NCBI GenBank assembly: GCA_009664345.1
Contig: CP043547.1
Location: 2,508,709 to 2,572,708 of the forward strand
Direction of reading: 5' to 3'
Length of the DNA: 64,000 nt
DNA from: Planctomycetales bacterium 10988
Lineage (GTDB): Bacteria; Planctomycetota; Planctomycetia; Pirellulales; Pb10988
Position 1 is the first letter of the stretch. Each line of letters starts with the position of its first letter. This document shows positions 1-64,000 of the stretch, in pieces. Under the pieces are notes generated by a model, which saw only the letters and a list, made by a program, of their open reading frames with translations, ran no database searches and was not told the DNA's origin. Both the position numbers and the translations under genes were made by a program.

Positions 1-1
1 A

Positions 2-649
2 GTTGTCGGGCTTTGTCTCTTTGCCATCTTTACTCCCCTTCTGCTTCCCAAAGCGGATACGGAAGTCGTCGAACTGGCCAAAGTCGCTGCCGGGGCCGCC
101 GTACTTCAGCTCACGATTCTCTTCACGATGCTCCTTCGTTTTGACTTTCGAGGCGATCTCCACCAGATGGACACGCTCAAGAGCTTACCGATTTCCGCCT
201 ATTCGATCGTGCTTGGGGAATTATTTGCCCCGATTCTGATTGCCTCCCTTGCTCAGCTCACCCTCCTGACAGGGATGGCGATGCTCTCCGATAATCCGAT
301 GCTCTTGCTATATGCTTTGTGGTTTGTCATTCCTTTGAACTTCCTCTTTTTCGGCCTGGAAAACCTTCTCTTCTTGCTCTTTCCGGTCCGCTCGGTGATG
401 TTCAATCCCGGCGATATTCAAGGTTTCGGGCATAATGTCGTCATGTTTGCCGTCAAAATGATGCTGCTAACGGTCTGCCTAACGATCGCATTCCTTCTCG
501 GTGGCATGGCTTATGTAGCTTTTAAAAGCAACGTAGATGTCTTCGTTGGCGTCAGTTGGACCATCATCACTCTCTTTGCCTTAAGTACTTTGCCACTCAT
601 CGCTTGGGCGTTTCAACGATTCGATCCGAGTATGGATCATCCTACTTAG
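2..649 (+). CDS. Putative ABC exporter membrane subunit, C-terminal part (gene starts before the window)
   Basis: The reading frame is open from the first bases of the window and stops at 649, so only the last 215 or so residues are present. The visible part is mostly hydrophobic with four to five membrane spans (for example around residues 70-100, 110-130 and 150-190 of the fragment). A soluble loop precedes them with the sequence DFRGDLHQMDTLKSLP. A loop of this kind, followed by LPIS and a span, is typical of the integral-membrane subunits of planctomycete 'putative ABC exporter' proteins. These work with a separate ATPase, which would lie upstream and is not visible. The substrate cannot be told. 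The family call is moderately sure; that it is a real coding region is very sure. Confidence 0.75.
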   Translation, partial: VVGLCLFAIFTPLLLPKADTEVVELAKVAAGAAVLQLTILFTMLLRFDFRGDLHQMDTLKSLPISAYSIVLGELFAPILIASLAQLTLLTGMAMLSDNPMLLLYALWFVIPLNFLFFGLENLLFLLFPVRSVMFNPGDIQGFGHNVVMFAVKMMLLTVCLTIAFLLGGMAYVAFKSNVDVFVGVSWTIITLFALSTLPLIAWAFQRFDPSMDHPT

Positions 650-957
650 TGGCTCCCGGAGAAGGAGAGCCTTTCATCGATCGAACCCGCCATGGTCAAT
701 AAAAAAGCCATTGAATAGCTTGCTAACTCAACTTTTCTTGGGAAAAAGCAATTCCTACCCTTGTCAGTCCTACCTTGGCCCTTCAACAATAAGTAATGAC
801 ATCACGCCCAACGACCAAGATATCCATTCTTCAAGTCAGGTAGGAAGTGTCAAAGGAACCACCGCCTTTGAGAAGTCTAACAGGGGAGACCTCTCATTGA
901 GGCGACGTTCCTGCTCGGTTTACCCTTTTTCTGACATAACTTTCAAAGGATGTATGT
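650..957. other. Intergenic region, 308 bases
   Basis: It holds a weak hairpin just after the upstream stop (GGCTC near 651 against GAGCC near 666, followed by TTTC), which could end the exporter transcript. The rest shows no convincing gene: the one long frame overlaps the start of the next gene and has no ribosome site or family likeness. A good Shine-Dalgarno (AAAGGA) sits eight bases before the ATG at 958. Confidence 0.5.
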
Positions 958-2079
958 ATGAAAGCGTCAAACTTGCCAATGGGTCGTCAACCTCTGGCCC
1001 TCATCATGACCCTTCTGGTGCTGACCGCCGCCACGTCCCTTCCCGCCCAAGAGACCGGGACAGCTTCTGTTCAAAAAGAGCAGATGATTACCAAAGCGAT
1101 TCAGTACTTGGAAAAAGCTCAGCTCGAAGACGGTTCTTATCAAACCGCGATGAAGCTCCCCGTGACCGCGATCGTCACCACCGGGGTGTTGCGTTCGGGC
1201 CGCTCCGCCAGTGATCCCTTAGTTGCCAAGAGTCTTTCCTACATTCAAGGCTTCGTTCAAGAAGACGGGGGAATCTACGCTCCGGACAGCACGCATCGCA
1301 ACTATGAAACGTGCATCGCCTTGCTCTGTATGTCGGAAGCCAATCGAGATGGCCGTTTCGACAAACTGATCCAAAATGCCAAAACCTTTATCACCGGGAT
1401 GCAATGGGATGAAGAAGATGGCACCGAGGTCACCGATCCCGCTTACGGCGGAGCAGGTTATGGACGCCATCGCCGCCCGGATCTTTCCAACACCCAATTC
1501 TTCATTGATGCCCTGCATGCCGCTGGGGTCGGCCCCGAAGAGGAAGCCATGAAGAAGGCGTTGGTCTTTATTTCTCGCTGCCAAAACCTGGAATCCGAGC
1601 ACAACACCTCGCCCTTCTCCGCCAAGGTCAATGATGGTGGGTTCTATTACACTGTTGCCGCCGGTGGCTCTAGCCAAGCTGGCGAAACCGAAGATGGCGG
1701 GCTGCGAAGTTATGCCTCGATGACCTACGCTGGTTTGAAGAGTATGATCTTCGCCGGGGTCGATGAAAGTGATCCGCGAGTCGAAGCCGCTTACAAGTGG
1801 GCCTGCAAGCATTACACCTTGGAAGAAAACCCCGGCATGGGGACCTCGGGACTCTTCTACTATTACCACACGTTCTCCAAAGCCCTTGATGCGATGGAAG
1901 TGGAAACGATGGTCGAAGAAAACGGCACCAAGCACGATTGGCAAGCCGAACTCGCAAAAGAGCTGGCCGAACGTCAAAACCCGGATGGTTCTTGGACCAA
2001 CGACAATCCACGCTGGATGGAAGGCGATCCGATCCTCACCACCGGATACAGCCTCTTAACGCTTAGCTATTGCGAATAG
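958..2079 (+). CDS. Exported prenyltransferase/squalene-oxidase repeat protein (terpene cyclase-like fold)
   Basis: The 373-residue product begins with a signal peptide (hydrophobic core about residues 13-29, cleavage near LPAQ). The mature part is built from repeats of the squalene-hopene cyclase/prenyltransferase beta type. Helix-pair repeats carry QLEDGSY (about 55), QEDGGIY (about 101), DGGFYYT (about 228) and QNPDGSW (about 342), the QxxDGSW-like turns that define these alpha-alpha barrels. There is no DxDD cyclase motif, so a cyclase reaction is not supported. Secreted planctomycete proteins of this class are of unknown role. The start has AAAGGA at proper spacing. It is transcribed towards the sulfatase at 2181 and shares a terminator with it. 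The fold is well supported; the function is unknown. Confidence 0.85.
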   Translation: MKASNLPMGRQPLALIMTLLVLTAATSLPAQETGTASVQKEQMITKAIQYLEKAQLEDGSYQTAMKLPVTAIVTTGVLRSGRSASDPLVAKSLSYIQGFVQEDGGIYAPDSTHRNYETCIALLCMSEANRDGRFDKLIQNAKTFITGMQWDEEDGTEVTDPAYGGAGYGRHRRPDLSNTQFFIDALHAAGVGPEEEAMKKALVFISRCQNLESEHNTSPFSAKVNDGGFYYTVAAGGSSQAGETEDGGLRSYASMTYAGLKSMIFAGVDESDPRVEAAYKWACKHYTLEENPGMGTSGLFYYYHTFSKALDAMEVETMVEENGTKHDWQAELAKELAERQNPDGSWTNDNPRWMEGDPILTTGYSLLTLSYCE

Positions 2080-2086
2080 ATTTTAT

Positions 2087-2100
2087 AAAAAGCACTTTTT
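2087..2100 (+). repeat. AT-flanked near-palindrome, form AAAAAGCACTTTTT
   Basis: A copy of the dispersed motif AAAA[GC][CT][AG]CTTTTT, eight bases after the stop of the gene at 958-2079 and ahead of the shared terminator. Confidence 0.7.
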
Positions 2101-2116
2101 GAGTTTTAACAAAAGA

Positions 2117-2152
2117 AAGCCCTTCCCCAAAAATCGTTCTAGGGAAGGGCTT
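2117..2152. terminator. Bidirectional intrinsic terminator
   Basis: AAGCCCTTCCC (2117-2127) pairs perfectly with GGGAAGGGCTT (2142-2152) around a 14-base loop. A run of A comes before it and a run of T after it. It sits between two convergent genes (stops at 2079 and 2181), so it can end both transcripts. Confidence 0.9.
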
Positions 2153-2180
2153 TTCTTGTTTAGATTTTGATGACAGAAGA

Positions 2181-3572
2181 TTACTTACGGCCGTTGGCTT
2201 TATCTTCCATTTCAATGCCGGCCATCCATTCGCGATAGATTTGTTCCATCGCCTCGACTCGCTTGGGATTTTCAAAAGCCAGGTTGGTTCGCTCGCCGAG
2301 ATCATCAGGCAGATAAACCAAAAAGCGCTTATCGCTTTTTGTAAGCGGAGCGGTATCGCTGCGATCGCGAGGGTCTCCCAATAACTTCCAATCTCCTTGA
2401 CGAACCGCCCACTGCGATCCCAACCGCCAGCAAAATTGATCATGCGGCGTTTTCGCCTTGGGGGAACGAATCACCTTGGCGATGCTCTTTCCATCCAACC
2501 ACTTTTGCGGAACCTCGGCATCTGTCAACTCTGCCAAGGTCGGCAGCCAATCGCAGCCCGTTACCATTTGACTGCGAACTTCTCCTTGCGGAAGTTCTCC
2601 CGGCCAAGCGATAATCGCCGGCACACGAATCCCCCCTTCGAACAGACAACCTTTCGCTCCGCGATACGGTCCGGCATTTCCACCGCCGAAGAAAGTTCGT
2701 TCTTCGGTCGAATGGCCATGATCAGATTGAAAGACAACAATTGTCTCCTTTTCCAACCCAGCTTCTTTCAAGGTCTGGAGCACTTTGCCGATGGTTTCAT
2801 CCATCGTCGAGACGAAGGCTGCATACTCTTTCCGGGGCGAAGGCAAATCGCGATAGTGTTCTCGCCACTTCTCGGTCCCTTGCAACGGATAGTGCGGTAA
2901 GTTAATCGCCCAGTACAGAAAGAACGGATTGTCCCGCTTTTGCTTGATAAAGTTCTGACATTCTCGCACCATCAGATCGGGGAAGAATTTTCCGTCCTCC
3001 CAGACCTCCTTCCCATCTCGCCAGAGGTCATGCCGATTCGGCCCGTTCCAGTAGAAAAAATGCGAATAGTTATCGATACATCCTCCCATGTGGCCAAAGG
3101 AAGAATCAAACCCTTGTCCCAGCGGCGTTGTCTCCGGAGTGTAACCCAAGTGCCATTTGCCAACATGCCCTGTATCGTAGCCGGCCTCTTTGAACATTTC
3201 CGCCATCGTGAATTCGTCAGGCGGCATGCCGGGCTTACCTTTGGAACTTGAAACATTCCCAGGAACTCCGGCACGAAACGGCGTCCGTCCGGTCATCAAT
3301 CCGGCTCGCGATGGGGAGCAAACCGCCGAAGCAGCATAAAATTGATCAAAGCGAACGCCCCGTTCGGCCAGGCCGTCAAGGTGCGGGGTCATCAAGTCCT
3401 TCGCCCCATAACAATTCAGGTCAATCGAACCTTGATCATCCGTAAAGATGATGACCACATTCGGCCGGGAGCTTTCCGCATTCGCCACGCGATCGGATAC
3501 CTCGCCGCCGATCAGGCAAGCCACGCACCCAACCAAGGATTGAAGCAAGAGAAATCTATTCGCAAATAACAT
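2181..3572 (-). CDS. Exported sulfatase (formylglycine type, arylsulfatase family S1)
   Basis: The 463-residue product has an N-terminal signal peptide (about 1-32). It then shows the sulfatase core: the metal-binding FTDDQG near residue 43 and the CSPSR formylglycine motif at residues 85-89, where the Cys is oxidised by a sulfatase-maturing enzyme. HVGKWHLGY (about 137) and QSDHG (about 284) supply further active-site His, Lys and Asp. It should remove sulfate esters from extracellular or periplasmic polysaccharide; the sugar cannot be told from sequence. The ATG is preceded by AAAGGAA. The end of the gene contains a hairpin, AAAAAGCG/CGCTTTTT (2320-2340), resembling a decayed copy of the dispersed motif. 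It lies directly downstream of the large PPC protein and may be transcribed with it. Confidence 0.93.
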   Translation of the reverse strand: MLFANRFLLLQSLVGCVACLIGGEVSDRVANAESSRPNVVIIFTDDQGSIDLNCYGAKDLMTPHLDGLAERGVRFDQFYAASAVCSPSRAGLMTGRTPFRAGVPGNVSSSKGKPGMPPDEFTMAEMFKEAGYDTGHVGKWHLGYTPETTPLGQGFDSSFGHMGGCIDNYSHFFYWNGPNRHDLWRDGKEVWEDGKFFPDLMVRECQNFIKQKRDNPFFLYWAINLPHYPLQGTEKWREHYRDLPSPRKEYAAFVSTMDETIGKVLQTLKEAGLEKETIVVFQSDHGHSTEERTFFGGGNAGPYRGAKGCLFEGGIRVPAIIAWPGELPQGEVRSQMVTGCDWLPTLAELTDAEVPQKWLDGKSIAKVIRSPKAKTPHDQFCWRLGSQWAVRQGDWKLLGDPRDRSDTAPLTKSDKRFLVYLPDDLGERTNLAFENPKRVEAMEQIYREWMAGIEMEDKANGRK

Positions 3573-3690
3573 TCAGTAACTTTCCTTTCATTGCTTTGTA
3601 ATTTTATCAATGAATCAAATTCGAAAACTCTATAGACTTTGCCATCCACAAAAAGAGAGAGGGCGTTCCTCTCTCTATCCGTTACTTCTT

Positions 3691-6669
3691 CTATTGTTTT
3701 GCCTTCGCAGCGGGTTCCTTCTTCTTGCTCTTCGCCCCCGGCAAAGGTGGAAAATCTTCTTTCGACCTCGCAAGTCCGATGTGATCGAAGCCCGCTTCTT
3801 TCCCATCTTCAGGAGTCAAAGCCAACCCGTTCAAGGTAAACTCCCCGAAGTCCGCAAAGAGATCCCGCGTGACGACTTGCCAATCACTTGGAATCTTTTC
3901 GCTGACCGTGATCGCTGGCAAACGGGGATGTACTTCCCCCGCGAGATACCGATACTCCGGGCCATCCTGTCCCTTTCGCGCTCCCCAAGCCCCGTTGGCA
4001 TTGAACTGCAAGAGCACCCGCGCCCCTTCCACTTTCTTCCAAGCAAAACGGAGATAACGGAACTCACCAGGGCCGGGATTTTCTCGAATGGCATAAGCCC
4101 AGCCCGGCATTTGCGGCTGATGAACTTGTGGAGGCAAGACGCGAAGCGAATATTTTCCAGAGAACGGGTCTTTCGGATTGATCAAGGCAATCAATTTATC
4201 TTTGCTCAACCAAGCCGCCATCTCGGGCTGATCTTCGAAGATGGAGACAAAGTTGCCCAGCGGTTCCGGGGCACTCCCCGGTTGCACGTCCAACTTGATC
4301 GGGACCGGATTCGACTGCAACTCCGGTCGCAACACACTCAAAGCGACAACCTTCAAATCCGCTTTTTGGATGTCCGGCATCTCTTGCGGAAAGTGAACGG
4401 GGATGGAAAACTTCGATTGATTGGAAAAGACCCAAGCTGCTAGCGGCGGCACCTTGTTAGGTAGCCCTTCCACCCGCACGAGCACATGATGATTGAAGCC
4501 TTGCGTCCTTACGACTTCCCCGGTGATTTCACCCGTCTCGCCGGCACCAAGGCGGGCTAGGATCGGACCTTGGTTATCAACTTTGAGCTGCAATGGAGAT
4601 TGCGGAGTCAAGCGAAAGACCGGCGTTGAGGCCGTAGCAATCACTTTATTTCCCGCCTCGTTAAGCATTTCGGCCTTAATCGCAAAGTCATACGGCATTC
4701 CCGGTAAGTCCGCCGGCACCATCAGGGTCAGCTCAACTTCGTTCTGCTCCCCATCGATGGCCTTCTCTTCCTTCAATCGCAAAGTCTTTTCCACATCGGT
4801 CACGAATCGATTCCGCTCGCGCCGCTGTGGAGGTTTTTGCGAAGTCGCCAGCTTGAACCGCAACCCGCCTTCGTGCCCTTCTTCGCGTTGAATCAACAGC
4901 TTCAAAGGCAAAAAGTGGTCTTTGGGTAGTCCTTGCGGAGGTTCTTCCCACACAAGGTGGAACGGCAACTTCGGCCCGGTCGCGATCCCGATCGCATTTC
5001 GCAACCATGGCTGTAACATGCTCGCTTGTGTTTCTTCCAATAGGACCGGCCGTGTCACCGGAACGGGTCCGTCAAGATTCGTTCCCGTTATCGAAAGCAA
5101 ACCAGCATACGGTTCGATCTCTTCCGGCGTGGTGAAGGTGACCAGCATCTCCGTAGCTTTCGCGGGAATTTCTTGAGGATGGACTTCGACCCCGTCCGGC
5201 ACTCCAGCAAAGCGAAGTTGAATCCGGCCGTTATAACCATTGCGTTCCACCGCGATGCGGGCCATCGTCGAACCACCGGGCAACAACTGAACGGCATCGG
5301 CTTCGGCAAACGTCAAATGAAAGTCGGCCATCGTGCTCGGCCGTAATTCAAGTCGATAGACGGAATCCTCCCCGCCATTACTTAACAGGTCCCGGATTTC
5401 CAAGAAGACTTCGTTCACGTTCTTAGGAACTTGATAGGTAAAGACCGGATCGACGGAGACGGCTTGATCATCTTTATTCAAAAGTACTTTTCGATTCTTG
5501 TCGCGAAGGATCATCACTGCATCGAGTTCGGAACCCATTCGATTCGCCACGAGTTCCGCTTGGAACTTCGTCCCTGGTGTGACTTCGATCCGATATCGAT
5601 CGACTTCGCCCGGTTGAGAAATCCGCCCGTTGATGCCAACTCCCAGCGGGACGGTCACCGCCTCATTGGGTGCCGTTCGCAGTTCGGCTTCGGACTGATC
5701 CGGCAAGTCGCTGACAAAGATCGCCGGACTTGGCCCGGTCATGCCCACTACTGGCGGTTGCGGCAAAGGCTGATATTTCGTCGGTTTCAAAGGCATTTGT
5801 AAGGAACGGTAGCCCTCTGGAAGATTCGTCTTCAGCAGTTCGAAGCCAACCTGATCCGCGGCATGGGTGCCGAGCGGAAAGGCGAGATCGGTGTAATACA
5901 GATCGCTGCCAATCTTCAACCGGAACTGATTTACCCGGCCTCCTTTGAAGGTGAGGTCATGCAACTTCACCGTATATTTTCCGGAAGTCGGCAAGGTGAC
6001 GATCATCCGCACATCGCCGCCCAGCCGGTTTTCGCCATGCCCCCAAGCGAGCGGAATCCCATTGGCGTCTTGCAGTTCGAGGACCGGACGAATGTCCGAC
6101 CCAAGGCGTGTCGACTCGACTTCGAAGATCATCTGTTGGTCGGCTTGACCTTCAAAAGTGGTTTTTAGGATCAGCGGCCCGCCGACTCGACCACTGAACG
6201 AAATCGGTAGCGATTCGACTTGCTCTTGAAAAACGGCCTGCTTCAAATGATCGACGCCGAGCAGGATCGGACTGGAAATCCCCTCCGCATTCGCGATCCA
6301 AAAGGGATAAATACCTGGGCTGGTATCCGCCGGCAAAGAAATATCAAGAAAGGCCCGCCGGTCCACGCTTCGCTCTTGCAGCTCATAAGAGAATTCCGGC
6401 AAGGTGGAAAGCACCGTGATTGGCCCAGCGAGGTTTATCCCTCGAAGGTCGAGTGTCGTCTTGGCCCCGATTTGCAGTCCGTACAAATTCGAGGTTGTGA
6501 CCTTCGGCGGGTCCGCCTGCAAAAGAGATGGAAAGAAAAGCCAACTTGCCAATAAACAAAAAGCAACAGACCAACCGCTTCGATAGGCCCAGGGCTTTCG
6601 TAAATAATAAGTGATCGACTGCCCGGATACCGGGGGGTTATCCGACAGGGTGAATAGTAAATCGCGCAT
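3691..6669 (-). CDS. Large exported protein with pre-peptidase C-terminal (PPC) domains
   Basis: I chose the ATG at 6669 because GGAGGAAGG lies six bases upstream. The frame is open further up to 6792, but that stretch has no ribosome site and carries the dispersed motif. The product is then 992 residues. A signal anchor or signal peptide ends near LLQADPP (about residue 50). Several beta-rich domains follow. At least one, about residues 330-460, matches the PPC type (VDRYRIEVTPGTKFQAEL, then a D-rich turn and VYRLEL). The last 150 residues look like a jelly-roll ligand-binding domain, ending in a Lys/Ala-rich tail. Planctomycetes encode many such secreted proteins, often beside sulfatases. 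Enzyme activity is not evident; a binding or structural role is an inference. Confidence 0.8.
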   Translation of the reverse strand: MRDLLFTLSDNPPVSGQSITYYLRKPWAYRSGWSVAFCLLASWLFFPSLLQADPPKVTTSNLYGLQIGAKTTLDLRGINLAGPITVLSTLPEFSYELQERSVDRRAFLDISLPADTSPGIYPFWIANAEGISSPILLGVDHLKQAVFQEQVESLPISFSGRVGGPLILKTTFEGQADQQMIFEVESTRLGSDIRPVLELQDANGIPLAWGHGENRLGGDVRMIVTLPTSGKYTVKLHDLTFKGGRVNQFRLKIGSDLYYTDLAFPLGTHAADQVGFELLKTNLPEGYRSLQMPLKPTKYQPLPQPPVVGMTGPSPAIFVSDLPDQSEAELRTAPNEAVTVPLGVGINGRISQPGEVDRYRIEVTPGTKFQAELVANRMGSELDAVMILRDKNRKVLLNKDDQAVSVDPVFTYQVPKNVNEVFLEIRDLLSNGGEDSVYRLELRPSTMADFHLTFAEADAVQLLPGGSTMARIAVERNGYNGRIQLRFAGVPDGVEVHPQEIPAKATEMLVTFTTPEEIEPYAGLLSITGTNLDGPVPVTRPVLLEETQASMLQPWLRNAIGIATGPKLPFHLVWEEPPQGLPKDHFLPLKLLIQREEGHEGGLRFKLATSQKPPQRRERNRFVTDVEKTLRLKEEKAIDGEQNEVELTLMVPADLPGMPYDFAIKAEMLNEAGNKVIATASTPVFRLTPQSPLQLKVDNQGPILARLGAGETGEITGEVVRTQGFNHHVLVRVEGLPNKVPPLAAWVFSNQSKFSIPVHFPQEMPDIQKADLKVVALSVLRPELQSNPVPIKLDVQPGSAPEPLGNFVSIFEDQPEMAAWLSKDKLIALINPKDPFSGKYSLRVLPPQVHQPQMPGWAYAIRENPGPGEFRYLRFAWKKVEGARVLLQFNANGAWGARKGQDGPEYRYLAGEVHPRLPAITVSEKIPSDWQVVTRDLFADFGEFTLNGLALTPEDGKEAGFDHIGLARSKEDFPPLPGAKSKKKEPAAKAKQ
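5480..5491 (+). repeat. Near-palindrome AAAAGTACTTTT inside the PPC gene
   Basis: A shorter copy of the dispersed motif within coding sequence, where the minus strand reads Val-Leu-Leu. It may be chance, but it keeps the GTAC core. Confidence 0.35.
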
Positions 6670-6760
6670 GAACCTTCCTCCAACGCGAGCGGTGGGAACT
6701 ACGTGAATGCTCGCTCTCGCTTCCTGCTGCGAATCATCAAGCGATGCCATCACCTCTTCT

Positions 6761-6774
6761 AAAAAGCACTTTTT
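6761..6774 (+). repeat. Near-palindrome AAAAAGCACTTTTT upstream of the PPC gene
   Basis: With the start at 6669 this copy lies about 90 bases upstream of the PPC gene, in a promoter-like position. Confidence 0.7.
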
Positions 6775-7022
6775 ACTTTTCGAGGCAGGCAAGACTCAAT
6801 TCGCAGACTCTGAAGCAGAGCAAGCAACCGAAGTGGCCACGTTCCGAGTATTTCGAACGACCCCATCCAGGCCAAGGGTTAGGATTTTAAGGCGAATGGG
6901 TAGGAGGGCGTCCCGGTTCGCCAATCAACAATCTTCCGAAAATAGTCATTTTGACAGGCCCTACCCCCAAAGTCGAGTCCTTTCAGGGTATCCATCAAAA
7001 TTTCCCAATCTATAAACAAAAA

Positions 7023-7053
7023 GCGTGACTCTTAATTCATTTAAAAGTCACGC
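7023..7053 (-). terminator. Intrinsic terminator downstream of the BON gene
   Basis: GCGTGACT (7023-7030) pairs with AGTCACGC (7046-7053). Read on the minus strand the stem is followed by TTTTTGTTT, as expected for a terminator of the BON transcript. Confidence 0.75.
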
Positions 7054-7137
7054 CAAGAAGGAGGTTTGGGGGCGGAAGAAGTTTTTGTTGGAACGCTCTC
7101 GCCTGATGGTTCGTCAAGAACTTGCTTTCGCCTTTTC

Positions 7138-7151
7138 AAAAACCGCTTTTT
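7138..7151 (+). repeat. Near-palindrome AAAAACCGCTTTTT
   Basis: An intergenic copy between the BON gene and its terminator, with core CCGC. Confidence 0.65.
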
Positions 7152-7161
7152 AAGAGAGACG

Positions 7162-7243
7162 AAGAGCCGGTGGTCAAAACGATTCAGAATCAGGTAAACA
7201 CCTGGAAAAGGTGACTCCTAATTTACTTTTGACCACAAACTCT
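7162..7243 (-). repeat. Short MITE-like element, copy 1
   Basis: About 80 bases bounded by inverted repeats GTGGTCAAAA (7170-7179) and TTTTGACCAC (7227-7236), with AGAGTTT and GGCTCTT at the outer ends. The minus strand matches the plus strand of 16815-16895 over most of its length, including a shared AGTCACC and CAGG. It abuts the stop codon of the BON gene. No coding capacity. Confidence 0.55.
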
Positions 7244-7523
7244 AAGAAGCCTTCGAGAGTCGCGTTTTGGACGCGGCGGCTTCGGCAGCTTGGACATCGA
7301 CCTGATCGATGAGCGACAAGACACCGGCCACGCGACGGCAACAGGCTTCTCCGACTTCTTTGTCATAGCGGGTTTGGACGCGTCCTCGCAGAGTGACCAC
7401 GCCGCCATCGACCTCCACTTCGAGGTCCTTGAGAGCCGGATTGCGATCATTTAAATAATTCGCAACACGACGCTGGAGGGATTGATCCGTTAAGCGAGAT
7501 TCCTTCACTTGTTGGACCTTCAT
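7242..7523 (-). CDS. BON domain protein
   Basis: The start at 7523 is preceded by AAGGAGATGCCCA, a strong ribosome site, giving 93 residues rather than the longer open frame. Nearly the whole protein is one BON domain: a helix (DQSLQRRVANYLNDR), then LKDLEVEVDGGVVTLRGRV with the conserved Gly, then a Cys-Cys-containing helix and a final VDVQAA strand. BON domains bind membranes or other proteins and are common in osmotic-stress and envelope proteins. There is no signal peptide, so this one should be cytoplasmic. A MITE-like repeat begins at its stop codon and a terminator follows. Confidence 0.85.
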   Translation of the reverse strand: MKVQQVKESRLTDQSLQRRVANYLNDRNPALKDLEVEVDGGVVTLRGRVQTRYDKEVGEACCRRVAGVLSLIDQVDVQAAEAAASKTRLSKAS

Positions 7524-7681
7524 TGGGCATCTCCTTTTCATGCCGGGGGTGTAAAGACCATCCATGTGGAGAAACGCTCGTCTTGGCAATTAATCTATGT
7601 GTGTTCCAAGAGCGGTTCGTTCTCCTTGGAAAATACGCCCGCCTAGGTCGTATTTCCCATCAGCCGAGACCCGCTCTTTCC

Positions 7682-7694
7682 AAAAGTACTTTTT
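7682..7694 (+). repeat. Near-palindrome AAAAGTACTTTTT upstream of the BON gene
   Basis: An intergenic copy with the palindromic GTAC core, 160 bases upstream of the BON start. Confidence 0.65.
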
Positions 7695-7788
7695 GAAAAA
7701 GAAGAACGCGTCTCGGTTGTTCGGTTCAAGGAGGGAAGCTTGCAACTCGTGTGCAGGCGGAAGGAGGGTCTGGTGTTTGCCTCGAAAT

Positions 7789-9168
7789 TTACCACTTCGG
7801 CGGGCGTGGCAAATTTCCTAAACAGAGGCCCGGTCCTTCGAGCATAGAGGTATCAAGCGTTCCATCCTGGATTATAAACATGCCGGGGAAGGCGTCTGTC
7901 CAGCCTTGATTGCCGGAGGGGCAATACTGCCGGGCGTTCCCTTCAATGGCAGCAACGGTCGGAATGCGGGCGGATAAACTTGCCGAGTGCAAGAACGAAG
8001 CCCCTGGGCAGGTCAAATCTTGCACACATAGAAACATCTCGTATTTTTGCGCGGCGGCGGCCATGAAGAGCGCCCCGGTTTGGCCTTTGCATGCCTTCAG
8101 GGCGACGCCGGAATAACCTAAATCCCGGGCCAACAAAAGACTTTCTAAGTCCGTTAAACTTTCATCGATGACGACCGGCTTGAGCTTGGCCGCTTCGTGC
8201 ATCTTGCCGCTATTGACATTCTTCAAATCGCGGTTGGTCGGCTGTTCCAAATACTGGACGCGATCGTAGCCAGCGGGGGATTTCTCTTGAAGTTGCCTCA
8301 AAAACTCCAACACATACTCTACCGATTCGCAACGTTCATTGAAATCAAGGGAGTAAAACCACTCTTCGCAACCACGGGCGGTTTGGGCTTCCGCGGCGAC
8401 TTTTTCGATCGAAACAACGCGGTTGACATCCCAATCCAGATCATCGCCGGCGAGTTTAATTTTAAGGTGCGTCAGCCCTTCTTTGGTGATCCACTCGCCG
8501 AGGGTTTCCGGAATATCATCATTCAGCCGCTCGGGGATATCGGCTTCCGTCAAAGGATCAAGAGCGCCAACCAAGTGATAGAGCGGCATGCGGGGTTTGG
8601 GCTTCCGCAAAGTATACATATCCAGCGTTTCGCCGGAAAAGTCCGGCCCAAGATAAGAACCGAGGTCGCGATTCACATAATCGGAGCCGAGGAGATTGTA
8701 AGAATTCTCCCTTAAAACCATGCCAAAAGCATCGTGAATGGCCGCTTCGAACGGACTGGCAACGACCAATTGAGCCAGACGCGGCATCGGTTCGGATAGG
8801 CCGAGGGCTTCGCGAACGCCTTCGGCGGAGGGGTCGTGCTCGGTTTCCAACTCGTAGGTGATTTCCAACGGATGACCATATTCGCCGTAATCATCGTAGC
8901 CAAGACAGAGATGATCGGCCAAGACAAGCATTGCTTCAAGCGTCTGAGCATTCGTCAGCTCGGAACTCGGCCACGCCCACGTCGAGTTCATCGGCATCGA
9001 GCCAAATCCGGTGGCTTGCCGCCCGTCGCGAGTTTCGACTTTAATTGTCACATTGAGAAGAACGGCCTCGTTCATCACGCGGCCGCCGAACTTCATCGGG
9101 GTGCGGTACGCGATTGTTTGTCTTGAACAGGTCGCATCTAACAGACGAATATCCGTGGAGTGAGCCAA
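7789..9168 (-). CDS. Enolase-superfamily enzyme (mandelate racemase/muconate lactonizing type)
   Basis: This 459-residue cytoplasmic enzyme starts at TTG with AGGAG six bases upstream. It carries the superfamily signature: LKIKL (about residue 236, the KxK base), LDFNE (about 272), EQP (about 310) and IDES (about 335) as the three metal ligands, and KACKG (about 358) for the opposite catalytic Lys. Such enzymes abstract a proton next to a carboxylate and then racemise, cycloisomerise or dehydrate the substrate. The N-terminal capping domain is longer than in dipeptide epimerases, and the substrate cannot be assigned. No sugar or aromatic catabolic gene lies beside it. The class is firm; the reaction is open. 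Confidence 0.85.
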   Translation of the reverse strand: MAHSTDIRLLDATCSRQTIAYRTPMKFGGRVMNEAVLLNVTIKVETRDGRQATGFGSMPMNSTWAWPSSELTNAQTLEAMLVLADHLCLGYDDYGEYGHPLEITYELETEHDPSAEGVREALGLSEPMPRLAQLVVASPFEAAIHDAFGMVLRENSYNLLGSDYVNRDLGSYLGPDFSGETLDMYTLRKPKPRMPLYHLVGALDPLTEADIPERLNDDIPETLGEWITKEGLTHLKIKLAGDDLDWDVNRVVSIEKVAAEAQTARGCEEWFYSLDFNERCESVEYVLEFLRQLQEKSPAGYDRVQYLEQPTNRDLKNVNSGKMHEAAKLKPVVIDESLTDLESLLLARDLGYSGVALKACKGQTGALFMAAAAQKYEMFLCVQDLTCPGASFLHSASLSARIPTVAAIEGNARQYCPSGNQGWTDAFPGMFIIQDGTLDTSMLEGPGLCLGNLPRPPKW

Positions 9169-9412
9169 CTGCTGCTCCTAGGCTACCAGACAAATCCATG
9201 CCCTATTTCACTGTATCCATTCGCTTAAACAACCGGCCTGTGCGTGCGGCGTGGTTCTTTTCTTGTTGAAAGGAGGGAACTGGTTGTCGGTTTCAATGAG
9301 GGAGGCTAACGACCTTTGCATCCATCGCAAAGCAATTGGGCTTTAATATATCGGAGAAGTCCTATGGAAAGCAAGCGAACTTTCCGACCCTTTCGCAAAA
9401 GGCGGAAGATAC

Positions 9413-9769
9413 TCAAAAGGGGGCATTGGGGAACTGATTCATGAGGAAGTCACTCGCCTCGGCGATCGAATGGAAATAGTTTTCCGTCTCATTCGTCGTG
9501 TCAGGCGAGAGAAAGACAGCCAACAGACGGTTCTTTCGCTTTGCGGGGTTGGATACCGAATGAATTTCAGCCGTTAGGCCATTCGGAAGTTGAACTTGAA
9601 GATTCATATAGCCAGGCTCAAAGACTTCCAAACTCACCTTACTGTTCGGCTCCTGTTCGAGCAACGTCAAAGCCAACGCTTGAAGCTGTTGAAATTCTTT
9701 AGCTATATCTCCAAAGTCAGGATGCCAATTTGGCTTTTGCCATTCTTTAGGTAATCCGGTTTGATTCAT
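9413..9769 (-). CDS. Hypothetical protein, 118 residues
   Basis: A soluble, acidic, Gln-rich protein without signal peptide or recognisable motif. It lies 33 bases downstream of the NADAR gene on the same strand, so the two are probably co-transcribed. No strong ribosome site precedes the ATG, which fits translational coupling. The pattern of alternating strands with a C-terminal amphipathic helix (EASDFLMNQF) suggests one compact alpha/beta domain. I do not recognise the family. Confidence 0.6.
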   Translation of the reverse strand: MNQTGLPKEWQKPNWHPDFGDIAKEFQQLQALALTLLEQEPNSKVSLEVFEPGYMNLQVQLPNGLTAEIHSVSNPAKRKNRLLAVFLSPDTTNETENYFHSIAEASDFLMNQFPNAPF

Positions 9770-9802
9770 GGCGGAAGTATTCGATGCGGCAACAAAATCA
9801 AT

Positions 9803-10348
9803 TTAAGAAGCGAGTTGAGTGCGAACATCCATTAAAGCGAAACCGAGGAGATTCTGTCCTCGCCAGGTTTTTGGATGGGCGGCCCGTTCGTCCGAGGCTT
9901 TCAAACCTATTCCCCAGATGCGGTCGTAAGGGCTGGCCTCGACGATTACTTTAGATTCAGTGGCGAGAAGAAATTCTCCAAACTCCTTGTGTTGTCGAAA
10001 CTTGGCAAGATTCCCATCGGTGACGATTTGACGGCGTTCCGCTTTCCATTTCCGATCATCGAAACCGCGAACTTTTCGCCCCAGGGCCTTGGCCGCTTTA
10101 GGAGTCCTCGCTTGGATGATCTTTTCGAAATGCTCTTCATCGCCGAATAAATCCGCCTTACAAGCCATCATCCAGTGTTCGGCGGTCGGATAGACGATGC
10201 CGCCGATTTCAAACGGAGCTTCAAACCATTGACTGAAACAAGATTTATTCGGCTTGCCATCTTTCGAAGGTTGATGCCCCCAGAAGAACAGATATTCAAA
10301 CGATTCCCCGTTTTCACACCGCTCGCGTAATTGATTCAAGTCCAGCAT
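9803..10348 (-). CDS. NADAR-family protein (YbiA-like N-glycosidase)
   Basis: The 181-residue product has the NADAR hallmarks: an N-terminal FFWG strand, CFSQWFEAPF (about 37), the YPTAEHWMMACKADLF helix (about 53-68) with the conserved Glu-His, and DRIWGIG (about 143) near the C terminus. Characterised members of this family hydrolyse the N-glycosidic bond of early riboflavin intermediates or of ADP-ribosylated guanine. Either could be the job here. Length is close to the E. coli protein plus a short N-terminal extension. It is the first gene of a probable two-gene unit with 9413-9769. Confidence 0.88.
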   Translation of the reverse strand: MLDLNQLRERCENGESFEYLFFWGHQPSKDGKPNKSCFSQWFEAPFEIGGIVYPTAEHWMMACKADLFGDEEHFEKIIQARTPKAAKALGRKVRGFDDRKWKAERRQIVTDGNLAKFRQHKEFGEFLLATESKVIVEASPYDRIWGIGLKASDERAAHPKTWRGQNLLGFALMDVRTQLAS

Positions 10349-10455
10349 GGAGCCTCTCCCAAAAGTTCCCTATTCATCAGAACACTCCCGATGGACAAGA
10401 AAACGGTTCGTTTGGTTCTCTGGATCTCCAACTTTTCCTCGGAATTTTCACCAAC

Positions 10456-10494
10456 AAAAAAAGGTACCCAAGCCCGAAGCCTGGATACCTTTTT
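10456..10494. terminator. Intrinsic terminator after the DUF3467 gene
   Basis: AAAAAGGTACCCAAGC and GCCTGGATACCTTTTT form a long stem with one mismatch and one bulge around a short loop. Runs of A and T on the two sides allow action on either strand. It lies 30 bases beyond the stop at 10526. Confidence 0.85.
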
Positions 10495-10525
10495 CAATGA
10501 TCGTCTCTCTTCGCCAGCAAAATAC

Positions 10526-10888
10526 TTAGCTGGAGGAGCTGCTACCCGGTTGCGATTGAACACGCTTGCGGATGTCGGTTTCCAAAATTCCGAAGGCTTG
10601 CTCATGACGTTGAATGGTCATGTGCAAAGCGGCCAACATGCGCTTGGCGGTATAATAGTTCAAAATGACACGTTGTTTGACAGCGACCGGACCGGCAGGA
10701 ACGCCAGCGGGCGAAGCATTCAAGCCCAAATCGAGGATCACCTCTTCCGGGGTTCCCGTGACGCGGCAGAAGTTGGCATAGCAGCTAATGGCTTGGGCAT
10801 CGTCCAATTCCAACTGGGGACGATCTTGGCCCTGACCACCAGCGGCTTGGGCGGATACATTCGGGGTGCTTGGCTTGTCAGCGGACAT
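10526..10888 (-). CDS. DUF3467 domain protein
   Basis: AGGAGATTGAAG directly precedes the ATG at 10888, giving 120 residues; longer upstream reading is not supported. After a disordered Gln/Gly-rich N terminus the protein has the DUF3467 core: a strand with DDAQAISCYANFCRVTGT, then EEVILDLGLNA, then VAVKQRVILNYYTAKRMLAALHMTI, and a Ser-rich tail. DUF3467 proteins are small bacterial cytoplasmic proteins of unknown function, common in planctomycetes. The gene stands alone, divergent from the esterase at 11305, with its own terminator. Confidence 0.85.
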   Translation of the reverse strand: MSADKPSTPNVSAQAAGGQGQDRPQLELDDAQAISCYANFCRVTGTPEEVILDLGLNASPAGVPAGPVAVKQRVILNYYTAKRMLAALHMTIQRHEQAFGILETDIRKRVQSQPGSSSSS

Positions 10889-11304
10889 CTTCAATCTCCT
10901 AGGCGTTCCTTCTGTTAGGAACTCAAGAACAACTCTTAGTGGTTGGACAAAACAAGCGGGACATGCACCATTTCTAGGCGTTTTCCAGCTGTCTCCCAAG
11001 TTTTGGCCACAGGCTCTTTATCGAAAGGTCGTTTGGTTGATTCATTCAAAGCGATTGCCTACTCATCAAATCCTTGAATGAGCAATCTCTATCCTATCGA
11101 ATCCCCCCCCGACTCGCCAAGGGTTATTCGCCTTCTTCGTGAGATTCTCATAAATCTTTCGAAACCTTGATCTTGTTAACTAGGTAAATCCAAAAGGCTT
11201 ACCTATCTCCCTGCTTCTTGAGATATCCGCATTTGAAATTTAGACTCATGGTTTACTCGACACCTTCGAAATTACCCCCCTTTGTCCCTCCAGGAGAATT
11301 CTCC
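10889..11304. other. Divergent intergenic region, 416 bases
   Basis: It lies between two divergently transcribed genes (DUF3467 to the left, esterase to the right) and should hold both promoters. A C8 tract lies at 11103-11110. I see no gene, RNA or clear repeat in it. Confidence 0.5.
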
Positions 11305-12522
11305 ATGTTCCGACGTCCTTCTTTCGTTCACTCTCTGTTGCTGATGAGTGGCGTTTGTTTATACCTTTTCAATACTCCCGGCCACGCCCAGCAGCCATCT
11401 TTGATGGATCGGCTCGATGTCAATAAAGACGGAGTGCTGACCTTGGAGGAGTTCCCCCCGGCGTTTCAAGAAAGTTTTCCGGCTTTCGATCTCAACCAAG
11501 ATGGAAAAATCACCATGGAGGAAGGGCAAAAGGTACTTCGTCAGCAGCAAGCTCGCCGAAAGCAGATGGAAGCGAAACAGACAGAAGAGCAAAAAACCGC
11601 CGAACAACCGGGAAGAAACCGAAGGCAACAACCAGCCCAACGCGGCCGGGCGAATCTACGCAATATTGAACTGATTGAAAATCTAGATTACATCGGAGAT
11701 GGCAACCGGCGGCAAATGTTGGACCTGTTGCTTCCTGAAGAACGAGCGACCGAAGACCCGCTTCCGGTGATTGTTTTTATCCATGGCGGCGGCTGGCAAG
11801 GAGGCAATAAGGAGTCGGCTCACGGACGACTCTCAACGTATGTAAGAAGTGGTCATTATGCGGCTGCCTCATTTGGCTATCGGCTGACGAATGAAACCCA
11901 TTGGCCTTCGCAACTCCATGACTGTCAGGCTGCCCTGCGTTGGCTAAAAGCACATGCCAAAAAGTACAATTTGGATGCTGACAAGATCGGCATCATGGGG
12001 GCATCGGCCGGCGGGCACTTGGTCGCGTTGCTCGGAACTTCGCAGGATGCACCTGAATTGACGGGAAAACTTGGACCGTACATCGATCAATCGGTGACCG
12101 TTCAATGTGTGGTCGATTTCTGCGGCCCGGCGAATTTTGTTCCTTTTGTGGAGGGAATCATCAAAAGCGGACGCCCTTCGACTCCTGACAACGCCTTGAC
12201 AAAGTTCTTTGGAGGACCCATCGAAGAAAAAATGGATGTTGCAAAAGAGGCGTCTCCGCAAACGTATATTACTGCCGCAGACCCGCCGATCATGATTGTC
12301 CATGGAACCAAAGACCATCTCGTTCCCTTCGATCAATCAGTTCAATTTCATGCGGCCCTTAAAGACGCCGGAATTGAAACTTATTTAATTACCAATGAAG
12401 GTGGCGGACATGGAAACGCTGTCACTCCAGAGCTTCAAGAAATGCTTACAAACTTTTTTGACAAACATCTTCGCGGAAAAGAAGTCCAATTAGAATCTAA
12501 AACTTTTCAAGTCTCAAACTAA
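11305..12522 (+). CDS. Exported EF-hand/alpha-beta hydrolase fusion (BD-FAE-like esterase)
   Basis: The ATG at 11305 is preceded by CAGGAGAATTCTCC, giving 405 residues. Order of parts: a signal peptide (about 1-28, ending GHAQQ), two EF-hand loops (DVNKDGVLTLEE about 39-50, DLNQDGKITMEE about 63-74), a charged Gln/Lys/Arg linker, then an alpha/beta hydrolase. The hydrolase shows FIHGGGWQGGN (oxyanion loop, about 160), the nucleophile elbow GASAGGH (about 233) and HGTKDHLVPF (acid, about 335), with a His in GGGHGN (about 367). This set is typical of BD-FAE-type carbohydrate esterases. It probably removes ester groups from extracellular polysaccharide in a calcium-modulated way. That combination is common in planctomycetes; the substrate is unknown. 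Confidence 0.88.
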   Translation: MFRRPSFVHSLLLMSGVCLYLFNTPGHAQQPSLMDRLDVNKDGVLTLEEFPPAFQESFPAFDLNQDGKITMEEGQKVLRQQQARRKQMEAKQTEEQKTAEQPGRNRRQQPAQRGRANLRNIELIENLDYIGDGNRRQMLDLLLPEERATEDPLPVIVFIHGGGWQGGNKESAHGRLSTYVRSGHYAAASFGYRLTNETHWPSQLHDCQAALRWLKAHAKKYNLDADKIGIMGASAGGHLVALLGTSQDAPELTGKLGPYIDQSVTVQCVVDFCGPANFVPFVEGIIKSGRPSTPDNALTKFFGGPIEEKMDVAKEASPQTYITAADPPIMIVHGTKDHLVPFDQSVQFHAALKDAGIETYLITNEGGGHGNAVTPELQEMLTNFFDKHLRGKEVQLESKTFQVSN

Positions 12523-12561
12523 CCATTAAATTAAAGTAGAAAAGATTTCTATTTAAAAAAC

Positions 12562-12600
12562 AAAAGGCTTTGACACTTTAAAGAGGTGCCAAAGCCTTTT
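12562..12600. terminator. Bidirectional intrinsic terminator
   Basis: AAAAGGCTTTGACAC (12562-12576) pairs with GTGCCAAAGCCTTTT (12586-12600) apart from one A/C mismatch. T runs follow on both strands. It serves the convergent genes ending at 12522 and 12647. Confidence 0.9.
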
Positions 12601-12646
12601 TTATATAATTAACTTTATAGAAAAATTTATTAGACGAGAACAATCT

Positions 12647-14227
12647 TTACGTTTGGTCAAATTGTTCAATTGCTTGAGCCATGCGTTCGAAGACAGGTGC
12701 CCAATCATCGTATTTCTCTTGACGAAAAAGTCGCAAGTTTCGGTACCAATGTGAATCGTTCGGTTCTAAATACCATCGCCAATCGGGAACCGTCGTCAAC
12801 GGCAAAAAGGCCCGAGCGTGCAAGGCCCCGGCGACATGGTTGATCGCGGTATCGGCGGAGATCACGAGGTCAAGATGCTGCATGACCGCGGAGCTATCCA
12901 TAAAGGCCCCGCCGGAAGCGTCCATCTCTTCATAGTGAAGCAGTGAACTATTTTCCTGAAAAGCGGCGACTTGTTCGGTCCCCTCCCCTTTTTGCAAGCT
13001 AATGAGCTGACAACCGGGGATATCGGCAATGCGTTTGAAATAGGAAAGCGGGATCGATCGCGATTGATCCGCCGGATAGGCCCGATCGCCCTTCCAAGCG
13101 ATCCCCACGCGAAACCGCTCTTTGGGTGGAAGCCGCTTCCCCCAGGCTTCGACTCTTTCAGGATCGGCATGAAGATAGGGTTGCGGTTCGGCCTTCCAAT
13201 GGGAATCAATGTTAAACACTTGCCCCGAACTTAACAGTGGAAAGTAATAATCAAATGGTGGAAGTTGTTCATCTCGACCGAGGACTTGATCCACTCCATC
13301 ACAACTCGACAATAAACTTTTTAAAGGTTTCTGACACTGAAAGATTGTGCGGCAACCGTATTGATCTTTTAAAGGTTTGATAAATCGGGCGAATTGAATC
13401 GTATCTCCGAAACCTTGTTCCGCGATGATCAATAAAGTCTTGTCTTGAAGATCCTGACCCTCCCAAACGCGATGGGCTTGGGCGGCAGGCGTCGGATTTT
13501 TTCTACCACTGGGGCGATACTCGTATTGTTCCCAACCTTCTTCAAATTTTTCTTGGACCAACAAAGTCATCGAAAGATGAAAGTGAACTTCCTTCGCCTC
13601 GGGTTTAAGTTCGATCGCCTGACGGAAAGACTCTTCTGCCTCTGGAAGTTTGCCTTGACGATGTTGAAGGATTCCTAAATTGCTATGGAATTGCGGATTG
13701 TGAGGCGATTGCGAAACGGCCTGATTCAGGTAAGGATCGGCTTCGTCAAAGCGGTTGCTTTCTTGCAAGAGATTGCCGAGTTGGCATTGCAATTCAGGAT
13801 TATCGGGGGCTTGCTGAATACCATTTTTGTAGATTTCCACGGCCTTATCGACATCGCCGGCCTTTCGCAAACTGTTCGCCCAAGCTCGTTGCAACGGCCA
13901 GTAACTGGGCTGAATGCGGACGGCTTGCGCATAAAATCGGGCGGAATCTTCAAACTTCCCTTGCGTGAAATGCAAAGCTCCCAGGTTGGCCCAAGCTTCG
14001 ACCGACTGCGGACTGAAGTTCACCACTTGTTTAAAACAATCAATCGCGGCATTCGGTTGCTCGGCTTTGTGGGCAATCCAAGCCAATTGCCGCCAAGCTT
14101 CGGGATGCTTGGGATGGGTCGAGAGGACCTCCCGCACCAATTTTTCGGCTTGATGAAACCGTTCCGCTTGAAAGGCTTGCTTCGCCTGATCGAGTTTCCA
14201 AGCTACCTCATCCATTCCATTCGCCAC
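12647..14227 (-). CDS. TPR protein with C-terminal glycosyltransferase-9-like domain
   Basis: This 526-residue cytoplasmic protein starts at GTG with AAGGG eight bases upstream. Residues 5-225 form about six tetratricopeptide repeats (for example PEAWRQLAWIAHKAEQPNAA and VEAWANLGALHFTQGK). The rest has the GT-B fold seen in ADP-heptose:LPS transferases: LLIIAEQGFGDTIQF (about 266), VGIAWKGD (about 372), and a C-terminal DLVISADTAINHVAGAL (about 453), the nucleotide-sugar loop. TPR plus GT9-like proteins are widespread in bacteria and are thought to modify proteins or surface glycans. No target gene is adjacent. The fold is well supported; the donor and acceptor are unknown. Confidence 0.87.
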   Translation of the reverse strand: MANGMDEVAWKLDQAKQAFQAERFHQAEKLVREVLSTHPKHPEAWRQLAWIAHKAEQPNAAIDCFKQVVNFSPQSVEAWANLGALHFTQGKFEDSARFYAQAVRIQPSYWPLQRAWANSLRKAGDVDKAVEIYKNGIQQAPDNPELQCQLGNLLQESNRFDEADPYLNQAVSQSPHNPQFHSNLGILQHRQGKLPEAEESFRQAIELKPEAKEVHFHLSMTLLVQEKFEEGWEQYEYRPSGRKNPTPAAQAHRVWEGQDLQDKTLLIIAEQGFGDTIQFARFIKPLKDQYGCRTIFQCQKPLKSLLSSCDGVDQVLGRDEQLPPFDYYFPLLSSGQVFNIDSHWKAEPQPYLHADPERVEAWGKRLPPKERFRVGIAWKGDRAYPADQSRSIPLSYFKRIADIPGCQLISLQKGEGTEQVAAFQENSSLLHYEEMDASGGAFMDSSAVMQHLDLVISADTAINHVAGALHARAFLPLTTVPDWRWYLEPNDSHWYRNLRLFRQEKYDDWAPVFERMAQAIEQFDQT

Positions 14228-14391
14228 GACATTTCCCTTTAAATAACGTAAAGATTGGCTTTCTTCCCTCTATGAGAACGCAAACAAGCCCGGTCTTTCC
14301 ACTTTGTTTAATATAAGGTGCATCCGCCCTGGTCATAAGCATTAACGAATGGAGGTACTTTTGCAACTCAATCATTTTCTATGTTCACAAA

Positions 14392-14429
14392 AAAACCGTA
14401 ACTCCTGGATGAACAAGAGCTACGGTTTT
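14392..14429 (-). terminator. Intrinsic terminator of tRNA-Ser
   Basis: AAAACCGTA with ACTC (14392-14404) pairs with GAGC and TACGGTTTT (14417-14429). On the minus strand it is followed by TTTTTTTGTG, eleven bases beyond the tRNA 3' end. Confidence 0.85.
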
Positions 14430-14439
14430 GATCGAGAGG

Positions 14440-14521
14440 CGGAGGACACGGGATTCGAACCCGCAACCCCGTGAAGGGCAACTGATTTCGAGTCAGCCTG
14501 CTAGCCGTTCGCTTATCCTCC
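14440..14521 (-). tRNA. tRNA-Ser (anticodon CGA)
   Basis: Read on the minus strand it begins GGAGGAT and ends GTCCTCC plus discriminator G, a seven-pair acceptor stem with one G-U. The anticodon arm CTGACTCGAAATCAG has CGA at the centre, reading UCG. A long variable arm (TTGCCCTTCACGGGGTTG) marks class II serine tRNA, and the T arm CGGGTTCGAATCCCG is standard. CCA is not encoded. Confidence 0.95.
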
Positions 14522-14647
14522 GGCTGTGATGCGAATTTTCGCACCGTTTCGTTTTTGAAGAAGTTCGATTTTAACGTAGAGGGCGATTTTGAGCAAGCGA
14601 CAGAGCGGGGAATTTGCCGGCTTCCTGGCTGCTGCTCGTTTGACTTC

Positions 14648-15940
14648 TTACTCGGATAGAGAGGTTTCTTGCTCTTCGGGTTCGCGTTGTTGCAGACAAC
14701 GGCTGATTTGGCGGACGGCTTGGCGGAGACGATGTTCATTTTCGACCAAGGCCAAACGGAGATACCCTTCGCCAACGGGACCGAAAGCTCCGCCGGGACT
14801 GACCGCGACGTTGGCTTCTCGCAGGAGGAACATCGCAAAGTCAATCGACTTCATCCGCTGTTGCCAGCTTTCTGGATATTTCGCCCAAACAAACATGCCC
14901 GCTCGCGGCGTTTCGACTTCCCATCCGATACGGCGGAGGGCCGAACAAAGAATATCACGGCGATGTTGATAGATCATCGATTGCTCTTTGACACCATCTT
15001 CGCCATGTCGCAAGGCCATGATCGCGGCGACTTGCACCGGAAGGAACATGCCGTAATCGTAATAACCTTTGATCGTCGCCAGCGAGCGGCAGATTTCCGA
15101 ATTTCCAGCACAGAACCCAACCCGCCAACCAGCCATATTGTAGCCTTTGCTCATCGTCGTAAATTCGACGGCGATCTCTTTGGCACCGGGCACCGAGAGA
15201 ATACTCGGCGGCTGATAGCCATCGAAACCGATATCGGCATAGGCAAAGTCATGTACAATCAAGAAGCCGAAGCGTTTGGCAATCGCGATCAATTCTACGA
15301 AAAATTCCGAATCGACCGTGGCACTGGATGGGTTATGCGGGAAGTTCACCACCAGCAATTTGGGCTTTGGATAAAGCTGTTCGCAGGTGTAAACGATGTT
15401 TCTGAGGAACTTCTTTTCATCCGAAACATCAAGCGAAATCACATTCGCCGACGCCAGAGCCAAGGCATGGACATGAATCGGAAACGAAGGAGCCGGCACA
15501 ATCGCGGTATCGCCAGGGCCGAGCAAGGCCAAACAAAGGTGACTAAAGCCTTCTTTCGAACCCAAACAGGCGACAACTTCCGCTTCGGAATCGAGTTGGA
15601 CGCCGTACTTCCAAGAATACTTATGAGCGACTTCGCGGCGGAGATGTGGAATCCCGATGCTATGGCTATAGCCGTGGCTTTTGAGGTCTTCAGCGGTTTG
15701 GGCGAGCTTTTCGATCACCCAATCTTGCGGAGGATCGCTCGGATTTCCCATTCCCAAGTCAATGACATCATCACCGGATCGCCGCTTCTCCATCTTTAGG
15801 GCATTGATGCGTCCAAAGAGATAGGGAGGAAGTCGCAGCAGACGATCGGCAACGTCGATCTTGAACTGCGGACCTTGGTCATAGACCATCTCCGGGGGGG
15901 GGATGATATCACCACGTTTGGTCGTCTCCGGCTCAGTCAT
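14648..15940 (-). CDS. PLP-dependent aminotransferase, class I/II (AlaC-like)
   Basis: The 430-residue enzyme is cytoplasmic. Motifs in order: [12 protein letters not shown] (substrate loop, about 60), [14 protein letters not shown] (about 92), NFPHNPSSA (about 200), [12 protein letters not shown] (Asp and Tyr to the PLP, about 232) and the Schiff-base lysine in [13 protein letters not shown] (about 264). A conserved Arg near [10 protein letters not shown] binds the substrate carboxylate. The pattern is that of alanine transaminase AlaC and methionine or LL-diaminopimelate aminotransferases. AlaC-like alanine formation is the best guess from these motifs; the neighbours give no pathway clue. 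A G9 tract at 15894-15902 falls in its 5' end (three Pro codons). The gene follows tRNA-Ser on the same strand. Confidence 0.9.
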
Positions 15941-16280
15941 GAAACTTTACTCACTTAACCGCGGGTGGGGTGCGAGAAGGTGACAATCGAACTCCGCGTA
16001 GTCTGTCAATTGTCTGTAGAAGGTAGAACAAATCGAGGAACGAATCTCTGCCTGAAAGAGAATCAATTCCCGTTCGATTTAGCCTTTATTCTTTCGCTAG
16101 AAGGTCTTGATGAAAAGCCCCCTTTCCCCTTCCCACAAGAATTTTTTCCGCTTCGTTTCGCGAAGCTCGTGAGAAGTTCAAGGAGGGGGCCATTGCAGAC
16201 AACTTTCTAGACGGGAAACAGACAATTCGCACTTCGGAAAGGTTCTCGACTTGAGCAACTTTTCCAAGCGTGGAGTTCCA
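15941..16280. other. Intergenic region, 340 bases
   Basis: It holds a small perfect hairpin, GCTTCG/CGAAGC (16150-16166), without a T run on the minus strand. I see no coding frame with family likeness. Confidence 0.45.
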
Positions 16281-16571
16281 TCAACGGAAGTATTGCATCT
16301 GACCAGGAAGACGTTGCGAAGCGGGGATCGTCCACAAGGTCATTTCATTACAGACAAAGCCGCAAAAGCAGAAGAGACCCGCGACACCAACCGTAAAACC
16401 GACGCCGACCAGGGCGTTCGCCAGGGTCAAACTTCGCGTATAGGCAAAGAGAAAAGAGAATGCCAAGAGAAACGTGCATAACTCTTGCATGGTAAATTGC
16501 CAGCGTGCCAAGGTCTCTGGACGGATTCTAAAGACCAGACGCGATCGCCGAGGGGGACTGAGATCTCTCAT
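16281..16571 (-). CDS. Small membrane protein, 96 residues
   Basis: The ATG at 16571 has GGAG eight bases upstream; a longer reading to 16610 is possible. After a basic N terminus (RRSRLVFRIRPE) come two predicted membrane helices, about residues 33-50 and 54-78, the second rich in Gly and Cys. The charge pattern predicts the N terminus inside. I do not recognise a family. Hydrophobic composition and the ribosome site argue for a real gene, but there is no other support. Confidence 0.5.
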   Translation of the reverse strand: MRDLSPPRRSRLVFRIRPETLARWQFTMQELCTFLLAFSFLFAYTRSLTLANALVGVGFTVGVAGLFCFCGFVCNEMTLWTIPASQRLPGQMQYFR

Positions 16572-16893
16572 ATCCTGACTCCGATAGTTCCAGCGTGTGA
16601 TGAGAAGCAACGATCAAGAATGGTTGCCTGATTGATCGTGTTCCCAGAAGTAAAATGAAATCAGAGAAGAATCCTTTCCGCTTGGATTGTCCGCCTCGCA
16701 CCAAGGGAAATTGCACTCGAAAAGGTTCTCGCCGGTTTTTGTGAATGACAGGAAGTCACTCAAACCCACCTATTCAAAATAACCTCTCTAATCGTCGTAT
16801 ACCATCAAATTTTCGAGAGTGTGGTAAAAAGTAAAATGGAGAGTCACCCAAATTCAGGATTCCCTAGATCGATAAGATTTTGACCACTAGCTC
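16572..16893. other. Intergenic region, 322 bases
   Basis: It should contain the promoter of the small membrane protein gene. It also holds the second MITE-like element at its right end. Otherwise nothing recognised. Confidence 0.45.
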
Positions 16894-16895
16894 TT
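16815..16895 (+). repeat. Short MITE-like element, copy 2
   Basis: Ends GTGGTAAAAA (16821-16830) and TTTTGACCAC (16878-16887), with AGAG and AGCTCTT outside. It aligns over its length with the reverse complement of 7162-7243. It abuts the stop codon of the HflX gene, as copy 1 abuts the BON stop. Confidence 0.55.
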
Positions 16896-18273
16896 AAAAT
16901 TCACCTTCTTCCTTGTTCGTCTCGGCAGCATGTCCGTTGTTGCCATTCGTTTCATGGGTCGCATGGTCCGCCGGATGTCCATTCGTAAGAGAACGATAAT
17001 GGATCTTTTCTGCCTCCCGCTCGACAGGTCCGATGAATTCCTTAGGAATGCGACAATGAATCCGTGCCGTGGATTCGTCATATTGCTTGGAGAGGACTTC
17101 GCCTTTGTCCGCCAAATAAGCAATTAACCGACCATTTTCAATCGGAGCCTCGACATCGAGTTCCAGAAAATCGCGACTTAACGCCTCACTGACACAGAAC
17201 GCCAATTCTTGAATCCCCTCGCCTGCTTTGGCACTGATGAAGACCCCTTGTGGATAACGGTTCTTCAAATTGGCCCGCGTGGCGGGGTCTTCGATTGCAT
17301 CGAGTTTATTCAGGACCAACAGGGTCTTTTTCTCTTCGATGCCTAAATCTTTCAACACTTGATTCACCGCAGCGATCTGCTCATCCGCCGTGGGACTACT
17401 AACATCCACCACATGCAAGAGCAGGTCCGCTTGAATGGTTTCTTCCAGCGTTGCCTCGAAGCTCGCAATCAAATGGTGAGGCAAATCGCGGATGAATCCG
17501 ACGGTATCACTCAAAAGCACCGGACCCCAACCGGGGAGATGCCATCTTCGCGTCTTGGTGACCAGCGTAGTAAAGAGCTTGTCTTTTGCCTCCGCTTCGC
17601 TATCGGTCAGCGTATTCAACAGCGTACTCTTGCCGGCATTGGTATATCCGACCAAAGAAACCGTCAAATGCCCACGTCGACCTTCAATTTGCCGTCCCTT
17701 CCGGCGTAAAATACCATCGAGACTCGTCTTCAATTGATGGATTCGCCTTTCGACTAACCGGCGATCGACTTCAAGTTGCTTTTCCCCAGGCCCACGCATC
17801 CCGATTCCCATCTTCAAACGAGACAAGTGAGTCCACATTCGTTTCAAACGGGGCAAGGAATATTGCAACTGTGCCAGTTCGACGGCCAGCCGGGCTTCAT
17901 GCGTTTGAGCCCGATTCGCAAAGATATCCAAAATCAATTCGGTTCGATCGAGAACCTTCACGCCAATCGCTTTTTCCAAGTTCCGTACCTGGGCAGGTCC
18001 CAGGTCATTATCGAAGATCACACAATCCGCATCCTGGCCTTCGACCATGAGCTTCAGTTCGTCAACCTTCCCTTTTCCGATATAGGTCGTCTTGTCGGGT
18101 GTTTCGCGTCGTTGCAGGAGTTCATCCACAACGATGGCCCCAGCGGTTTTCGCCAGTCCGGCCAGTTCTAGTAAGGGCTCGTCTTCGTCACGTTTGGAGG
18201 ATTGAGGAAGTAATACCCCCACCAGCACCACTTGCTCATGGAGGACGCGATCTTTACGGTCAATACTATTCAC
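16894..18273 (-). CDS. hflX: GTPase HflX
   Basis: The 459-residue product shows the HflX N-terminal domain (YIGKGKVDELK about 68, VIFDNDLGPAQVRNLE about 87) and the coiled linker with the hallmark MGIGMRGPGEKQLE near 160. The GTPase domain follows: G1 GYTNAGKST (about 212), G2 TLVTKTRRW, G3 SDTVGFI (about 255) and G4 NKLD (about 331). HflX binds ribosomes, splits stalled 70S particles under stress and hydrolyses GTP. The start is GTG with AAGGAG about 12 bases upstream. A low-complexity, Asn/His-rich tail of about 35 residues follows the core. A single-gene unit followed by a MITE-like repeat. Confidence 0.95.
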   Translation of the reverse strand: MNSIDRKDRVLHEQVVLVGVLLPQSSKRDEDEPLLELAGLAKTAGAIVVDELLQRRETPDKTTYIGKGKVDELKLMVEGQDADCVIFDNDLGPAQVRNLEKAIGVKVLDRTELILDIFANRAQTHEARLAVELAQLQYSLPRLKRMWTHLSRLKMGIGMRGPGEKQLEVDRRLVERRIHQLKTSLDGILRRKGRQIEGRRGHLTVSLVGYTNAGKSTLLNTLTDSEAEAKDKLFTTLVTKTRRWHLPGWGPVLLSDTVGFIRDLPHHLIASFEATLEETIQADLLLHVVDVSSPTADEQIAAVNQVLKDLGIEEKKTLLVLNKLDAIEDPATRANLKNRYPQGVFISAKAGEGIQELAFCVSEALSRDFLELDVEAPIENGRLIAYLADKGEVLSKQYDESTARIHCRIPKEFIGPVEREAEKIHYRSLTNGHPADHATHETNGNNGHAAETNKEEGEF

Positions 18274-18662
18274 GATCCGGGGGGTCTCCTTTCAAGGTCA
18301 TCTTCATGAGGCAAAGTAGGATCGTCTTTTGCAGCAGTTTTCTCCTTTACCTTGTCATTATAAATTTCCCGGCTCCTGCTGACGAGCTATTTTTTGCCTT
18401 TTCAACCGCACTTCTTTGGCAAAAACTCAAAAGAAAGCCCGATTTCATTGTTTGATTATTTTAAATATTCGTTGATTCAGAGCGAATCGTGTTCACTTTC
18501 GGACGATCGGGAACGCCATATTGTAGACGATTGGTCTACCATTTGCTAGGAGTGAACTTTTCTGGGCAGGAAATTCAATCGGTAGGGAGCAAGACAAGGG
18601 AATCTCACCCAAAGTTCACTACGCTTGAAGCATTTGCCGGGAAGAAAATACGTCGGCTGCGA
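18274..18662. other. Intergenic region, 389 bases
   Basis: Upstream of hflX and downstream of the membrane protein gene at 18663. I see no gene-like frame, no tRNA and no clear terminator. Confidence 0.4.
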
Positions 18663-19133
18663 TTAATTAGAAACATCGCCGGAGGGGGGTTCTTGCTCGG
18701 TGGCAAGTTTTTTTCGAATTTGATCCAATTCCGCCCGAAGTTGTGCCTCTTCGACCCGCACGGCATGGACCTCTTTACTACTACGTCGCCGGGTCGAGAT
18801 AAGATCGCCAAACGCCAATAAAAGAATCCAGCCGCCCAAGAGCAGCACTCCGCACCAAGTGATGAGAAAAGCAATAGGCTGCGATTCCGGCGTAAGAAGT
18901 CCCCCGACCAACAGGCCGACACCCAAGACGGCAATCATGGCACTCATTTGAAATCGGCGACGGTTCGAAGCACGCAAATAAGGCAGGTCTTTATTGCGAT
19001 CGACGTCGGGCCAATCTTCTTGCAGTTTGGCTTGATGCTCGTAGTAGCCCCAGTTTTGGGCATAGACCTTGGCCAAATACGCACCAACTACGAGAAGGGC
19101 CAAGCCAATCGTAACAAAAAGCACTGTAACCAC
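18663..19133 (-). CDS. Membrane protein with C-terminal coiled coil
   Basis: This 156-residue product starts at GTG with GAGG seven bases upstream. One membrane helix lies at about residues 3-22 and a close pair at about 63-82 and 88-108. Between them is a polar segment with WPDVDRNKDLPYLRASNRRR. The last 45 residues form a charged coiled coil (VRVEEAQLRAELDQIRKKLATE). The family is not recognised. It is on the same strand as the DUF368 transporter 71 bases away and could belong to the same unit. Confidence 0.6.
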   Translation of the reverse strand: MVTVLFVTIGLALLVVGAYLAKVYAQNWGYYEHQAKLQEDWPDVDRNKDLPYLRASNRRRFQMSAMIAVLGVGLLVGGLLTPESQPIAFLITWCGVLLLGGWILLLAFGDLISTRRRSSKEVHAVRVEEAQLRAELDQIRKKLATEQEPPSGDVSN

Positions 19134-19204
19134 CTTGTGCCTCGTTCCTCAACGTCGATCTGGGGGGGGAAATTTGTCGATCTGATTGTCCTATTATAAG
19201 GTGA

Positions 19205-20218
19205 TTAGGTGGCCGCGTCTTTCCCCTCTTCGGTTTCATCTTCCGCTACGGTGGGGTGGTCATCTTCCTCTAGCGGTTCCTCCATGTCCTCTTTCGGAGC
19301 CACGATGTGCAAGAGAAACACCAAGCCAGCGGCCAGAGTCGCCAACACAATCGCTACAATGGAGGCCCAAACGCCCGGTGGCCAGGTATTCACATAAGAG
19401 GTTCGGTTTTCCAGTTCGATCCCCACCTGAAAGGGCCAACAACTTCGCAACGCCCCCAGCATAATTCCACACAAAACCGCCAAGGTCGGCATCCGATAAT
19501 TCGCAAAGAGCCAACGTAAAAGCTTGCTAAAAGTCAAAAGTCCGAGCACGGCTCCGGAACCAAACGCGGCGATCTTCATCAGATTATCAAGGTGAATATC
19601 GCCTTTGAGGGTATCCACGATGGCATGGATCATCTCATAATATTTCCCCAGCAGTTTGAGAATCAGCGAACCACTGATCCCCGGCAAGATCATCGCACAA
19701 ATCGCAATCGCCCCGCAACCAAAGAGATAAATCAAACCCTCTGGAGCGGTCGCACTCACAAGTCCCGCCAGCCAAAAGGCAAAGGCAGCCCCCGCCAACG
19801 CGAGCAGAATGCGAGGAAGGTTCCAACGGTCGATCATTCGCATCAGGAGAATCGTCGAACCGAGAATCAAACCAAAGAAGACCGCGTGGGTCTGTTCGGG
19901 ATAGCCTTCCTCTCGATCTAGCAGCCACTTCATCACCGAGGCCAAACTGCCAAAGCCCAGCACAATCCCGAAACCCAGCGCCATCACAAAGCGTAAGTCG
20001 AGATGATCAAAGGCTTTTCGCCAAGATCGCTCTTTAAGAAAGCCAAAGAGTTTTGTATCGACGTGGCTAATGGCGGTGACGAGGCGTTCATAAACCCCCA
20101 TGATCAGGGCAATCGTTCCCCCGGAAACTCCAGGGACGGTATCCGCCACGCCCATCAAAAAGCCGCTGAGTAGATGATAAAGGTCCCGCCGAAACGGCTT
20201 CTTCTGCCTTGCTTCCAC
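19205..20218 (-). CDS. DUF368 membrane protein (PopT-like polyprenyl-phosphate transporter)
   Basis: The 337-residue product starts at GTG with a perfect AGGAGG six bases upstream. It has eight or more membrane spans and the DUF368 signature at the N terminus, GVADTVPGVSGGTIALIMGVYERL, repeated in inverted form as AICAMILPGISGSLILKLLGKYYE near residue 175. Members of this family (PopT) are known to return undecaprenyl phosphate across the cytoplasmic membrane, supplying lipid carrier for cell-wall and surface-glycan synthesis. The acidic tail (DMEEPLEEDDHP) is cytoplasmic or periplasmic and not conserved. It sits next to the signal peptidase II gene on the same strand. Confidence 0.88.
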   Translation of the reverse strand: MEARQKKPFRRDLYHLLSGFLMGVADTVPGVSGGTIALIMGVYERLVTAISHVDTKLFGFLKERSWRKAFDHLDLRFVMALGFGIVLGFGSLASVMKWLLDREEGYPEQTHAVFFGLILGSTILLMRMIDRWNLPRILLALAGAAFAFWLAGLVSATAPEGLIYLFGCGAIAICAMILPGISGSLILKLLGKYYEMIHAIVDTLKGDIHLDNLMKIAAFGSGAVLGLLTFSKLLRWLFANYRMPTLAVLCGIMLGALRSCWPFQVGIELENRTSYVNTWPPGVWASIVAIVLATLAAGLVFLLHIVAPKEDMEEPLEEDDHPTVAEDETEEGKDAAT

Positions 20219-20359
20219 AACTTCCTCCTGAATGTATGATTTCCCTGAACAGGGATTATTTCTGGAAGTGAAGTTGTAAATGGGAAGCGAATTTTCGCCA
20301 ATGGCAACTAGAAGGAGAGAAAAGAAAAAGAGGCCAAATGGAAGGGAATCGAAAGAACG

Positions 20360-20992
20360 TTATTTCTCGGAGCTGGCCAGCGCATTTTCTGGCTCTTCAT
20401 GAGTTTGAGAGACTTCGCCCTCTTTTTGATTGGTCGTCTCTTCGGGTTTTTCATCCGGGGTGATATAGAGATAAAACATCAAGAGGGCCGTTCCGACCAC
20501 GATAAAACTATCGGCAAGATTGAAAATCGGCCACTCGATCAGCCGAAAATCGATAAAATCTCGCACGGCATAAACCGGCTCGCCGACATCATGCAGGGCG
20601 TTCGCATAGTTCCAAAACAACCCCGGTAGGCCGATGCGATCGTAAAAATTCCCCAGCGCTCCGGCGGAGACACAACCTAGACAAACCGTCAAGAGCCAGC
20701 TTTTCGCCGCATCGAAGACCGTGAGCCAGAGGAAGAGAGCAATGCAGGTGATCACGGAAAGAGCCGCAAAAAGCGGAGTCGCCCCTTGTCCCAAGCTGAA
20801 CAACGTTCCTTCATTAAGACTGGTCGTAAAACCGAACACACCTTCCCAGAACCAGTAAGAAGGTTTTTCTCCGGGCATTCCGAACGTTTCGAACATCCAC
20901 CACTTCGACCATAGGTCCAGCAAACAGCCGAACAGGGCAATGCTCAAGAAAGTCAGGTATTGAGGCCAACGTTGTTGCAAACGATTTGTCAT
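20360..20992 (-). CDS. lspA: Lipoprotein signal peptidase (signal peptidase II)
   Basis: Four membrane spans and the two catalytic aspartates of LspA are present: GNFYDRIG (about residue 134) and FNLADSFIVVG (about 177). Length, without the charged C-terminal tail of about 35 residues, matches the family. It cleaves the signal peptide of diacylglyceryl-modified prolipoproteins in the inner membrane. I chose the ATG at 20992, which gives the usual short N terminus. A GTG at 21040, with AAAGG upstream, would add 16 residues and is a fair alternative. A stop-proximal Glu-rich tail is atypical but occurs in planctomycetes. Confidence 0.93.
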   Translation of the reverse strand: MTNRLQQRWPQYLTFLSIALFGCLLDLWSKWWMFETFGMPGEKPSYWFWEGVFGFTTSLNEGTLFSLGQGATPLFAALSVITCIALFLWLTVFDAAKSWLLTVCLGCVSAGALGNFYDRIGLPGLFWNYANALHDVGEPVYAVRDFIDFRLIEWPIFNLADSFIVVGTALLMFYLYITPDEKPEETTNQKEGEVSQTHEEPENALASSEK

Positions 20993-21116
20993 TGTATTTC
21001 GTCCATGACTAAAAGTTCTCCGAAGTCGGTATCCCTTCACCGTACCTTTCCGCCGCCGACGGGTCTAGAGCGTTTTCCCTTTACATCGGCTCAATTGCTT
21101 CTTCCTGAAAATGAAA

Positions 21117-21155
21117 AATCCAAGGAGAAACCAATCACGGTTCACTCCTTGGATT
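21117..21155 (-). terminator. Intrinsic terminator after the FHA gene
   Basis: AATCCAAGGAG (21117-21127) pairs perfectly with CTCCTTGGATT (21145-21155). On the minus strand the stem is followed by TTTTCATTTTC. Confidence 0.85.
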
Positions 21156-21288
21156 ATTTTGTGGCTCGGACAAAACCATCTTCGTTGAAGCTAAAACGCT
21201 CGCATTTGCGTGGTTCTGGCTTATTCAAACAGGTTTGTCGGAGCTTTTTCAAACGTTCAACTCTTCACTGCTTTTTGAACGTCGTTTT

Positions 21289-21984
21289 CTAGCGACCACC
21301 CATCAGCTTTCGCAAAGCTTCATCGGCAGCCGAAGTGCTTGAGCGAGAAGAGCCAGACCCTAACGATCGCTTCTTCGGAGAAGGACGATAAATCCGGCGT
21401 TCATCTTTCTTTTCAGGGGCGGCTTCAAGGGCAGATGTCTCTTTTTGCTTTTGCTCTTGACGATCTAACTCTTCTGTAATGTCAGGGTCCATGATCGCGG
21501 TTTCGATCTTGGAGCCACGCAAGACAGCCGTATCTTCCGCGGAAATGGTTTCGGCAGCTTCTTGTTCATCGGCTAGCCAATCGCTGAGATCGCGATCTTC
21601 ATGGTTGCGACTTTCAGCGGCTTGCGTAACGGTCCGCATCGCGGCTTCGGCGACACTTTTGACCTTGGGTTTCTTCTCCCCTTGGACATCGGTCGTCAGC
21701 AGAATTTCAAAGGAAAGCGGACCAATTTGAACTTCGTCCCCTTGCTGTAAGTCCGATTCTCCAAAGAGTTTCGAACCATTCAAAAGGGTTCCGTTCTTAC
21801 TGCCCAAATCGCGGATGAGCACTTCACCGGCTTCCCTCATAATGACACAATGATGGCGACTCACTTGCTCGCTGTTGGGCCGCAAATGACAATCTTCCGC
21901 CCGACCGATCAGAAAACGGTCTTGGGGGATTTTGACGACTTGACCCGCTTGGGGGCCGCTGGAGACACGAAGTCGTAGTTGCAT
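21289..21984 (-). CDS. FHA-domain protein
   Basis: In this 231-residue product the first 95 residues are a forkhead-associated domain: FLIGRAEDCHLRP (phosphothreonine-binding Arg), VSRHHCVI (Ser-Arg-His), LGSKNGTLLNG (Asn-Gly) and GDEVQIGPLSFEIL. The remainder is low-complexity, with many Glu, Lys and Ser, and no other domain. FHA domains read phosphothreonine marks, so the partner is probably a Ser/Thr kinase such as those common in planctomycetes; one lies at 32428. The gene is monocistronic with its own terminator. The role is unknown beyond phosphopeptide binding. Confidence 0.88.
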   Translation of the reverse strand: MQLRLRVSSGPQAGQVVKIPQDRFLIGRAEDCHLRPNSEQVSRHHCVIMREAGEVLIRDLGSKNGTLLNGSKLFGESDLQQGDEVQIGPLSFEILLTTDVQGEKKPKVKSVAEAAMRTVTQAAESRNHEDRDLSDWLADEQEAAETISAEDTAVLRGSKIETAIMDPDITEELDRQEQKQKETSALEAAPEKKDERRIYRPSPKKRSLGSGSSRSSTSAADEALRKLMGGR

Positions 21985-22283
21985 GGCATACCCGCCTTTT
22001 TCAGGGTCTATTCCGATGCCAAGAAAACATCGTAAGTATAGAGACCAAGCCTAGTTGAATTGCAGGAGCGGCTTGATAGAAAGGAAAATTACCGACCACT
22101 CCAGAGAAACAAATTTTCAACCTTCGAAGGCTTTGGAGAGAGGAAACAAAACCCGAAGATAGTTTAGTCGTTAACCGGTTGTTCCTGTGGTCTTAAATTT
22201 TATCCATTGACTACCGCCCTATGCAAGTAAAATCGCCTTATTACTCAAAATTTCTTTAAAAAAGTCAAAAAAGTTGGAAAATC

Positions 22284-23069
22284 TCAACGCTTTTTTAGCC
22301 ACGTTTGAGCGCCGAATTTGATATTGGCTATTTCTGTAAACCGGTCCATATCTAAGAAGTTCCGGGAAAAAGATTTTTTTTCCAATGCCAATCGCTGCAA
22401 TAAACGAGGTTCCCAAGCTTGCATCAATTCTTCCGCAGATAGACTTTTCCCGGTCAACTCTGAAATCCCAGGAAGTTCTGGAGCAAACTCCGATTTTGCA
22501 AGCAAGATGCTACCATGCTGCAACAAGGCCCCTTGTACCCGACGTTGGGCACTGCCGACAACCTTAAAATCTTGGCAAATCAGATCACCGGTCGCCCGTC
22601 GCAAGAAACAAAGGAACGGTTGTTCCGCTTTGGAAGTTCGGGCATCTGCCGAGGGATCACTCGTTAGATAAGAATGCGTAGAGACCCCGAAATCCGAAAA
22701 GGTTTCAATTAGCGTCTCATGGCAGGCATCATAAAGCGGCTGCGACTGATAAGAGGAAAGCTTCGATTTCGGAATCGCGAGGCTATAAGTCAATTCGTGA
22801 TCATGCAAGATCGCCCCGCCTCCGGTGGCTCGCCGGACGATTACACAATCCAGGCTCGGCTGATGACTCTTTCGATCCGCGTAACGCTGGAAATAGCCTA
22901 GAGATAGGGTCGGTTTCGCCCAGGTATAAAACCGCAAAAGTGGCGTATGCTGCTCGTTGGCGAGTTCGAGCATCCATTCATCGAGAGCCATTTGCTCTGC
23001 CGCGGTGCGAGCGATGGAGCAATCATTCAAAACTTGGCAAGGAAGCAGAGATCTTTCAGAATGTGCCAT
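22284..23069 (-). CDS. Lipoate-protein ligase / octanoyltransferase family protein
   Basis: The ATG at 23069 has AAAGG six bases upstream (261 residues). The protein has the BPL_LplA_LipB catalytic fold: YTWAKPTLSLGYFQ (about 48), the RRATGGGAILHDHELTYSLAIP block (about 78-99) with the Arg-Arg-x-x-Gly-Gly-Gly motif, and KVVGSAQRRVQGALLQHGSILL (about 170-191) with the catalytic Lys. There is no C-terminal LplA accessory domain, so it resembles the LipM/LplA2 octanoyltransferase group. It sits 26 bases downstream of the glycine dehydrogenase subunit gene. GcvH, the lipoylated partner of that enzyme, is the likely acceptor. Confidence 0.87.
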   Translation of the reverse strand: MAHSERSLLPCQVLNDCSIARTAAEQMALDEWMLELANEQHTPLLRFYTWAKPTLSLGYFQRYADRKSHQPSLDCVIVRRATGGGAILHDHELTYSLAIPKSKLSSYQSQPLYDACHETLIETFSDFGVSTHSYLTSDPSADARTSKAEQPFLCFLRRATGDLICQDFKVVGSAQRRVQGALLQHGSILLAKSEFAPELPGISELTGKSLSAEELMQAWEPRLLQRLALEKKSFSRNFLDMDRFTEIANIKFGAQTWLKKR

Positions 23070-23094
23070 CTGCATCCTTTATTATAGAGGGTGC

Positions 23095-24555
23095 TTACTC
23101 TTTGCGTTGCCATTGCAAAATCGGCTCACGGGCGGCTTTGACTTCATTCGGTCGGCGAATTTTCGTCGAAAGCGGGGCATCGTGAAGTTCTTCGGGCGTC
23201 TCTTGCATAATTTCCGTAAAGACTTCCGCAAAGCGATCGAGGGTCTCTTTGCTTTCGGTTTCCGTCGGCTCCATCATCATCGCTTCAGGAACAATCAGCG
23301 GGAAATAGACCGTCGGGGCATGGAATCCATAGTCGAGCAGCCGCTTCGCCAAGTCCATCGCGGAAACGCCGGTTTTCGACTTATAGCGAGAAGCAGAAGC
23401 GACGAACTCATGCATGCAGCGGTTGCCTTGAGGCACCGGCATCACTTCCGAAATCTTTGCCAATAAATAGTTTGCGTTGAGAACGGCATGATCGGAAACC
23501 CGACGTAACCCCTCTGGCCCATGCGTGCGGATGTAACAATACGCCCTCAGCAGGACGCCGATGGAACCGAAGAAGTTTCGCACGCGCCCGATGGAAAGGG
23601 GACGATCTTCCTCCAGATGGAACTTGCCTTCTTTTTTGACGATGATCGGCGAAGGTAAATAAGGAGCGAGCATATCCCGCACGGCAATCGGCCCAGCACC
23701 GGGTCCGCCACCGCCATGCGGTCCGCTGAAGGTTTTGTGCAAATTATAATGCATCATATCGGCCCCGAAGTCGCCTGGTCGGGTGACTCCGAGAATCGCA
23801 TTCATATTGGCCCCGTCCAGGTAGATCAAACCCCCGGCTTCGTGGACACGGTCGCAGATTTTACCGATTTGCTTCTCGAATAACCCCAGTGTGCTGGGAT
23901 TGGTAATCATAAAGACGGCGGTTTGGTCATCGAGCTTGCTTTCCAAATCTTCAAGCTGCACCGAACCATCTTTATTACTTTTAACCGTGATAGCTTTGAA
24001 GCCAGCCATCGTGGCACTAGCGGGATTGGTGCCGTGAGCACTATCCGGGATCAGGACTTTGGTGCGATTGGTTTGGCCTTGATGTTTGAAATAGGCCGCC
24101 GCAACCATGAGGGCGGTGATTTCCCCTTGTGCCCCGGCTGCTGGTTGCAAACTGACCGCGTGCAGGCCAGCAATTTCCGCCAAGGCATCCCCGAGTTCCG
24201 CCAAGAGACTCAACATCCCTTGCAAGGTATTCTCGGGTTGATAGGGATGAATTTGAGCAAAACCATCCAAGCTTGCCAGCCGCTCATTCCGTTTGGGATT
24301 GTACTTCATCGTACAAGAACCCAGCGGATAGAAGTGGGTATCCACAGACATATTACGATGCGAAAGGTTCGTAAAGTGCCGCACCACATCGGATTCCGCC
24401 AATTCCGGGAGCGGCAACGGTTCTTCCGCCAAAGCCTCCGCCGGCAGGAGACTGGTGACCGATTTTTCAGGAACATCGCAGGCGGGGAGAATCGCCGCAC
24501 GCCTGCCAGGCTTTGAAAGTTCAAACAGCAAGCGAGAATGAAACTCGTTTTGCAT
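23095..24555 (-). CDS. gcvPB: Glycine dehydrogenase (aminomethyl-transferring) subunit 2
   Basis: This is the C-terminal-half type of glycine decarboxylase P-protein (486 residues), as used by organisms that split GcvP into PA and PB. Motifs: FYPLGSCTMKYNPK (about 77), QPAAGAQGEITALMV (about 130), IPDSAHGTNPAS (about 168), YLDGANMNAI (about 243) and the PLP lysine in HYNLHKTFSGPHGGGGPG (about 269). It decarboxylates glycine, passing the aminomethyl group to lipoyl-GcvH. The PA subunit is not in the window; it may lie elsewhere. The neighbour downstream is a lipoate ligase-type protein, which fits. Confidence 0.96.
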   Translation of the reverse strand: MQNEFHSRLLFELSKPGRRAAILPACDVPEKSVTSLLPAEALAEEPLPLPELAESDVVRHFTNLSHRNMSVDTHFYPLGSCTMKYNPKRNERLASLDGFAQIHPYQPENTLQGMLSLLAELGDALAEIAGLHAVSLQPAAGAQGEITALMVAAAYFKHQGQTNRTKVLIPDSAHGTNPASATMAGFKAITVKSNKDGSVQLEDLESKLDDQTAVFMITNPSTLGLFEKQIGKICDRVHEAGGLIYLDGANMNAILGVTRPGDFGADMMHYNLHKTFSGPHGGGGPGAGPIAVRDMLAPYLPSPIIVKKEGKFHLEEDRPLSIGRVRNFFGSIGVLLRAYCYIRTHGPEGLRRVSDHAVLNANYLLAKISEVMPVPQGNRCMHEFVASASRYKSKTGVSAMDLAKRLLDYGFHAPTVYFPLIVPEAMMMEPTETESKETLDRFAEVFTEIMQETPEELHDAPLSTKIRRPNEVKAAREPILQWQRKE

Positions 24556-24630
24556 AGGGAAAGATTGCTCTCAATCTAAAACGAGAAAAATCGGTCAAGC
24601 ACGATGCAATCGAAAACGAGACACAACGGC

Positions 24631-24819
24631 CTACTCGGCGATGCCCCAATTTTCGAAGATTTGATCATAGCCAGGGGTCAGCTTGAAGACCTTTTCTTTG
24701 ATCTTCTCGAGTTCTTCCGGCGAAGCTTTCTTGGCACGAGTTTCGAGCTTGGCCAGTTTTTCCTTACGCTGACGACGACGGTTGATCTCGCGCTTGCGGT
24801 TTGCCAATTTGTGCGACAT
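24631..24819 (-). CDS. DUF6800 small basic protein, 62 residues
   Basis: AAGGA lies eight bases before the ATG. The protein is a charged helix-rich polypeptide starting MSHKLANRKREINRRRQRKE, then a coiled KLAKLETRAKKASPEE segment, ending with YDQIFENWGIAE. This matches the short planctomycete family DUF6800, function unknown. The basic arm suggests nucleic-acid or ribosome binding, which is only an inference. Confidence 0.8.
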   Translation of the reverse strand: MSHKLANRKREINRRRQRKEKLAKLETRAKKASPEELEKIKEKVFKLTPGYDQIFENWGIAE

Positions 24820-25172
24820 TCAAATGATCCTTGTTGAAACGATTGTGTACTTCTCTATCTTCCCGTAAAGAAAAACAGATCATAACGGAAAACTCGTATC
24901 ATATCGCTTTTAAGAAAAATCGTCAAGAATTGATGGCGGGGAAACGCTGCCTTGGCGGGGCAATGCGAGAGACAGGGTGACGGGTCGTGTTCGGTACTCG
25001 GGATGAATATCGAGAGCGGGTGAACGATCACCCTTTGTGAAAATCCACTCTCAAAAAGAATCAAGAAGCGGCGCTGGTAGAAGGAGCCAAATGGTTTTCA
25101 CTGCGAGAACCGAACACCGAACACTGAAAACCGAACACGAATCGTTTCCCTGGAGTTCGTGAAGCCCTGCTA
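24820..25172. other. Intergenic region, 353 bases
   Basis: Upstream of DUF6800 and downstream of the CE15-like esterase. It contains the CCGAACA-type short repeat cluster. No gene seen. Confidence 0.45.
24987..25138. repeat. Cluster of CCGAACAC short repeats
   Basis: CCGAACAC occurs at 25110, 25117 (overlapping by one base) and 25131, with an inverted copy GTGTTCGG at 24987-24994. The 7-base period in the first two copies points to slippage. No function is evident. Confidence 0.5.
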
Positions 25173-26471
25173 TTATTCCCAAACCTGATCTGCAAAATCC
25201 ATCACATATTGCCAATCGTTGGCTTGGAGATCGTGTTTGCCGGGGCGAATGTGGTAGCCTCGCATTTTCGTGGTTCGCTGCTCGTCGACCGCCGGCATTT
25301 CCGGGGAAAGGGGCGAATCGTCAAAGAGCCGATAGACAGCACCGGATTCGACGAGGGAGGTATATTCACCTTTGGGATCGGCCCAGAGGTCTTCGGCGGC
25401 GCTGCCGATGTAGACGTTGCGAGGAGCAATCAACGCCAAGAGCATATGCTGATCGAGTGGAAGGGCGTCTTCGCGTTCGGCATACTGTTGCAGATTTTCA
25501 CAAAACCAGAACGGAAAGCGATCGGTGATTTGTGCCAGCCGTTCGCCAAAACGACGACGGCTCAGGGCCGCCCCGCCGCAGCCGGAACCGTTGGAGTAAA
25601 CCAAAGTAAATCGCGGATCGCGAGCTCCGGTCCAGAGGGCACACTTGCCGCCGCGGGAATGGCCGACGATGGCGACCTTGCGATGATCTACTCTGGCGTG
25701 CGTTTGCAAGACATCCATCACGCGACTAGCTCCCCAACTCCAGGCAGCCAACGCTCCCCAGGTCGTTCCTTTACCGTCTTTGGGCCGAGGATAGAGGGTG
25801 CCCAACGCTTCGTTCAAAGCATCGCGGCGATCGGGCGAAAGGTCATCTTCGCGGAAGATCGCAGTGCCATACCCTCGGGCGATAATCTCCTCGACAGGCC
25901 AAAAACCAGTTTTTGTTTTTCTGGTGGGATCGGCCTCTTCGGTCTCACGGTGATTGACCAAGACGAATACCGGAGCCCGCTCATGGCCGTTATTTGGGAG
26001 AAAGAGTTCTGTTTTGAAAGTGAGGGTTCGCTCACCGTTCCAGCAAGTGATCTGGATAGTTTCATGGGTCGCCTTGCCATCGAGGGCCATCTCGTCGCGA
26101 TCCAGGAGTTCATGCTCCTGACGATCTGGGGAACCGGGCAGCCGCCCATAAACGGTATGTTCGAACAGTCGCATGACTTCGGGGCGTCGCTTGATCAGCC
26201 AAGCTTCTTGCGATTCGATCGCTTCCCCTTCTTGAGTAGTCAATAAGGAGGGAAGCTCGTACTCAGGCACTTTCGCTTCATGCACAAAGATACCTGGCCG
26301 TCGCTCCTCAAAGGCTTTCGCTTGCTCAGGGTCCGGTTGCCAGGGAGCCCTCTTCGAGGCCGCTTCTTGTTGAGCAAAGGAAGGGGAAACGGAAATCACC
26401 AATAAAAAGATGGCAATTTGCCAAAAAAGAAAGGAACCTTGCCCGCGTTTCGAGGTTAGATTCATAGCCAT
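25173..26471 (-). CDS. Exported CE15-like carbohydrate esterase (glucuronoyl/acetylxylan esterase type)
   Basis: The 432-residue product has a signal peptide (about 1-33, ending SFAQQ) and an alpha/beta hydrolase core. The nucleophile elbow is GHSRGGKCALW (about 270), the S-R-x-G-K pattern of the CE15 group. It is followed by SGCGGAALSRRR (about 294), another CE15 feature, while Asp/Glu and a late His (PGKHDLQANDW, about 414) complete the triad. CE15 enzymes cut the ester between glucuronoyl groups of hemicellulose and lignin; planctomycete relatives often act on other uronate esters. The start has AAGGATTTTTTT. A stand-alone gene. Confidence 0.8.
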   Translation of the reverse strand: MAMNLTSKRGQGSFLFWQIAIFLLVISVSPSFAQQEAASKRAPWQPDPEQAKAFEERRPGIFVHEAKVPEYELPSLLTTQEGEAIESQEAWLIKRRPEVMRLFEHTVYGRLPGSPDRQEHELLDRDEMALDGKATHETIQITCWNGERTLTFKTELFLPNNGHERAPVFVLVNHRETEEADPTRKTKTGFWPVEEIIARGYGTAIFREDDLSPDRRDALNEALGTLYPRPKDGKGTTWGALAAWSWGASRVMDVLQTHARVDHRKVAIVGHSRGGKCALWTGARDPRFTLVYSNGSGCGGAALSRRRFGERLAQITDRFPFWFCENLQQYAEREDALPLDQHMLLALIAPRNVYIGSAAEDLWADPKGEYTSLVESGAVYRLFDDSPLSPEMPAVDEQRTTKMRGYHIRPGKHDLQANDWQYVMDFADQVWE

Positions 26472-26581
26472 AAAAAAATCCTTATTCCCTTGGATTGAGA
26501 TGGTTGCCCGGTCAGACCTTTATCGTAAAAGGCTTCGGCAACGCATGCAATCCAGAAGGGCTAAGGATTTATTCAGCTTCT

Positions 26582-26595
26582 AAAAAGTACTTTTT
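26582..26595 (+). repeat. Near-palindrome AAAAAGTACTTTTT
   Basis: A fully symmetrical intergenic copy, 24 bases beyond the stop of the pentapeptide-repeat gene. Confidence 0.7.
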
Positions 26596-26618
26596 ACTTT
26601 GAATCTCGTTGATTAGAC

Positions 26619-27437
26619 TTACAGTGTATCAGGAGAGAATCCTCTAGGCCAAATGGTATCCTCGTCCCATTCCATGCGGGCACGGCGGACTTGGGTGAGT
26701 TTGGCAAAGCGAAGGTCTGCCCCATGGAGTTTCGCCCTGGTGAGGTTGGCTCCGGTGAGATTGGCATCCAGCAAGATCGCCCCGCGAAGGTCAGCCCCGG
26801 CCAAGTTGGCACCGCGTAAATCGGCATGGCGGAGATCGACATCGATGAGAATACAATCCCGTAGATCAGCCTCGGTCAGCACGGCATTGCACATAAGCGC
26901 TTCGTGCAGACGGGCACCACGCAGGAGACCTTTCGGCATTTCCACACAACGCAGATCAATCCGAATGGCGGTGGCCTCTTCCAATTGAGCTTCGGTCAGG
27001 TCCGCCCCGATGAAGGTGGCGTCATTCATGTCGCTCATCGTCAGCCGGGCATTGGAAAGATTGGCCATTTCGAGAATCGCCCCGCGGAGATCGGCCCCTT
27101 TGAGGATCGCTCGCCGGAGATTGGCTTCACGCAATTGGGCACCGAGCAAATCGGCTCCCATGAGATTGGCCCGTTGGAGATTCGCTCCGATCAATTCAGC
27201 CTGATTGAGATTGGCATGGCGTAAATCTGCTTCAGTTAATTGAGCTTCGTGAAGCGTGTCCGCTTCGATTTCCCAGAGCACTGGACCATCATTGGAACGC
27301 CTGATTTGAATCATGGTAGGAGTTTTCTCGTGACTTTCAGCCCTGGTCGCGGTTGAACTTCGCCCCGAAGTTCGCTCGGCAACCTGCGTTGGATTCAATC
27401 CTCTTCCTTGAGCCAGCACCTTGCTTGGCATGTTCAT
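26619..27437 (-). CDS. Pentapeptide-repeat protein
   Basis: The 272-residue product has an N-terminal region of 60 residues with no recognisable domain. Then from about residue 63 to 255 come continuous A(D/N)Lxx pentapeptides (for example ADLRHANLNQAELIGANLQRAN), which fold into a right-handed beta helix. Pentapeptide proteins act as DNA mimics, scaffolds or regulators; nothing here points to one of these. No signal peptide, so cytoplasmic. The start at 27437 has GGAAGGG upstream at long spacing; MIQIRR at 27314 is a possible internal start but lacks a ribosome site. Confidence 0.85.
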   Translation of the reverse strand: MNMPSKVLAQGRGLNPTQVAERTSGRSSTATRAESHEKTPTMIQIRRSNDGPVLWEIEADTLHEAQLTEADLRHANLNQAELIGANLQRANLMGADLLGAQLREANLRRAILKGADLRGAILEMANLSNARLTMSDMNDATFIGADLTEAQLEEATAIRIDLRCVEMPKGLLRGARLHEALMCNAVLTEADLRDCILIDVDLRHADLRGANLAGADLRGAILLDANLTGANLTRAKLHGADLRFAKLTQVRRARMEWDEDTIWPRGFSPDTL

Positions 27438-27605
27438 AGAAGTTTACACCCTTCCATCCAATATTATAGGATGATTTTTTAGAAGCTCCGACGAAAACCG
27501 GTCCACTTAAGGAAAATATTTTTTACCTATGAGTGAATAAGTGCCTATTGATGGTTCAGTCAGGTGCTTCTCAGTTGTGGGAAATCTTCAGCGACGATTC
27601 AACTG

Positions 27606-28484
27606 TTATTTCCAAACGAACGGGTCGTCTGTGAGGATCTCGTAAGCTTCGATATATTTTTCGCGGGTCTTTTGCACAATTTCCTCAGGAAGCTCCGGCG
27701 GCGTGCTGGAGCGATCCCAATCCGTTTGAAGTAAGTAGTCGCGAACGAATTGTTTGTCGAACGAAGGCTGCCCTTTGCCGGGTTCGTAGGCATCGGCAGG
27801 CCAAAATCGAGAACTATCGCAGGTCAGCACCTCATCGATCAGGATCAACTGATCGCCGGCCCAACCCCATTCAAACTTCGTATCGGCGATGATAATTCCT
27901 TTTTGACGCGCGAAATCCGCTCCTTGTTGATAGACTTCCAAACTCTTCTCGGACAATGTATCCGCTGTTTCCGCAGGGACGATCTCCTTCATTTGTTCAA
28001 AGGAGATATTTTCGTCGTGTCCTTCTTCCGCTTTCGTCGAAGGCGTAAAGAGCGGCTTCGGCAACTTTTCGCTTTCCTTCAAACCCTCTGGTAAAGGTAT
28101 ACTGCATACCGTGCGATTTTGTCGGTACTCTTTCCAACCAGAGCCAGCCAAATATCCCCGCACCACACATTCGATCGGAACCACTTTGGTTTTTTTCACC
28201 AACATGGTCCGACCCGCGAGTGCTTCCAGGTCAAATTCTTCCGGAAGCCCCATCTTGGTAACATCCATCTCCAGAAGATGATTCGGCACATCCAGTTTTT
28301 CAAACCAAAAACGGCTTAATTGAGTCAGCACTCTTCCTTTATCGGGAATTCCTGTAGGAAGCACCCAATCAAAAGCGCTAATCCGATCGGTTGCAATTAA
28401 TAGGAGTCGATCTCCCAAATCGTAAATATCACGAACTTTTCCCCGTTTGACGGGATAGGAGGAATACTCAGTTTCTAAAAGCAT
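27606..28484 (-). CDS. purC: Phosphoribosylaminoimidazole-succinocarboxamide synthase (SAICAR synthetase)
   Basis: This 292-residue enzyme of purine synthesis joins CAIR and aspartate with ATP. Motifs: [26 protein letters not shown] (about 15-40), the [21 protein letters not shown] block (about 94-114), [13 protein letters not shown] (about 147) and [16 protein letters not shown] (about 210). I take the ATG at 28484 as start; a TTG at 28508 would extend it by eight residues. The length matches the eukaryote-like single-domain form found in many bacteria. It stands alone. Confidence 0.95.
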
Positions 28485-28949
28485 CCGAACGGCGTTCCTA
28501 ACTAACAAGTTTTTAATGGAGGTTTAGTCAATCGCTCTGCCTCTTAGCTAGGCGAGAGCAACGGGTTAGAACCAAAGATCACTCAACACAATTTAAGCAG
28601 AGATTTAACTCATCCTTAGAATGAGAGACTTTGGTGAAAAATGCAATAATTTAGACAAGATTATAATTAAGAAATTTGGGATTGCCCAGCATTAGTGAGA
28701 AAAATATCGAAATCCCTAATTCGCGACATGTACTTGGACGCCCTAAAAATACCATTTCTCTTCCGATTCCGCAAATAGTTGCTACCCCGGAAGTTGAAAA
28801 AATCTCACACTCTTCTCTCTTCGTAAAGATCATGACGGTTGCAAGCCGGATCGTTTCGCCGTTCAATAGAGGATGCTACCAGCCCTCCAGAACTGCTCTA
28901 GCAGCACGACTTTTGCACCATCACCCGATTCTCAAAGGATCGTTCCCCA
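28485..28949. other. Divergent intergenic region, 465 bases
   Basis: Between divergent purC and the UDP-glucuronate decarboxylase gene; both promoters should lie here. It is more AT-rich than its surroundings. One frame crossing it runs out of frame into the next gene and has no ribosome site. Nothing else recognised. Confidence 0.45.
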
Positions 28950-29915
28950 ATGACAAAACGGATTTTAGTGACAGGCGGAGCCGGATTCTTAGGCTCACAT
29001 CTCTGTGAAACTCTGCTGGATCGAGGTCATGAAGTCCTCTGCATGGACAACTATTTCACCGGGAAAAAACACAACATTCTGCCGTTCATCGAGAATCCAC
29101 GTTTCGAAATGATCAGGCACGATGTCATTCAGCCTATTCTGGTCGAGGTCGATTGGATTTTCAACCTAGCTTGCCCAGCTTCTCCAGTTCATTATCAATA
29201 CAACCCCATCAAAACCCTCAAAACCTCGGTAATGGGTGCGATGAACATGCTGGGACTCGCGAAACGCGTGAACGCCCGGATTTTGCAAGCCAGCACCAGC
29301 GAAGTTTATGGCGATCCGGAAGTTCATCCTCAACCGGAAACTTACTGGGGACATGTGAATACGATCGGCCCGCGATCGTGCTATGACGAAGGGAAACGCT
29401 GTGCGGAAGCTCTCTTTATGGATTATCACCGAATTAATGAGGTGGACATTCGCATTGTTCGGATCTTTAATACCTATGGTCCGAAAATGGCCCTGGATGA
29501 TGGTCGTGTCGTCAGTAACTTTATCGCACAAGCCCTTCGAAGGGAAGAACTTACGATCTACGGAGATGGTTCGCAAACCCGCTCTTTTTGTTATGTGCAG
29601 GACTTAATCGACGGTTTCATTCGCTTGATGGAGTACGAAGGGAACGATTGTCATCTTCCGCATAATATCGGGAACCCCGGCGAGTTTACGATGAAAGAAC
29701 TGGCCGAGCTGATTCTTGAAATCACCGAATCGAAGTCGGAACTAAGCTTCTTACCGCTTCCAACGGATGATCCCAAGCAACGCCGCCCAGACATCACCAG
29801 AGCAAAACAGAACCTCGGCTGGGAACCAAAAATTTCTCTGAAAGAAGGACTCCAAAAAACCCTTGCCGACTTTCAAAAGCGAATCGAAGCCCAAGCGACC
29901 AAGCATTCCTCTTAA
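28950..29915 (+). CDS. UDP-glucuronic acid decarboxylase (UDP-xylose synthase)
   Basis: The 321-residue enzyme is a short-chain dehydrogenase fold. It shows [13 protein letters not shown] (NAD-binding Gly-x-x-Gly-x-x-Gly), [11 protein letters not shown] (about 32), [15 protein letters not shown] (about 71, the diagnostic UXS motif), the STSEVYGDP Ser and the YxxxK pair in [11 protein letters not shown] (about 147), and [16 protein letters not shown] (about 171). It converts UDP-glucuronate to UDP-xylose in the cytoplasm, for surface polysaccharide. It precedes the AcuI-like gene by 38 bases and may share its transcript. Confidence 0.95.
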
Positions 29916-29953
29916 TCCTACCTTTGCCCTACCTCGCTCTCGGAAAGAGAATC

Positions 29954-30952
29954 ATGTCTGAAACCTTCCAAGCTTACCTTGTGCGGAAGCAAGGCAAGGA
30001 TCAAATTACCACCAGCGTGGAAACCTGTCGTAACGAGGAGCTGGCCGCTGGCGATTTGACCGTGCGTGTGCACTATTCCTCCCTGAATTATAAAGACCAG
30101 ATGGCCGCTTCCGGGAATCCAGCGGTGGCCAGGAAGTTTCCCCATGTGCCGGGCATTGATGCGGCGGGCGTGGTGGAATCCTGTTCGACAGGCAGATTTC
30201 AACCTGGCGACCAGGTCCTCGTAACAAGTTACGAACTGGGCGTCGAACGTTGGGGAGGCTGGGCGGAAAGGATTCGCGTTCCCAGCGATTGGGCGATTCC
30301 ACTGCCGGAAGGCCTCTCCTTAGCCGAATGTATGATGCTGGGAACGGCTGGCTTAACGGCAGCGATGGGCGTGCGAAGGTTACTCAATCATGGCCTGCAA
30401 CCCAAGGACGGTCCGCTTTTCGTCACTGGAGCAACGGGCGGAGTCGGCGTTTTTGCGATCAGTATTCTCAGCCAACTTGGTTATGAAGTGGCCGCGATTT
30501 CAGGAAAGGAATCGGAATACGACTGGCTGCAATCGATGGGAGCTACCCGATGTTTACCTCGGGAAGCTTTAGCCAAGGACTTATCAAAACCACTTTTTAA
30601 GAGTGAATGGGCCGGCGGTTACGATACCGTCGGTGGCGAGCCACTTGCTTCCCTTCTCCGTTCGATCAAACCTCAAGGAGCGGTCGCCTGCTGCGGAGTC
30701 GTCGCCGGGGCGGAGTTACCTTTGACAGTCTATCCTTTTATCTTGCGAGGCATCACGCTGTACGGAATCGACTCGGTTTGGACATCTTATGAAGAACGTC
30801 TTGCCTGCTGGCATCAACTCGCCGGACCTTGGAAACCGGCCAAGCTGACCGAACTCACTCAAACAGTCACTCTAAACAATCTTGACCAAGCCATTGCCAC
30901 GATGAAAGCCGGAAACTCCCGCGGCCGCACCTTGGTCGATCTAACCGCTTGA
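29954..30952 (+). CDS. Medium-chain reductase of the YhdH/AcuI type (acrylyl-CoA reductase-like)
   Basis: The ATG at 29954 is supported by AAAGAGA upstream (332 residues). This is a zinc-free quinone-oxidoreductase fold. Key segments: SSLNYKDQMA (about 41), PGIDAAGVVE (about 63), GTAGLTAAM (about 129) and VTGATGGVGVFAISIL (about 155), the NADPH-binding loop. Characterised members reduce acryloyl-CoA with NADPH and protect against acrylate, for instance from dimethylsulfoniopropionate. No other DMSP gene is visible, so the substrate remains open. The motif AAAACCACTTTTT occurs in frame, coding Lys-Pro-Leu-Phe. Confidence 0.88.
   Translation: MSETFQAYLVRKQGKDQITTSVETCRNEELAAGDLTVRVHYSSLNYKDQMAASGNPAVARKFPHVPGIDAAGVVESCSTGRFQPGDQVLVTSYELGVERWGGWAERIRVPSDWAIPLPEGLSLAECMMLGTAGLTAAMGVRRLLNHGLQPKDGPLFVTGATGGVGVFAISILSQLGYEVAAISGKESEYDWLQSMGATRCLPREALAKDLSKPLFKSEWAGGYDTVGGEPLASLLRSIKPQGAVACCGVVAGAELPLTVYPFILRGITLYGIDSVWTSYEERLACWHQLAGPWKPAKLTELTQTVTLNNLDQAIATMKAGNSRGRTLVDLTA
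30586..30598 (+). repeat. Near-palindrome AAAACCACTTTTT inside the AcuI-like gene
   Basis: A coding copy of the dispersed motif at codons for Lys-Pro-Leu-Phe, in a region where members of the family vary. Confidence 0.5.
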
Positions 30953-31164
30953 AACAACTCTTTGTGATGAGTTCCTTCCGCTACCTTCCAACCGAAAGAA
31001 GAAAAACTTCCCAAGGGTACTTTAAGACCTTCCGGGTTTTTGTTATATAATAGGACTTCCATTTGAGGGGCATTTTTCTTCGAACCTTCCTCAACGGGCA
31101 ATTGTCCTTGAAGGCAGGTCGCAAGTAAAAGTAGACCCACAATAGGAAATACAATCTGAAACAA
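30859..31164 (-). CDS. Possible small exported protein, 101 residues
   Basis: The N terminus is a good signal peptide (MFQIVFPIVGLLLLATCLQG), and the following 50 residues are polar and ordinary. However, the 3' end overlaps the convergent AcuI-like gene by 94 bases, no Shine-Dalgarno precedes the start, and no family is recognised. The hydrophobic start may be chance. Listed because the space between the gene and tRNA-Leu is otherwise unexplained. Confidence 0.3.
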   Translation of the reverse strand: MFQIVFPIVGLLLLATCLQGQLPVEEGSKKNAPQMEVLLYNKNPEGLKVPLGSFSSFGWKVAEGTHHKELFQAVRSTKVRPREFPAFIVAMAWSRLFRVTV

Positions 31165-31166
31165 AT

Positions 31167-31251
<85 letters not shown>

Positions 31252-31262
31252 CTTCTTATGAG

Positions 31263-31297
31263 AAAAGGACTTAGGTCAACTTGACCTAAGTCCTTTT
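31263..31297 (+). terminator. Intrinsic terminator of tRNA-Leu
   Basis: AAAAGGACTTAGGTCAA and TTGACCTAAGTCCTTTT form a 17-pair arm around one central base (so the inner pairs open), followed by TTTTTTG. Confidence 0.85.
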
Positions 31298-31441
31298 TTG
31301 CGTATTATTCCCCGCCAAACGCCCTTGGTGCCTCATAAGTGCCTCATCGGGCAACCGTAGGGCGTCGTATGGCAAATGAATGGAAGGTCGTTATGGACAC
31401 CTTCCCAACCTCAATTTGTCTCGATTTCGTGCGGGTGAAAC

Positions 31442-31768
31442 ATGGCGAATCTCGGAGAAAAAAAGGGGCGATATTTCGCCCGATTCCGCTATCAGCAGAA
31501 AGAATACAAGAAGTCGCTCAAGACCCGAGATCGGCAGGAAGCGAACGCGGCATTGCATCTCATTGAAAAAGCGAATCAGGTTTTCCGGCAGCCCTTGCGA
31601 GGCACACGGCGGTGTTTGAACAGCGGGAAGAATTGGTTCAAACTCGGGTTTCATACGTATCGCAACCGCTTTGCCAGCACTCTTGCAGCTGCCGGAGTCG
31701 ATCGACGAATCATTGATGAATGGATGGGCACCCACCGAAGAGATCAAGTGTTTGAATTGAGAGGGTAA
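31442..31768 (+). pseudogene. Site-specific (tyrosine) integrase, internally deleted remnant
   Basis: The 108-codon frame joins two ends of a planctomycete tyrosine recombinase. Codons 1-45 are the N-terminal DNA-binding start (KKGRYFARFRYQQKEYKKSL). From about codon 69 the frame gives GFHTYRNRFASTLAAAGVDRR, the catalytic His-x-x-Arg box and the helix after it. The middle, with the first catalytic Arg and Lys, is missing. The final Tyr segment is replaced by an unrelated tail (RDQVFELRG). The intact family has about 350-400 residues. A direct repeat GTGCCTCAT occurs at 31328-31347 just upstream. Position right after tRNA-Leu is the classic place for an integrating element. Confidence 0.75.
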
Positions 31769-31935
31769 TACCTATCCGGGGTTGCAAGAGACAGATGAGG
31801 GATACTTTGCCATGCTTAACAGTTGGTTTGCCATTAGATTGCTCTTGAGGTGGGAGAGGGAAATCGGGTACATAGGGGGTCGGTTTTTGGAAGTCTCCAA
31901 TGACTATTGTACTTGATCCTTCAAGGAATGATCTC

Positions 31936-32298
31936 ATGTCGAATATGGAAATGATCACCGAATGGTCTCACATTTTACTCGAATGGGTCGGATTTGGCAC
32001 CATTGTTGGGCTGTTGGCAAAGGCCATTATGCCGGGACGTGATCCTGGTGGAGCCGTCGCTACGCTGATGATGGGAATCGGTGGGTCCGTGATCGGAGCG
32101 GGGATTTTTGTCTTCTTCTTCCCGGAACAACGAGTGACCCCACTGAGCCTCATGGGATTCGTGCTGGCCGTGGCCGGGGCGTTTGTCTTGCTCTTCTTTT
32201 ACCGCTTGTTGGGCGGTTATTTCTTCGTCGAAGGGGATGATGGGCGTTATCATTATCGCCGTCGATATCGTCGTCGCTCCTATGTGTACGACGATTAG
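31936..32298 (+). CDS. GlsB/YeaQ/YmgE-family stress membrane protein
   Basis: AAGGA lies eight bases before the ATG at 31936 (120 residues). The protein has three membrane helices with the small-residue pattern of the family: GFGTIVGLLAKAIMPGRDPGG (about 18-38), MMGIGGSVIGAGIFVFFF (about 44-61) and a third about 70-92. A Tyr/Arg-rich tail follows (RYHYRRRYRRRSYVYDD) and is unusual for the family. Members are small inner-membrane proteins induced by stress; the function is not established. It converges on the kinase gene, sharing a terminator. Confidence 0.85.
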   Translation: MSNMEMITEWSHILLEWVGFGTIVGLLAKAIMPGRDPGGAVATLMMGIGGSVIGAGIFVFFFPEQRVTPLSLMGFVLAVAGAFVLLFFYRLLGGYFFVEGDDGRYHYRRRYRRRSYVYDD

Positions 32299-32340
32299 AA
32301 CTTAACCGGGGGGGTGGCTTGGGCTTTACGGGCGCATGAA

Positions 32341-32403
32341 AAAGGACAAAACAGCTTGGAATCTTACTGTGAGCAGCTGACTCCGGTAAGCGTTTTGTCC
32401 TTT
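32341..32403. terminator. Bidirectional intrinsic terminator
   Basis: AAAGGACAAAAC (32341-32352) pairs with GTTTTGTCCTTT (32392-32403) around a 39-base loop. It lies between convergent genes with stops at 32298 and 32428. Confidence 0.75.
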
Positions 32404-32427
32404 GGTCTATAGAGTTTGCTAGGAAGC

Positions 32428-33798
32428 TTAAGTATCTTGCTTCGTAGGAACGGCCCCTGGCATTGAGATCACTACCAACGATCCACAGGCAGGGCACTTT
32501 GCCTTTTGTCCGATACGTGCAATCGGGGCATATAACATCGTCGTGCATTGATGGCAGGAAATTTTGATCTTGCCGGTAGGATTCTTCTTCAGTGTGGTCT
32601 GGGTTGAATCGGAGTTCTCATCGGGTTTTGCAGCAGCTCGCTTTGAACTGGCAACGACCGAGGGACTCAATTTTCGCTCGGCCATCGTTTCTTCTGCCGA
32701 TAGCATTCGCGTCGTGGCCCCCATCGATTGCAGATGATCCGAAGATTGCTCCAATAGATTGGGGGAATTTTCATTGGCTAACCAGCGGTTCAACCGATCA
32801 TGGACTTCAGCAGCCGTTGGGCGTTCTTCGGGCACCTTGGACATCATCGACTTGCAAATTTGCACCAATTCCGGGGGAACCTGAGGTCGAAAGTTTTCGA
32901 TCGGCTCCGGCTCTTTCGTTTGATGCTTGAGAAGGCGGACCGCCATGGTGCCTTCCGGGTAAGGCGGTTGCCCTGTGAGAGCGAAGTATAAAGAACAACC
33001 AAGGGAATAAACATCGACCTTTCGGGTGACGCGGTGGCTGTCGATCGCTTGTTCAGGCGCTAGATAATCGACCGTTCCTAAGACACTTCCCTCATCAACG
33101 GTAAGGCTTTCCTCTTGAGTGTTGATCTCCCGAGCCAAGCCAAGGTCCGTGATTTTGACGGTTCCGTTTCGAGTCACCAGGAGATTGGCGGGTTTAATAT
33201 CTCGATGGATTAAGTTATTCTCATGCGCACACTGAATGCCGCTGGCAGCTTGGGCGATATAAGAAGCAGCATGCTCAAAGCTGCAATTCCCTTGTGCTGT
33301 CACAAGTGCTTTCAGGTCAAGCCCTTCCACGTATTCCATGACAAGAAAATGGAATTTTCCATCGGTATCGAAGTCGAACACCCGGACGATATTAGGGTGA
33401 TCTAGGGCCGCTGTGGATCGGCTTTCTCGGTAGAATCGAGTGAGATTTGCTTTGCTCGAAGCCCTTTTATGGTGAAGGACTTTGATTGCCACTCTGCGTC
33501 GGAGTAAGGCATGTTCAGCGAGATAAACGCTGCTCATTCCGCCGGCACCGAGTTCTTCCAACAGCTTATATCGCCCGAGGAAAAATCCCCTCCAGAGCCC
33601 TTTTAATAGCATACGATGATGCCAAGGGGTAATGAGGTTCGCCTCGATCAATATTTCAGAGAGTTGAGTGGTCGAAAAGCTACTCGCTTTCGTCGCAAAA
33701 GAGGTCGAACTGAGCAGCTCATCGAGGTGCTCAGCAGTGACAAGTCCACTACGGCGAAGTAATTCAAGATAGGTTTCGACTTGTACGGTTGTGCTCAT
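32428..33798 (-). CDS. Ser/Thr protein kinase with C-terminal zinc ribbon
   Basis: The kinase of about 456 residues shows the ATP loop LGAGGMSSVY (about 84), the catalytic Lys in VAIKVL (about 102), HRDIKPANLL (about 198) and a DLG magnesium motif (usual DFG, about 218). GTVDYLAPEQ (about 242) and VYSLGC follow. An N-terminal helical segment of about 70 residues precedes it. After the kinase domain comes a linker and a four-cysteine zinc ribbon (CHQCTTML and CPACG) near the end, rather than a membrane span, so it is soluble. I took the ATG at 33798; the frame continues upstream to 33858 without a better ribosome site. The FHA protein at 21289 is a possible reader of its marks. Confidence 0.92.
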   Translation of the reverse strand: MSTTVQVETYLELLRRSGLVTAEHLDELLSSTSFATKASSFSTTQLSEILIEANLITPWHHRMLLKGLWRGFFLGRYKLLEELGAGGMSSVYLAEHALLRRRVAIKVLHHKRASSKANLTRFYRESRSTAALDHPNIVRVFDFDTDGKFHFLVMEYVEGLDLKALVTAQGNCSFEHAASYIAQAASGIQCAHENNLIHRDIKPANLLVTRNGTVKITDLGLAREINTQEESLTVDEGSVLGTVDYLAPEQAIDSHRVTRKVDVYSLGCSLYFALTGQPPYPEGTMAVRLLKHQTKEPEPIENFRPQVPPELVQICKSMMSKVPEERPTAAEVHDRLNRWLANENSPNLLEQSSDHLQSMGATTRMLSAEETMAERKLSPSVVASSKRAAAKPDENSDSTQTTLKKNPTGKIKISCHQCTTMLYAPIARIGQKAKCPACGSLVVISMPGAVPTKQDT

Positions 33799-34434
33799 TT
33801 GACCAACAGTCCTTGGGGAGAGGTTCAGGACATTAAAAAGGTGAAACGGATCATACAAGAATCGTTAAAATGACCACCCCCTATGAGGGCAGCAAGACAG
33901 TCCAATCTCTAAGATTGAGAGAGTGGTGAGTTGATTCAATCTTTATGTTAAGAAAAGATAAAGAAGAGTTGAATAGCCCGCCAAATCGTCTAAGAATAGA
34001 GATCGCTCGAATGAGTTTTAGACTATCAAAAAGGATTTTTACCTAACTTAGCGAAATAGGATTTGAGAATCAACTAATTTTTTCCAAATCTTTTCGAGTC
34101 GATTTATTCAACGCTAGCACTCTGATTCCCAGCTTTGCCTTTCGCCTATTGAGTATTCTAATGGATTTCACCTATAGTAATATCAAATTAAACACATACC
34201 ACCCCCAGATCTAGGTAAAGACCCTTAGGTTACTTTGTTCTTACAAGTATCAAACTCTTTACAACACCTATACCATTTTCTTAACTCCTTAATCTTCAAT
34301 GACTTAATGAAATATCATTTATTTTTAGAGACGTCGATGAGATAGATCAATCGTAAAAGTTATTTGTAAATATGAGATTTATAATGTTTTTTAAAACAAA
34401 ACGATTTCAATTTGATCTTCTCAAATATTGATAT
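33799..34434. other. AT-rich intergenic region, about 640 bases
   Basis: Clearly lower in GC than either side, with no frame over 60 codons of any likeness, no tRNA and no clear hairpin terminator. It lies between the kinase gene (starting leftwards) and the 3' end of the orphan gene at 34435. It may be acquired DNA. I see nothing else in it. Confidence 0.4.
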
Positions 34435-35553
34435 CTAAAGAAATGGCCATCTCTGCTCGAAGATCCGTTGCACACCTGGTGCTAGCCTTTCGGCAACTTG
34501 TACAACCCTGCGGAAGATGATGGTCGCCAGATAGCCGTCGTCGATGCTGGTGGGAGAATTGAAGTGACGATTTCCATCTTGCTTATACTCGATACGAACG
34601 AAGTTGTCATTTCTTGGTCTGTAAGGCATTGCTTCTTTTAAAGCCGACTCAATCATCAGCTTCGATAAGTCTTTAGTAGTGATGGACCCCTTCGATAGCT
34701 CGATATCAATCCCTTCATCGCCAGCTTGACCTGGATCGTAAACTAATCTTCCAGAACCATCTGCACGAATTTCACACACCCAAGGCTGATATGCCTGAGG
34801 CATGAATCGAACATATCCTCGTATGGAGTTGAATTGAGGGTGAAGCGAAGCCAAAAATTTGATGTCTTTCATCCGGTTTGAAGCAAAGAGGTGATACTTG
34901 GGGGCAACAAGTAGACCCTTCCAGAGATAGAAATCTGTCGATTCCCCATCGATGGAAGGACCGTTTTGCCAAAGCGGGAGCGCTTCATCGACATGGTCAA
35001 GAAAGATTTCTGTTAATTTAGAATCCTCAACGGAGACGGACGTTTGGTAGGCGATCTCCCGGAGCACCAAGGTCACAAGGAATTTTGACAAGGAGGAAGA
35101 GACGATTCTTTCCCCTTGAACCTTCTCACCTGTATCGAGAGTAAATTCTCCTCGACACCAAACGGGTGGCTCTTCTCCATCTACCTTAGTAAGACAAGCC
35201 CATCTACTGTTTTTTTCTTTGATGAATTGGACTCGGTCACCCTGGTACTGAAAGTTGTCAATGCGCAAGAATAATCTAAGGTCGTACTCAGCTGTGAGAT
35301 AATCGGAACGAGCATCTAAAAAAGGCTGGTGGCAGTACCAATTACCTACGAATCGGCACAATTTATGAAGGGGCCTCGGGAGATGTAAGTCTTCAATTGC
35401 ATTAATATGCCCAATGTAGGCATATCCTCGTGCAGATTCATAGCGAGTATGCCAACAGCCTGACCAATAATAGATAAAAAAGCATAAATATTTGATTCGT
35501 TCCGCTGGGTTCTTCGCACGCATTAATAGCTCGACGTTGAACTCTTTGGCCAT
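34435..35553 (-). CDS. Orphan protein of unknown function, 372 residues
   Basis: A soluble protein without signal peptide or membrane span and without any motif I recognise. It is rich in Tyr, Trp and Phe, with several Cys (YCHQPF, VWCRGEF). The N-terminal half has the look of an alpha-helical domain (KYLCFFIYYWSGCWHTRYES), the middle an all-beta region. Base use is AT-richer than in the rest of the window and no Shine-Dalgarno precedes the ATG. It starts 270 bases from the first Y RNA, divergently from the Ro60 gene. Linked by position only; I do not assign a function. Confidence 0.6.
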   Translation of the reverse strand: MAKEFNVELLMRAKNPAERIKYLCFFIYYWSGCWHTRYESARGYAYIGHINAIEDLHLPRPLHKLCRFVGNWYCHQPFLDARSDYLTAEYDLRLFLRIDNFQYQGDRVQFIKEKNSRWACLTKVDGEEPPVWCRGEFTLDTGEKVQGERIVSSSLSKFLVTLVLREIAYQTSVSVEDSKLTEIFLDHVDEALPLWQNGPSIDGESTDFYLWKGLLVAPKYHLFASNRMKDIKFLASLHPQFNSIRGYVRFMPQAYQPWVCEIRADGSGRLVYDPGQAGDEGIDIELSKGSITTKDLSKLMIESALKEAMPYRPRNDNFVRIEYKQDGNRHFNSPTSIDDGYLATIIFRRVVQVAERLAPGVQRIFEQRWPFL

Positions 35554-35820
35554 AAGGTTTGTGTGCCCTCACTTCAATAAAGCGTTTGGAACAGATGGCT
35601 ACCTCGGAAGCTCTCCCAAAAATTGGGGACGTATAGAGTACTCGCTTTCAAAGAGGTTGCAAGTAAAAATCCTTCCATGATCTCGCTTTTCGCCAAGATA
35701 AAAATGTTTCTATTCTTGCGAACTTTCAATCCGCCTCTCTGTCTATAGTTTCAGAAGAGTTGAGAGTGGATCATCCTTATTTAATAAAGATGAATTCACT
35801 TTTAAGTAGCTCATCGACAC

Positions 35821-35968
35821 AAGAGACCGACTGCCTATTGGAGTACATGAATTTAATTCGTAGGTCGTGGGTTCGATTCCCTCCTTCTCGCACTTGATTG
35901 AAGTTTCGCGGGGAGTAGCTCAGTTGGTAGAGCGGCGAACATCTCTGATGATCCTTCGTCGGTCTTTT
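35821..35968 (+). ncRNA. Y RNA 1 (YrlA type, with permuted tRNA-like body)
   Basis: The ends AAGAGACCGAC (35821-35831) and GTCGGTCTTTT (35958-35968) pair and form the Ro-binding stem. Next come CGACTGC, then GGAGTACATG (35840-35849). The middle is a circularly permuted tRNA: a T arm (GTGGG, TTCGATT loop, CCCTC at 35867-35883) and the acceptor strand TTCTCGC (35885-35891). A 16-base linker joins it to the other acceptor strand GCGGGGA (35908-35914), seven pairs with G-U. The D arm GCTC-AGTTGGTA-GAGC (35918-35933) follows. This is the architecture known for bacterial YrlA RNAs that bind Rsr/Ro60. CTTCGTCGG near the 3' end is shared by all three copies. It is followed by TTTTG. Confidence 0.85.
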
Positions 35969-35978
35969 GTTTCAAATC

Positions 35979-35992
35979 AAAAAGTGATTTTT
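35979..35992 (+). repeat. Off-consensus near-palindrome AAAAAGTGATTTTT
   Basis: It lies between Y RNA 1 and Y RNA 2. The core GTGA departs from the [GC][CT][AG]C rule, so it may be a decayed copy or simple AT sequence. Confidence 0.3.
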
Positions 35993-36004
35993 AAATAGAA
36001 AACA

Positions 36005-36144
36005 CACTCGACTGCCGGTTCGGAGTACATGGTTTTGTAGGTTCGACTCCTATCCGGCCCCCTGCGTTCATACAAATGGGGCCGGACCTCGGGTTCATCT
36101 TTGGGTGAAGATCGGGGATTCCTCTGACCACACTTCGTCGAGTG
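36005..36144 (+). ncRNA. Y RNA 2 (YrlA type, with permuted tRNA-like body)
   Basis: CACTCGAC (36005-36012) pairs with GTCGAGTG (36137-36144); a different sequence from copy 1 but the same pairing, so the stem covaries. CGACTGC and GGAGTACATG (36022-36031) are kept. The T arm is GTAGG-TTCGACT-CCTAT (36037-36053). Acceptor strands CCGGCCCC (36054-36061) and GGGGCCGG (36078-36085) pair perfectly for eight bases, joined by a 16-base linker as in copy 1. The D-arm position holds another hairpin (TTCATC/GGTGAA). Inner pairs GGTT/GACC also match. CTTCGTCG closes it. No T run follows; it ends eight bases before copy 3. Confidence 0.85.
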
Positions 36145-36152
36145 CAAATCTC

Positions 36153-36225
36153 ACCCGACTGCTGATACGGAGTCCATGCTAGGGGCCTGAATCCTCTGTA
36201 TCCTTCTTCGTCGGGTCTTTTTTTT
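36153..36225 (+). ncRNA. Y RNA 3, short form without tRNA-like body
   Basis: ACCCGAC (36153-36159) pairs with GTCGGGT (36210-36216). CGACTGC, GGAGTCCATG (36169-36178) and CTTCGTCGG are the same landmarks as in copies 1 and 2. The inner strands GATAC and GTATC (36164-36168, 36197-36201) extend the stem. Only about 18 bases lie in place of the roughly 85-base tRNA-like body. A T8 run (36218-36225) follows, making it a terminator-like end, and the Ro60 ribosome site starts five bases later. It could be a minimal Y RNA, or a regulatory hairpin that lets Ro60 bind its own mRNA leader. Confidence 0.78.
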
Positions 36226-36239
36226 GAAAGGAGGTTTTC

Positions 36240-37865
36240 ATGGCCAATCAAGAACTTTTCTCAAGCATGCAAGGCAAACACCCTCGGGCGGATGCGAGAA
36301 ATAAAGCCGGAGGTCGAGCGTATCGACTTTCTCCCAAACATGCGTTGGCCCAGCTAGCCTCCACCGGATGTTTCAATGGGGTATACTACGCCTCCGCTCA
36401 ATCTCAATTGGATGACTTGTTTCGGCTCATCCAGGAAGTAGACGACGTTCGTTATCTGGCGAAGCTGGCTGTTTACTCCCGAGAGCGGGCATTCATGAAG
36501 GATATGCCGGCGGCATTGGTGCTGGAGGTTGCCAAACGCGATCCAGCTTTGATGCATGTGATCTTTGATCGCGTTGTGGATAATGGTCGAGTTTTGCGAA
36601 CGCTCTTCCAGATGATTCGTTCTGGCCAATTTGGTCGTAAAGGTTTGTCCTCTTCCTTGCAACGGGCTTTCCAGCGTTGGTTAAATGAAGCCTCCGTCGG
36701 GAAGTTGCTATCGGCTTCGATCGGCCATCATCCGAGCCTCCGTGATGTTCTTCGCATGGCCCGCCCAACGCCGAAGGATAACGTTCGCCGGGCGGTCTTC
36801 GGATGGTTGACTGATAAGGATGTAGAAAAGTGGACACCGGCGTCGATGGCGGACCTTCCTTTCCAAGTGCAGACTTTGCTGAAGTACCGAGAGGCCGAAG
36901 ATGCCGAAACCCAAGTGGCCTTGTTGAACGACTTGTCCGTGCGATGGGATTTACTCGCGGATGCCGCAGTTGATTCCTCCGTGTGGAAGGCGATTGCTCG
37001 GCAAATGGGTCCACAAGCATTGCGGATGAACTTGAACACGTTGCTTCGTCATGAAGTGTTTGGAGTTGGGAAACCCGATAAAGAGATGGTCGAGTATGTT
37101 GCCGGCCGACTCTCGGATGCCGAAGAAATTCGGCGTTCGCGTCAGTTCCCTTACCAATACTTCGCGGCCTACATGAATGCAGACCCGAGGGTCCCGCAAA
37201 AGATCAAGTCGGCCTTGCATCAAGCGGCGGAGATCGCCTGTGAGAACGTTCCGATTTTGCCCGGCCCGGTCGTCATCGGGCTGGATGTTTCCGGTTCCAT
37301 GAATTACCCAGTGACGGGTTATCGAGGGCGAGGTGCTTCGAGCAAGATGCGATGCGTGGATGTGGCGGCCTTGATTGCGGCTGCGATTTTGCGGCGAAAT
37401 TCGGAGAGCATCGTTGTTCCGTTTGATACTCGATCGTATGTAACCAAGATGGACCCGAACGACTCTATTTTGAGTCTTTCAGAGCGGTTATCGCATTTCG
37501 GTGGGGGTGGAACGGACTGTTCGCTCCCTCTGCAAACTGCAAATACCACTTTTCGAAAGTCTCACTTCGCTGGAGTGATTCTGGTCAGTGATACGGAAAG
37601 CTGGCTTGGAAATGGCCGTTACGGCTCGACAGGGGTCATGACGGAATGGGAGAAGTTCATCAAGAATCAACGTAAGCAAGGAGACGATATTTCTCCGAAG
37701 TTGATCTGTATCAATCTTCAACCTTATGGAACTTCGCAGGCTCCGGAACGGGAAGAGATTCTCAACATCGGTGGTTTTAGCGATGCAATCTTCCAAGTGA
37801 TCGCCGCCCACCTCTCCGACGATGCCAACCGCTTCGTTTCGGAGGTTGAAGCGATCGAACTGTAG
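36240..37865 (+). CDS. rsr: Ro60-family (TROVE domain) RNA-binding protein
   Basis: The 541-residue product begins at ATG with AAAGGAGG five bases upstream, directly after the T run of Y RNA 3. The N-terminal two-thirds is the TROVE ring of helical repeats ([20 protein letters not shown] near 37, then [20 protein letters not shown] near 70). The C-terminal part is a von Willebrand A domain with a complete metal site, GLDVSGSM (about 347) and a later GGGTDC Thr-Asp pair (about 422). Bacterial Ro (Rsr) binds Y RNA on the ring's outer face and guides structured or misfolded RNA to exonucleases, being induced in stress. With three adjacent Y RNAs the assignment is firm. A terminator follows the stop. 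Confidence 0.95.
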
Positions 37866-37873
37866 TTTTCACG

Positions 37874-37915
37874 AAACAGCCCCTCGTCATCTCTTGAAAT
37901 GATGAGGGGCTGTTT
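37874..37915. terminator. Intrinsic terminator of the Ro60 gene
   Basis: AAACAGCCCCTCGTCAT (37874-37890) pairs with ATGATGAGGGGCTGTTT (37899-37915) with one G/A mismatch, followed by TTTTTT. Confidence 0.92.
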
Positions 37916-37920
37916 TTTAT

Positions 37921-37934
37921 AAAAAGCACTTTTT
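37921..37934 (+). repeat. Near-palindrome AAAAAGCACTTTTT, left flank of the IS
   Basis: It ends nine bases before the left inverted repeat of the IS; a second copy begins nine bases after the right end. Confidence 0.7.
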
Positions 37935-37943
37935 ATAATTTAC

Positions 37944-39488
37944 TTAGTCCTCCCTGAAAAAGTCTTAAAAATTCAATTTTTCCTGGGTATGATAGCTTTA
38001 ACACCGGCGAAGGGTAGGGTAAACTTTGCCAGGATTTTCGGCCTTGACCTTGCAAACCTTGCAAACGGAGAACGGTGATGAAGCCGCCTTTGAACCCAGA
38101 GTCGAACCAGCAGGACCTGTTTCGGGCGTCGTTCGAGCAGATTCTCAACCCCGAGCATCCGCTTGTTCGTCTCGCCGAGCGGATCGATTGGCGGCGGTTT
38201 GAGGCGGCGTTCGAGGGCTGTTATGCCGCCGACTTCGGGGCTCCGGCGAAGGCCACCCGGCTGATGGTCGGGCTGCATTATCTCAAGCACGCCTTCGGCG
38301 AGTCGGACGAATCGCTGCTGGATCGTTGGGTGGAAAACCCGTACTGGCAGTGCTTTTGCGGCTTCACGACGATGCAACATGTGCCGCCGATTCATCCCAC
38401 CGCGCTCATCAAATGGCGGCAACGCGTCGGGGCCGAACGGCTGCAACAGCTGCTGGAAGAGACCCTCGCTCTGGCCGTTCGTAGCAAGCAAGTCCGGCCT
38501 CAAGAGCTGCGGCAGGTCACCGTCGACACGACCGTGCAGGAGAAAAATATCACGCCGCCGACTCGAAGTTGCTGCTGAAGGCGATCCACAAACTCGGCAA
38601 GGCGGCCAAAACGCGGGGCATTCGCCTGCGGCAATCGTATGTCAACGTCGCCAAGCAGGCCGCCCTGCAAGCGAGTCGTTATGCCCACGCCAAGCAGTTC
38701 AAGCGGATGCGACGCCGCCTCAAAAAGCTCCGCACTTGCCTCGGTCGGGTGATCCGCGACGTCCGCCGCAAGCAGCCGAAGCCCGATTTTTCCCTGGAAA
38801 AACTGCTGTTCTTGTGCGAACGCGTCCACCGGCAGCAGCCGCATGATAAGCAAAAACTCTACAGCCTCCACGAGCCGGAGGTGGTTTGCATCAGCAAAGG
38901 CAAGGCCCACCGGCGGTACGAATTCGGGCAAAAGATCGCCCTCGCGACGAGCAATCGCGGCAATTGGGTCGTCGGCGTGCGGCTGTGCGAGGGCAATCCG
39001 TACGACGGCCACACCCTCGCCGCGACGCTGCAAACGGTCGAGTCGACGACCGGCCAAGCGGTGAGCGACGCCTTCGTTGACAAGGGATATCGCGGCCATG
39101 ATTACCGTGGTCCAGCGAGGGTTCACTTGGCCGGCAGCAGCACGCGAGGCCTGAGTCGGACCCAGAAAAAACGCCGCCGACGCCGCAACGCGATCGAGCC
39201 AAAGATCGGCCACCTCAAGTCGGACCACCTTCTGGGACGTTGCTTTCTCAAGGGCTTGGCCGGTGACGCGATCAACGCGGTCTTGGCTGGAGCGGCGGCG
39301 AACATCCGAAAACTACTTTTGGCTTTCGGGCCTGCGCGGATTGGTTGGCCGTGGCAACAGCTCGCCCTGCTCCTCAAGCTCCTCAAAGAAGCGTTTACCT
39401 GCCCAGCAATGGCTCCCCCCCCGAACCCGCACTCCCCTCCTCGCTTGATAAAAGCGAGAAAAAAAGACCTTTTTTCAGGGACGACTAA
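37944..39488 (+). mobile_element. IS5-family-like insertion sequence
   Basis: The ends are inverted repeats: TTAGTCCTCCCTGAAAAA on the left (37944-37961), and on the right, read backwards from 39488, TTAGTCGTCCCTGAAAAA, 17 of 18 alike. The inside is distinctly GC-richer than the flanks and carries one transposase in two frames. No clear direct repeat of the target lies outside the ends. Length 1545 bases is usual for the family. The element is probably dead, because the transposase is frameshifted and runs past the right end. Confidence 0.85.
39309..39320 (+). repeat. Motif-like AAAACTACTTTT inside the transposase
   Basis: It fits the consensus with one T fewer. It lies in the GC-rich IS, so it may be coincidence. 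Confidence 0.3.
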
Positions 39489-39497
39489 TTATTATCG

Positions 39498-39510
39498 AAA
39501 ACTACTTTTT
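39498..39510 (+). repeat. Near-palindrome AAAACTACTTTTT, right flank of the IS
   Basis: Begins nine bases outside the right IS end, five bases before the stop of the GH127/sulfatase gene. Confidence 0.7.
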
Positions 39511-39514
39511 GAGA

Positions 39515-42500
39515 CTAGTTTGGATTATCTACCGTCACGGGACCAGGATGATTGATGGTGGTGGCGTCGTTGGCGGCACCGGGGAATTCTCCGAATGGTG
39601 GACTTTTTCGGACGGACTTGTGAAGCGGTTGCCTTGAGGGGGTTGGCTTGGAAGGTAAACTATCGCCGGTCTCTTCTTTCCACTGCTTGAGCAAACTCCG
39701 CATCTCACGCAAAGTCGTGGCGAACTCCGGGTTTTCCGCCAAGTTATGAAATTGATGAGGATCATCGGTCACGTTGAAAAGCATTTCTTCCGGTTGCGGC
39801 ACTTGGGTTAACAAATTTTGAGCCGCCGTCAGTTTGCCTGCCTTCGACATCTCCCACAACTCCTTGGCAGCAGGGAAAGTTGGGACGGAACTCTCGGCAC
39901 TGACATTATGATTCTGCGGCATTCCGTTCCAAATGTAGAGAAAATCGCCGGTCCGCACTGCACGTTCATGGGCTTGGTAGACATGCCAATTCCGCTCCGC
40001 GAAGGCAACCGTGCGAATTTGTTGCGTCGGGTCTTCGAGAATCGGAGCAAAGCTGACTCCTTGCACCGTTTCGGGTTTCTTCACCTTGGCTAAATCCAAG
40101 AAGGTCGCGGAAAAATCAAGCGAACTCACCAACGAGTCCGTTCTCCCGGCCTCAATTCCTGGGCCGAGGATCAAAAGCGGAGTCTGAATCCCACTTTCAT
40201 AAAGATAGGTTTTACAGCGAGGGAGTGGCCGCCCGTTGTCCGAACAGTAGACGAAGTACGTGTTGTCGGCGATGCCCTGAGCTTCCAATTCCTTCATCAA
40301 CTCCCCGGCATAGTGGTCCGTTCGGCTGACTTCATGATAGAAACCTGTCAGCTCCTCTCTCGTCAAAGGACCATCGTAGAGCATCGGGGGGACTTCGACC
40401 TGATCGGCCTTGAACCGCGGTGCCTTATCATCATATTGCCAAGCGTGATGGGCATCGTGCGCTGCAAACCAGCAGAAGAAAGGACGATCGAGAGGCCGTT
40501 CCCGCAGGTGTCGAATCCAGTTTTCCGAACCCGAAGGTTTGCTATCGGAAGAAACCTCGAAGCCAAGTTGCTGGGGATCGGCCATGTGGTTCTTGCCGGA
40601 TAGCACCGTATAGTAACCGGCCTCTTTTAAGGTTTGGACGAAGGTCGTTTGGGAAGCGGGCAATGATGAGTGAAGTTCCGGTGCCCCGGTGTTGTGGGGA
40701 TAACGACCGGTGATGATCGAGCAACGGCTGGGCGAACAGGAGCTGATGGTCAGGTAGGCGTTATCGAAGACCAATCCCCGTTGGGCAAGGCGTTCGAGGT
40801 TGGGTGTCTGAATTTTCTGATTGCCATAAATGCTTAAATCGCCGGGGCTGATGTCATCTGTGATAAAGAAAATGAAGTTCGGCTTCTCGGTCTTGGCGGT
40901 TTGCCGCGGGATCGGCAAAGGCTTCGGTTGCGATTCTTTGGCTTTGGGAGATGCCATACTCAGCAGCTCTTCGGGAAGATATCCCCAGGGAAAAGCTGCG
41001 ATGCGAAGCGTTGAAGAACCATAAGGAATCAGCGTGATTTCTTCGAGCTTGCCTCCTTGCGGAAGATCGACCGGGCTAAGCGGTGGCGGGGCAGCCGAGT
41101 TTCGATGAATGGTCCAATCCGGAAGACGCATGCCTTCGGCCACAAGTCGCACCGGAGCGTTTTCACGTGTCCAAGGATTGCGGGGGATCTTTTTCGCCAC
41201 GTTGATTGTGATATTTTCTTGCGGTCGAATGGCGATACGATCCGTCAGGGCGTAATTCCAAGGGGACTTTGGTTGCACCGTTTGATAGCCTCGATGCATG
41301 GCGGACTCCGGCACACCGTCGGGTCGCGGCTCTTTGACCTCTTGCCAAGATTCTTCAATGTCCAACGCATAAACGAGCGGGCCGCGTTCCACCGCGAACG
41401 ATCGACCGTACCACCGTGAGGTTCGCACCGGCATCGGAAATCGGAGAAAGATTTCATCCTCATCCCGCCACTCTCGCTCAACAACGTGCATCGTCCCTGA
41501 CTTCGGGGTCGGCAGCTTTTGCCCATTTACTTCGAGCTTCGTATTGCTTGCCCATTCTGGTATTCGAAGATGCAGCGGAAATTGAACCGGGCCATCGGTC
41601 GAAATCTTGAAGCTGACGACTTCCTTAAAAGGATAGCCGGAAGTGACATCGATCGAGACTTCTACGCCATCGGCAACTTGGGCTGTGACGGAAGAAGGGG
41701 CGTAAGAAACAGCCGCCAATCCACCATCTTGGGATGCCATCCACAGATGTTGCGTAAACTTGGGCCACCCTTGATGAAGATTGCAAGTGCAACAAGGGTA
41801 GCCACTCAACAGCCCATAAACCACGCGGTCGCCAAAATCATTGAGAAAGTCCCGATTGCCGATCGTGCATTGGACTTGATTCGTCTGTTGAAAATATTGC
41901 CTGCCGCGATAGTCATCCGTGGTTTGCGTAGGCAACGCGTTAAAAGTAATCCGATCCAGCCGATCGGCGAAAGACGGGTTTCCGGTGATTTCGAACATCT
42001 TTTCCAGCGAATACATCATCTCAACCGCCGTGCATAGCTCCGAGCCACGGTCAGGAGAATCGCCGTGCAACCCTTCGTCGCCACCATACAAACCATGCGG
42101 TTGGCCGTGAATTTGGTAAATGTCGGTGAAAGCATGGCGGACGGCGGCCAGATGACGATCGTTCTTGTCAAGTTGCCATCGGATGATCGGCGTCTTCATC
42201 ATCTGTGCAAGATTAACACAGTGAAATGTTTGCATTCCCGACATTGCTTGCCGGTGGGTGAACCGGTCGGAGAAGCGGGCGATTTTGTTTTCAGGGCCGC
42301 GGATTAGCCAATCCGTTGCGGGCACGGTCTGCTGATAAATGAGGTCCGCCAAGTCAAGTAAAAACTTTTCGCCCGTGATATTATAGAGCCAGAGGACGAC
42401 CATCATGTTGTCGCCTCCGCGTTGTGCCGCCCACCAAGAGCCGACGTTGCGAACCTTGGGATTGTAAAGCGGCTGGTTCGGCAATTCCTTCAGTTGAAAG

Positions 42501-43087
42501 CGGAAATAGCGGGTGAGACATTCGATCACCCTCGGGTCCCCAGTCGCTAGATAATGTTGCTTCAAAATCTTGAGCATCACCATCCGCGGCCACCAGTCCT
42601 CAGGCCGATCTGTTTGAATGCCGTCGATGTCCAGCTTCTTTTGCTCACGTTCTTCGGAAGCCAGCGGCCCGATTTGCCCGTCGGCTCGTTGATTTTCCAA
42701 AGTCCACTCGATCCACCGCATTGCCTTGGCTTCGAGGTCTTTATCGCCAAGCAACTTGGAAAGTGGGTAAAGCCCATCGATCCAATAGGGCCCACGCTCC
42801 CAGGTGTCTCCAAACCCGCCTAACCACCCGTTGTCGTCCCCACAGACTTCCGGATACCAAGTATCAAGATGCCCCGTCATCCCGGCCGCCATTCGCTCCA
42901 GTTCGTCCTTCAACCAGGCCTTGGGCTTGATGGTTCCTAGCGGTAATTCGGTGTATGGCTTCTCGACAAGAGGGGAACGATTGAAGTAGTACGGATTCTT
43001 GGAAGACTCCTCCGCAAAGAGACCGAGCGAGGGGAGAAGACCAACGATCAGCAAAACGAAAAAGTACTTTTTATTTGTCAGCAGCAT
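39515..43087 (-). CDS. Exported two-enzyme fusion: GH127-type (DUF1680) glycosidase and sulfatase
   Basis: The ATG at 43087 gives a proper signal peptide (MLLTNKKYFFVLLIVGLLPS); the frame is open further to 43213. The product has about 1190 residues. Residues 30-710 are a GH127/DUF1680 beta-L-arabinofuranosidase-type domain, an alpha/alpha barrel with GSELCTAVEMMY (Glu and Cys, about 370) and CCTCNLHQGWPKF (about 431), the zinc-bound cysteine cluster, followed by beta-sandwich domains. After a Pro/Lys linker (about 712-735), residues 735-1150 form a sulfatase with FFITDDISPGD and CSPSR (Cys about 779). A Ser/Pro tail ends it. The two activities should act on one substrate with beta-linked arabinose (or a like sugar) and sulfate esters. 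The dispersed motif falls in the signal-peptide codons. Confidence 0.9.
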   Translation of the reverse strand: MLLTNKKYFFVLLIVGLLPSLGLFAEESSKNPYYFNRSPLVEKPYTELPLGTIKPKAWLKDELERMAAGMTGHLDTWYPEVCGDDNGWLGGFGDTWERGPYWIDGLYPLSKLLGDKDLEAKAMRWIEWTLENQRADGQIGPLASEEREQKKLDIDGIQTDRPEDWWPRMVMLKILKQHYLATGDPRVIECLTRYFRFQLKELPNQPLYNPKVRNVGSWWAAQRGGDNMMVVLWLYNITGEKFLLDLADLIYQQTVPATDWLIRGPENKIARFSDRFTHRQAMSGMQTFHCVNLAQMMKTPIIRWQLDKNDRHLAAVRHAFTDIYQIHGQPHGLYGGDEGLHGDSPDRGSELCTAVEMMYSLEKMFEITGNPSFADRLDRITFNALPTQTTDDYRGRQYFQQTNQVQCTIGNRDFLNDFGDRVVYGLLSGYPCCTCNLHQGWPKFTQHLWMASQDGGLAAVSYAPSSVTAQVADGVEVSIDVTSGYPFKEVVSFKISTDGPVQFPLHLRIPEWASNTKLEVNGQKLPTPKSGTMHVVEREWRDEDEIFLRFPMPVRTSRWYGRSFAVERGPLVYALDIEESWQEVKEPRPDGVPESAMHRGYQTVQPKSPWNYALTDRIAIRPQENITINVAKKIPRNPWTRENAPVRLVAEGMRLPDWTIHRNSAAPPPLSPVDLPQGGKLEEITLIPYGSSTLRIAAFPWGYLPEELLSMASPKAKESQPKPLPIPRQTAKTEKPNFIFFITDDISPGDLSIYGNQKIQTPNLERLAQRGLVFDNAYLTISSCSPSRCSIITGRYPHNTGAPELHSSLPASQTTFVQTLKEAGYYTVLSGKNHMADPQQLGFEVSSDSKPSGSENWIRHLRERPLDRPFFCWFAAHDAHHAWQYDDKAPRFKADQVEVPPMLYDGPLTREELTGFYHEVSRTDHYAGELMKELEAQGIADNTYFVYCSDNGRPLPRCKTYLYESGIQTPLLILGPGIEAGRTDSLVSSLDFSATFLDLAKVKKPETVQGVSFAPILEDPTQQIRTVAFAERNWHVYQAHERAVRTGDFLYIWNGMPQNHNVSAESSVPTFPAAKELWEMSKAGKLTAAQNLLTQVPQPEEMLFNVTDDPHQFHNLAENPEFATTLREMRSLLKQWKEETGDSLPSKPTPSRQPLHKSVRKSPPFGEFPGAANDATTINHPGPVTVDNPN
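43059..43072 (+). repeat. Near-palindrome AAAAAGTACTTTTT in signal-peptide codons
   Basis: Lies at codons Lys-Lys-Tyr-Phe-Phe of the fusion gene's signal peptide, near its 5' end. A like placement occurs in the sulfatase gene at 57199. Confidence 0.6.
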
Positions 43088-43228
43088 GGGGGCTTTCACT
43101 GTTCTATAGGTTCGTTGACTAAACGGGTCGAACGTTTCAAATCTTTCAATATGGAGCCTCATGAAGATCATTTCAATGAGAAGGAACGTCGACTTCCTGA
43201 GATATCTTGTCATTCCGAGTTTGAAGGC

Positions 43229-43685
43229 TCAAGGGTCTTGAAAATCCTTTAAAGCCTTCGTGAAGGTAGGTAGCCAAAGTTCGTTGATCCAGGTCAGGTC
43301 TTCAAAAGGGGTAATGCGGTAAGTTTTCCATCGAGCTTCGTTAAGCGTATCTTCCATTCCAAGCGCGGCTTCGTAATTGGTCGAATGAATGATGATCGGA
43401 CAGGTAGGAGATTGCTTGGCCAAGTAGTCCGCGACCTCCCGACCTGTGCCGTGGTCGATCCATTTACCATCTTCGTTTTGGTAGTAAGGCAAATCGTGAT
43501 CCAAAGAAACTAAACCTGCCGTAGGTAATCTCTCTTCGAGTAGCTCGATCATCTCTCTTGCAGAAGTTCGAAAAATGAGCCGTAAAGCTCCCAGGCAACG
43601 ACTGAATAGCCAATTGCATCGCGGAGATCCTCCGTTCGTCATCTTCCAAAATCAAGATCTGAGAAGTGGGGCTAGAAACTGTCAT
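43229..43685 (-). pseudogene. Cyclic-phosphate-processing receiver-domain protein, frameshifted
   Basis: Two overlapping frames join into one protein. The first starts at ATG 43685 (MTVSSPTSQILILEDDERRISAMQ). The second continues from about 43580 (RTSAREMIELLEERLPTAGLVSLDHDLPYY, then DHGTGREVADYL, HSTNYEAALGM). Joining requires dropping one T from a T5 run near 43575, giving AHF-RTSAREM. The sequence ILILEDDERR with SLDHDL is the signature of the cyclic-phosphate-processing receiver-like domain, found near RNA-repair genes and also alone. The joined length is about 151 residues, normal for the family. It may be a true pseudogene or a homopolymer sequence error. Confidence 0.75.
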
Positions 43686-43691
43686 ATAATT

Positions 43692-43705
43692 AAAAACTGC
43701 TTTTT
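43692..43705 (+). repeat. Near-palindrome AAAAACTGCTTTTT
   Basis: Just upstream of the receiver-domain start (six bases from the ATG on the minus strand). Confidence 0.65.
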
Positions 43706-43757
43706 GGGTTTTATCTTGCAACGAAGTCTGTAGATGGCTAGTCTCTGAACATTGAGC

Positions 43758-44993
43758 TTAAACGAGTTCGAGGTCTTGGTAGACAGCTGCGGTTGCTTCT
43801 CGGAAGCGGGCCGCATTGATTTTGGTATTCCGACCGTTGAACACCAAAGCCATGACGAGTTGCTTTTCTGGGTCGCAGAAGGCCATCGAAGAGGCAGAAC
43901 CTGCATGCCCGTAGGTTTTCACCGAGGCAAACTTTCCACCCATTCCTGCATGAATTTTAAACCCATAGCCCCAGGGCGCATCCTTTCGCTTCGATTCAAA
44001 ATTCAATACGTCAACGCGATGAGGGGTCGTCATCGCCTGGATGGTCTCCGGGGTAACGACTTGCCGATCGCCCACTTTCCCGCCATGCATCAACATTTCG
44101 TAGAACTTTCCTAAATCATGCATTGGCCCCCGGCCATTTCCGCCGGGCATACATTTGGCACACCACTCCTGTAGAGTCAGGCTAGGACCGGGAAAATCAG
44201 CGGGTTGATTTCCATCAGGCAAAATATCGACCATCTGCCCAATACGATCGCCATACTGCTGAAAGGTCGCCTCCGACATTCCCCCGACCCAAGAATCCTT
44301 CATGCCACAAGGAAGGAAAAGTTCTTCACGAATGTATTGCGAAAAGGGGCGGCTATCGATCTTCGCTACCAATGCCCCCTGAATGTGCCACGCGGAGGTC
44401 GGATGATATCTTGAAAATTCTCCGGGAGTCCAAAGCAATTCGGCCTCGCAAATTTTCTTTGTCATCTCGTCAAAGTCTGTATCGAGCCGATATTCATAAT
44501 CGGCATACGGAAAGCCGGCGGTATGGGTCAGGAGATGCTTGATTTTGACTTGATCTTTCCCATTTGCAGCGAACGCTGGAAGATATTTCGCGACAGGGTC
44601 TTCAAGCTTGAGCTTCCCTTGCTCCCAAAGTTGGCCAATGCAAATCGCCGTCAAGGGTTTGGTCGCCGAGTACCAAACCATCAGGGTATCGGTAGTCATC
44701 GGAGTTCCATCAAGCCGCGCAGCGCCAGCGGCATAATCCAAGACTGGCTTCCCTTGAAGAGACACATAAAGTTGAGCACCGATCTCTCTCCCGCCCTTGA
44801 TCCCCTTTTCTAGTACCTGAATTGTTTCTGATAGCCGTTCGCTTTCTACGCCCTGACGTTGTCCCCAAGCTGTGGAGCTAGGGGATAGGTATCCTGTGCC
44901 GAAGCAGGCAGCTGCACCTGCTTTCAAGAAGTTCCGTCTAGAAATTCTCTTCATCGAGTCGGAAAGTCTGGTGGTGTCTTGAGGTGAATGCAT
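43758..44993 (-). CDS. Tat-exported serine hydrolase, beta-lactamase/class C type
   Basis: The 411-residue product has a twin-arginine signal peptide (ISRRNFLKAG at about residue 17-26). The hydrolase has the S-x-x-K nucleophile pair in WYSATKPLTAI (about 107), a tyrosine in RYHPTSAW (about 191) and a C-terminal TYGHAGSASS segment (His-x-Gly, about 373) that stands for the third box. This family includes esterases, D-aminopeptidases and EstB-type enzymes; penicillin resistance is not implied. The active site is complete, so it should be functional. It follows the EndoU gene on the same strand, but with a hairpin between them. Confidence 0.9.
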   Translation of the reverse strand: MHSPQDTTRLSDSMKRISRRNFLKAGAAACFGTGYLSPSSTAWGQRQGVESERLSETIQVLEKGIKGGREIGAQLYVSLQGKPVLDYAAGAARLDGTPMTTDTLMVWYSATKPLTAICIGQLWEQGKLKLEDPVAKYLPAFAANGKDQVKIKHLLTHTAGFPYADYEYRLDTDFDEMTKKICEAELLWTPGEFSRYHPTSAWHIQGALVAKIDSRPFSQYIREELFLPCGMKDSWVGGMSEATFQQYGDRIGQMVDILPDGNQPADFPGPSLTLQEWCAKCMPGGNGRGPMHDLGKFYEMLMHGGKVGDRQVVTPETIQAMTTPHRVDVLNFESKRKDAPWGYGFKIHAGMGGKFASVKTYGHAGSASSMAFCDPEKQLVMALVFNGRNTKINAARFREATAAVYQDLELV

Positions 44994-45038
44994 GGTCTAG
45001 GTGACTCCCATATTAATCTTGAAAGATACGTAAAATCG

Positions 45039-45075
45039 AAAACTACTTTTTGTATTGATTGCAAAAAGTAGTTTT
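45039..45075 (-). terminator. Hairpin made of two inverted near-palindromes
   Basis: AAAACTACTTTTTG (45039-45052) and CAAAAAGTAGTTTT (45062-45075) pair perfectly around nine bases. It starts three bases beyond the EndoU stop. A/T runs on both arms could act as a terminator on the minus strand, and each arm is itself a copy of the dispersed motif. Confidence 0.65.
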
Positions 45076-45078
45076 TAA

Positions 45079-46443
45079 TTATTGAGAATAGAAGCGAAGA
45101 ATTTCTCCGCTTGCTGGGTTCTCGTAATGCACGGCGGCTTTTCGCTTGTCGTCAAGATAAAGTAAAATCCACCCTGTTCCGTTATTTCGCAGCATCATTG
45201 AGTTTTCGTCGGTTCGGGTTAGCTCAATCCGTATACTTTCTCCCGGCTCCAGGTTGCCTTCAAGGAGCTGAGCACGGCCTTGATCATCGAACAAACGCCA
45301 TTCACTCAATTCAAAGATGGTGTCCGCCGTTACGTTGACTAGTTCCACCCACTCGCCCCGAGTATCGGTTCCCCTAGGATTCGGTAGCGCCCGCGCGATA
45401 CGAAGTGGTCCATTGTTGTGTGACTGAGTTGGAATCTCGATCGTTCTGGTCGGCAGCGGCGATCGAGCTTCTTTCCCACGAAACTTTGGATAGAGTGTGC
45501 GGATGTGTTCCCCTCTCGGAGCAGACGAATTCGCCGTTTCCGAAGAAAGGGCCTCCGCATGCAGGACTATATCAAAGTAATTTTCACCAAGCTTTACCCG
45601 GTGATGGTCTTCATCTTTTGTATTGTTGTATTTCTTTTTGGCTTGCAGAAACATGCCTACCGTGCCGAAGGCCATTTCCAATTCTGGACGGGTTCCGACA
45701 AAGAAACCGCCTGGTTTTTTGAGGATCGTATTTCCATGAGCGCGGTCCTCTGCTTTTGTTGGTGACCAAGCCATCACGATCGTGGCAACATGAGGGTCTT
45801 GGCGTCCGGCTTGCGTCGTTTCAGAGTAGTAGTCATGGCCGAGATACCGAACTTTCCCGGCCTTTTGATCGAGATAGTATTTGACCCAAGAATGGTAGCC
45901 CCCCACCCGGTCTTCGCAATTCGGGGCACCGTGTGGTGAAGATTCGTCTTCGCCGATGAAGATATGTTCAAAACCAACACAGTTTGGTTCTACGGCCCCA
46001 TACCTATTTGTGAACGACTCAAACCACATGCGTTTGATTTTGGCTTTCAATTCGTCGTCGGAAAGCTGCACTTCAAGTTCTGTCTTGATAAATTCGAATG
46101 CCACCGTCATGGGCTTCGACTCAAAAACCACTTTTAGGAAATTGTCTATTTCTTTGTTATGGGAAGTATCGGCAAAGGACCTTTCCGGCTCTCCTTCGAT
46201 CGCAGTATAGTTATCGAGCAATGCAATGAACGTCCGGAAGCTAGGTTCCTCGAACACGCTTTCATCCACGTAACGAAAGAGCGGCCGATCGGGGGCAGGG
46301 TCGTTCAGACATCTCTTTGCTTTTCGTTGTTCATCAAGGACAATCTTCGCCGTTGGGTCCACAGGCGAACCATCGGGGCCTCGACGAGTGACGGATAAAT
46401 GCGATTCCGGCAAATTCCAAATCTTAGCGAATATATCTGACAT
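45079..46443 (-). CDS. EndoU-type endoribonuclease with C-terminal lamin-tail domain
   Basis: AGGGAG precedes the ATG; 454 residues. The core of about residues 60-270 matches the XendoU/EndoU fold. VGFEHIFIGED holds the first catalytic His (160), GGYHSWVKYYLDQKAGKVRYLGH the second (184), and LKKPGGFFVGTRPELEMAF the catalytic Lys (242/243) and the GTSPEFE-like block. EndoU enzymes cut RNA at uridines and leave 2',3'-cyclic phosphates. The last 100 residues form a lamin-tail domain (LPNPRGTDTRGEWVELVN, SEWRLFDDQGR, LEPGESIRI), a beta-sandwich usually found in secreted proteins. There is no signal peptide. The combination is unusual. It is not next to a toxin-delivery gene or an obvious immunity gene. 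Confidence 0.85.
   Translation of the reverse strand: MSDIFAKIWNLPESHLSVTRRGPDGSPVDPTAKIVLDEQRKAKRCLNDPAPDRPLFRYVDESVFEEPSFRTFIALLDNYTAIEGEPERSFADTSHNKEIDNFLKVVFESKPMTVAFEFIKTELEVQLSDDELKAKIKRMWFESFTNRYGAVEPNCVGFEHIFIGEDESSPHGAPNCEDRVGGYHSWVKYYLDQKAGKVRYLGHDYYSETTQAGRQDPHVATIVMAWSPTKAEDRAHGNTILKKPGGFFVGTRPELEMAFGTVGMFLQAKKKYNNTKDEDHHRVKLGENYFDIVLHAEALSSETANSSAPRGEHIRTLYPKFRGKEARSPLPTRTIEIPTQSHNNGPLRIARALPNPRGTDTRGEWVELVNVTADTIFELSEWRLFDDQGRAQLLEGNLEPGESIRIELTRTDENSMMLRNNGTGWILLYLDDKRKAAVHYENPASGEILRFYSQ
46123..46135 (+). repeat. Near-palindrome AAAAACCACTTTT inside the EndoU gene
   Basis: A coding copy (minus strand Lys-Val-Val-Phe) with one T fewer than consensus. Confidence 0.5.
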
Positions 46444-46754
46444 ACTTGCTCCCTGAGAAGCTCTGAGGTCCTTTTCAATGGTTGAAGCCTTCCTTTTATA
46501 ATGTCTCTGACTTGGGATTCAAACCGTTGGGTCTCTTTCGAGTCTTTTCAGATGAATCACCAATTAATCAAAAAGTACTTTTTATATTCATTCTTCGTCC
46601 TAGATTCTGAGAAGAAGGTTGGGACGAAATTTCATTGACGGCTACCTTAGCGAAATTTACAATCTGAAGTGTTCAATCGAAAGCGTTTTCCCTCCTCAAT
46701 CTTGGCCAACCTGAACCACCTTCGCGGGGTTCCATTGTTTTGAAAGAAACCAAA
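46444..46754. other. Divergent intergenic region, 311 bases
   Basis: Between divergent EndoU and pectate lyase genes. It holds one copy of the near-palindrome (46570-46583). No other feature recognised. Confidence 0.45.
46570..46583 (+). repeat. Near-palindrome AAAAAGTACTTTTT
   Basis: A symmetrical copy about midway between the two divergent starts. Confidence 0.7.
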
Positions 46755-48008
46755 ATGACGACTTACCGTCTTGTTCTTAGCGTCTTTGTCGGGGTGTTGC
46801 TCTCTGCAACTTGCTTGCTCGAAGGAACGTCTGCAACGGAGTTGTTACAGCCGACACACGGCGGGCGAGGTGGGCAGATCGTCAAGGTCACCAATCTCCA
46901 GGCTTCGGGGCGGGGTTCTCTCAGGGATGCTCTTTGGAAAAAGGGACCGAGGATCATTGTCTTTGAAGTCGGAGGGGTGATCGATTTAGAAGGAAAATCG
47001 TTAGCGGTCTCAGAACCTTATGTCACCATTGCGGGGCAAACGGCTCCGTCGCCGGGGATCACTCTGATTAAGGGCGGTCTTTCCATCAAAACCCATGATG
47101 TCATCGTTCAGCATCTCAAAGTTCGCCCTGGCGAAGGGGGACAACCGAAGGAAAGTGGCTGGGAATTTGATAGTATCTCCACTTACTGCGCACATCATGT
47201 CTGGGTCGATCACTGTTCCTGTACTTGGTCGACCGATGAAAACCTCTCGGCCTCGGGACCTCGCTTTGAAGGGGAAACCGCCGAAGAGTGGCGTTCGAAC
47301 ACTTCGCATCATATTTCGTTCACGAACAATCTCGTTGCCGAAGCCCTTTCGAACTCGACCCACAGCGAAGGAGAACACTCCAAGGGGACTCTACTTCACG
47401 ATAATACAAGCTTTATCACCATCGCCCGAAATGCATATATCTCGAATCATGACCGCAACCCGTACGCAAAAGGCGGAGTGAGTGCGTTGATCCTCAATAA
47501 TTGGGTCTTCAATCCCCGGAGCAAAGCGGTCAGTCATAGCCTTGGAGAAAAAGACTGGGGCAACCATGCGAAGCAAACCAGTCAGTTGGCGATCATTGGA
47601 AATGTCTTTGAGCATGGCCCGGATACGATTCCGAATGCTCCTCTTTTAAGGAACTATGCGGGTATTTTGGAAGCCTACCTCTCCGATAATTTAATTCTCA
47701 CCCGCAAAAAGAGATCGCCGGTCGTAGCAGATGGTGAGCCTTTTGAAGAACTTCGTTCCCCTCCCCAATGGATCGCTGGAATCATGCCGCTCGAAGCGAG
47801 TAAAGTGAAAGAAAGCTTAATCGAGGAAGTGGGTGCCCGACCTTGGGATCGTGATCCAATCGATGCACGAATCTTGCGGGAAGCCCTGGCAGGCAAGGCC
47901 AAAATCATTGATAGCGAAACGGAAGTTGAAGGTTATCCCAATCAACAACCAACCACCACGCCGTTTCAACTTGAAGATTGGAATCTGGAAACGATGCAAC
48001 GGCGATAA
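46755..48008 (+). CDS. Exported pectate lyase, polysaccharide lyase family 1 type
   Basis: The ATG at 46755 gives 417 residues; a TTG at 46740 would add five. A signal peptide covers about 1-28. The rest is a parallel beta-helix with TNLQASGRGSLRDALW (about 47), VIDLEGKSL, and the pectate-lyase landmark HHVWVDHCSCTWSTDENL (about 146-163), where Asp and His line the calcium site. Repeated turns such as ISFTNNLVAEAL and TIARNAYISNHDRNPY follow. PL1 enzymes cleave polygalacturonate by beta-elimination with calcium. Related beta-helix lyases act on other uronates, so pectate is the best but not the only guess. Confidence 0.9.
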   Translation: MTTYRLVLSVFVGVLLSATCLLEGTSATELLQPTHGGRGGQIVKVTNLQASGRGSLRDALWKKGPRIIVFEVGGVIDLEGKSLAVSEPYVTIAGQTAPSPGITLIKGGLSIKTHDVIVQHLKVRPGEGGQPKESGWEFDSISTYCAHHVWVDHCSCTWSTDENLSASGPRFEGETAEEWRSNTSHHISFTNNLVAEALSNSTHSEGEHSKGTLLHDNTSFITIARNAYISNHDRNPYAKGGVSALILNNWVFNPRSKAVSHSLGEKDWGNHAKQTSQLAIIGNVFEHGPDTIPNAPLLRNYAGILEAYLSDNLILTRKKRSPVVADGEPFEELRSPPQWIAGIMPLEASKVKESLIEEVGARPWDRDPIDARILREALAGKAKIIDSETEVEGYPNQQPTTTPFQLEDWNLETMQRR

Positions 48009-48054
48009 CAGCCGGGGAAGAGGTGAAGTTAAGATTCTTTCTCTTCCTCTTTTG

Positions 48055-48696
48055 TCATTTCTTTGGATTGGGGGAGAGAATTCCATGGAGAATCAAATCG
48101 AGATGAGCCTCCAGGAACGTTTCAAAATCTAGCGGAGCAATGGAATCAAAGGTCATTTTCCAAATCGCAGCCATGATGGCGGGACCGATGATGACCTTAG
48201 GTTCTGCTAGAAACGAACTCTCTCGAAACTCACCATCGCGAACTCCCTTGATGAGGATTTTCCGCATCAATTCGCTCGCTCCCGCAATTACTTCACGGTG
48301 ATAGAATTCAACGAGTGCGGGAAATCGCATTCCCTCCGAGATCAAAATTTTCATTACTACCCGACGTTTCGGGGCCATGATCAGTTCACGATAGACTTGC
48401 TCAACCAGCCCGATCAATTGCTCCTTGGCGGTCCCAGGAAATTGATCTAACTGATCTGCCAATCGAGTAAACACAGGAACGATCGACAGGTTAACCAGTC
48501 CTTCGAAGAGAGCTTCTTTCGATTCAAAATAAAGATAGACCGTCCCTTTCGCGACTCCTGCCCGCTTGGCAATCTCCTCGACTTTCGCCGCGGCAAAGCC
48601 CTGCTCGGCAAAGACCTCCGATGCTGCATCGATGATCTCCTGCGGTCGGGCATCCTTTCGCCGTTTTCTTCGTTTTTCTGTCAACGTCATTCTCAT
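48055..48696 (-). CDS. TetR/AcrR-family transcription regulator
   Basis: The N-terminal helix-turn-helix is clear: IIDAASEVFAEQGFAAAKVEEIAKRAGVAKGTVYLYFESKEALF, taking about 43 residues from position 20. The C-terminal ligand domain of about 150 residues has no further motif. The start is one of ATG 48696, ATG 48690 or TTG 48711; I chose 48696. It is divergent from the DevBCA exporter genes, with an inverted-repeat operator between. It probably represses that transporter and itself and is released by the exported compound. Such pairing of TetR with HlyD/DevC/DevA genes is common. Confidence 0.92.
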   Translation of the reverse strand: MRMTLTEKRRKRRKDARPQEIIDAASEVFAEQGFAAAKVEEIAKRAGVAKGTVYLYFESKEALFEGLVNLSIVPVFTRLADQLDQFPGTAKEQLIGLVEQVYRELIMAPKRRVVMKILISEGMRFPALVEFYHREVIAGASELMRKILIKGVRDGEFRESSFLAEPKVIIGPAIMAAIWKMTFDSIAPLDFETFLEAHLDLILHGILSPNPKK

Positions 48697-48807
48697 TCTG
48701 CGTGGCTGCAACTGGTTCCAACTTTCAGTTTAAGAATTTTTAGGTCGATTCGTAAGGATTGCTCTCCTTTTTCTCGCTTGACGAAGCTCAGAGAAACGCA
48801 TATTATT

Positions 48808-48829
48808 TAATGACCAATGGGTCATTTAT
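48808..48829. promoter_or_regulatory. Likely TetR operator
   Basis: An inverted repeat AATGACC-AATG-GGTCATT, extended by TTA/TAA-like ends. It lies between the divergent regulator and transporter genes, about 33 bases before the transporter ATG. TetR sites commonly look like this. The half-site is TGACC. Confidence 0.65.
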
Positions 48830-48861
48830 TTTCACGGCGAGTCCTTCAAAGGAATCCGCTC

Positions 48862-50058
48862 ATGAGTACCGAGGTAGAACGAACCGGCAAAGCGAAGCAT
48901 GACGTGGATCAAAAAAACGATGCTGAGGAAGAAAGTCAAGCAAAGGACAATCTCAATCTTCCCTTGGAAAGGAAGCAGACGAAATCGAATCAGAGTTCAA
49001 AAGCTCGTCGGATTCTCTATCCTTGGGGAATTTTAGGGATCGCTCTCTTGCTGCTGATCGGGGCAGGCTATACCTATCGCTCAGCGATCTGGACAGCGGT
49101 GGTCGGTTCGAGTTCCGAAGAGCCTCAACCAACCGTGCGATCACAGGTCTTTGCCTTGGGATTGTTGGAGCCAGATGGCGAAGTTCGCTCGGTCGCTGCT
49201 CCTGATAGCTCTGCCGGGACAAGGCTCAAAGCTTTGAAGGTGACCGAAGGAGAACAGGTTGAAGAAGGGATGATTCTGGCGACTCTTGATAATGAAGATC
49301 GGCTCAAAGCCGCGTTGCAAGTTGCAATGAACAACCTCCATCAGGCTGAAGCAAAGTTAGAACAGGCACAAATCATGGTGCGAACGACTTTGGCTCAGCT
49401 TGAAGCAAGCCTTGCTTCTGCGAAGGCCGATCTCCAGACAACTCAAACGTTGCTGCAACGTCGCACAAAACTGCTCGCCCGCAATGCCATTTCACAAGAA
49501 GAATACGACGAGGCCCAGTTGGAATACGACACTAAAAATTTATCCATCTCTGAAATCCAAGCCCAACTCGAACGCTACCAACCGACGGACCAGGGGGAAG
49601 CGGTCGATATTCTCGTCGCCAAACAAGATGTCGCGGTGGCTCGCGCTTCCGTGGTGGAAGCCCAGTCTCGACTTGATAATGCTTATATCCGGGCTCCATT
49701 AAGTGGGGAAGTCCTTGATATCTTCGTCCGGCCAGGCGAGCCGATGGGACAGGATATCCTTTTGGAACTTGGGGCGACGCAGGTGATGAAAGCACGGTTG
49801 GAAGTCTACGAAAGTGACATTCAACGCGTCAATATGCATCAAGAGGTGATTCTCACCTCCCCGGCACTCACTCAGCCGTTGCATGGTCGAGTGGAATGGA
49901 TTTCGTCGCTCGTCAAACGACAATCAGTCGTCCAAGCTGACCCGGCTGCCAATACCGATGCCCGCGTCCTCGAGGTGCTTGTCCTTCTTAAAGAGGAGTC
50001 GACAGACCAAGCCAGGAAGTTCGTCGGGCTGCAAGTTCGCGGGGAATTTTTGCCATGA
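48862..50058 (+). CDS. HlyD/DevB-type membrane-fusion subunit of an ABC exporter
   Basis: The start at 48862 has AAAGGA eight bases upstream (398 residues). A charged cytoplasmic N terminus of about 55 residues precedes one membrane helix (ILGIALLLLIGAGYTY). The periplasmic part has a lipoyl/barrel half (VLALGLLEPDGEV... then TEGEQVEEGMILATLDN), a long coiled-coil hairpin (about 160-245) and the second half with YIRAPLSGEVLDIFVRPGE. This is the DevB class of adaptor, which joins the FtsX-like permease and an outer-membrane channel. It overlaps the next gene by four bases (ATGA). Confidence 0.9.
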   Translation: MSTEVERTGKAKHDVDQKNDAEEESQAKDNLNLPLERKQTKSNQSSKARRILYPWGILGIALLLLIGAGYTYRSAIWTAVVGSSSEEPQPTVRSQVFALGLLEPDGEVRSVAAPDSSAGTRLKALKVTEGEQVEEGMILATLDNEDRLKAALQVAMNNLHQAEAKLEQAQIMVRTTLAQLEASLASAKADLQTTQTLLQRRTKLLARNAISQEEYDEAQLEYDTKNLSISEIQAQLERYQPTDQGEAVDILVAKQDVAVARASVVEAQSRLDNAYIRAPLSGEVLDIFVRPGEPMGQDILLELGATQVMKARLEVYESDIQRVNMHQEVILTSPALTQPLHGRVEWISSLVKRQSVVQADPAANTDARVLEVLVLLKEESTDQARKFVGLQVRGEFLP

Positions 50059-51236
50059 TCACTGCCTTGCTTGCAAAAGTCTTTGGCCGCTTGCCCATCG
50101 GCTGGCTGCAACTTCGTCATAATCTTACCCGGCTTGTAACTGCGGTGGGGGGAGTCACGTTTGCCAATGTGTTGATTTTTATGCAGCTCGGTTTCATGAA
50201 TGCCCTCTTCGAAACCAGTGTCATGACCCACCGGATGTTGGACGCGGAGGTGATCGTGGCAAGCTCTGACTTTCGCTCGATGCGAGAGGCAAACCCCATG
50301 CCTCGCTCAAGGGCTTGGCAAGCGATGACCATCGAGGGGGTAGAAGATGTCATTCCAATGTATCTCGGTCAGATGTTTTGGACGAACCCTCTGACAGATG
50401 ACACGACCCAATTTCGAGTGATTGGAGTCGATCCCGATCAGCAAGTCTTCACCGTGCCGAAGCTTCAAGCTCAACTGTCGCAACTCCGTGAACCGGATAC
50501 CGCCTTGGTCGATCGTAAGACACGTGACTTCGATCCCGAGATCGAACAACAATTGGCAAAAGGGGAGCGGCTCGAAATCGAGATGAGCGGAAGACGTTTA
50601 ACGCTCATAGGGATGTTTGCTCAAGGGGCCTCCTTCGCGGATGATGGATCACTGATTGTTTCCGATCAAACTTTTTTGCGTCTCTTTCCTCAGCGGAAGC
50701 CAGGCACGCCTACACTATTATTATTAAAGACCGATCCCAGTTGGAAGCCAGAAACGCTGGCCGCAACGATCAATCAACAGTTTCCGGAAGCAGATGCGAA
50801 GGCATTTTCAAAAAGCGCTTTTATAGATGCGGAGCAGAGTTATCAAGCCCGACAGACTCCTATTGGCTTTGTTTTTGGTTTCGGAGTTGCGATCGGTTTG
50901 GTCGTCGGCCTCGTCATCGTTTATCAAGTTCTTTCGACGGACGTGCAAGATCATCTTTCGGAATATGCCACTTTCAAGGCGATGGGATATGCCCCCCGAT
51001 TCTTTCTGAGTGTGGTCTTCGAAGAAGCCCTCTGTTTAGCGGCATTGGGCTTTATTCCCGGCTTTCTGATCACGAATGTGTTGTATGTCATCGCGGCGAA
51101 GGTCACTTCACTTCCGATCGAAATGCCTTGGAGTCGTCCTCTCTTCGTCTTTGTGTTGACCGCCGTGATGTGTACTGCCTCGGGAGCGATCGCCACCCGG
51201 CGTCTCAATTCCGCGGACCCTGCCGATCTTTTTTAA
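50055..51236 (+). CDS. DevC-type FtsX-like ABC permease
   Basis: The 393-residue permease has one N-terminal membrane span (residues 20-45), a large periplasmic domain, and three spans near the C terminus (about 275-300, 325-350, 355-385), typical of MacB/FtsX-type transport subunits. It starts inside the stop codon of the fusion-protein gene, so translation is coupled. DevC proteins export glycolipid, peptide or drug-like compounds. The motif AAAAAGCGCTTTT lies in its coding sequence (Lys-Ser-Ala-Phe). Confidence 0.88.
   Translation: MITALLAKVFGRLPIGWLQLRHNLTRLVTAVGGVTFANVLIFMQLGFMNALFETSVMTHRMLDAEVIVASSDFRSMREANPMPRSRAWQAMTIEGVEDVIPMYLGQMFWTNPLTDDTTQFRVIGVDPDQQVFTVPKLQAQLSQLREPDTALVDRKTRDFDPEIEQQLAKGERLEIEMSGRRLTLIGMFAQGASFADDGSLIVSDQTFLRLFPQRKPGTPTLLLLKTDPSWKPETLAATINQQFPEADAKAFSKSAFIDAEQSYQARQTPIGFVFGFGVAIGLVVGLVIVYQVLSTDVQDHLSEYATFKAMGYAPRFFLSVVFEEALCLAALGFIPGFLITNVLYVIAAKVTSLPIEMPWSRPLFVFVLTAVMCTASGAIATRRLNSADPADLF
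50810..50822 (+). repeat. Near-palindrome AAAAAGCGCTTTT inside devC
   Basis: A coding copy with the palindromic GCGC core. Confidence 0.5.
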
Positions 51237-51243
51237 GGCTGAG

Positions 51244-52011
51244 ATGATGACTTCCACCAAATCAATCAACGAACCAACCATGGCCACCACAGCAAAGGAT
51301 TCGCCATCTTCCATCGAAGCGAAGGGCCTTTGCCACTCCTTTGGTGAAGGGGATACGAAAGTTCAAGTCTTGCATGGCGTGGAATTTTCGATTCGTCGCG
51401 GAGAAGTCATCATCTTGATGGGGCCGTCGGGCTCCGGCAAAACGACCGTGTTAACTCTCGTTGGTTGCCTGCGATCGGTGCAAGAAGGGAGCGTTCAGCT
51501 TCTCGGAGAAGAGTTAAATGGGGCGAGCGAGACGACTTTGACACAGATGCGTCGTCGGTTGGGTTTTATCTTTCAGGCTCATAATTTACATGAAAGTTTA
51601 ACCGCCGCGCAGAATGTTGGCATGGGGCTGGAGGTACATGGCATTCGTGGGGAAGCTGCGTGGCGACCTGCCAGTGAACGCGTCTTGGAACTCGTCGGGC
51701 TTGGGGAGCGAATTGACTTTCTACCTGAAAAACTCTCGGGAGGCCAGAAGCAGCGGGTGGCGGTTGCCAGGGCCCTGGTGGGGAATCCAGAGATAATCTT
51801 TGCCGATGAACCGACCGCTGCCTTGGATAAGAAAACAAGCAAACAAGTCGTTTCTCTCCTGCGAAGACTCGCCGACGAGCGACAAACAACAGTTCTCATG
51901 GTGACGCATGACCATCGAGTGCTCGACGTTGCCGACCGAATTTTAATGATGGAGGACGGGCGGATCGTCGAAGAAAAGTCTACCTCGGAGTCTATCGAAA
52001 TTCCTCAATGA
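51244..52011 (+). CDS. DevA-type ABC transporter ATPase
   Basis: The 255-residue ATPase begins seven bases after the permease stop. Walker A is MGPSGSGKTTVL (about 60), the Q-loop lies in GFIFQAHNLHESLTA (about 103), the signature is LSGGQKQRVAVARAL (about 163) and Walker B IIFADEPTAALD (about 183), followed by the His switch in MVTHDHRVLD (about 218). It energises the DevC exporter. This is the last gene of the three-gene unit; no outer-membrane channel gene is adjacent. Confidence 0.94.
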   Translation: MMTSTKSINEPTMATTAKDSPSSIEAKGLCHSFGEGDTKVQVLHGVEFSIRRGEVIILMGPSGSGKTTVLTLVGCLRSVQEGSVQLLGEELNGASETTLTQMRRRLGFIFQAHNLHESLTAAQNVGMGLEVHGIRGEAAWRPASERVLELVGLGERIDFLPEKLSGGQKQRVAVARALVGNPEIIFADEPTAALDKKTSKQVVSLLRRLADERQTTVLMVTHDHRVLDVADRILMMEDGRIVEEKSTSESIEIPQ

Positions 52012-52117
52012 ACGCTGCCTTCTGAAATTAGACAGCCGAGATTGAGTGGGTTATATTTTGCTCACCCTTGATTTGAAGGGCGAACGAACTTTCTACCCAC
52101 ACGCCAGAGGATGAACT

Positions 52118-53038
52118 ATGTATTTGTCGATCACACAATGCTTCTCCAGAACTTTCGGCATAGGTTTACTTGCGGTCTCCATGCTCTGGGGGTTCAATGC
52201 CTTCCAGGCCCACGCCGAATCACTTCGCGTGATGAGCTTCAACATTCGCTATGGGAAGGCAAAAGATGGAGAAAACCACTGGGAAAAGCGAAAGGAATTG
52301 GTTGTCGATACGATTAAAGCCTTCGATCCTGACATCTTTGGAACCCAAGAGACGCTCGACTTTCAAAGAAATTACCTCGACAAACATCTTTCAGCCTGGG
52401 CCAGCTCGGGAGTCGGACGTGATGATGGCAAGCTGCAAGGCGAGATGACCTCCATTCATTTTAAGAAGGATCGCTTCCAACTCCTCGACCAAGGCCAATT
52501 CTGGCTCAGTGAAACGCCGCAAGTTCCTGGGAGTAAGTCGTGGGATTCTAGTCTTTCACGCATCTGCTCTTGGGTGAAGTTACATGACCGGCAGTCGGAA
52601 TCGAAGCGACCTCTTTTGATCATGAATACTCATTTTGATCACCGTGGAGTCCAGGCACGTATCGAATCCGCACGCTTGATTCGTCAAAAAGCAAAGGCCT
52701 TACAAGATGGCTGTGATGTATTGTTGACAGGAGATTTCAATGCTGCCGTGAACAGCGAACCGTATTTAATTATGTTTCAACAGGATCATGGCGAGCCGTA
52801 TTTTCAAGATACATACGCCTTTGCGAATCCCAACTCGGACCCAGCTGTGGAAGGAACGTTCACCGGGTTTAAGGCACCTGCCACCACCGGCAAACGGATC
52901 GATTGGATTGCTGCCTGGGGAAATTTTCGGATTCTCTCCGCAGCCATCGATCGGACCATGAAAGATGGTAGGACCCCATCGGACCACTATCCGGTGACTG
53001 CCATTGTTGAACAAACCCCCAAAAAAAACAGCGAATAG
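52118..53038 (+). CDS. Exported endonuclease/exonuclease/phosphatase-family protein
   Basis: AGAGG lies seven bases before the ATG; 306 residues with a signal peptide (about 1-32, ending QAHAES). The EEP fold follows: VMSFNIRY (Asn), FGTQETLDFQRN (metal Glu), MNTHFDHRGVQ (His), LTGDFNAAVNSEP (Asp-x-Asn) and a final PSDHYPVTA (Asp-His). Secreted members act as nucleases or phosphodiesterases/phosphatases on lipids or sugars, and the substrate cannot be fixed. Stand-alone, convergent with the AraC gene, whose 3' end is 22 bases away. Confidence 0.9.
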   Translation: MYLSITQCFSRTFGIGLLAVSMLWGFNAFQAHAESLRVMSFNIRYGKAKDGENHWEKRKELVVDTIKAFDPDIFGTQETLDFQRNYLDKHLSAWASSGVGRDDGKLQGEMTSIHFKKDRFQLLDQGQFWLSETPQVPGSKSWDSSLSRICSWVKLHDRQSESKRPLLIMNTHFDHRGVQARIESARLIRQKAKALQDGCDVLLTGDFNAAVNSEPYLIMFQQDHGEPYFQDTYAFANPNSDPAVEGTFTGFKAPATTGKRIDWIAAWGNFRILSAAIDRTMKDGRTPSDHYPVTAIVEQTPKKNSE

Positions 53039-53059
53039 CCCATTTTTTTCATCTTCCAA

Positions 53060-53812
53060 TTAACCATGCTGGGATTTGCTGGAGAGGCGGTATTCGCCAG
53101 GAGTCAGGCCGGTGGTGCGGCGGAATTGTCGCGAAAAGGCACTCTGATCTGAATACCCTACAGAGAAAGCGATGGCGGCAATCGACTCATCGGTGGTTTG
53201 CAGCAAGCGACTCGCCTGATCGATCCTCGCTTTCATCAACCACTGTCCGGAGGTGAGGCCGAAAAGCCGTTGCATCCGCCGATCCAATTGATACCGCGAC
53301 AGCTTCGCCCTCTTAGCAAATTCCGGCACGGTACGAATCGCTTCCAAATTTTTTTCAACCAAATGAATGGTTTCTGCGAGGTGTTGGTATTCCTTGGTGG
53401 CACTATCGGGCAAGCGTAAATCTTGGGAAACCCCAACGAGACCGATGATTTTTCTCCTCTGGTCTCGCAAGGGAAGCTTCGTTGTCAGACACCACCCTAC
53501 ATTTCCAGGGGGATAGAGATGCAATTCAAGTTGCGACAAGAGCGGCACGCCGGTTCGAATCACCGTCAAATCTTGCTCACGAAAGGAACGTCCCAAAGGC
53601 CCTTGCCAAAGTTCTGTGGCTGTCCGACCAATTAGCGCTGCCTTCGATTTTAGACCACATCGGCCAACAAGCGTTTGATTGATGACTAAATATTCGCCCC
53701 GGATATTCTTGATGAAATAGACGATATCCACCAAATGATCGAAGAGCGATTCCCCAGTAAAGGGCGGATCAATCTGATTTAACAATTCCGAGATCATTGC
53801 GATCGGTTCCAT
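53060..53812 (-). CDS. AraC-family regulator with PAS-like sensor domain
   Basis: In this 250-residue protein residues 1-135 have a PAS-like fold (FIKNIRGEYLVINQTLVGRCG, then a Gly-Arg-Thr segment and a QLELHLYPPG strand). Residues 150-245 form a double helix-turn-helix of the AraC class: MQRLFGLTSGQWLMKARIDQA, then AAIAFSVGYSDQSAFSRQFRRTTGLTPGEYR. It is divergent from the 4-hydroxyproline catabolic genes, with 167 bases between starts. It probably activates them when an intermediate, perhaps hydroxyproline itself, is sensed by the PAS domain. Confidence 0.9.
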   Translation of the reverse strand: MEPIAMISELLNQIDPPFTGESLFDHLVDIVYFIKNIRGEYLVINQTLVGRCGLKSKAALIGRTATELWQGPLGRSFREQDLTVIRTGVPLLSQLELHLYPPGNVGWCLTTKLPLRDQRRKIIGLVGVSQDLRLPDSATKEYQHLAETIHLVEKNLEAIRTVPEFAKRAKLSRYQLDRRMQRLFGLTSGQWLMKARIDQASRLLQTTDESIAAIAFSVGYSDQSAFSRQFRRTTGLTPGEYRLSSKSQHG

Positions 53813-53979
53813 GGACTGTGCGCATTTTTAAGTTCAGAGTTGTCCCTCTGTCAAGACAATCTTAGCAGACTCTATAGAATAGACTCAATCAAGAAGCAAG
53901 CAGAAGTGGTCGACCGTCGTCGGGGATTTGCCATGCCTAAGCTCTCAACCGATCAAACTTGAATAGAAGGAGCAATGGA

Positions 53980-54927
53980 TTGAAGGACCGAAGTGACATT
54001 TTTCAAGGGTGTATTCCTGCTTTAATGACACCTTGCAATGCTGAGGGGAAACCTAATTATCAGGCCCTGGTGAGCAGAGGTCTCGAGTTGATTGCAGCAG
54101 GGATGAAAGCGGTTGTCTATTGTGGATCGATGGGGGAATGGCCACTTCTTACCGACGAGCAACGGATGGAAGGTGTGCGCCGATTGGTAGAGGCCGGCGT
54201 CCCGGTGATTGTGGGAACCGGAGCACAAAACACCGCAAGAGCGGCCAAGATCGCACGACATGCTCACCATGTTGGAGCAGCAGGTTTGATGATTCTCCCG
54301 AGGGTGCTTTCACGGGGGACTTCGCACGATGCACAGAAAGCTCACTTCTTAGCGGTCCTAGCAGCAGGCGGTGAGCTGCCGGCGGTGATCTATAATAGCC
54401 CTTACTATGGATTTGAAACGAAAGCGGATTTATTTTTTTCCTTACGAAAGGAACATCCTCAGCTCATTGGTTTCAAAGAGTTCGGCGGGGCGGAGTCACT
54501 GAGCTATGCCGCGGAGCAGATCACAAGCGGAGACCCGGACCTGCTCTTGCTCGTTGGGGTCGATACCCAAGTCGTCCATGGTTTTCTCCGTTGCGGAGCG
54601 GTGGGATGTATCACCGGAGTCGGGAATGCCTTGCCTAGAGAAGTTCTGCGACTTGTTGAACTCTGTAAATTGGCATCCACGGGAGCCCCGGAAGCAAGGC
54701 GGCTTGCCCTTGAATTAGAAGACGCGATGTACGTGCTTTCTCGATTCGATGAAGGCCCCGACCTTGTCCTCTATTACAAATATTTGATGGTCCTCGAAGG
54801 GCATTCTGAATACGAACATTCGCTTCATTCCGCCGATCAATTGAGCCCGAGCCAACGAAGCTTCCTCCATTCCCAATGGAAGCAATTCCGTCAATGGTGG
54901 GATCAATGGCCTGGAGCAGTGATATAA
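53980..54927 (+). CDS. DHDPS-family aldolase, likely 1-pyrroline-4-hydroxy-2-carboxylate deaminase
   Basis: I chose the TTG at 53980, seven to eight bases after GAAGGAG (315 residues). It has the DapA barrel: GCIPALMTP at the start, GSMGEWPLLT (about 47), the Tyr of YNSPYYG (about 138) and the Schiff-base Lys in LIGFKEFGG (about 163). In the 4-hydroxyproline pathway of Pseudomonas, a DapA-like enzyme of this kind deaminates the pyrroline to 2,5-dioxovalerate. The next genes, an epimerase and a D-amino-acid dehydrogenase-like protein, make that role likely here. A lysine-synthesis or sialate role is less likely. Confidence 0.88.
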   Translation: MKDRSDIFQGCIPALMTPCNAEGKPNYQALVSRGLELIAAGMKAVVYCGSMGEWPLLTDEQRMEGVRRLVEAGVPVIVGTGAQNTARAAKIARHAHHVGAAGLMILPRVLSRGTSHDAQKAHFLAVLAAGGELPAVIYNSPYYGFETKADLFFSLRKEHPQLIGFKEFGGAESLSYAAEQITSGDPDLLLLVGVDTQVVHGFLRCGAVGCITGVGNALPREVLRLVELCKLASTGAPEARRLALELEDAMYVLSRFDEGPDLVLYYKYLMVLEGHSEYEHSLHSADQLSPSQRSFLHSQWKQFRQWWDQWPGAVI

Positions 54928-54942
54928 AGTAATTAGAATATC

Positions 54943-54955
54943 AAAACCACTTTTT
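54943..54955 (+). repeat. Near-palindrome AAAACCACTTTTT
   Basis: In the 50-base gap between the DapA-like and epimerase genes of the same operon. Confidence 0.65.
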
Positions 54956-54977
54956 GGATTATTGAGTATCTCGAGTG

Positions 54978-55922
54978 ATGAATTATATAGACTCACACAC
55001 AGAGGGTGAACCAACCAGAGTGATTATCGGAGGCGGTCCTGATCTAGGAAGCGGACCGCTCCGCGATCGCCTAAACCGATTTCGCGAGAAATATGACGAC
55101 GCTCGTCAGTTCGCGATTCAAGAACCCCGCGGCCACGTGGCGATTGTAGGTGCGTTGCTCTGTGTGCCGGAGGACCCTCGCTGTGCCGCAGGTGTGATCT
55201 TTTTCAACAATACTGGATATCTTGGCATGTGTGGCCATGGGACGATCGGCGTTGCGATTACTTTGGCCTATTTGAACCGAGTGGAACTCGGCACCTGTCT
55301 CCTTGAAACGCCTGTCGGAATCGTAAAAACAACCCTGCACACACCCAACCAGGTATCGATTGAGAACGTCCCCAGCTATCGGCATTTGAAACAGGTATCG
55401 CTGACCGTGCCAGGACTTGGAACCCTACAAGGAGACGTCGCATGGGGAGGAAACTGGTTCTTCCTCATCGAGACTTCCCCGATAACAATAACCAGTGAAA
55501 ATCTACCGCATCTAATTGAAGCGGCGAGGCAGGTTCGCAAAGAGCTACGGCGGCAAGGAATCACCGGAGCAAATGGAGCCGAGATCGACCACATCGAATT
55601 TTGCCAGCCATCCGAATCGAGCGAGGTTAATAGTCGCAATTTTGTCTTCTGCCCCGGCGGTGCTTACGACCGTTCGCCCTGTGGAACAGGCACCAGTGCG
55701 AAACTTGCCTGTTTAGCGGCTGACGGAAAATTAAATCCTGGCGAGACCTGGGTTCAAGAAAGCATCTTAGGTAGTCGCTTCTCGGCAAGCTATCGATGGG
55801 ATGAAGTAGGTCGTGTCCTGCCTACCATTACCGGCTCCGCTTACCTATGCGGCGAAGGCAGGCTGATTCAGCAAGCAGGCGATCCCTTTCCCACCGGGAT
55901 TTCAACCGGAGGGTTTCAATGA
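54978..55922 (+). CDS. 4-hydroxyproline 2-epimerase (proline racemase family)
   Basis: The 314-residue enzyme (ATG at 54978, or GTG just before) has both catalytic cysteines: MCGHGTIGVA (Cys about 87) and DRSPCGTGTSAKLA (Cys about 235). Having both separates racemases and epimerases from trans-3-hydroxyproline dehydratase, where one is replaced by Thr. The first step of the route inverts trans-4-hydroxy-L-proline to cis-4-hydroxy-D-proline. It overlaps the start of the next gene by four bases. Context with DapA-like and DadA-like genes supports hydroxyproline rather than proline. Confidence 0.92.
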   Translation: MNYIDSHTEGEPTRVIIGGGPDLGSGPLRDRLNRFREKYDDARQFAIQEPRGHVAIVGALLCVPEDPRCAAGVIFFNNTGYLGMCGHGTIGVAITLAYLNRVELGTCLLETPVGIVKTTLHTPNQVSIENVPSYRHLKQVSLTVPGLGTLQGDVAWGGNWFFLIETSPITITSENLPHLIEAARQVRKELRRQGITGANGAEIDHIEFCQPSESSEVNSRNFVFCPGGAYDRSPCGTGTSAKLACLAADGKLNPGETWVQESILGSRFSASYRWDEVGRVLPTITGSAYLCGEGRLIQQAGDPFPTGISTGGFQ

Positions 55923-57190
55923 AAAATGGCTCTCACTCACGCGAAGTTTTGATTGTTGGAGCAGGGATCATTGGGATTGCTTGTGCTCATTATCTGGCGA
56001 AGACAGGCAGAAGTGTCACCGTCATTGATCAACGGAAGCTGGCAGGTGGCTGCTCTCATGGGAATTGCGGCTACATTTGCCCGAGTCATGTTCTTCCGCT
56101 GACCGAACCTAGTGCGATCAAGACCGCCCTCAAATCGCTTTTCAATCCCAAGGCCCCTTTTCGAGTGAAACCGCAACTCGATCCAACGCTCTGGCAATGG
56201 ATGTGGCAATTCGCAAAACGGTGTAATCATCGGCAAATGATCGCCAATGGCAAGCATCTACAAGCGATTCTTAACTCTTCAATGCAAGAATACCAGAAGA
56301 TCATTGCCGAAGAGAAGTTGGAATGTGAATGGAAGGAAGAGGGGTTACTTTATGTATTTCGTACCGCTAAAGGTCTAAAAGCCTACGCTGAAACCGATCG
56401 CTTGCTTTCTGAAACGTTTGGTATCAAGTCGCGACCGCTAGCTGGTGATGAATTATCTTCATTCGACGCTGCATTCACAAGCGGATTGGCGGGCGGTTTT
56501 CACTATCCAGGGGATGCTTCACTGCGGCCGGACCTTTTGAACCAAGGCTGGATAGAAAGGCTCAAAGCCCGAGGCGTAAGATTTATCGAAAACTGTAAAC
56601 TAGTGAGAGTGACAAAATCCAAAAAGCGGATTTCGAATATTCATACCACACGGGGAGAGTGGGAAGCTGATGAGATCGTGTTCTGCCTCGGTGCATGGTC
56701 GCCCAGGCTGTGCGAAGAACTAGGCTGCAAGATTCCAATTCAACCAGGGAAAGGCTATTCCATCACGATGTCCAGCGTGAAGGATTCACCAAAGTATCCG
56801 ATGCTCTTTCCTGAGGAGAAAGTGGGGATTTCTCCTTTTCGAGAGGGGTTTCGGATTGGTTCGATGATGGAATTCGCTGGTTACGATCGAATAATTCCTC
56901 CGAGACGGATTGCCCAATTAAAACAATCAGCCCGGCCATATCTCCATACCCAATGGTCGGAGGAAGGCGGAGAACCATGGTACGGATGGCGGCCGATGAC
57001 TTGGGATAGTCTGCCCATCATCGGAAGAGTTCCGAGCTTGGAGAACGCGTTTCTTGCCACCGGACACAACATGCTTGGCATGAGCCTAGCCACCGCGACG
57101 GGGAAACTCATCGCCGAGCTGATTGAAGGGGATTCTCCTCACATTGATCTTGAACCGTATTCACTACGACGTTTTCAGTCTGGGAAGTAG
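55919..57190 (+). CDS. FAD-dependent D-amino acid (cis-4-hydroxy-D-proline) dehydrogenase
   Basis: The ATG at 55919 overlaps the epimerase stop (ATGA), which fits operon translation (423 residues). The N terminus has the FAD Rossmann loop LIVGAGIIGIACAHYL, followed by VIDQRKLAGGCSHGNCGYICPSHVLPL (about 34-60). The C-terminal part has GWRPMTWDSLPIIGR and ATGHNMLGMSLATATGKLI (about 353-400), the second FAD-binding block of DadA-type enzymes. It should oxidise cis-4-hydroxy-D-proline to pyrroline-4-hydroxy-2-carboxylate, feeding the DapA-like deaminase. The last enzyme, a semialdehyde dehydrogenase, is not in the window. Confidence 0.9.
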   Translation: MKNGSHSREVLIVGAGIIGIACAHYLAKTGRSVTVIDQRKLAGGCSHGNCGYICPSHVLPLTEPSAIKTALKSLFNPKAPFRVKPQLDPTLWQWMWQFAKRCNHRQMIANGKHLQAILNSSMQEYQKIIAEEKLECEWKEEGLLYVFRTAKGLKAYAETDRLLSETFGIKSRPLAGDELSSFDAAFTSGLAGGFHYPGDASLRPDLLNQGWIERLKARGVRFIENCKLVRVTKSKKRISNIHTTRGEWEADEIVFCLGAWSPRLCEELGCKIPIQPGKGYSITMSSVKDSPKYPMLFPEEKVGISPFREGFRIGSMMEFAGYDRIIPPRRIAQLKQSARPYLHTQWSEEGGEPWYGWRPMTWDSLPIIGRVPSLENAFLATGHNMLGMSLATATGKLIAELIEGDSPHIDLEPYSLRRFQSGK

Positions 57191-57198
57191 GGAATTAG

Positions 57199-58938
57199 AT
57201 GATGTATAACCAACAGAAAATTTGTTCAAAAGTACTTTTTATATGTTTTCTTGGTTCCTTCCTTTCCGGCTTCACGATGGCGGAGGAAATCCCTCGGCCC
57301 AACATTCTTTTCATTGCGATGGATGACTTGAATGACTGGGTTGGGGTGCTTGGTGGTCACCCTCAAACGATCACCCCCAACCTCGATCGATTGTCAAAGA
57401 GCGGGGTTTTGTTCACAAATGCCCATTGCCCTGCCCCGGAATGCAATCCGTCACGCACGTCGATTTTTACCGGGCGTTCTCCTCATCGGACGGGGGTCTA
57501 TGCCAACAATCAAAAGATGCGAGAAGTCCTGCCCGATGCCGAGATCATCCCGAAGACCTTTTCGCGGCATGGTTACTATTCCGCCGGTTCGGGGAAGATG
57601 TTGCACTATTTCATTGATGCCTCATCCTGGGATGAATATTTTCCCAAGGCGGAAACGGAGAACCCTTTCCCACGAACTTTGTATCCTGAAAAGCGACCGC
57701 TTACTTTGCCTCGGGGCGGTCCTTGGCAATATGTCGAAACGGATTGGGGCCCCTTGCAAGCCACGGATAAAGCGTTCGGCGGGGACTATTTGGTCACGGA
57801 ATGGATTGCAAAACAACTCACTCGCCGGCATTCACAACCTTTTTTCTTAGCCTGCGGCATTTATCGTCCGCATGAGCCTTGGTTCGTACCCCAAAAATAT
57901 TTTGAGCCTTTTCCGTTAGAGTCCATTCAACTACCACTTGGCTATCGTGCCGATGATCTGGAGGACCTGCCTCCTGAAGGCAAGAAGCGTGGGCCGAACC
58001 GATACTTCTCGCACATACAAAAGGAAGGCCAATGGAAACAGGCAATTCAGGGATATTTAGCGTCGATTCATTTTGCGGATGCGATGCTTGGCAAAGTGCT
58101 TACCGCTCTTGAAGAGAGCCCTCATCGAGAAAACACCATTGTCGTTCTCTGGTCGGATCATGGTTGGCATCTCGGTGAAAAAGAGCACTGGCAAAAGTAT
58201 ACCGGCTGGCGGGCGTGTACGCGGGTGCCTTTGATCGTCCGCGTCCCTGCGAAAACAACGGGATTGTCGGAAGGAACCTCGCCCGGCGTCTGCAATCGTC
58301 CTGTGAATTTATTGAGCCTCTTTCCGACTTTGCTTGAGCTTAGCGGCTTGCCGCCGGAACCTCATCACGATGGGCCGAGCTTGCTTCCTTTGCTGAAAAA
58401 TCCGAGTGCCGATTGGTTGCAGCCTTCCGTTACCTATCTGAATGATGGCGGCAGTTACGCGCTTAGCACCGAGCGGTGGAGGTTGATTCACTACGCGAAT
58501 GGTGAAGAGGAACTATATGACATTCAAAACGATCCGTACGAATGGACGAATCTTGCCAAGGAAGCATCCTATCAAGACACGCTCGATGAACTCCGGAGAC
58601 TTGGTCCCACGCAGTTCGCTCCGAAGCCTCGTCCAAGTGTGGCGTCACTGCCTGAGTTAACTTGGTATCCACTGGAGAATGGCAAGGCTCCCCCATCAAA
58701 AATCGATGGCAGCCGCTTTGATGTGGTCTTCCTTAATCGAGCTAACAAGCAGGTTCAATTGAACTGGGTAACTCAAGACGGCGGGATAAAATGGATGGCG
58801 AATCTTGCTCCCGGTAGACAGCGGCGTATTCAAACCCGGCCTGGGGCAGTCTGGCTCATCACGGATGCGAGCGATACTCCGCTTGGTTATTTCAAGGTCG
58901 GAGATCGCTCGTCAAAGGCCGTGATTTCTGAACGGTGA
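57199..58938 (+). CDS. Exported sulfatase (iduronate-2-sulfatase-like)
   Basis: Nine bases after the dehydrogenase stop, with AGGGAA five bases upstream, starts a 579-residue sulfatase. The signal peptide is about 1-27. Motifs: NILFIAMDDLNDWVG (metal Asp pair, about 35), the formylglycine box CNPSR (Cys82), GKMLHYF (about 133), CGIYRPHEPW (about 214) and WSDHGWHLGEKEHW (about 318). This pattern matches the iduronate-2-sulfatase-like group (S1_7). The last 80 residues are a small beta domain not needed for catalysis. Codons 10-14 contain the motif AAAAGTACTTTTT. It may be transcribed with the hydroxyproline genes. Confidence 0.93.
   Translation: MMYNQQKICSKVLFICFLGSFLSGFTMAEEIPRPNILFIAMDDLNDWVGVLGGHPQTITPNLDRLSKSGVLFTNAHCPAPECNPSRTSIFTGRSPHRTGVYANNQKMREVLPDAEIIPKTFSRHGYYSAGSGKMLHYFIDASSWDEYFPKAETENPFPRTLYPEKRPLTLPRGGPWQYVETDWGPLQATDKAFGGDYLVTEWIAKQLTRRHSQPFFLACGIYRPHEPWFVPQKYFEPFPLESIQLPLGYRADDLEDLPPEGKKRGPNRYFSHIQKEGQWKQAIQGYLASIHFADAMLGKVLTALEESPHRENTIVVLWSDHGWHLGEKEHWQKYTGWRACTRVPLIVRVPAKTTGLSEGTSPGVCNRPVNLLSLFPTLLELSGLPPEPHHDGPSLLPLLKNPSADWLQPSVTYLNDGGSYALSTERWRLIHYANGEEELYDIQNDPYEWTNLAKEASYQDTLDELRRLGPTQFAPKPRPSVASLPELTWYPLENGKAPPSKIDGSRFDVVFLNRANKQVQLNWVTQDGGIKWMANLAPGRQRRIQTRPGAVWLITDASDTPLGYFKVGDRSSKAVISER
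57228..57240 (+). repeat. Near-palindrome AAAAGTACTTTTT in signal-peptide codons
   Basis: Lies at codons Ser-Lys-Val-Leu-Phe in the signal peptide of the sulfatase, matching the placement at 43059 in another exported sulfatase. Confidence 0.6.
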
Positions 58939-58947
58939 AGACCTCGA

Positions 58948-61497
58948 TTACTCGATTCCTAGACCGCTGAAAAGTTTATCGATCCGTTCCGCGGACTGAT
59001 AAAACTCGTCGATCTCGTCCCACCAACTTTTTTTGTGTGAATCAGTATCCGAAGAAGAGACCTTCGCTTCGGGATGAATTTCATCTCCGGAAGAATCGTT
59101 CTCAGCGAAGGGGGAGGACATTGCATCGGCTTCAGCGAGAACCGTGCTGATTCCCCCAGCGACAAAAAGGCCATCGGTATTCGTCGGAGATCCGGAGAAG
59201 AAATTCGCCAAGTCCGAGAGATCGACCCCGCTGAAAGCCCTGGTATGCGGGCCACCGGAAGAACCCGGCACGGTAATAATGTCCGCGAAGCCATCTTGAT
59301 TCAGATCGGCAGAACCTACGCGAACTCCGCCAACAAAGTTCGGGTGATACGCGTAAAAGTTCTGTAAGGTCGACCCATCGGCGGAACTGAAGGCTTGAAT
59401 GTGCGGGCCGCCACCTGCTCCGGGTGAAGTGATAATGTCATCAAAGCCATCGCCATTGACATCCCCCGCTGCCACGTAGAGGCCGGTCGTCACATTCGGG
59501 GCATAGGCGTAAAAGTTTGTCACGGGGCCGGGCATCTGAGCCCCGGTTGTGCCGTTCAGCACGCGAATGTGAGGACCGCCGCCGGGTCCGGCTGCCGTGA
59601 AAATTTCGGCGGTGCCGTTTCCATCAATATCTCCGGCGGCAATCCGCACGCCAACCGTGACGTTCGGGGCATAGGCGTAAAACTCGGTAATGACGTTCCC
59701 CGTTTGTCCGTCATAGACCTTGAGATGCGGTCCGCCTCCGGCATCCGGCGCGGTGATGATATCGTCATAGCCATCGTTATTCACATCGCCGACAGCGACA
59801 AAAATTCCGGTGAGGACATTGGGGGCATAAGCATAGAAGTTACTGATCGGACCGCTAATGTGTTGTCCGGTTTCACTATCGAAGACTTGAATGTGCGGTC
59901 CGCCACCCGGTCCCGGTGCGGTGACGATGTCCATGACGCCATCGCCATTGATATCTCCAGTGGCTATACGAACTCCTCCGGTGAATCCACCATAGGGCAT
60001 GAAACTATTCACCTCGGTTCCGGTTGCATCAAAGACCCGCACCGTCGCCGGTCCACCGGCATCGGTTCCCGTGACAATCAAAGGCTGTTCAACTCCCTCT
60101 TTCAAGAGCCAAACCTCTCGCCCATGAACCCCATCATTAGCTACAAAGAAAAAGGTGTTGTTGATGTTCGCCGTTTGGGTAGGGTAGGAACTGGAGGACC
60201 CTGGCCTAATATCTTTAACAAGCTGAGTCCCCATGGTTGTCCCATCAGATTGCCATAGTTCATGACCGATAGATCCATCATTCGCATTAAAATAAAGGAG
60301 GCCATCCACCTCAACAAGCGTTTTGAGTACTGGCTCAAAATTTGAGTCGAAGTCTTTAATTAGCTGGGTCCCTGATGAACTTCCATCGCTTTTCCATAAT
60401 CCTCCGTCGCCATCTGTGGTGGCAGAGAAAATTAAAGTGCCATTGAGATTGGTGAACTTTGATAGGCTAGAATTGTTTCCAAAAATCGTATCGGTAGGTA
60501 CCCCTGAGAAAGATTTTACAAGCTGCGTTCCTGCAGAAGTTCCATCGCTCATCCAAAGCTCTGCCAGATCGTCATCAGCAAAGAAACCAGATTGGAGATC
60601 AAAGAAGAGAGTGCCGTTTATATTGATTAGATCAGAAGCACCTGCACTAAGGTCTCCCGGTCGAATATCCTTGACCATTTGGGTGCCGGCACTGGTCCCA
60701 TCGGTTCTCCACAGTTCAGTGCCCAAGCTTGATCCAAAACCAAAAAAGAAGAGAGTGCCATTCAACTCAGCGTAAGGCTCTGGATAGAGTGAATATGAAA
60801 CTTGGATGTAACTTAATAGTTGCGTTCCTGCGGAAGTTCCATCACTGGAATAGAGTCCTTCTCCTGGGATAGAAAATAATAGCGTACCATTATGATTAAC
60901 AAGCGCTGAAGGGAAGGAACTGGAGGTCCCTGCTTTGATATCCTTCACAAGTTCCGTACCGGCGGAAGTGCCGTCACTTTTCCATAATTCAATCCCGGTG
61001 GAGCCATCATCCGCAGTGAAGAACAGGGTTCCATTGACATTGGTAAAGTATGGTTCAATCCCTAAGCTGGTCGTGCCACCCGGATTAATATCTTTCACCA
61101 ATTGCGTTCCCGCCGAAGTTCCATCGCTCTTCCAAAGCTCTGCACCTGTCGAACCTTCCTCAGAATAGAAGAACAAGGTGCCATTGATGTTGGTGAGATA
61201 CTTTACTTGAAACCGGTCATCGAAGACTTTGAGGACCTCCGTGCCCGCGCTTGTTCCATCCGACTTCCAGAGTGCATAGTCATAGCCGCCTTCAATGGTT
61301 GTCACCCCACCAAAGTAGGCGACTCCATTTATCTCAGTATAGTCAAGACCGTCATGACCCACTGGACCGGGAATGGTATCGATAAAGGTCGGAATCAAAG
61401 TCAACATCTGACGTTCTTCAAGTTGTTCCAGTTGAAGCGACGTGTCGTGATGCTGGGTTGATTTCGTTGCTGAGGGGAGAGTAAGGTTTTTCCACAT
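58948..61497 (-). CDS. Giant exported ELWxxDGT/FG-GAP repeat protein with planctomycete N-terminal motif
   Basis: The 849-residue protein opens with a Ser/His-rich stretch and LEQLEERQMLTL (about 23-34), the short LExR-type motif placed at the start of many planctomycete secreted proteins. Eight ELWxxDGTxxGT units follow between about 80 and 470 (for example ELWKSDGTSAGT). Then from about 500 to 800 come at least five FG-GAP-like units with DxNxDGxxDIxT and GGGPHxxxF, as in the beta-propellers of integrins. The calcium-loop Asp and Asn residues are kept. The tail is acidic and short. The role is probably surface display or adhesion. It is convergent with the sulfatase at 57199, with only nine bases between stops. 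Confidence 0.9.
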   Translation of the reverse strand: MWKNLTLPSATKSTQHHDTSLQLEQLEERQMLTLIPTFIDTIPGPVGHDGLDYTEINGVAYFGGVTTIEGGYDYALWKSDGTSAGTEVLKVFDDRFQVKYLTNINGTLFFYSEEGSTGAELWKSDGTSAGTQLVKDINPGGTTSLGIEPYFTNVNGTLFFTADDGSTGIELWKSDGTSAGTELVKDIKAGTSSSFPSALVNHNGTLLFSIPGEGLYSSDGTSAGTQLLSYIQVSYSLYPEPYAELNGTLFFFGFGSSLGTELWRTDGTSAGTQMVKDIRPGDLSAGASDLININGTLFFDLQSGFFADDDLAELWMSDGTSAGTQLVKSFSGVPTDTIFGNNSSLSKFTNLNGTLIFSATTDGDGGLWKSDGSSSGTQLIKDFDSNFEPVLKTLVEVDGLLYFNANDGSIGHELWQSDGTTMGTQLVKDIRPGSSSSYPTQTANINNTFFFVANDGVHGREVWLLKEGVEQPLIVTGTDAGGPATVRVFDATGTEVNSFMPYGGFTGGVRIATGDINGDGVMDIVTAPGPGGGPHIQVFDSETGQHISGPISNFYAYAPNVLTGIFVAVGDVNNDGYDDIITAPDAGGGPHLKVYDGQTGNVITEFYAYAPNVTVGVRIAAGDIDGNGTAEIFTAAGPGGGPHIRVLNGTTGAQMPGPVTNFYAYAPNVTTGLYVAAGDVNGDGFDDIITSPGAGGGPHIQAFSSADGSTLQNFYAYHPNFVGGVRVGSADLNQDGFADIITVPGSSGGPHTRAFSGVDLSDLANFFSGSPTNTDGLFVAGGISTVLAEADAMSSPFAENDSSGDEIHPEAKVSSSDTDSHKKSWWDEIDEFYQSAERIDKLFSGLGIE

Positions 61498-61510
61498 AGG
61501 TCAGGAACCT

Positions 61511-61639
61511 TTAATTTTCGGGAGGGGGAGTCGTAAAGAGCATCCGCTCAAATTCCATCTCGCAAGAGCTTGCCAAATTATAGTAGCAACTTGGAATTCC
61601 TTCTGCCACCAAAAAGGAGATAAGAACTGCGTCTTTCAT
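61511..61639 (-). CDS. Possible 42-residue peptide
   Basis: An open frame with AAAAGGTG six bases before the ATG, starting MKDAVLISFLVAEGIP and ending in TTPPPEN. The N terminus is mildly hydrophobic. No likeness to a known family and no other evidence. It lies just upstream of the ELWxxDGT gene on the same strand and could be a leader. Confidence 0.25.
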   Translation of the reverse strand: MKDAVLISFLVAEGIPSCYYNLASSCEMEFERMLFTTPPPEN

Positions 61640-61781
61640 GATTCACCTTTTGAATTGCTGGTGAAGATTGACAAATCCTTCGACTTCATTGAGTTTGCAA
61701 ATTGACCTGCTTAGAATGGCAGTGCGAATAAGGACTTCCCCCGCTCTGCTCCCTCCCTGCGAATTCGACAGGAATACAACC

Positions 61782-63782
61782 ATGCTTAGATTCTTGCTTT
61801 TTCTATTTGCCTTGTTTGGCGCTGTTTCCATCACTTCGGCGAAGCGGCCAAATGTTTTGGTAATCATGGTCGATGATCTTGGTTACTCTGACCTTGGTTG
61901 TTACGGGAGTGAAATCGACACACCGCAGCTCGACGCTCTAGCCGAGGGCGGACTTCGGTTTTCTCAGTTCTACAACACAGCGAAGTGTCACTCCTCGCGA
62001 GTCTCTTTATTGACAGGACAATACTGTATCGCCGCGGGGGATGTGAAATTGAGCCATGCCGTGACGAGCGCGGAAGTATTGCAAAACGGTGGGTACTTTA
62101 CCGCCATGACGGGGAAATGGCACCTCAGGGAACAGCCTACCGACTTTGGTTTTCAACGCTACTTCGGACATCTCAGCGGAGCTTGCAACTATTTTTACGG
62201 CGACAATACCTTTCGACTGAATGGCGAACCATGGCAGGTTCCTCAGGAAGATTTTTATACCACCGTCGCGGATGTGGACTATGCCTTGGACTTTCTGCAG
62301 GAAGCCCGCCAGACTCAACAGCCTTGGTATCTTTATGTCGCTTTCAATGCCCCTCATGCCCCGCTCCAGGCACTGCCGGAGGATTACGCGAAGTACAAGG
62401 GAAAATACGATGTCGGTTGGGATGTGATTCGCAAAGCCAGGGTGAAAAGGCAAAAGCAACTAGGCCTCTTCGAGCAGGATTTCAAGGTCTCTCCACGCCC
62501 TGAACATATTCCCGCTTGGGAAGAAGTGCCCCAAGAGCATCGCGACTTCGAAATCAAACGGATGACTGCCTTGGCCGCGATGATCGATCGTGTGGATCAA
62601 GAAGTCGGTCGCTTAGTTAAAAATTTGAAAGAGACGGGGGAGTTCGAAAACACTCTAATTCTCTTTGTCTCGGATAACGGAGCCTGTCCTTATAACCGAC
62701 GGAGCGATCATGTCGAAGCGATTCCGACGAGTGGAGATGTGCGGTGGAGCGATTCGACTGGCTGGGCCTGGGCGAGAAATACCCCTTTTCGCTACTATAA
62801 ACAAAATCAATTTGAAGGAGGGGTCAGCACCCCGGGGATCGTACATTGGCCACAAGGCTTGAAAACAAAACCAGGGGCCATCGTGCATGAACCAGCTCAC
62901 TTGATCGACGTCATGCCGACACTTGCGGATGTCTGCCAATGCGAGATCCCTCAGCAGTGGGAAGATCGGGAGCTTCGTCCAGTCTCTGGCCAATCGCTCC
63001 TTCCGATTTTTAAAGGGGAGAACCTGAAGCGAACCAGCCCGATCCATTTGCTCTTCGCTACGGACAGGGGGTTGCGTGATGGGGATTGGAAGTTGGTAAG
63101 CTTCCGTGGCGAAGCCTGGGAACTTTACAATCTGGCGAAAGATCGTGCGGAGTTGAACAATCTTGCCGAGTCTGAACCGGAACGCCTGAAGGCGATGTCC
63201 GAGCAATGGACCGACATGGCCAAGGAGGTACTTCACACTTCGAAGCAAACCTTTGCCCCCGTTCGTCCTGCGAAGTTACCGCATACACATCCTGAGTGGA
63301 CTAATTTTTCACTTCCACCAGGTACGCACGCCAGAAAAGGGGCCGGGAATCAACCAGCCAAAAAATCGGCAAGAACGATTCGTGCCCGCAAGAATACGCA
63401 TCTTTCCGCGAAAGGAAACGAACTCCATTTGATTTTCACTGGGGACGACCCTGGCCTGGCCTTTGATCATCTGGGAGAGCTTCCGCCAGGTCCGTACCAT
63501 CTCAGCTTTCGCGTCTTGCTCAATGGAGAGTCCGGTGGAGAGGTCTATTTCACAACCGACCCGAAAACGAAATTACCAAAAGGGGTTCATCTTCCCTTTG
63601 AGATCGGTCGAATGGGAAACTGGCAAACCATCAATCTACCTATTCAGACTGAGAAGCCACTTTATGCGCTTCGTCTTGATGTTTGTGATGGAGTAGGCAA
63701 AGCCGTCGTCGCGGACCTGAAATTATTATCGAAAGACGACAAAGTCTTGTGGCAGTGGCCTCCTCTAAAATCAAAGCAATAG
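61782..63782 (+). CDS. Exported sulfatase with atypical CHSSR motif and C-terminal beta domain
   Basis: The start at 61782 has CAGGAA upstream and gives a signal peptide of 20 residues (666 in all). Motifs: VLVIMVDDLGYSDLG (about 25-39), then AKCHSSRVSLLTG with Cys69, followed by MTGKWHLREQPTDFG (about 113), APHAPLQA (about 190) and VSDNGACPY (about 294). The formylglycine box is Cys-x-Ser-x-Arg rather than Cys-x-Pro/Ala-x-Arg, which maturation enzymes may still accept. After the catalytic part, about residue 505 on, a beta-sandwich domain with LIFTGDDPGLAFDHLGELPPGPYHL could bind carbohydrate. Family S1, substrate unknown. Confidence 0.9.
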   Translation: MLRFLLFLFALFGAVSITSAKRPNVLVIMVDDLGYSDLGCYGSEIDTPQLDALAEGGLRFSQFYNTAKCHSSRVSLLTGQYCIAAGDVKLSHAVTSAEVLQNGGYFTAMTGKWHLREQPTDFGFQRYFGHLSGACNYFYGDNTFRLNGEPWQVPQEDFYTTVADVDYALDFLQEARQTQQPWYLYVAFNAPHAPLQALPEDYAKYKGKYDVGWDVIRKARVKRQKQLGLFEQDFKVSPRPEHIPAWEEVPQEHRDFEIKRMTALAAMIDRVDQEVGRLVKNLKETGEFENTLILFVSDNGACPYNRRSDHVEAIPTSGDVRWSDSTGWAWARNTPFRYYKQNQFEGGVSTPGIVHWPQGLKTKPGAIVHEPAHLIDVMPTLADVCQCEIPQQWEDRELRPVSGQSLLPIFKGENLKRTSPIHLLFATDRGLRDGDWKLVSFRGEAWELYNLAKDRAELNNLAESEPERLKAMSEQWTDMAKEVLHTSKQTFAPVRPAKLPHTHPEWTNFSLPPGTHARKGAGNQPAKKSARTIRARKNTHLSAKGNELHLIFTGDDPGLAFDHLGELPPGPYHLSFRVLLNGESGGEVYFTTDPKTKLPKGVHLPFEIGRMGNWQTINLPIQTEKPLYALRLDVCDGVGKAVVADLKLLSKDDKVLWQWPPLKSKQ

Positions 63783-63829
63783 TCCTGCCGTAAACGGCAA
63801 GCGGATGATCCTTCTCTTCTTTCTGATTC

Positions 63830-63842
63830 AAAAAGCACTTTT
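63830..63842 (+). repeat. Near-palindrome AAAAAGCACTTTT
   Basis: Between the sulfatase stop and the next gene, 95 bases upstream of the ATG at 63925. Confidence 0.65.
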
Positions 63843-63854
63843 GAGATACAAAGT

Positions 63855-63868
63855 AAAAAACGCTTTTT
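63855..63868 (+). repeat. Near-palindrome AAAAAACGCTTTTT
   Basis: Twelve bases after the previous copy; core ACGC, slightly off consensus. Confidence 0.5.
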
Positions 63869-63924
63869 GCAAGCGCTCCCGAAAGTCTTCAAGAATAGGT
63901 AGCCACCTGACAAAGGTAACGAAT

Positions 63925-64000
63925 ATGAGTTCTCGCTTTCTCTCGATCCTTTTCCTCCTTTTTATCTTCCTCTTCTCCAATTCTCCAGAAGCGATTTCTG
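63925..64000 (+). CDS. Start of an exported protein (runs past the window)
   Basis: ATG at 63925 with AAAGG eight bases upstream. The first 25 codons read as a classic signal peptide: MSSRFLSILFLLFIFLFSNS followed by PEAIS. Only this much is visible, so no family can be named. Given the neighbours, a further sulfatase or glycosidase is a fair guess. Two near-palindromes stand in its upstream region. Confidence 0.6.
   Translation, partial: MSSRFLSILFLLFIFLFSNSPEAIS

Follow-up and report, generated by a model that had tools for sequence, protein, structure and literature searches.

Y RNA genes upstream of rsr in Planctomycetales bacterium 10988: a YrlA-type permuted tRNA body and candidate mimics of other structured RNAs in related loci

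Background

Upstream of the gene for a Ro60 homologue (rsr) in Planctomycetales bacterium 10988 lie two stretches of DNA in which parts of a tRNA, namely a T arm and an acceptor stem, can be read in an unusual order. Which RNAs does this locus encode, and why would they carry pieces of a tRNA? Ro60 is a human lupus autoantigen conserved from bacteria to humans, and the locus bears on the question of why Ro60 carries Y RNAs with such diverse heads. An initial annotation took both stretches for circularly permuted tRNA bodies with an identical 16-base linker, and saw in this fixed geometry a sign of selection for a folded tRNA mimic, possibly a substrate for tRNA-modifying enzymes. Among bacterial Y RNAs, YrlA is described as a circularly permuted tRNA fold (PMC11472068) and is reported to bind Rsr and PNPase and to be modified by DusA and TruB (PMC8394870). 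Here we examine the locus within a window of 64,000 nucleotides, the whole stretch analysed, and compare it with rsr upstream regions of relatives.

Methods

Relatives were drawn from 396 whole genomes of the order, 75 of which carry rsr at E 1e-30 or better, and were supplemented with one contig of a viral collection and with the best 80 of 228 named contigs, 79 of these having planctomycete titles, which point to Pirellulales as the probable order of the window. The 139 upstream regions that could be placed reduced to 116 distinct ones, nearly all planctomycete, which represent a sample and not a census. Distances of frame matches to rsr were obtained by comparing positions by hand. The window genome's own 23S rRNA (in L161) served as reference for the rRNA-like bodies (class R).

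Results and discussion

Three Y RNA units upstream of rsr

The rsr gene of the window (36240-37865, + strand) encodes a 541-aa Ro60 homologue with matches to vWA_Ro60 (7.7e-14) and TROVE (1.2e-6), and the best PDB sequence match of its product is the Rsr structure 2nvo (2.5e-18). Three units precede it on the same strand: unit 1 (35825-35964), unit 2 (36006-36143), and unit 3 (36153-36216), which is short, has no tRNA part, is followed by a T run, and lies in the rsr leader with 23 bases between it and the start codon. The initial annotation had confined the two tRNA-like bodies to 35865-36086; the full RNAs are larger, and the third unit lies outside that span. Common to all three is a frame composed of a lower stem of 7 bp with GAC/GUC at its end, the internal loop UGCC../..CUUC, and an upper stem GGAG/CUCU, after which the body varies; in the DNA the frame reads GACTGCC..GGAGTACATG and CTCTGA..CTTCGTCG, and the Y stem of unit 1 is GACCGAC/GTCGGTC. 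Bacterial Y RNA genes are recognised by their position beside a gene for a Ro60 homologue, which is where these units lie. Judged from frame, gene linkage, and YrlA match, we identify the units as bacterial Y RNAs; the window thus holds three Y RNA genes, one of YrlA type, one of half-tRNA type, and one short.

The genome also contains genes for PNPase and for RtcB. An RNA repair operon with RtcB was considered and rejected because the RtcB gene, approximately 0.88 Mb away, is not linked to rsr. As to the surroundings, a tRNA-Leu(GAG) gene and, after it, a short ORF whose similarity to phage integrases is weak and under the Pfam cut-off (together 31167-31768) are possibly the remnant of an integrated element; a protein of approximately 372 residues with no Pfam match at E 0.001 is encoded divergently from the Y units (34435-35553, - strand); and downstream of rsr, two overlapping ORFs with transposase domains (DUF772, DDE; 38075-39555) are perhaps one transposase split by a frameshift.

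Unit 1 carries a permuted tRNA body

Inside the Y stem, unit 1 has the order that defines the YrlA type: a T stem-loop (35867-35883; GTGGG-TTCGATT-CCCTC, with one U-U mismatch), an acceptor hairpin (35884-35915), and, separated from it by TA, a D arm (35918-35933; GCTC-AGTTGGTA-GAGC). The T stem-loop was located by descriptor and alignment, the acceptor hairpin by descriptor, and the D arm by sequence and covariation. The hairpin consists of CTTCTCGC (35884-35891), a 16-nt linker (35892-35907), and GCGGGGAG (35908-35915), which form eight pairs and not the seven first proposed. The Rfam YrlA model (RF02553) matches unit 1 with 48.7 bits (E 8.4e-10); because this is below the gathering score of 69, we call the unit YrlA-type and not a member of RF02553.

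Folded on its own, unit 1 does not surpass shuffled sequences (z -0.14; units 2 and 3, -2.21 and -1.80), and its minimum-energy fold keeps the acceptor hairpin and D arm and misses the Y stem and T arm. The structural claim therefore rests on covariation and not on energy. Alignment of homologous loci had been proposed as a check, and among 46 class A units (of 57 non-redundant) related to unit 1, 96.1% of cells are paired, compared with 36-48% in slid controls, and 26 of 35 pairs are changed on both sides, including all eight acceptor pairs. Each of the two acceptor pairs nearest the linker is unpaired in 16 of the 46, so the class A acceptor stem is best given as 6 to 8 bp. The lower stem served to find units and so cannot count as independent evidence by its pairing, in contrast to the acceptor, whose pairing played no part in finding them. 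In a further test, anchored only on T-loop and D-arm words with no requirement for pairing, 79.2% of cells were paired across 93 distinct bodies (a few being real neighbouring tRNAs) versus 52.7% (sd 1.6) when partners were redealt. The same test gave 40.5% versus 34.6% for class B, which is a mixture and was set aside as evidence.

The compensatory change that had been read from a comparison of unit 1 with unit 2 is real, then, but its source is the relatives of unit 1. Together with the YrlA match, it argues that unit 1 is, as the initial annotation held, a tRNA mimic that is folded and circularly permuted in the manner of YrlA, and by analogy the published role of YrlA as a substrate of tRNA-modifying enzymes fits this unit. 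Permutation at the anticodon arm is already known from the circularly permuted tRNA part of YrlA (PDB 6CU1), and in its core this YrlA-like design is not new. Assignment of class A bodies to single tRNA isotypes was not reached from 155 parsed D-arm positions: 84 were of GCTCA type, 7 tRNA-Leu-like, 4 of GTTTA type, 2 of GGCTA/GGCAA type (one a misparse), 1 of GTCTA type (a misparse), and 57 'other/none', in several of which the parser ran past the D arm.

Unit 2 and the 16-nt linker

Unit 2 shows the T arm (GTAGG-TTCGACT-CCTAT) and an acceptor hairpin (36054-36085) made up of CCGGCCCC (36054-36061), a 16-nt linker (36062-36077), and GGGGCCGG (36078-36085), with the eight pairs initially counted, or nine counting one more. 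The permuted order breaks off at this point: the place of the D arm is taken by a 31-nt hairpin (CCTCG...CGGGG; 36087-36117). In 10 aligned units of this type, the acceptor sequences are nearly invariant and the hairpin fold is kept, with differing sequences, in all 10. Since no D arm follows the acceptor, unit 2 was not filed as YrlA, the Rfam model matching it with 22.8 bits (E 0.026), again below gathering; it mimics a T arm and acceptor only, at most half a tRNA. Units 1 and 2 thus belong to different conserved types. Their sequences had been said to differ completely, which applies to acceptor and linker but not to the T loop (TTCGA in both) or the Y frame; a D loop with GG is present in unit 1 only.

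The linker is 16 bases in both units, as first observed. The meaning attached to this does not survive comparison: linker lengths range from 3 to 39 in 74 class A hairpins (those with at least 6 contiguous pairs among 82 distinct, window included), seven having 16, and from 16 to 21 in the 10 units of the unit 2 type (window unit included). The probability that a class A unit and a unit of the unit 2 type, each drawn at random, agree in loop size is 0.031. Because linker lengths vary freely, the equal 16 is a coincidence that fixes no geometry, and a fixed 16-nt geometry is rejected. In L113, L037, and L038, a palindrome-like TGAG/CTCA repeat resembling a small mobile repeat sits within the class A acceptor linker (units at about -750 and -1730, -500 and -1380, and -710 from rsr).

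A descriptor of T arm plus acceptor finds, over the 64 kb, units 1 and 2 as the only matches on the + strand and one match with a 50-nt linker on the minus strand. As 30 first-order Markov resamples of the window yield a mean of 0.43 matches per strand (maximum 3), the chance of a single descriptor match is not negligible.

Y unit arrays in relatives

Searching for the frame instead of the body recovered 315 units, often in arrays, in 95 of the 116 upstream regions; the reverse strand and three Markov resamples yielded no unit. At a stricter threshold, 83 of the 105 regions with at least 1.4 kb of sequence contain a unit, 41 contain at least 3, and 13 at least 5 (maximum 9). The 22 regions with no unit at this threshold include those of distant Rsr paralogues; four (L065, L066, L070, and L071) carry permuted T-arm bodies in a frame foreign to the finder. 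Matches of other units to the Rfam YrlA model reached at most 51.4 bits in seven loci, below the gathering score of 69; an Rfam search for the other body types of the L010 array gave one YrlA match (E 1.5e-5) and four weak matches (E 0.02 to 6.9, all below gathering).

Linkage to rsr is also seen in the whole genomes, where the exact frame pattern has 52 matches in 35 of 396, 44 of them within 6 kb upstream of rsr and 42 within 2 kb. The others comprise four on other contigs of rsr-bearing genomes (G207, G199, and two in G251), one lying 1.4 Mb from rsr fragments (G314), and three in genomes in which rsr had no match (G223, G187, and G252). The frame finder confirmed framed units in G223 and G314, found a different short unit near the pattern match in G187, and found none in G252. 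No rsr was found in the 14-kb stretches of G223 and G314, and on the evidence of these two some Y units may act without Rsr. Copies or fragments of rsr with an in-frame TGA occur in G220, G251, G311, and G346.

Other body types within the same frame

Beyond the types seen in the window, arrays of relatives contain bodies of classes D, E, and R, none of which is present in the window array. In class D (10 units), the order is 3' D-stem half, a stem resembling that of the anticodon arm and closed by a short cap, T arm, acceptor hairpin, and 5' D-stem half, the Y stem standing in place of the D loop, as in a tRNA permuted at the D loop. Cells are paired in 91.8% of cases and 9 of 32 pairs are changed on both sides; the D stem is invariant and hence offers no covariation evidence. 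Class E (8 units) comprises two hairpins and a T arm, with a 4-bp closing stem joined to the Y frame, and corresponds to an unpermuted arrangement with the Y stem on the acceptor (94.2% of cells paired; 11 of 30 pairs changed on both sides). Support for the proposed class D and E folds is moderate, given 10 and 8 related sequences and a count of 'further pair types' no higher than in shuffles (148 and 263 of 500, respectively).

Class R bodies resemble 23S rRNA. The motif CCTAAGGTAGC lies near a Y-like 5' end in 24 of 116 regions, 16 of these within a unit of the frame finder, and a variant occurs in L131, beyond the 24. All 22 extracted units have their best match to 23S rRNA at helix 69-71 over 21 to 31 bases, 17 with E <1e-5 and the remainder weaker (L127, 2e-5; L158, 7e-5; L113, 0.003; L104 and L160, 0.009), and the 23S origin is firm. 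The exact class R pattern is found in 6 of 396 genomes, in all six within approximately 1.2 kb upstream of rsr. In L086, L125, L158, and L010, a second match of 13-15 bases further downstream in the unit corresponds to the bases immediately 5' in 23S rRNA, which gives a permuted order; the corresponding match in L097 is 9 bases, and such second matches are individually weak (E 1.5-8). A windowed control of the 3' part gave clear support in 3 of 17 units, for which no control window scored as well, moderate support in L097 and L108 (4 of 292 and 4 of 290 control windows), and weak or no support in the other 12. Twelve of the 17 were aligned, with 95.6% of cells paired and two-sided changes at 19 of 42 pairs; the permuted H69 stem is paired in all 12, and two-sided changes affect 3 of its 5 pairs. 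L117, L135, L136, and L153 instead have an H69 loop sequence that is whole or nearly so. Pairing, together with sequence in a minority of units, suggests that class R is in part permuted at the H69 loop.

A further body type, built around a hairpin like GGGAAGCGGGAGCTTCCC and often nearest rsr, occurs in L089 (about 3879-3979), L091, L093, L081, L020, and others; searches with L089, L091, and a related L010 unit matched no Rfam family. Among the literature matches listed, some from broad queries, none described arrays of Y RNAs in planctomycetes or Y RNAs resembling rRNA, and none, among those listed, described D-loop-permuted, acceptor-attached, or 23S-like Y forms.

Proposed function

The explanation that we favour, and regard as rather probable, is that these Y RNAs would serve as adaptors held by Rsr, their variable effector bodies tethering or gating a partner. 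The common frame would be the likely Rsr-binding handle and the body the effector; in unit 1, the body is a tRNA with its D arm placed after T arm and acceptor and with the Y stem where the anticodon arm would be. On the model of the Rsr-YrlA-PNPase particle in the literature, the Y stem would be held by Rsr and the tRNA-like body would engage a protein able to grip the elbow or acceptor of a tRNA, be it PNPase or a tRNA-modifying or -processing enzyme, and the Y RNA would in this manner tether Rsr to its partner and gate that partner. As the arrays of relatives combine different tRNA shapes with a 23S H69-H71 shape, an array may constitute an adaptor set through which a single Rsr is directed to various components of the translation machinery. 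Rsr binding, partners, and function are here extrapolated from published YrlA work (PMC11472068, PMC8394870, PMC7790460), and PNPase is a predicted partner in planctomycetes. A Y RNA set that copies tRNA faces and an rRNA core would, if confirmed, make the adaptor idea directly testable, and a naturally permuted 23S fragment would be a rare case of rRNA mimicry by a small RNA.

Neighbouring tRNA arrays

Many related loci also contain clusters of tRNA genes. In 52 regions with at least 3.4 kb upstream, 37 have a tRNA gene, 27 at least 3, and 12 at least 10 (maximum 25), and several arrays end in Trp-Thr-Arg-Arg-Arg-Cys, or a subset, adjoining the Y units. In K23_9 (G215), 26 of 66 tRNA-model matches fall within 3664682-3670089, just upstream of the Y array and rsr (3672363). 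The window has no tRNA array. In L192, the stretch from G223 in which no rsr was found, ARAGORN places 37 tRNA genes in an island at 1990-8292 that also holds two Y units and encodes an HNH endonuclease and a Band-7 protein; tblastn relatives of these two proteins occur in 20 and 5 of 94 rsr loci, respectively.

A wider reading, which we offer tentatively and with less than even confidence, is that planctomycete Ro60 loci encode a Y RNA repertoire in which one Ro60-binding frame presents different structured-RNA mimics, i.e. tRNAs whose permutation point is the anticodon arm or the D loop, acceptor-attached tRNAs, and a 23S H69-H71 core permuted at the H69 loop. Y RNAs and tRNA arrays together would make up an island for surveillance or repair of the translation machinery, in which every Y RNA provides Ro60 with a different target or partner.

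The same features could be read as a damage response in which Y RNAs act as decoys, showing tRNA or 23S surfaces that absorb or report tRNA- or rRNA-cleaving toxins, beside spare tRNA arrays. The bodies do copy tRNA and 23S H69-H71, more than half of the 52 regions have the clusters of at least 3 tRNA genes just described, and in Anabaena a spare tRNA operon is reported to be induced by translation inhibitors, its repressor also repressing rtcB (PMC10272220). We nonetheless consider decoys unlikely: the usual target, the anticodon loop, is absent, class A having no anticodon arm and class D, where readable, a short-loop cap; Salmonella YrlA fragments are reported as undetected when tRNAs are cut (PMC7790460); and the window lacks a tRNA array.

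The unit nearest rsr and other alternatives

The position of unit 3 raises the possibility that the unit nearest rsr is a cis element through which bound Rsr would effect autoregulation or attenuation, the other units being individually terminated RNAs. In 68 of 95 regions, no more than 120 nt separate the end of the last Y unit from the rsr start (median 26 nt for these 68), and runs of at least four T follow 36 of 68 short units, compared with 10 of 315 control positions. Such runs also follow tRNA-like units, however (64 of 91 in class A; counts for the remaining types are 68 of 111 for other units, 7 of 17 for class R, 2 of 10 for class D, and none for the 8 class E units and the 10 of the unit 2 type), and the 68 nearest units are of mixed kind (24 short, 33 other, and 11 class A), and leader regulation is in our view an improbable account of the units.

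In some red algae, permuted tRNA genes mature into working tRNAs, and the order of T arm, acceptor, linker, acceptor, and D arm would suit such a gene. That the present units do so is scarcely credible, as units 1 and 2 lack an anticodon arm, 9 of the 74 class A hairpins have loops of 3-5 nt, the Y stem is conserved, and neither ARAGORN nor the tRNA model calls a tRNA at them. Chance repeats or decayed tRNA genes, suggested by the tRNA clusters adjoining the region in relatives, are similarly far-fetched in view of the covariation and the zero background of the frame finder.

Comparison with known systems

A functional permuted tRNA was rejected, no tRNA being called at the Y units by ARAGORN or the tRNA model and no cloverleaf with an anticodon being found, and a permuted tmRNA (RF04321) was rejected at 11.4 bits on the covariance model, against a gathering score of 47. 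The tRNA clusters of relatives, up to 25 genes upstream of rsr, are like the tRNA arrays or degenerate clusters of mycobacteria, Anabaena, and planctomycetes, degenerate clusters in the last being reported in PMC4807772; in the main texts of PMC4807772, PMC12803027, PMC10272220, and PMC5966550, searching by term turned up neither Ro60 nor TROVE. The Salmonella rsr-yrlBA-rtcBA operon likewise has rsr with more than one Y RNA, whereas here RtcB is unlinked to rsr and the Y RNAs lie upstream of it. With RYPER, the Rsr-Y RNA-PNPase particle of Deinococcus radiodurans, the locus shares neighbouring rsr and Y RNA genes and a PNPase gene in the genome; it differs in that the particle here is a prediction and that the bodies in relatives are far more diverse. 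The closest likeness is to YrlA (RF02553; PDB 6CU1), with its Y stem enclosing T arm, acceptor hairpin, and D arm beside rsr. In contrast to YrlA, the Rfam score of unit 1 stays under the gathering cut-off and its acceptor linker measures 16 nt; a D arm is missing from unit 2 and any tRNA part from unit 3; and the arrays of relatives add other permutations and a 23S-like body.
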